Made by a program: the position numbers and the translations under genes | In this document: positions 1 through 13,315 of the stretch, one piece after another | Numbering within the stretch: the first letter of the stretch is position 1 | Layout of the letters: each line of letters opens with the position of its first letter | NCBI GenBank assembly: GCA_002686195.1 | Contig: NZAS01000110.1 | Location: 1-13,315, forward strand | Source: Candidatus Pacearchaeota archaeon | GTDB lineage: Archaea; Nanoarchaeota; Nanoarchaeia; Pacearchaeales; GW2011-AR1 | DNA: 13,315 nucleotides | Reading direction: 5' to 3' | The notes under the pieces: generated by a model | What the model saw: only the letters and a program-made list of their open reading frames with translations | The model's database searches: none | Told to the model about the DNA's origin: nothing

Positions 1-668
1 GCATCATTCGGCGCACTGTCACCAACCCATGTCCCACCAACATCTGTAGCAGAAATGAATAGCCGATCTTCCAGACCATCATCCAAAGAACCAGCCATCA
101 CTAAGTAGCGTCCATGAGCAACAACAAAACGAGCAATCGGTGTGTTAGTGTTGGTTTTGTCAGCCAAATCCTGTAAGAAGGTAACGTTCATACTGGTGTC
201 GATGATGAGTGGCTTGTTGACTCCATTACAGACAATCAACGATCCATTGAATTGTGCAAAACTAGCGAAAACTGTAGTGGCCCATCCAGACGGAGCCCCA
301 GGCAACGCTCCGGCCAGGTTATCATTCCAAATCTCTGTAACAATCCCGGAGCTATCGATCTTAACAAGCTTGCCGTTGGCTCCAACACAAACGATAAAAT
401 TGTTAAAGTACTCACAATTGATGATTTCGTCTAGGTAGTCTTCTGTGTCAGCAAACAATCGGGTTCCCGGACGAACGGAGTTTGATCCGTCAATACTTCG
501 TTGCATGTTCTCTAAAAGCTTGGAGAACTTGGTATCAAGATTCAAGTCATTGTCAACAACATTCCACCCACCACTGAAGTCACGGATGGTAGCATCAAGT
601 AAGACATTCTTCCGCTGGACTTGCGGGGGCTTACCGTCTGGGCCTTGTGGGAATAGAAATGTATCCAT
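1..668 (-). CDS. Tail nozzle/stabiliser-like structural protein, N-terminal part
   Basis: The frame is open from an ATG at 668 to the left edge with no stop, giving the first 222 residues; the C-terminus lies outside the window. The start overlaps the stop of the upstream gene by one base (TAATG), which suggests coupled translation; no strong Shine-Dalgarno sequence precedes it. The protein begins MDTFLFPQGPDG. After about residue 27 it contains DFSGGWNVVDNDLNL, then VRPGTRLFAD near residues 65-75, followed by beta-strand-like repeats (FIVCVGANGKLVKID, SLIVCNGVNKPLIID, RYLVMAGSLDDG). This alternation of short hydrophobic strands and Gly/Asn/Asp turns resembles the beta-propeller-like nozzle or tail-stabilising proteins of podoviruses (T7 gp12 or P22 gp10 type role). 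That assignment is inferred from fold style and from its place after the adaptor gene, not from a diagnostic motif. A large beta-structured receptor-binding or hub protein is the main alternative. Confidence 0.6.
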   Translation of the reverse strand, partial: MDTFLFPQGPDGKPPQVQRKNVLLDATIRDFSGGWNVVDNDLNLDTKFSKLLENMQRSIDGSNSVRPGTRLFADTEDYLDEIINCEYFNNFIVCVGANGKLVKIDSSGIVTEIWNDNLAGALPGAPSGWATTVFASFAQFNGSLIVCNGVNKPLIIDTSMNVTFLQDLADKTNTNTPIARFVVAHGRYLVMAGSLDDGLEDRLFISATDVGGTWVGDSAPND

Positions 669-684
669 TAGAACGGAATCTCAT
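639..684. repeat. 46-base direct repeat, copy A (downstream of the 344-residue gene)
   Basis: This copy matches 1715-1760 over 46 bases with five substitutions and no gaps. Read on the minus strand it covers the last codons of the 344-residue gene (Glu-Ile-Pro-Phe-stop) and the first ten codons of the nozzle-like gene (MDTFLFPQGP). It is therefore a repeat of a gene junction rather than of a single gene. Confidence 0.9.
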
Positions 685-1702
685 CATCTAGGGAAATTGG
701 AACCTTGTCTTTTGTCTCCTTAATCGTCGTGTCCACGGTCTGTGCGGGCTGGTGAGTTAGTTGTTTCGGAGCTTCCGGTTTCTGACGGAATCGTTTGACT
801 AGGGCATCGAACAACGCCTTCCCCTGCTTTATAGCCTTTGGCGCTTTCGATAGTTGTGTTGGTCCTGGGAGGAATAGCCCTTCCTTGGCATCTATGGCAG
901 CCCGAGCAGCCAGGTCCATCGCGTCTTGAGGGGTGACATCCCTGAACACGTCGTCACTGGGCTCGTCGATGTATCGCTCTCCTTGAGCTTCTTCAAATGC
1001 CTTGTGCCAAGGATGGTTTGCGAATAAGTCCCTGTCTCTGGCACGCAAGTCTTCAAACAATCCTTTGGAAAGTTCCCAGAGCTTGTTCCTTCTTTCGTCT
1101 TGAACTTCCCAACCAAGGTGCCCAGAAGTGCGACCGGCTTCGGCATCGTATATGTCCTGTTCCGCCCGCAACTCTTCGTAGGCCTCCATATCGGTAAGCG
1201 GCCCCCCTTCTCTTGTCTCCCCCACATAGTATAGGTCTAAGAAGTCAGCTAACTCTTTCGCAGCACCAGGATACGCTATGGGCTCCTCTGGAGGATTCGT
1301 TACGCGCATATCCATACTAATATAATCCTCCAAGTCTATCTCATTAAACAGCTCACCAGAGCCGTAATTGAGGTATGGCTCCTCAAGACTGGTTGCCGAT
1401 GTTTTGTGCGCGTCACTCAAGCCCTTGCGAATACGATCGAACAACTCGTAGTCAGAGATTCGGTTCGCATAGTCCCTCTTGTACCCGATCTGTTTCAGAG
1501 CATCGAGGATTACCGGATACCTGTCTTGTCCTCTCGCATGGATCAGGTCATTCATAATCTGTTGGGCCATCGCTTCGTTCGAAGAGGCTGCCGGGACGAG
1601 TCCTTCGATAGCCTTCATTAAAGGGCTTGCCATCGGCAAAGCAGCAGCTCCTCCGCCCATAAGGCGCAGGAAAGCCCTTCGCGTGATTTCGTCCATCGCC
1701 AT
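668..1702 (-). CDS. Unknown protein with Tat-like N-terminus and SSB-like C-terminal tip
   Basis: This 344-residue protein is not recognised. ATGs at 1702 and 1696 are both possible starts. Residues 5-22 contain TRRAFLRLMGGGAAALPM, which fits the twin-arginine export consensus (S/T)RRxFLK followed by a weakly hydrophobic Gly/Ala stretch; no clean AxA cleavage site follows. The body is hydrophilic, helical and charged, with no visible catalytic motif. The last residues are SLDDEIPF, nearly identical to the C-terminal tip of bacterial SSB (E. coli DDDIPF). The gene sits between the adaptor-side genes and the nozzle-like gene and is flanked by the 46-base direct repeat, so it looks like an insertion. 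Its place suggests a virion or ejected protein. The Tat-like and SSB-like ends point to different compartments, so at least one may be coincidental. Its coding reality is supported by its length and by the one-base stop/start overlaps typical of this cluster. Confidence 0.75.
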   Translation of the reverse strand: MAMDEITRRAFLRLMGGGAAALPMASPLMKAIEGLVPAASSNEAMAQQIMNDLIHARGQDRYPVILDALKQIGYKRDYANRISDYELFDRIRKGLSDAHKTSATSLEEPYLNYGSGELFNEIDLEDYISMDMRVTNPPEEPIAYPGAAKELADFLDLYYVGETREGGPLTDMEAYEELRAEQDIYDAEAGRTSGHLGWEVQDERRNKLWELSKGLFEDLRARDRDLFANHPWHKAFEEAQGERYIDEPSDDVFRDVTPQDAMDLAARAAIDAKEGLFLPGPTQLSKAPKAIKQGKALFDALVKRFRQKPEAPKQLTHQPAQTVDTTIKETKDKVPISLDDEIPF

Positions 1703-1714
1703 CCATCAGTCTCT

Positions 1715-1744
1715 TGGGCCTTGTAGGAATAGGAATGTGTCTAT
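1715..1744 (-). pseudogene. Relic of a nozzle gene start
   Basis: Directly after the stop of the 220-residue gene, ten codons read I-D-T-F-L-F-L-Q-G-P, against M-D-T-F-L-F-P-Q-G-P at the true nozzle start (668 downwards). The ATG has become ATA by one change, and a stop follows a few codons later (RD-stop). Two of the other differences are synonymous. The simplest reading is that the nozzle gene once began here, directly after the 220-residue gene, before the 344-residue gene was inserted. It is too short to be certain, and a shared non-coding function could also conserve it. Confidence 0.45.
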
Positions 1745-1760
1745 TAGAAGGGAATCTCAT
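1715..1760. repeat. 46-base direct repeat, copy B (upstream of the 344-residue gene)
   Basis: This is the partner of 639-684, with 41 of 46 positions identical. On the minus strand it covers Glu-Ile-Pro-Phe-stop of the 220-residue gene and the inactivated nozzle start. The two copies lie 1076 bases apart, a span that equals the 344-residue gene plus one repeat unit. Confidence 0.9.
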
Positions 1761-2406
1761 TTGTATCTATAAATTTGCTTACATCTTGGTTACGCATAAA
1801 TCTATCTACAAAATCTCCTGCTAGTCTTGGATTAGTATTCTGTAGACTTTGTAATTTGGGAGCAATATCTTGTATTTTTGCTCCACCTTGTACTGCCGCC
1901 ACCAACTCATCAAATAATCTTTGTTGTGCCACCATTGAAGGATCAGCTCTTGGAGTTACTCTTGCTGCACCTTCAATGTCATCTAATATAGTTTCTATAG
2001 AGTAATCTGGACCACCAAAAGGATCGCTATGCTGTGTTACAGCAGTCGTCCCAGTGCCTCTGGTAATAGCATCTGCCTCATTAAAACCTTTCTGATTTCT
2101 AGTAGCCATACCGACTTGCCCATAGGCATCATCGATGAACTGTTGTAGCTGATAGACCTTTTGCCTTGGTTCGTCTACTAAAGCAGCCCTCGCGGCTAAC
2201 GGGTCTGTGCCTTGTGCAGCATTTGCAGCGGCTCTACTAGATGTAACAGCTTGGGCAGCCGCTCCCGGATCGGGGATAACGCCTACAGTTTCTCCCGCAG
2301 GGTTTACTATTCGTTGTCCTGCACCACCGGCGCGAGACAGAGTATTCTCGCCCTGCGCCATAAGCCTTTGTAGGATTGCTTGAAGAACTGCATTGCTAGG
2401 AGGCAT
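1744..2406 (-). CDS. Unknown Ala/Gln-rich helical protein ending in an SSB-like tip
   Basis: The product is 220 residues and not recognised. The ATG at 2406 lies two bases after the adaptor stop and is preceded by GTGGAG about 8 bases upstream, which supports this start. The N-terminus PPSNAVLQAILQRLMAQG is a predicted amphipathic helix whose SNAxLxAI pattern recurs at the start of the 589-residue protein. A Gly/Pro turn-rich stretch and Ala-rich helices (about residues 47-80) follow, then a helical C-terminal half (for example VAQQRLFDELVAAVQGG). The last residues are FIDTNEIPF; the final EIPF resembles the SSB tip but with fewer acidic residues before it. By eye the gene is more AT-rich than its neighbours, with several 60-base stretches of 30-40% GC, which hints at separate origin. 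A small virion or head-tail joining protein is possible from position only. Confidence 0.7.
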   Translation of the reverse strand: MPPSNAVLQAILQRLMAQGENTLSRAGGAGQRIVNPAGETVGVIPDPGAAAQAVTSSRAAANAAQGTDPLAARAALVDEPRQKVYQLQQFIDDAYGQVGMATRNQKGFNEADAITRGTGTTAVTQHSDPFGGPDYSIETILDDIEGAARVTPRADPSMVAQQRLFDELVAAVQGGAKIQDIAPKLQSLQNTNPRLAGDFVDRFMRNQDVSKFIDTNEIPF

Positions 2407-2408
2407 CT

Positions 2409-3077
2409 CTACAACTCCACGAAACTGAATGTTTTCGGAATACTCGTCACCGGATCAAGGCTGATCGGGGCACTGTTGAAGTTGTTCTTGAGTTGCTTCA
2501 CTCTTGCTTCAAACAAGAGTTGGAACTTCTGCGTTGCATTGGGATTGGTGCCATCGTCTTCCAGATAGTCAAACACCGCTCCCAAGATTAACGCTTGGTC
2601 GTCAAAGTCAACCTCAACAGTGGAAGTGAATGTAGCTGGTCTAGTACGATAGCCCACTACAATGTCACCCGTGGATGCTAACGGCCAGACCCTAAACACA
2701 CGAGTCGTCTTATTGTCGAATGTTGGCCCTAACGCTTCATAGTGAATGGGCGTTGTGCCAGCCAGTTCGAAAGGATTAGTCGTCAGCTTCGAAATCTTTG
2801 TCAAAGCCGTGTTGGAGTTCTCCGGGAAGACCACGGCGATGTCTTCAAATCGTTTAATGAGATCAGTTAAGTCTGTAGTGACGACTCCTAACGTTGCGTC
2901 AAGAGTCCACTGCGACCAACTAAAGAACTGAGGCCAAAAGACCTCATCAAACAGAACATCGAACTTGTGCTGAATCATTTCAGCAATTCGATCTTCCGCG
3001 TATACTTGCACACCTGTACCGGCCACCATTGACAGGCGGTCGGCTGTTCGTGCGACTAGTTGTGTTAGCGTTGCCAT
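2409..3077 (-). CDS. Head-tail adaptor-like protein
   Basis: The product is 222 residues. The N-terminal helix ATLTQLVARTADRLSMV is followed by RIAEMIQHKFDVLFDEVFWPQFFSWSQWTLDATLG, an acidic-aromatic helical pattern. Then come a segment linking parameters to a mean value (LIKRFEDIAVVFPEN), a beta-rich middle with YEALGPTF and a VFRVWPLASTGDIVVGYRTRP strand pair, and a C-terminal helix (FQLLFEARVKQLKNNFNSAP). This layout (helical bundle, F-W-x-W-type aromatic cluster, then beta strands and VGYRxRP) is common in phage adaptor proteins that dock on the portal, of the P22 gp4 or T7 gp11 kind. It lies between the capsid genes and the nozzle-like gene, as expected for that role. No Shine-Dalgarno sequence is seen in the 15 bases before the ATG; that region is pyrimidine-rich and follows the hairpin at 3086-3126. 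Assignment is by pattern and context. Confidence 0.6.
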   Translation of the reverse strand: MATLTQLVARTADRLSMVAGTGVQVYAEDRIAEMIQHKFDVLFDEVFWPQFFSWSQWTLDATLGVVTTDLTDLIKRFEDIAVVFPENSNTALTKISKLTTNPFELAGTTPIHYEALGPTFDNKTTRVFRVWPLASTGDIVVGYRTRPATFTSTVEVDFDDQALILGAVFDYLEDDGTNPNATQKFQLLFEARVKQLKNNFNSAPISLDPVTSIPKTFSFVEL

Positions 3078-3085
3078 AAGAGTAG

Positions 3086-3126
3086 TGGGCGGGGAGGAAA
3101 AGGGGAGGACAAAACCTCCCCGCCCA
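3086..3126 (-). promoter_or_regulatory. GC-rich alternative hairpin, terminator- or attenuator-like
   Basis: This element lies in the 55-base gap between the decoration and adaptor genes. The outer arms 3086-3097 and 3115-3126 are perfect 12-base inverted repeats (minus strand TGGGCGGGGAGG and CCTCCCCGCCCA) with a 17-base loop. Inside the loop a second CCTCCCC (complement of 3102-3108) can pair instead with the same GGGGAGG, giving a 7-base stem with loop TTTTGT followed by TTTT, which has the shape of a short intrinsic terminator. The two folds compete for one arm. It may lower expression of tail genes relative to capsid genes or control translation of the adaptor; this is inference. Confidence 0.65.
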
Positions 3127-3132
3127 TCCTAC

Positions 3133-4176
3133 TTAGCCGTTGAACTGTTCAATACCGTGGAGATCGGTGGTATTGACCTTGCAACGGACTTCATAGGACT
3201 TGCTTCCGTCACAAGCGGAGGTCACGCGGATCGTGCCGCGAGTATCTTCCGTTGTAGCGGTTTGCGTGGCTGTATCGTCGCCCGCAACAAAGCAAAGAGG
3301 CTCGACAACGATTGAGCAGTTGTGCGCGCCCGCCGTGGGAGTTCCATCCCCGGAGATGCCGATTGCTTCATGGGCATCGACGCGGTTGGTAGCCCCATCG
3401 TCGTCGGTAGTAGCGGTATCGCTATCCGCTTCCGCAACCGCAGCCGTCGTACCAAGCACAAGGCTTAGTCCAGCGACATCAGTTGCCCCGACAACGACAG
3501 TAGCGGTCTGCACACCACTCATCAGCGTTGTAACAATGGAGTGAACTCCAGTGATCTGTCCTGCGAAGGGACAAGTAACCACAACATCGGCTCCCGAAGC
3601 AGTACGAACTGCATCGACCTCCACAAACACTTCGAAAGGATCGTGTGGGAAAGTTACATCGTCTTCAGTGTAACCAATGATCGCTTCGGTCTTATAAGGA
3701 AGACCAAGACGGTCAAACCAACCAATATCGCAAGTGTCACTGGCTTGTCCGGCAGCAATGTTGAGGGTATCCACGAACTTGAACGCTTTGTTTCCGTAGA
3801 TAACCGTTGTACCGGAGAGGGTGAGGTTTTCTCGCATTGCTTGACCGAGATAATCCCGGCCAATGATGGTGCAAACGTGATCGGAGCCAGCCGAGCCAGT
3901 AGCCGTGAGGCACCGACCGTAAGTGGCGTCAATCATGCCCGAAGTTGAGGTAAGAGAAGTCGAACTACCGTCGAACGTACTCTTATAGTCCGCAGACGTA
4001 TAAGAGGTCGCCGAGTTGGTAGCCGACACCCCATCCCAAATCCCGTCGGCATCAAGCGCAGCCGGGGCACCTAGGTATGCGATATGCTCGTCTCCCACGA
4101 CATCAGCAGCAAATTCCATGTTGGGAACGTACTGATTGATGCTTCGCGGGTAGTAAGTCGCAAGGACTTTAGTCAT
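3133..4176 (-). CDS. Capsid decoration/cement-like protein
   Basis: The product is 347 residues. ATG 4176 follows a strong AAGGAGA (4184-4190) at 7-base spacing. The protein is beta-rich, Thr/Ser/Ala/Gly/Asp-heavy and acidic. After an N-terminal segment containing YLGAPAALDADGIWDG comes a domain at about 85-160 with TATGSAGSDH, GRDYLGQAMRENLTLSGTT and NKAFKFVDTLNIAAG. This pattern of a threonine-rich strand, DxxGQxxxE and then KAF recurs in structural proteins encoded just after phage capsid genes. A second beta domain (about 200-300) begins CPFAGQITGVHSIV and includes GDGTPTAGAHNCSIVVEP. Neither domain is an enzyme motif. Position straight after the capsid genes supports a decoration, cement or head-stabilising role on the outer shell. 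Eight cysteines (about residues 89, 102, 149, 202, 287, 295, 322, 332) are unusual for such a protein. A spike or head fibre is the alternative. Confidence 0.6.
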   Translation of the reverse strand: MTKVLATYYPRSINQYVPNMEFAADVVGDEHIAYLGAPAALDADGIWDGVSATNSATSYTSADYKSTFDGSSTSLTSTSGMIDATYGRCLTATGSAGSDHVCTIIGRDYLGQAMRENLTLSGTTVIYGNKAFKFVDTLNIAAGQASDTCDIGWFDRLGLPYKTEAIIGYTEDDVTFPHDPFEVFVEVDAVRTASGADVVVTCPFAGQITGVHSIVTTLMSGVQTATVVVGATDVAGLSLVLGTTAAVAEADSDTATTDDDGATNRVDAHEAIGISGDGTPTAGAHNCSIVVEPLCFVAGDDTATQTATTEDTRGTIRVTSACDGSKSYEVRCKVNTTDLHGIEQFNG

Positions 4177-4183
4177 CGCCTAG

Positions 4184-4190
4184 TCTCCTT
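4184..4190 (-). promoter_or_regulatory. Strong Shine-Dalgarno overlapping an upstream stop codon
   Basis: On the minus strand TAAGGAGA combines the TAA stop of the 125-residue gene with the AAGGAGA ribosome binding site of the decoration gene, 7 bases before its ATG. This fixes the start at 4176 and suggests high translation. Confidence 0.75.
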
Positions 4191-4566
4191 AGAGGTTAGC
4201 GGCGGTGTGGGAGCGTCCACGTCCAGAGATTGATTCTGAGCGAGACTTCAAACTTTGTCCTCTCGCGGCACCTGCATCGTCACCAGTATCCATGTTGACT
4301 AATGTAGGCTCATTCAGAAAACCCTGTCGCTTCATCTCTTCTTCCGTCCACACATGAACAGAGGCTCCGTTCGGGAAATAGACCATCCAACCTGCATCGA
4401 CAGACTCTTCGTGTTCGTCAAATCCGCCTAGCAGCTTTTCGTTCCCTTCCTTGTCAAGAACTGGTTCGCCTTTAGCGTCCCGTTCGATCTTCGGAGTGAC
4501 TAACGAACGTTGCCTCTTGCCCTTGAGCTTGTGTACTTCAAAGCGTGGCTTGATGTTCTCATTCAT
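4189..4566 (-). CDS. Small head-module protein of unknown function
   Basis: The product is 125 residues. ATG 4566 is preceded by AAGGAATAAGGGG, and a 19-base gap separates it from the capsid gene. The N-terminus is basic (KPRFEVHKLKGKRQRSLVTP), residues 25-50 are charged (RDAKGEPVLDKEGNEK), and a compact core near 57-90 reads GWMVYFPNGASVHVWTEEE then GFLNEPTLVNMDTGD. The tail is Ser/Arg/Gly-rich and probably disordered. The GWxVYFPNG...G(F)xxxPxLVxMxTG pattern is one I associate with small proteins encoded next to phage capsid genes, but its function is not known to me. It may be a minor capsid or decoration component. No catalytic residues, membrane segment or signal peptide is visible. Confidence 0.75.
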   Translation of the reverse strand: MNENIKPRFEVHKLKGKRQRSLVTPKIERDAKGEPVLDKEGNEKLLGGFDEHEESVDAGWMVYFPNGASVHVWTEEEMKRQGFLNEPTLVNMDTGDDAGAARGQSLKSRSESISGRGRSHTAANL

Positions 4567-4585
4567 CCCCTTATTCCTTTCACGC

Positions 4586-5545
4586 CTAGGCGTTAATCAA
4601 GTACGCATGAGTACGGAACGACTTCCACAGGCACCACTGTCCCTGCCACACAATACGACGGCCATGAGCGTCAATCGTCCATGGGGCGACCAACTCTTTG
4701 ACCTTCATGTTGACGTGTTTGAGGACGTGCAAGCGGAGGTACTTGCTGTTGATGAAGTACGCGGCGTTAACCGGGCAATCCTCATCGTACAGCATGGGAA
4801 TGTTCTGGTGTTTGACGCCAGAGAATCCCAAGTCCATCATCTTCTTGCCAGAGTTCGACTCCGACAGGTGAATGACGATCTTATCGCGCACTGCGGTTCG
4901 ATAGTGCCGATACAAGTTTCTGCCAGTGAGGATGACATCGGGCTTGTCGCCTTTCAGCGTCAAGTCCATAAGAATGTCGTCAAAGGCTTCTTCAATGTTC
5001 GTACTATCGAGGTTGCTGTTGAAGTCGTATGCAGAAGTGCGCCACTGGGTTTCATTGGCACGGTTGATCGTGCCAACAGTCCCCGTAGTGGGATCAGCAG
5101 GAATAAGAAGTGCGAGTCCCTGCGGGTCAGTGCCCGCTCCCGAAGCGTAGAGATATTCGGAGAACTTCTCCTTAATACTCTCTTCAAGAACGTCGATCTT
5201 GGCTTTCATCAGTTTGAAGATTTGAGCCGCGCCACGGTTCTCATCTTCTTCCTGATCTGAAATCACAACTGAACCGCCTACGCGAGCCCAGTTGTAGGTT
5301 ACAGTGTCGAACTCACTCGTCTGAGCAATCGGCTGTTCGTCGAAGTACTCATACGAGGTGATGTTCGGATTACGACCCAACGTCAGAGGGTTCGTAATCT
5401 CATGTCCACCGTCCTCAAACTCCACTCGGCTGTTCGCAAAAGCCCACGCCATAAGCGCATTGGACTTGATAGAAGCTAGGATCAGCTTCTTGCGAGACTT
5501 AGTGAGGGTAGATTCAAGAACAGTGGCAATCGGTGTGCTTGCCAT
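4586..5545 (-). CDS. Major capsid protein (HK97-like fold)
   Basis: The product is 319 residues and would form the icosahedral shell. ATG 5545 is preceded by TTAGGAACAAGCA. Layout fits HK97-type capsid proteins without a large delta domain. A short N-arm precedes an extended loop (about 50-100, ending YNWARVGGSVVISDQEEDEN), with a strand that folds back. A long spine helix follows (about 104-133, AAQIFKLMKAKIDVLEESIKEKFSEYLY). After it come an Ala/Gly turn (ASGAGTDPQGLALLIP), GTINRANETQWRT, and P/A-domain elements PDVILTGRNLYRHYRTAVRD and YFINSKYLRLHV. The C-terminal strands include GRRIVWQGQWCLWKSFRTHAYLINA-like residues at 296-319. The run Nx(R/G)GAAQIF...LEESI...GLALLI followed by NRxxxxxWR is typical of this family. 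Position after a scaffold-like gene and before decoration genes strengthens the call. No separate protease gene is visible in the window. Confidence 0.88.
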   Translation of the reverse strand: MASTPIATVLESTLTKSRKKLILASIKSNALMAWAFANSRVEFEDGGHEITNPLTLGRNPNITSYEYFDEQPIAQTSEFDTVTYNWARVGGSVVISDQEEDENRGAAQIFKLMKAKIDVLEESIKEKFSEYLYASGAGTDPQGLALLIPADPTTGTVGTINRANETQWRTSAYDFNSNLDSTNIEEAFDDILMDLTLKGDKPDVILTGRNLYRHYRTAVRDKIVIHLSESNSGKKMMDLGFSGVKHQNIPMLYDEDCPVNAAYFINSKYLRLHVLKHVNMKVKELVAPWTIDAHGRRIVWQGQWCLWKSFRTHAYLINA

Positions 5546-5558
5546 TGCTTGTTCCTAA

Positions 5559-6539
5559 CTAGTCGTTTATACCAGCTTCAGCCATCGATTCCTTGATGAT
5601 GTCATCGAATGACTTACTTACATCGGCCACTACAGGGGTGTCAGTTGTATTACCAACGTTAACACCGCCTTCGGGCGGTTGCGGCGTATTGTCACCGGGA
5701 GCAGGGGTTCTCGCGGTCGCTTCTTGCTGCAACTGCTCCAGGGATTTCGTCCAGTCTAATCCTTTTGCAAGGTAGTAGTTCTGGAGTTTGTAATACGCGG
5801 CTTCTGGCGACAAGCTAGGTTCTTGTGTGAGAAGTCGGGCGAGTGACCCTTCATGCACGGCAGCATCGGGATGTTGGGTTGAAAACTCGTTGTAGATTTC
5901 AAGAGCACGATTATCTGCCGCTTGTGTGTCAGCTCGGGTTTGGTGTTCGCTCAAAAGTGGAGCAAGCGCCGTATCTAGCATTTGCTTGACGGCAGAAGCA
6001 TCCATGTTGCTGCCACCAAGCGCATCTATATTATGCCCTGCTGCTTGGGCCTGTGTCAATAGATATTGTATCGTGGCAACGGGATCAGTTTTGTAGGATG
6101 CTACGATCTGGGCACCAGTCGTAAGCTCCTCTGGAGAGAGGCTATACTGTGTGCCAAGATTGCCCGCAGCACTAATAGCCTCGATTTGAGCCTTAGAAGT
6201 GTCTAAGTCTCTTTGGAGACTGTCTGCCCTTGCTTTCTCCCTTTGCGCCGTTTCGTAGAAGCGCCTTTCTTTTCCTCCTTCGGCGATAACGTTTCCGTCT
6301 CGGTCGGTGAGGGCTTGGGGACCAGCAGACGGCCTTGTTCCTTGGTCTGTTCTAGTGCCTTCCGCAACACCTTGTTTACTACCGGCTCCTTTGCCCGTTC
6401 CTGTAGTGCCCGTCGCCTCTGTACTATCTGTCGTGCCAGCTTCCGTGCTGCTAGTGGATTCATCCCCTTCTCCGATGCTATCTAGGATAGCCTCATCAGT
6501 CGAAAGAACGACTTCTTCTTCTTCTGTATCTTCAGCCAT
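5559..6539 (-). CDS. Capsid scaffolding-like protein
   Basis: The product is 326 residues. ATG 6539 is preceded by GGGGAAGAG just after the portal stop. The N-terminus is very acidic (MAEDTEEEEVVLSTDEAILD). Residues 25-75 are Ser/Thr/Gly-rich and presumably disordered, followed by a charged coiled-coil stretch (about 88-123, with RRFYETAQREKARADSLQRD). The central part is helical (PEELTTGAQIVASYKTDPVATIQYLLTQA; about 180-275 with Gln/Ala-rich helices). A Pro-rich linker (PAPGDNTPQPPEGG) precedes a short C-terminal helix (VADVSKSFDDIIKESMAEAGIND) that could bind the coat protein. This composition and the place between portal and major capsid gene match internal scaffolding proteins of tailed phages, which guide prohead assembly and leave before packaging. 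Scaffolds share little sequence, so the assignment rests on order and composition. Confidence 0.78.
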   Translation of the reverse strand: MAEDTEEEEVVLSTDEAILDSIGEGDESTSSTEAGTTDSTEATGTTGTGKGAGSKQGVAEGTRTDQGTRPSAGPQALTDRDGNVIAEGGKERRFYETAQREKARADSLQRDLDTSKAQIEAISAAGNLGTQYSLSPEELTTGAQIVASYKTDPVATIQYLLTQAQAAGHNIDALGGSNMDASAVKQMLDTALAPLLSEHQTRADTQAADNRALEIYNEFSTQHPDAAVHEGSLARLLTQEPSLSPEAAYYKLQNYYLAKGLDWTKSLEQLQQEATARTPAPGDNTPQPPEGGVNVGNTTDTPVVADVSKSFDDIIKESMAEAGIND

Positions 6540-6550
6540 AACTCTTCCCC

Positions 6551-8758
6551 TTACTGTGCAACAGGTGGCGTCTGTGGCGGCGCACCCTGCGGTGATGCAG
6601 AACCATTACCACCTTGAGGCTGTTGCGCCAAGGCTGCCTGTAATGCTTGCTGCGGCGGAACTCCTGATTGGATAGCAGCTTGTACTTCTTGCTTCACTTC
6701 AGGAGGTAGTTGCGCTAGTAATTGTTTAAGCTGTTCGGGACTGGCATTAGCAACTTCCAGCCCGCCTTGGGCACCATCACCAGGAGTTGTTTGTTCTGCT
6801 CCAGCCTGTTGCATGACAGCATCAATAAGCTCCTGCCAGTCTTCCTCTCGCATGGTGATTTCATCAAAAGCTTCTTGCATGACTTCAAGCATGACTTTGA
6901 GGACAGGCCCAGGTGCTGCGTTGACAAACTGACCAAGAACTTGTCCAAGCTCAAGAGCCTCTTCTTTCTTCGCAGCACTGGTCGGCTTCTTGGTAGAACC
7001 ACCTACAACCTGCATAGAGAGTTGAGAGATTTCTGCCCTCTCCATATTCTCCCACTGTTCTCCTTCTTCGCCAATGAGAGAGATGACATCATCTCTAGAC
7101 ATATTCATCAAGCAGAGTTGTGTAACTCCCCAGTAAATGGCACCAATCCAGTCTTCAATCTGGTCAGACTTCTCATCTACACGCATGTTGGCGGATTGAG
7201 TGTTAGCTTGTACAGCGGCCTTGTTTGTGTTTGTCTTGAACTGTTCACCACGGAGAACAGCACCAACAGATGAGATACGATCAATCGCCCGATACTTAGC
7301 TTCCTTGTCGAAAATCTTTTCGAACTGGAGTGACGGAGGAACGATTGACGCGATTACATCGTTCAGCTTAATGTCTGTTGGGACATTGAGTCCTCTTGCT
7401 GTACCGTCATCGCCATTAAGCACAGCGGTCGCATCTTCCTGTGATATCACATTGCTATTGTAGAAGATGTTACGTCTGGCCCAACGACGGGCACGGCGAT
7501 CCTCGTCGGTGATCTCATTGATGGCATCCTGTTGATCCAGATAATATGTGACCTCACCTTTAGTGAGTGGACCGTTAGGACTTTCAAAGAATGTGAGCGG
7601 GAAGAACGGGAAGTAGGTGTCAAGACTTAGAGGATCATCCCAAACCCAGATCGGCCACGTCCAATCCTTGCTGTTGAACATGAGAACACGGCGAGTCACT
7701 TTATCCCAGACGATGTAGACTTTAGTCATCTTCGCCTTGTTGAATGACTCTTCATCAGCGAAGCCAAACGACTTGGCAGTGCTATCCTTGTCTTCGGAGA
7801 AGATACTGAAGTTGTCAGCGTTCTCAACCCCTTCATCGCCTTCAAGAGTGGCCTTCATAACATGAGAAGGCTGGAAGATGGACTTGTATTCCTTGCTACT
7901 CCTTCCTTTCTTAGCATACTTGGCTAAGATGTATTCAGTAGGTAGCATGTCCTCTTCAATGACCCAGTTAGCATCAGAGAGGTCGATCTCCTTCGCATTG
8001 GGATCAACAATGATCTCAAAAGGCGTCTTGACCTTTGCGAACGGCCCAGAAGGCTGTAAGATGTCGATAGACTCTTCAAGAGCTTGTAGCTTGCCTTCAA
8101 TCTCGACAATCTTCTTGGCGTCTTTAGCTTTCTCTAGTTCCTTGGACAACTTCCCCAAGTCAATCAGAGCTTGCTCACTACTCTCCGCCTTGTTCGTCCA
8201 ACCAATCTTGACCCATGCCCGATTGGTCAAGAGACAGGTAACAACAGCTCGTTTGGCCTTCGGCTTCATGTTGATGCCGGGAGCCGCCTTCCGAGCGCCT
8301 AAGACATTTACGAGGCGCTCAAGGATAGTAGCAAGGGGCTTCCTGGCCTCTACATTGGACGTGAACTCTGCTCTAGGGTTCCGAGCGTACAACGCGGGCA
8401 CCATAGTCGTCACATTGGCGAAGACGACGTTCTCTGTCTCTGTAATGTTGTCGTTGAGTTTCCGATTGCCTCTGGTGTTGCCAGAAGCGTTTTCTTGTCC
8501 CTCTCTATGAGGGAGTTGGTCGTTCTCAAAGTACCTTATCGCTTCCGACCACGCCTCACGTACATCTTTAGTATGCACCTGGCCTTGCGCCACGCGAGAC
8601 TTCCAAACCTTGCCCGTTGCTTTGGAAACGGGGATCTTACTATCACCCACAACGCGATAAGCAGGATCACGCCGCTTACGACGGCGAGAGGGCTTTGCGT
8701 CTCCGAGGGATGCGTCAATGGTTGCATCTACCTCTTCAGGAATTTGATCGTCTGCCAT
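6551..8758 (-). CDS. Portal protein
   Basis: The product is 735 residues, a size usual for large podovirus-type portals. It would form the dodecameric ring at one capsid vertex through which DNA enters and leaves. ATG 8758 overlaps the upstream stop (TGATG). The N-terminus has a basic patch RRRKRR (25-30). A stem and wing region includes EAIRYFENDQLPH, ENVVFANVTTMVPALYARNP (about 110-128) and a coiled-coil insert (about 200-232). Aromatic-rich wing strands follow (KDWTWPIWVWDDPLSL, YFPFFPLTFFESPNGPLTKGEVTYY at about 364-406). The pattern YLDQQDAINEITDEDRRARRWARR (about 406-429) is the portal-family segment with the conserved Asn/Asp helix. The end (about 640-735) is Gln/Pro/Ala-rich and likely disordered or barrel-like. 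It lies directly before the scaffold and capsid genes, the standard order. Aside from the Gln-rich tail nothing looks aberrant. Confidence 0.87.
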   Translation of the reverse strand: MADDQIPEEVDATIDASLGDAKPSRRRKRRDPAYRVVGDSKIPVSKATGKVWKSRVAQGQVHTKDVREAWSEAIRYFENDQLPHREGQENASGNTRGNRKLNDNITETENVVFANVTTMVPALYARNPRAEFTSNVEARKPLATILERLVNVLGARKAAPGINMKPKAKRAVVTCLLTNRAWVKIGWTNKAESSEQALIDLGKLSKELEKAKDAKKIVEIEGKLQALEESIDILQPSGPFAKVKTPFEIIVDPNAKEIDLSDANWVIEEDMLPTEYILAKYAKKGRSSKEYKSIFQPSHVMKATLEGDEGVENADNFSIFSEDKDSTAKSFGFADEESFNKAKMTKVYIVWDKVTRRVLMFNSKDWTWPIWVWDDPLSLDTYFPFFPLTFFESPNGPLTKGEVTYYLDQQDAINEITDEDRRARRWARRNIFYNSNVISQEDATAVLNGDDGTARGLNVPTDIKLNDVIASIVPPSLQFEKIFDKEAKYRAIDRISSVGAVLRGEQFKTNTNKAAVQANTQSANMRVDEKSDQIEDWIGAIYWGVTQLCLMNMSRDDVISLIGEEGEQWENMERAEISQLSMQVVGGSTKKPTSAAKKEEALELGQVLGQFVNAAPGPVLKVMLEVMQEAFDEITMREEDWQELIDAVMQQAGAEQTTPGDGAQGGLEVANASPEQLKQLLAQLPPEVKQEVQAAIQSGVPPQQALQAALAQQPQGGNGSASPQGAPPQTPPVAQ

Positions 8759-10527
8759 CAGTTTACTACCTGCAACATTGTCTCAAACGCTTGGATAGGC
8801 GTTTGGCCTTGGGAGAGGAAAGCGTCGAAAGTCTCCGTAACTTCTGAAGGCTCTACACGGCCTTGAGTCCGGCGGATCAGAGCATTAAGAAGTTCTGACT
8901 CTTCGGGAGGACGTTTTGCCGCGGGTGTTGGAAGGCTCTTCTCTGGCATACTCTCCCTTAAGAAGTTGCGAACATCTCCTTCAAAGTCTGTGGGAGGCCC
9001 TTCAACCGCTCCAACGTTTCTAACTTTTGGAGGCTCAGGTGGAACGTCGTCAATGGATTTAAGCATTTCAATCATGTCTTGGGTGATGCCTTCTCCCTCT
9101 GACAGTCGGGGAGTAGTTGTCTGCTTAGTCCTGAAAACCGTTCTCGCACCTTCTGGGACTACGGGCTGCCCACTAACGCCAAGGTTAAGAGTTCCTTGCG
9201 ACCCTTTTAACGGTCTAACCAGTCGGTCCTCGATTGCCAACATAGCATCCAAGTCTTTCGCTTTCCAAGCCTCGTCCACTTTTTGAGAGATGTCCCTTCT
9301 AGTAGCGAACATCCTTTGTTTATAGGGCGGCAAAGCTTCAAACTCTCTCTTAGAGATGCTGCCGAAAGGAACTCCTAAATCTCTTGTTAAAGGATCAAGA
9401 TGCTTTTCGAAAATACGTTTGCGGACTTCATTCACTTGTCGAGCTTTCGTCGCAACCTTTGCTTCAAATCCTGCAACATCTCTGTCCATCCCAACGCCTT
9501 CTTTGTTCAGGATGGCGCGGATGTTTTGCACGTCTTCCGCTTGCTCCTTCCCGAAGAGATCAAGCATGGACTCTTGAGTTTCCGCGGCGTCCATTGTTTC
9601 TTTGCCCTTTGGCACAGAACTTTTTCTCTGAACACCCTCGGCTGGCCCTTTCATCTCGTCTGTAGAAGGTTCGCCTCGTCCTCCACTTCTCTTCTTGGCG
9701 GGAAGGACGTGTCGAGACTCACCCTTCTCCAGCAATGGATTAGCCGGTTGTCCTCCGGGCTTCACCTTGTCTCCCGGACGCACTTTCGCGTCTATAGGGT
9801 TGAACTCCGTCCCAGGCTGTGGGCCAGCAAACGTATTGTCTTCGCTGAACACGTTTGGAGGAGTTGCCTCACTTTTAACGTTACCTGGGCCGCCTTTAAC
9901 TCTCGTCGCTGGATCAAATTCTTTAAGTCGGGTCTTCAAGAACTCAAGGTAGCTTAAGGTGGATTCAGAAGGCCCAAACGGAGAGGTATCTATTTGTTCT
10001 TGAACTTCAGCGATTAACGCTCGGATACCATCGGGGTGTTTAGGGAAAGTCCTTGGAGGAGTAACCTCTGCTTCTTCTGCCATGCCTTCAAGTAAACTAC
10101 GCTCACTAGACATCTTAGGAACAGACTTTCCTGTGCTTCCTTCTTTCTTGCCTTTAGTGCTGACAGGGCGGCCAGTTTTAGCTTCTTGAGCGTGAACTTT
10201 TGCAAGCCCCTCAGCTTCTTTACCCGCCTTCTCAACAGCAAAGTCTGGTGCTTGTCTGGTTTCTAGAGGATCAGCCCCGAAACGGAAAGAATCCTCTGGC
10301 CCTACTCCTGAAGAATGAAGAGGCAGTGCCCTAGAGCCACTGGAAACTCCCCCACCACTTTGTAACTGTTTAATGACGGCTTCATCTGTGAACTCTGTTT
10401 TGCCTTCAGCGTGCGGCGGGCGTGTTCCACCACCAACAGGAATGTCGTCAGACAGAGGAACTTCAGCACGCTTTTTCCCGCCACTGAGCAACACTCGAAT
10501 AGCCTCTAGAAGAGCATTACTAGCCAT
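8758..10527 (-). CDS. Large disordered protein of unknown function between terminase and portal
   Basis: The product is 589 residues from ATG 10527, which overlaps the last eight bases of the terminase gene and has GAGAAGG 10 bases upstream. A longer reading from a TTG at 10584 is less likely. No known family is recognised. The N-terminus MASNALLEAIRVLLSGGKKR is a short helix, then SDDIPVGGGTRPP. Residues 40-310 are Pro/Gly/Lys/Glu-rich and low in hydrophobics, so mostly disordered, with one helical stretch (about 166-205, DGIRALIAEVQEQID, LEFLKTRLKEF). Residues 315-440 are charged helices (MLDLFGKEQAEDVQNIRAIL, FEAKVATKARQVNEVRKRIFEKH, ISQKVDEAWKAKDLDAMLAIEDRL). The C-terminus has ELLNALIRRTQG and FDAFLSQGQTPIQAFETML, another helix pair. 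It is transcribed with the packaging genes. An internal virion protein, scaffold or packaging accessory are possibilities from position only. Confidence 0.72.
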   Translation of the reverse strand: MASNALLEAIRVLLSGGKKRAEVPLSDDIPVGGGTRPPHAEGKTEFTDEAVIKQLQSGGGVSSGSRALPLHSSGVGPEDSFRFGADPLETRQAPDFAVEKAGKEAEGLAKVHAQEAKTGRPVSTKGKKEGSTGKSVPKMSSERSLLEGMAEEAEVTPPRTFPKHPDGIRALIAEVQEQIDTSPFGPSESTLSYLEFLKTRLKEFDPATRVKGGPGNVKSEATPPNVFSEDNTFAGPQPGTEFNPIDAKVRPGDKVKPGGQPANPLLEKGESRHVLPAKKRSGGRGEPSTDEMKGPAEGVQRKSSVPKGKETMDAAETQESMLDLFGKEQAEDVQNIRAILNKEGVGMDRDVAGFEAKVATKARQVNEVRKRIFEKHLDPLTRDLGVPFGSISKREFEALPPYKQRMFATRRDISQKVDEAWKAKDLDAMLAIEDRLVRPLKGSQGTLNLGVSGQPVVPEGARTVFRTKQTTTPRLSEGEGITQDMIEMLKSIDDVPPEPPKVRNVGAVEGPPTDFEGDVRNFLRESMPEKSLPTPAAKRPPEESELLNALIRRTQGRVEPSEVTETFDAFLSQGQTPIQAFETMLQVVN

Positions 10528-12064
10528 GACGAACAGACCTTCTCTCTTCTTGTATGTCTCGTTCGCCCCACTTGAACCAACCAACCTTCTTAGGTTCAGA
10601 GGCTACCAAGAGCTTGGTAATGTTAGGACGGTTGGACAGCATGTACTTGGTAGTGTCCATAGCGTGATCGTCCTTGTCCACAGGCTTGTCGATCTGTTCC
10701 CCTGTGGTGTTCTTTTGCCAGTAGTAGTCACTGATCTCATCAATCCACCATTCGAGTTTATCGGAGACATACAAAAACGGTGCATTGTACTCCCCGGTGA
10801 TGGGATTTTGATGGTTCCGCTGTGGGATGAGATACTGATTGACCTTAACAATTCCATTGGTGATGTCATTGTTGCCTCGGATACACATGACTCCTTCTTC
10901 TAACATCATGTCTGCAATAGACTTGCCGACAAGCTTCTTGCCGACAGTCTTGCGACGGAAGATGTCAGGATCAGCGAGAACCATGTTTGAGGCGTCTAAC
11001 GAGTACTCTTCCCGCTTCTCTTTAATGCAGTCGAGATGTTCTTCAAGAGATTGTTCCTTCTCGTACCCGCCGTCCATGAGGAAGACGTTTCCATGATTAT
11101 CAACAAAGCCACAGAGATAACAAAAAGGAACAGCAAGTCCATAGTCGTACCCTTCCAAGATTGTTAACTTGTCAGCGGTGATCTGGAGCTGCCTAAAATA
11201 GTGTTCAATGGAATGATGGGACAGGACGTGGACAGCTTCGTTGAAGGCAGGGTAGACCAAGCCTTCGTAGCTCGCCCACTGTCCTAGCAGGAAACGAGAA
11301 CGCATTTGGCCTTTGTAGGATGCCTCAAGCGTCTTAATATAATCCTCTTCGAGGTTTTCCTTGTTTTCATATGTTGAGCCTTCAAATAGGTCAACAATCG
11401 GAACCGGAAGCTTGTTTTCGTCGAGTAACATCTTCCCGTTTTCATCAGTCTCACAAAGCAGGTCGTCATTCAAGACACCGTTCTGAAGGTCATGGATGGG
11501 CTTGACGATCTTGCGATACACCCAGTTACGAGTTGGGTTGGTAGTGATAATGAACTGGCGAGGCCCAGTAAGGGGCATCGTGGGATCGTCGCCCTCGTAT
11601 CTCGCCATGCCACGAAGCCGTCCTAAGAGATCGAGGAAGTCCTTGTGGACGATCTCTGGGTCTTCCATCTGGTCTACTACGATAAAGTCGTAAGTAGCGG
11701 ACAATAAGTTGGAAGTGGTAGCTTCCTGTTGCTTTCCCTGCTGTGCTATGTACCGGAAGTTGATGGTCGTCCCGTTCTTGAGTGTGCATGTGTTACTCGC
11801 ATTGGCACTCTTGGGGAATGATTCAATCCAATCGGAAGGACACCACTTGATAAACTCTTTACGTAAAGTATCATTTAACTTGGGATACGTCGAACGCGCC
11901 GCAAGAATGTTTGCGCCGGGGTAGTCTTTAGCAACTTGATCCAACTTGATACAAGCGGCAGAGGTCTTGCCATTAGCAAAACCCCCACCGTACACTTGTA
12001 TCTTTGCGCGGGACTTGAGAAACCTATCTTGTAGGCTGTCCCTATGAAGACTGAATACTGGCAC
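10520..12064 (-). CDS. terL: Terminase large subunit
   Basis: The product is 514 residues, the usual terminase length. It is the motor and nuclease that cuts concatemeric DNA and pumps it through the portal using ATP. The start is a GTG at 12064 that shares one base with the upstream stop (TAGTG); an in-frame TGA lies a few codons further upstream. ATPase motifs are visible: Walker A GGGFANGKT (26-34), Walker B FIVVDQMED (127-135, with E134 or D135 as possible catalytic acid) and coupling motif FIITTNP (171-177). The nuclease half has GYDYG with Asp307, ADPD with Asp365, and DDHAMD near 465-470, matching the acidic RNase H-like site. GQWASYEGLVYPAF (261-274) separates the two halves. Gln132 in place of the common acidic residue after the Walker B Asp occurs in other terminases. 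The gene ends inside the start of the 589-residue gene. Confidence 0.95.
   Translation of the reverse strand: MPVFSLHRDSLQDRFLKSRAKIQVYGGGFANGKTSAACIKLDQVAKDYPGANILAARSTYPKLNDTLRKEFIKWCPSDWIESFPKSANASNTCTLKNGTTINFRYIAQQGKQQEATTSNLLSATYDFIVVDQMEDPEIVHKDFLDLLGRLRGMARYEGDDPTMPLTGPRQFIITTNPTRNWVYRKIVKPIHDLQNGVLNDDLLCETDENGKMLLDENKLPVPIVDLFEGSTYENKENLEEDYIKTLEASYKGQMRSRFLLGQWASYEGLVYPAFNEAVHVLSHHSIEHYFRQLQITADKLTILEGYDYGLAVPFCYLCGFVDNHGNVFLMDGGYEKEQSLEEHLDCIKEKREEYSLDASNMVLADPDIFRRKTVGKKLVGKSIADMMLEEGVMCIRGNNDITNGIVKVNQYLIPQRNHQNPITGEYNAPFLYVSDKLEWWIDEISDYYWQKNTTGEQIDKPVDKDDHAMDTTKYMLSNRPNITKLLVASEPKKVGWFKWGERDIQEERRSVRHG
10538..10544 (-). promoter_or_regulatory. Shine-Dalgarno that sets the start of the 589-residue gene
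   Basis: GAGAAGG on the minus strand lies 10 bases before ATG 10527, inside the terminase coding sequence. It favours 10527 over the upstream TTG at 10584, which has no comparable site. Confidence 0.6.
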
Positions 12065-12270
12065 TAGAGTACGCCAGGAAGCGACTCAACGAGATCAGCA
12101 AGCCTTCGGAGTACTCTGCCAATGAAGCCCGCCACTTCTGGGGACAACCAAGTGATGCCGGCACCGGTAGAGAAAAGAGCAGTCTTGGGATTCTCTTTGG
12201 CGCTCTTCACAACCACTTCGGCCACGTTTGGGAGAACGCCTTTCGCATACTTCCATGCAGTCGGCCACAT
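12064..12270 (-). CDS. Small protein of unknown function upstream of the large terminase
   Basis: The product is 68 residues from ATG 12270, chosen over a TTG at 12309 because AAGAGG lies 6 bases before 12270 and because this avoids a long overlap with the previous gene. The sequence begins MWPTAWKYAKGVLPNVAEVVVKS, then AKENPKTALFSTGAGITWLSPEVAGFIGRVL and a positively charged amphipathic end RRLADLVESL. It has a weakly hydrophobic middle that could be a membrane segment or an amphipathic helix; no family is recognised. It shares its stop with the GTG start of the terminase, so the two are probably translationally coupled. A terminase accessory or a small membrane protein are both possible. 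Confidence 0.6.
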   Translation of the reverse strand: MWPTAWKYAKGVLPNVAEVVVKSAKENPKTALFSTGAGITWLSPEVAGFIGRVLRRLADLVESLPGVL

Positions 12271-12276
12271 AACAAA

Positions 12277-12282
12277 CCTCTT
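12277..12282 (-). promoter_or_regulatory. Shine-Dalgarno that sets the start at 12270
   Basis: AAGAGG on the minus strand, 6 bases before ATG 12270, starts just after the stop of the previous gene (12288-12290). It supports the 68-residue reading over the longer one from TTG 12309. Confidence 0.65.
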
Positions 12283-12287
12283 GCTAG

Positions 12288-12527
12288 TTACGGAATAATT
12301 GCTACCCAATCCGCGCTAGTGAGGGCGTCCGCGTTGAAATCTCCATCAACACGCTTGCCAACATAGTTCGTATCGGAAGCAACGTCGTGCGCGATTTCGC
12401 CAATGTAAGAGGGGGTGAGATTGGCAATCACTGTTGCAGCACCGCGATTGACACTGCTAAGTTTGTTCTCAGGGCCAGAACCGTTTCTTCCCCCTCCGTT
12501 GCCGCTGGCTTCTAAAACAGTCGCCAT
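12288..12527 (-). CDS. Small Gly-rich structural-like protein between terminase subunits
   Basis: The product is 79 residues. ATG 12527 overlaps the upstream stop (TGATG) and has AAGGAGA (12534-12540) at 6-base spacing, a strong translation signal. The N-terminus is Gly/Asn/Ser-rich (ASGNGGGRNGSGPENKL). The C-terminal part reads LTPSYIGEIAHDVASDTNYVGK and ends NADALTSADWVAIIP. The pattern P-x-Y-x-G-E-I-A-x-D ... Y-V ... A-D-W resembles a short unit I associate with phage surface structural proteins (tail or head fibres), suggesting a small virion component rather than a packaging enzyme. That is inference from pattern. Its place between the putative terminase subunits is unusual. Confidence 0.65.
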   Translation of the reverse strand: MATVLEASGNGGGRNGSGPENKLSSVNRGAATVIANLTPSYIGEIAHDVASDTNYVGKRVDGDFNADALTSADWVAIIP

Positions 12528-13117
12528 CAGAACTCTCCTTCTGGTGTTACATCGATAACAGGAATGTCGTCGGACTTCTCTACGTATTGAATTGTGAGTC
12601 CGCCTTCGACTTTGTGTCGATGCTCCACGACATCGACAGGTCTTTGTCCAGATCGGTCAAGAACATCTTTCGCCGCAATCGACCGCATTGTTTCACTCTC
12701 TGACTCCATAAGGTCGAACATCTTGTTAGCAGCGACCTTGCTCTTTTCAACAAACATCCCACGGACATCTGCGAGGTCTGAGTCGATAATGTTTTTAACA
12801 AATGTGTGTTGAAGCTCGGCAAATACATCCGAGGACTTAACGGCTTGGACATTTTCAAGGGGCAGAAGCAAAACCGCCGAAATATCCTCATCACTGATTC
12901 CAAATAGAGTGTACGACAAGATGACACTTATAGTGTTCATCTGTGCAGGAGGAACCGGGAGGTCGCTGATACGCTTTCGCGCAGCTACGACCTCCCGTTG
13001 AAGCTGTTCCGTATTGGGAACTTCGACCAACACTTCATCCGTGACAACGCCTCCGTCAACCGGATTGATCTTGGTGCCATCAGCCAAGACTAATGGCTCT
13101 GTTCCTTGGGGAAGCAC
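12527..13117 (-). CDS. terS: Putative terminase small subunit
   Basis: The product is 196 residues. The probable start is the GTG at 13117 immediately after the previous stop; no strong ribosome binding site is seen, so a later start is possible. Residues around 40-90 form a helix-turn-helix-like unit (QMNTISVILSYTLFGISDEDISAVLLLPLENVQAVKSSDVFAEL), typical of small terminases that recognise the packaging site. A helical oligomerisation stretch follows (about 95-155, SDLADVRGMFVEKSKVAANKMFDLMES then AAKDVLDRSGQRP). The short beta end reads EGGLTIQYVEKSDDIPVIDV. The KDVLDRSGQxP...HRHKVEGG pattern is one I link to small terminase-like proteins. Position just ahead of the large terminase supports this. 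The SDDIPV segment recurs in the 589-residue protein. Confidence 0.65.
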   Translation of the reverse strand: MLPQGTEPLVLADGTKINPVDGGVVTDEVLVEVPNTEQLQREVVAARKRISDLPVPPAQMNTISVILSYTLFGISDEDISAVLLLPLENVQAVKSSDVFAELQHTFVKNIIDSDLADVRGMFVEKSKVAANKMFDLMESESETMRSIAAKDVLDRSGQRPVDVVEHRHKVEGGLTIQYVEKSDDIPVIDVTPEGEF

Positions 13118-13309
13118 TTAGCGGCCTGAATCGTGCTTGCCACCGCCACCATTGCCTGAAGAGTCAGCGGCATAGGTTGCCGGGGCGCGATTGGCACGGG
13201 CTCCAGATGGTAGGACTTCCGTCAGCAACGCAGTAACGTCAGCCGCCGAAACAGCGCGGGCGGTGTTCGCACTTGCATCGTCTTTGTCGGAGTTGTAGAG
13301 AAGTCCCAT
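13118..13309 (-). CDS. Small Gly/Ala-rich protein at the right edge
   Basis: The reading starts at ATG 13309, but the frame is still open to the window edge six bases further on, so the gene may begin outside. The visible 63 residues start MGLLYNSDKDDASANTARAVSA, continue with a predicted helix AADVTALLTEVLPSG, and end in a Gly/Ser tail (DSSGNGGGGKHDSGR). The SGNGGG element also occurs at the start of the 79-residue protein two genes downstream. No family is recognised. It abuts the small terminase start (TAAGTG), so it belongs to the same transcript. Confidence 0.55.
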   Translation of the reverse strand: MGLLYNSDKDDASANTARAVSAADVTALLTEVLPSGARANRAPATYAADSSGNGGGGKHDSGR

Positions 13310-13315
13310 CTGCTC

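Follow-up and report, generated by a model that had tools for sequence, protein, structure and literature searches.

Two adjacent proteins encoded in the window, by which we mean the whole stretch of 13,315 nucleotides analysed here, end at their exact C-termini in acidic residues followed by Ile-Pro-Phe, an ending that resembles the C-terminal tip of bacterial SSB. The ending is found in three mutually unrelated protein families (A, B and C) whose genes are frequently exchanged in a single slot between the adaptor and nozzle genes of a group of uncultivated phages, and it is kept as a peptide in two of them. We consider it somewhat probable (roughly 55%) that the tip would dock the slot proteins onto one or more host or phage proteins having a pocket for the SSB tip. 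The original prediction had noted the tips on the two window proteins and proposed that a virion or late protein carrying such a tip could compete for host SSB partners or be recruited by them. Its observation is confirmed and extends beyond what was first noted, and its interpretation appears plausible and partly supported.

The two tip-ending proteins and their genomic surroundings

On the minus strand the window encodes, in this order, a terminase large subunit, a 608-residue protein, the portal, a 326-residue protein (in the position of a scaffold gene), the major capsid protein, proteins of 125 and 347 residues, the adaptor, the 220- and 344-residue proteins and the start of the nozzle gene (Table 1). 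The label of the putative adaptor is supported by PF24175 (SU10_adaptor), which its relatives in L119 and L245 match above the cut-off and which the window protein matches with 26.1 bits, under the cut-off of 27. The name nozzle is a label taken from position and from the original prediction, without a supporting family match: no Pfam match was obtained for three relatives and no PDB match for one, and the one match in PHROGs is labelled amidase (E 5e-6). In annotated phage records, nine distant matches (24-27% identity) were found for the capsid protein and no relatives for the 220-residue, 344-residue and adaptor proteins or the window DNA. Two scans of genome contigs gave nothing on the host, and SSB (PF00436) was found in none of 34 and none of 12 records, which are fragments for the most part.

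Table 1. Features of the slot and its borders in the window
Feature	Position	Strand	Basis
Gene called nozzle (start), downstream border of the slot, cut off by the window end	1..668	-	open frame MDTFLFPQGP; 54 loci match the frame
344-residue slot protein, family B, twin-arginine-like start TRRAFLRL	668..1702	-	ORF; relatives P0006, L009, L030, L245, P0008, L020
Tip codons DEIPF (last five) of the 344-residue protein, with an Asp codon before them	671..685	-	
Nozzle-start relic without ATG, reads IDTFLFLQGPRD then stop; similarity clear to about 1717	1706..1744	-	
220-residue slot protein, family A	1744..2406	-	ORF; relatives P0002-P0004; family A alignment
Tip codons NEIPF of the 220-residue protein; stop codon 1744-1746	1747..1761	-	
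Adaptor gene, upstream border of the slot	2409..3077	-	PF24175 SU10_adaptor

The SSB-like tips are strictly C-terminal in both ORFs, as had been noted, the 344-residue protein ending in ISLDDEIPF and the 220-residue protein in FIDTNEIPF. Acidic residues followed by Ile-Pro-Phe thus close both proteins (LDDEIPF and DTNEIPF), and most of their relatives keep this ending. That neither protein otherwise looks like SSB is borne out by searches of Pfam and PHROGs, which gave no SSB match for either and place neither in the SSB family with its OB-fold ssDNA-binding domain.

A hypervariable slot with exchangeable genes

The slot was surveyed independently of the tip, using an adaptor query, which yielded 63 viral loci, and a nozzle-start pattern, which yielded 41 stretches. 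The stretch from adaptor to nozzle proved hypervariable. After removal of duplicates there were 54 complete slots, 27 of them empty, with -9 to 102 bases separating the adaptor and nozzle genes, and 27 occupied. Of the 27 occupied slots, 19 encode one or more proteins that end in IPF and 21 one or more that end in PF; the eight occupied slots that lack an IPF end are L016, L019, L031 (NSPF), L046, L047, L068 (DTPF), L082 and L086. Small slot proteins without the tip occur in L015a/L016, L019, L041b, L044a and L046.

ORFs ending in IPF number 20 among 765 distinct ORFs of at least 60 residues in the loci of that count (spurious ORFs included), and all 20 lie inside the slot. A Fisher test of 20 in 33 slot ORFs against 0 in 732 others gives p about 4e-31, which is a rough value, the 33 being a hand count from a different tally than the 765, spurious ORFs being included and related sequences not being independent. 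A short motif may arise by chance, but with every IPF-ending ORF in one slot and 19 of the occupied slots carrying one, we regard the probability of a chance origin as negligible.

On a tree of the adaptors, slot occupancy switches at least 10 times and slot content at least 18 times; this is a quick tree with 53 adaptors, all but that of L051, in which 22 of 45 inner branches are open. In one supported clade, near-identical adaptors adjoin an empty slot, an A gene, a B gene or a C gene. These repeated changes indicate that the slot genes are exchangeable accessory genes, and the 27 empty slots imply that the function of the slot is dispensable. Phage morons and other accessory cassettes are gained and lost between conserved neighbours. 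The slot genes likewise come and go between conserved flanking genes among close relatives and can be classed as a moron-like accessory cassette. They differ from morons in that their cargo is unrelated and yet one C-terminal peptide is common to all tip carriers. We know of no other case of unrelated phage cargo sharing one C-terminal peptide.

Three unrelated families share one ending

Clustering of the slot proteins gave three main families, A (the type of the 220-residue protein), B (the type of the 344-residue protein) and C. Profile comparison indicates no relation among them (probabilities 1.5, 0.6 and 0.9%), and the sole profile match between A and C is the tip itself. When the slot proteins were scanned against Pfam, PHROGs and PADLOC, no family scored above its cut-off except a Tat signal in L245; hits below threshold were not taken up.

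Family A has 20 members by clustering, some linked by single linkage (e.g., L067 and L068), and 21 with L031, which was added by alignment only. The protein ends in IPF in 17 of the 21 and in PF in L067, L068 and L031, and L044b is without the tip, so that Pro and Phe are kept in 20 of 21 members, including the variants DTPF and NSPF. In an alignment of 17 family A proteins with a mean column identity of 23%, the final Pro and Phe are invariant and the Ile is nearly so. In one genome the N-terminal 31 residues are shared between a family A protein (L032:6672-7361) and the product of the gene between terminase and portal (L100:5363-6841). The 608-residue protein of the window (8758-10584) begins in a similar-looking way and has SDDIP at an internal position further on.

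Family B comprises seven distinct proteins, five of which carry the tip (the window protein, P0006, L009, L245 and P0008), L245 being a biased member that was found via the tip. The two others end in SDKKPL (L030, identical to P0007) and NSNG (L020). The L020 protein (4889-5809) ends out of frame, and another frame contains DEIKF and a stop at the nozzle junction, which is perhaps a shifted and decayed tip. The start of family B resembles a twin-arginine signal (window 1610-1702; L245:9416-10360): L245 scores 25.6 bits with the Pfam Tat signal (cut-off 22.7) and L009 falls just under the cut-off with 22.2 bits, and the window protein gives no match. In L020 about 85 residues precede the twin-arginine motif, so the motif of family B may not be an export signal.

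All five members of family C, two of them near-identical, end in IPF. Structural models of families B and C (mean pLDDT 43.6 and 53.9) are too poor for use, and in both of these poor models the last residues are without regular structure. The family C model (L088:2356-3411 and relatives) has a partly confident mixed core with no significant structural match, Foldseek returning none at E up to 0.001.

Duplicated junction and selection on the last codons

The original prediction offered as an alternative that the residues shared by the two window proteins simply come from a duplicated junction. The duplication itself is real: 39 of 45 bases are identical between minus-strand copies starting at 685 and 1761, and the repeat extends over the five codons that close each of the two genes and over the opening codons of the nozzle gene. 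The extra Asp pair of the 344-residue protein, which had been placed outside the repeat, lies outside for one Asp, the Asp at position -5 (GAT) standing at the repeat edge and facing AAT (Asn). Behind the 220-residue gene, the relic IDTFLFLQGPRD resembles the nozzle start MDTFLFPQGP, and a likely history is that a B gene carrying its own tip arrived behind the A gene through the nozzle start. As the only source of the shared residues the junction fails, because relatives of both proteins carry tips of their own: those of the 220-residue protein end in PDDIPF, EDDIPF and PDDIPF, and those of the 344-residue protein in LDDDIPF, TDDEIPF, LNDDIPF and NEDIPF. The repeat hence accounts for two tips standing close together and not for the existence of the tips.

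Substitutions in the last three codons were counted over whole families, with or without the tip, for the members with DNA (18 in A, five in B including two without the tip, and five in C). In family A the silent changes clearly prevail (pS 0.69, pN 0.16), in family C they are the only ones (pS 1.00, pN 0), and in family B the silent excess is small (pS 0.59, pN 0.47). For the five codons upstream of the tip, which are not aligned by homology, pS and pN are 0.69 and 0.65 in A, 0.70 and 0.55 in C, and 0.66 and 0.62 in B. The mostly silent change in the last codons of A and C indicates that selection acts on the peptide; the tip is kept as a peptide in these two families, and in B the indication of this is weak.

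These data also bear on a cause at the level of DNA, in which recombination borders or a duplicated junction would form the 3' ends and the peptide would arise as a by-product. The junction repeat of the window and the frequent gene exchange at TAATG borders would fit such a cause, but the tip DNA differs in 15 of 22 counted cases (proteins ending in IPF only), most changes in A and C are silent, tips also occur away from the nozzle border (the 220-residue window protein and L041a), and the sequence is absent from empty slots. We therefore hold it to be very improbable. On the slot census and the silent codon changes together we reject both the duplicated junction and chance as the source of the tip.

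The same ending in other viral contigs

Viral contigs were scanned for DDIPF before TAATG, which gave at least 120 matches, of which 119 were read, corresponding to 104 distinct complete proteins. Among these 104 listed proteins, 20 match SSB in Pfam; PHROGs labelled single strand DNA binding match 20, 16, 13 and fewer of them, in overlapping sets, and a Gp2.5-like PHROG family matches seven. A single slot-family member, L245, is among the 104. In the corresponding scan for DEIPF, one slot-family protein, L348, was found among the 119 matches listed, and its adaptor and nozzle start are identical to those of the window. The ending DDIPF thus seems to mark largely ssDNA-binding proteins elsewhere, from which the slot proteins stand apart, although many of the 104 are unlabelled and a predominance of ssDNA-binding proteins is partly an impression.

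A different role for the peptide would be that of a tag for virion cargo, in which a phage structural protein (adaptor, nozzle, portal or core) would read the free C-terminal D-E-I-P-F and unrelated accessory proteins would enter the particle, the likeness to SSB being convergent. The slot is placed among structural genes, and it is gene position alone that speaks for the window slot proteins as putative virion proteins. A cargo tag would also suit a peptide common to accessory proteins of three unrelated families, and end tags are suggested by the recurrence of the family A N-terminus (51.6%, E 5e-7) on the product of a gene that, in one genome, lies between those for terminase and portal. 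Against this, the peptide corresponds to the SSB tip residue by residue, the same ending elsewhere, among the viral contig matches listed, is largely that of ssDNA-binding proteins, and none of the 765 ORFs ends in IPF outside the slot, which implies that other virion proteins do not use the tip. On balance we find a cargo tag rather unlikely.

The tip might also be recognised by a C-terminus reader of another kind, such as a protease, or the adaptor of one, that sets the level of the protein. Sharing that is limited to the terminal residues is compatible with any such reader, but acidic residues followed by Pro-Phe suit the rule of the SSB tip better than any degradation tag known to us, and we judge this option improbable.

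Proposed docking onto partners of the SSB tip

The two window proteins are exchangeable accessory proteins, encoded within the phage morphogenesis operon, whose C-terminal end copies the bacterial SSB tip. If the tip serves in docking, its last Phe would enter a hydrophobic hole in the partner, the carboxylate of this Phe would meet a basic lip and the acidic residues would meet a basic ridge. In the SSB-tip pockets described, the last Phe is buried, the carboxylate is held by basic residues and the Asp residues are met by a basic ridge (PMC10164576, PMC5872125), and in the case of RecG, loss of the Phe or a change of the Pro weakens binding (PMC10164576). The slot tips retain the residues that are important in this binding. 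They match the tip of E. coli SSB (DDDIPF), as given in these sources (PMC5872125, PMC10164576), in exact terminal placement and in acidic residues followed by Ile-Pro-Phe, a likeness drawn from sequence, but they sit on proteins without an SSB domain and in a phage morphogenesis operon. Candidate partners in the host would be RecO, RecG, PriA, ExoI, DnaG or Pol III chi, and on the side of the phage its own Sak4-like annealing protein. Docking could either recruit the partner enzyme to phage DNA or block the enzyme. We infer here that the tail is flexible and that it docks, as well as what it would dock onto and how the phage would gain.

Phage proteins that depend on such tips have been described: Sak4 of phage HK620 is reported to require the NDYPPF tip of its SSB (PMC5928155), and YbcN, a phage Orf-family protein, to bind tip mutants of SSB less (PMC4118853). 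The HK620 pair resembles the present case in that a phage protein ends in Pro-Phe, an ending that the HK620 protein requires to work with its partner (PMC5928155), and in that a Sak4-like protein is encoded in one contig of a relative of the window phage. It differs in that the group of the window phage has the tip on slot proteins, whereas weak SSB candidates near Sak4-like genes (two contigs) end in RVRAA and RVHAA and are fitted better by a 'DNA polymerase' PHROG. In a related phage, a DNA polymerase A with an N-terminal uracil-DNA glycosylase-like domain is encoded at L120:7144-9603.

Several observations argue against docking. The Tat-like start of family B does so since export would keep the protein away from SSB partners in the cytoplasm, the empty slots (27 of 54) speak against docking on cytoplasmic partners, and the silent excess in the last codons of B is small. 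Slot proteins without the tip also count here, together with the eight occupied slots of 27 without an IPF end. The original prediction had named homologues lacking the terminal Phe and acidic residues as refuting, and such homologues exist in part: two of the seven distinct B proteins and L044b in family A are without the tip, as are small unrelated slot proteins, and most other relatives keep it.

Significance of a shared tip on unrelated cargo

In the openly licensed literature, as judged from search listings, we recognised no report of SSB tips on non-SSB proteins in phage virion operons. Beyond docking as such, we tentatively suggest, at somewhat less than even odds, that the slot collects unrelated proteins, each with an SSB docking tip, so that a varying assortment of proteins would be brought to the hub of genome maintenance in the host or the phage. 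During DNA entry or packaging these proteins might compete for SSB partners or recruit them, and in family B the tip could link such partners to a targeting signal of the Tat type.

It is unusual for unrelated, exchangeable proteins to end in the same peptide, and this hints at a common docking trick. The sequence of a phage accessory gene often says little about its role, and a terminal peptide common to unrelated cargo offers a handle on their partners. If the tip does bind SSB partners, it would represent a general means by which these phages direct proteins to the centre of cellular repair and replication.
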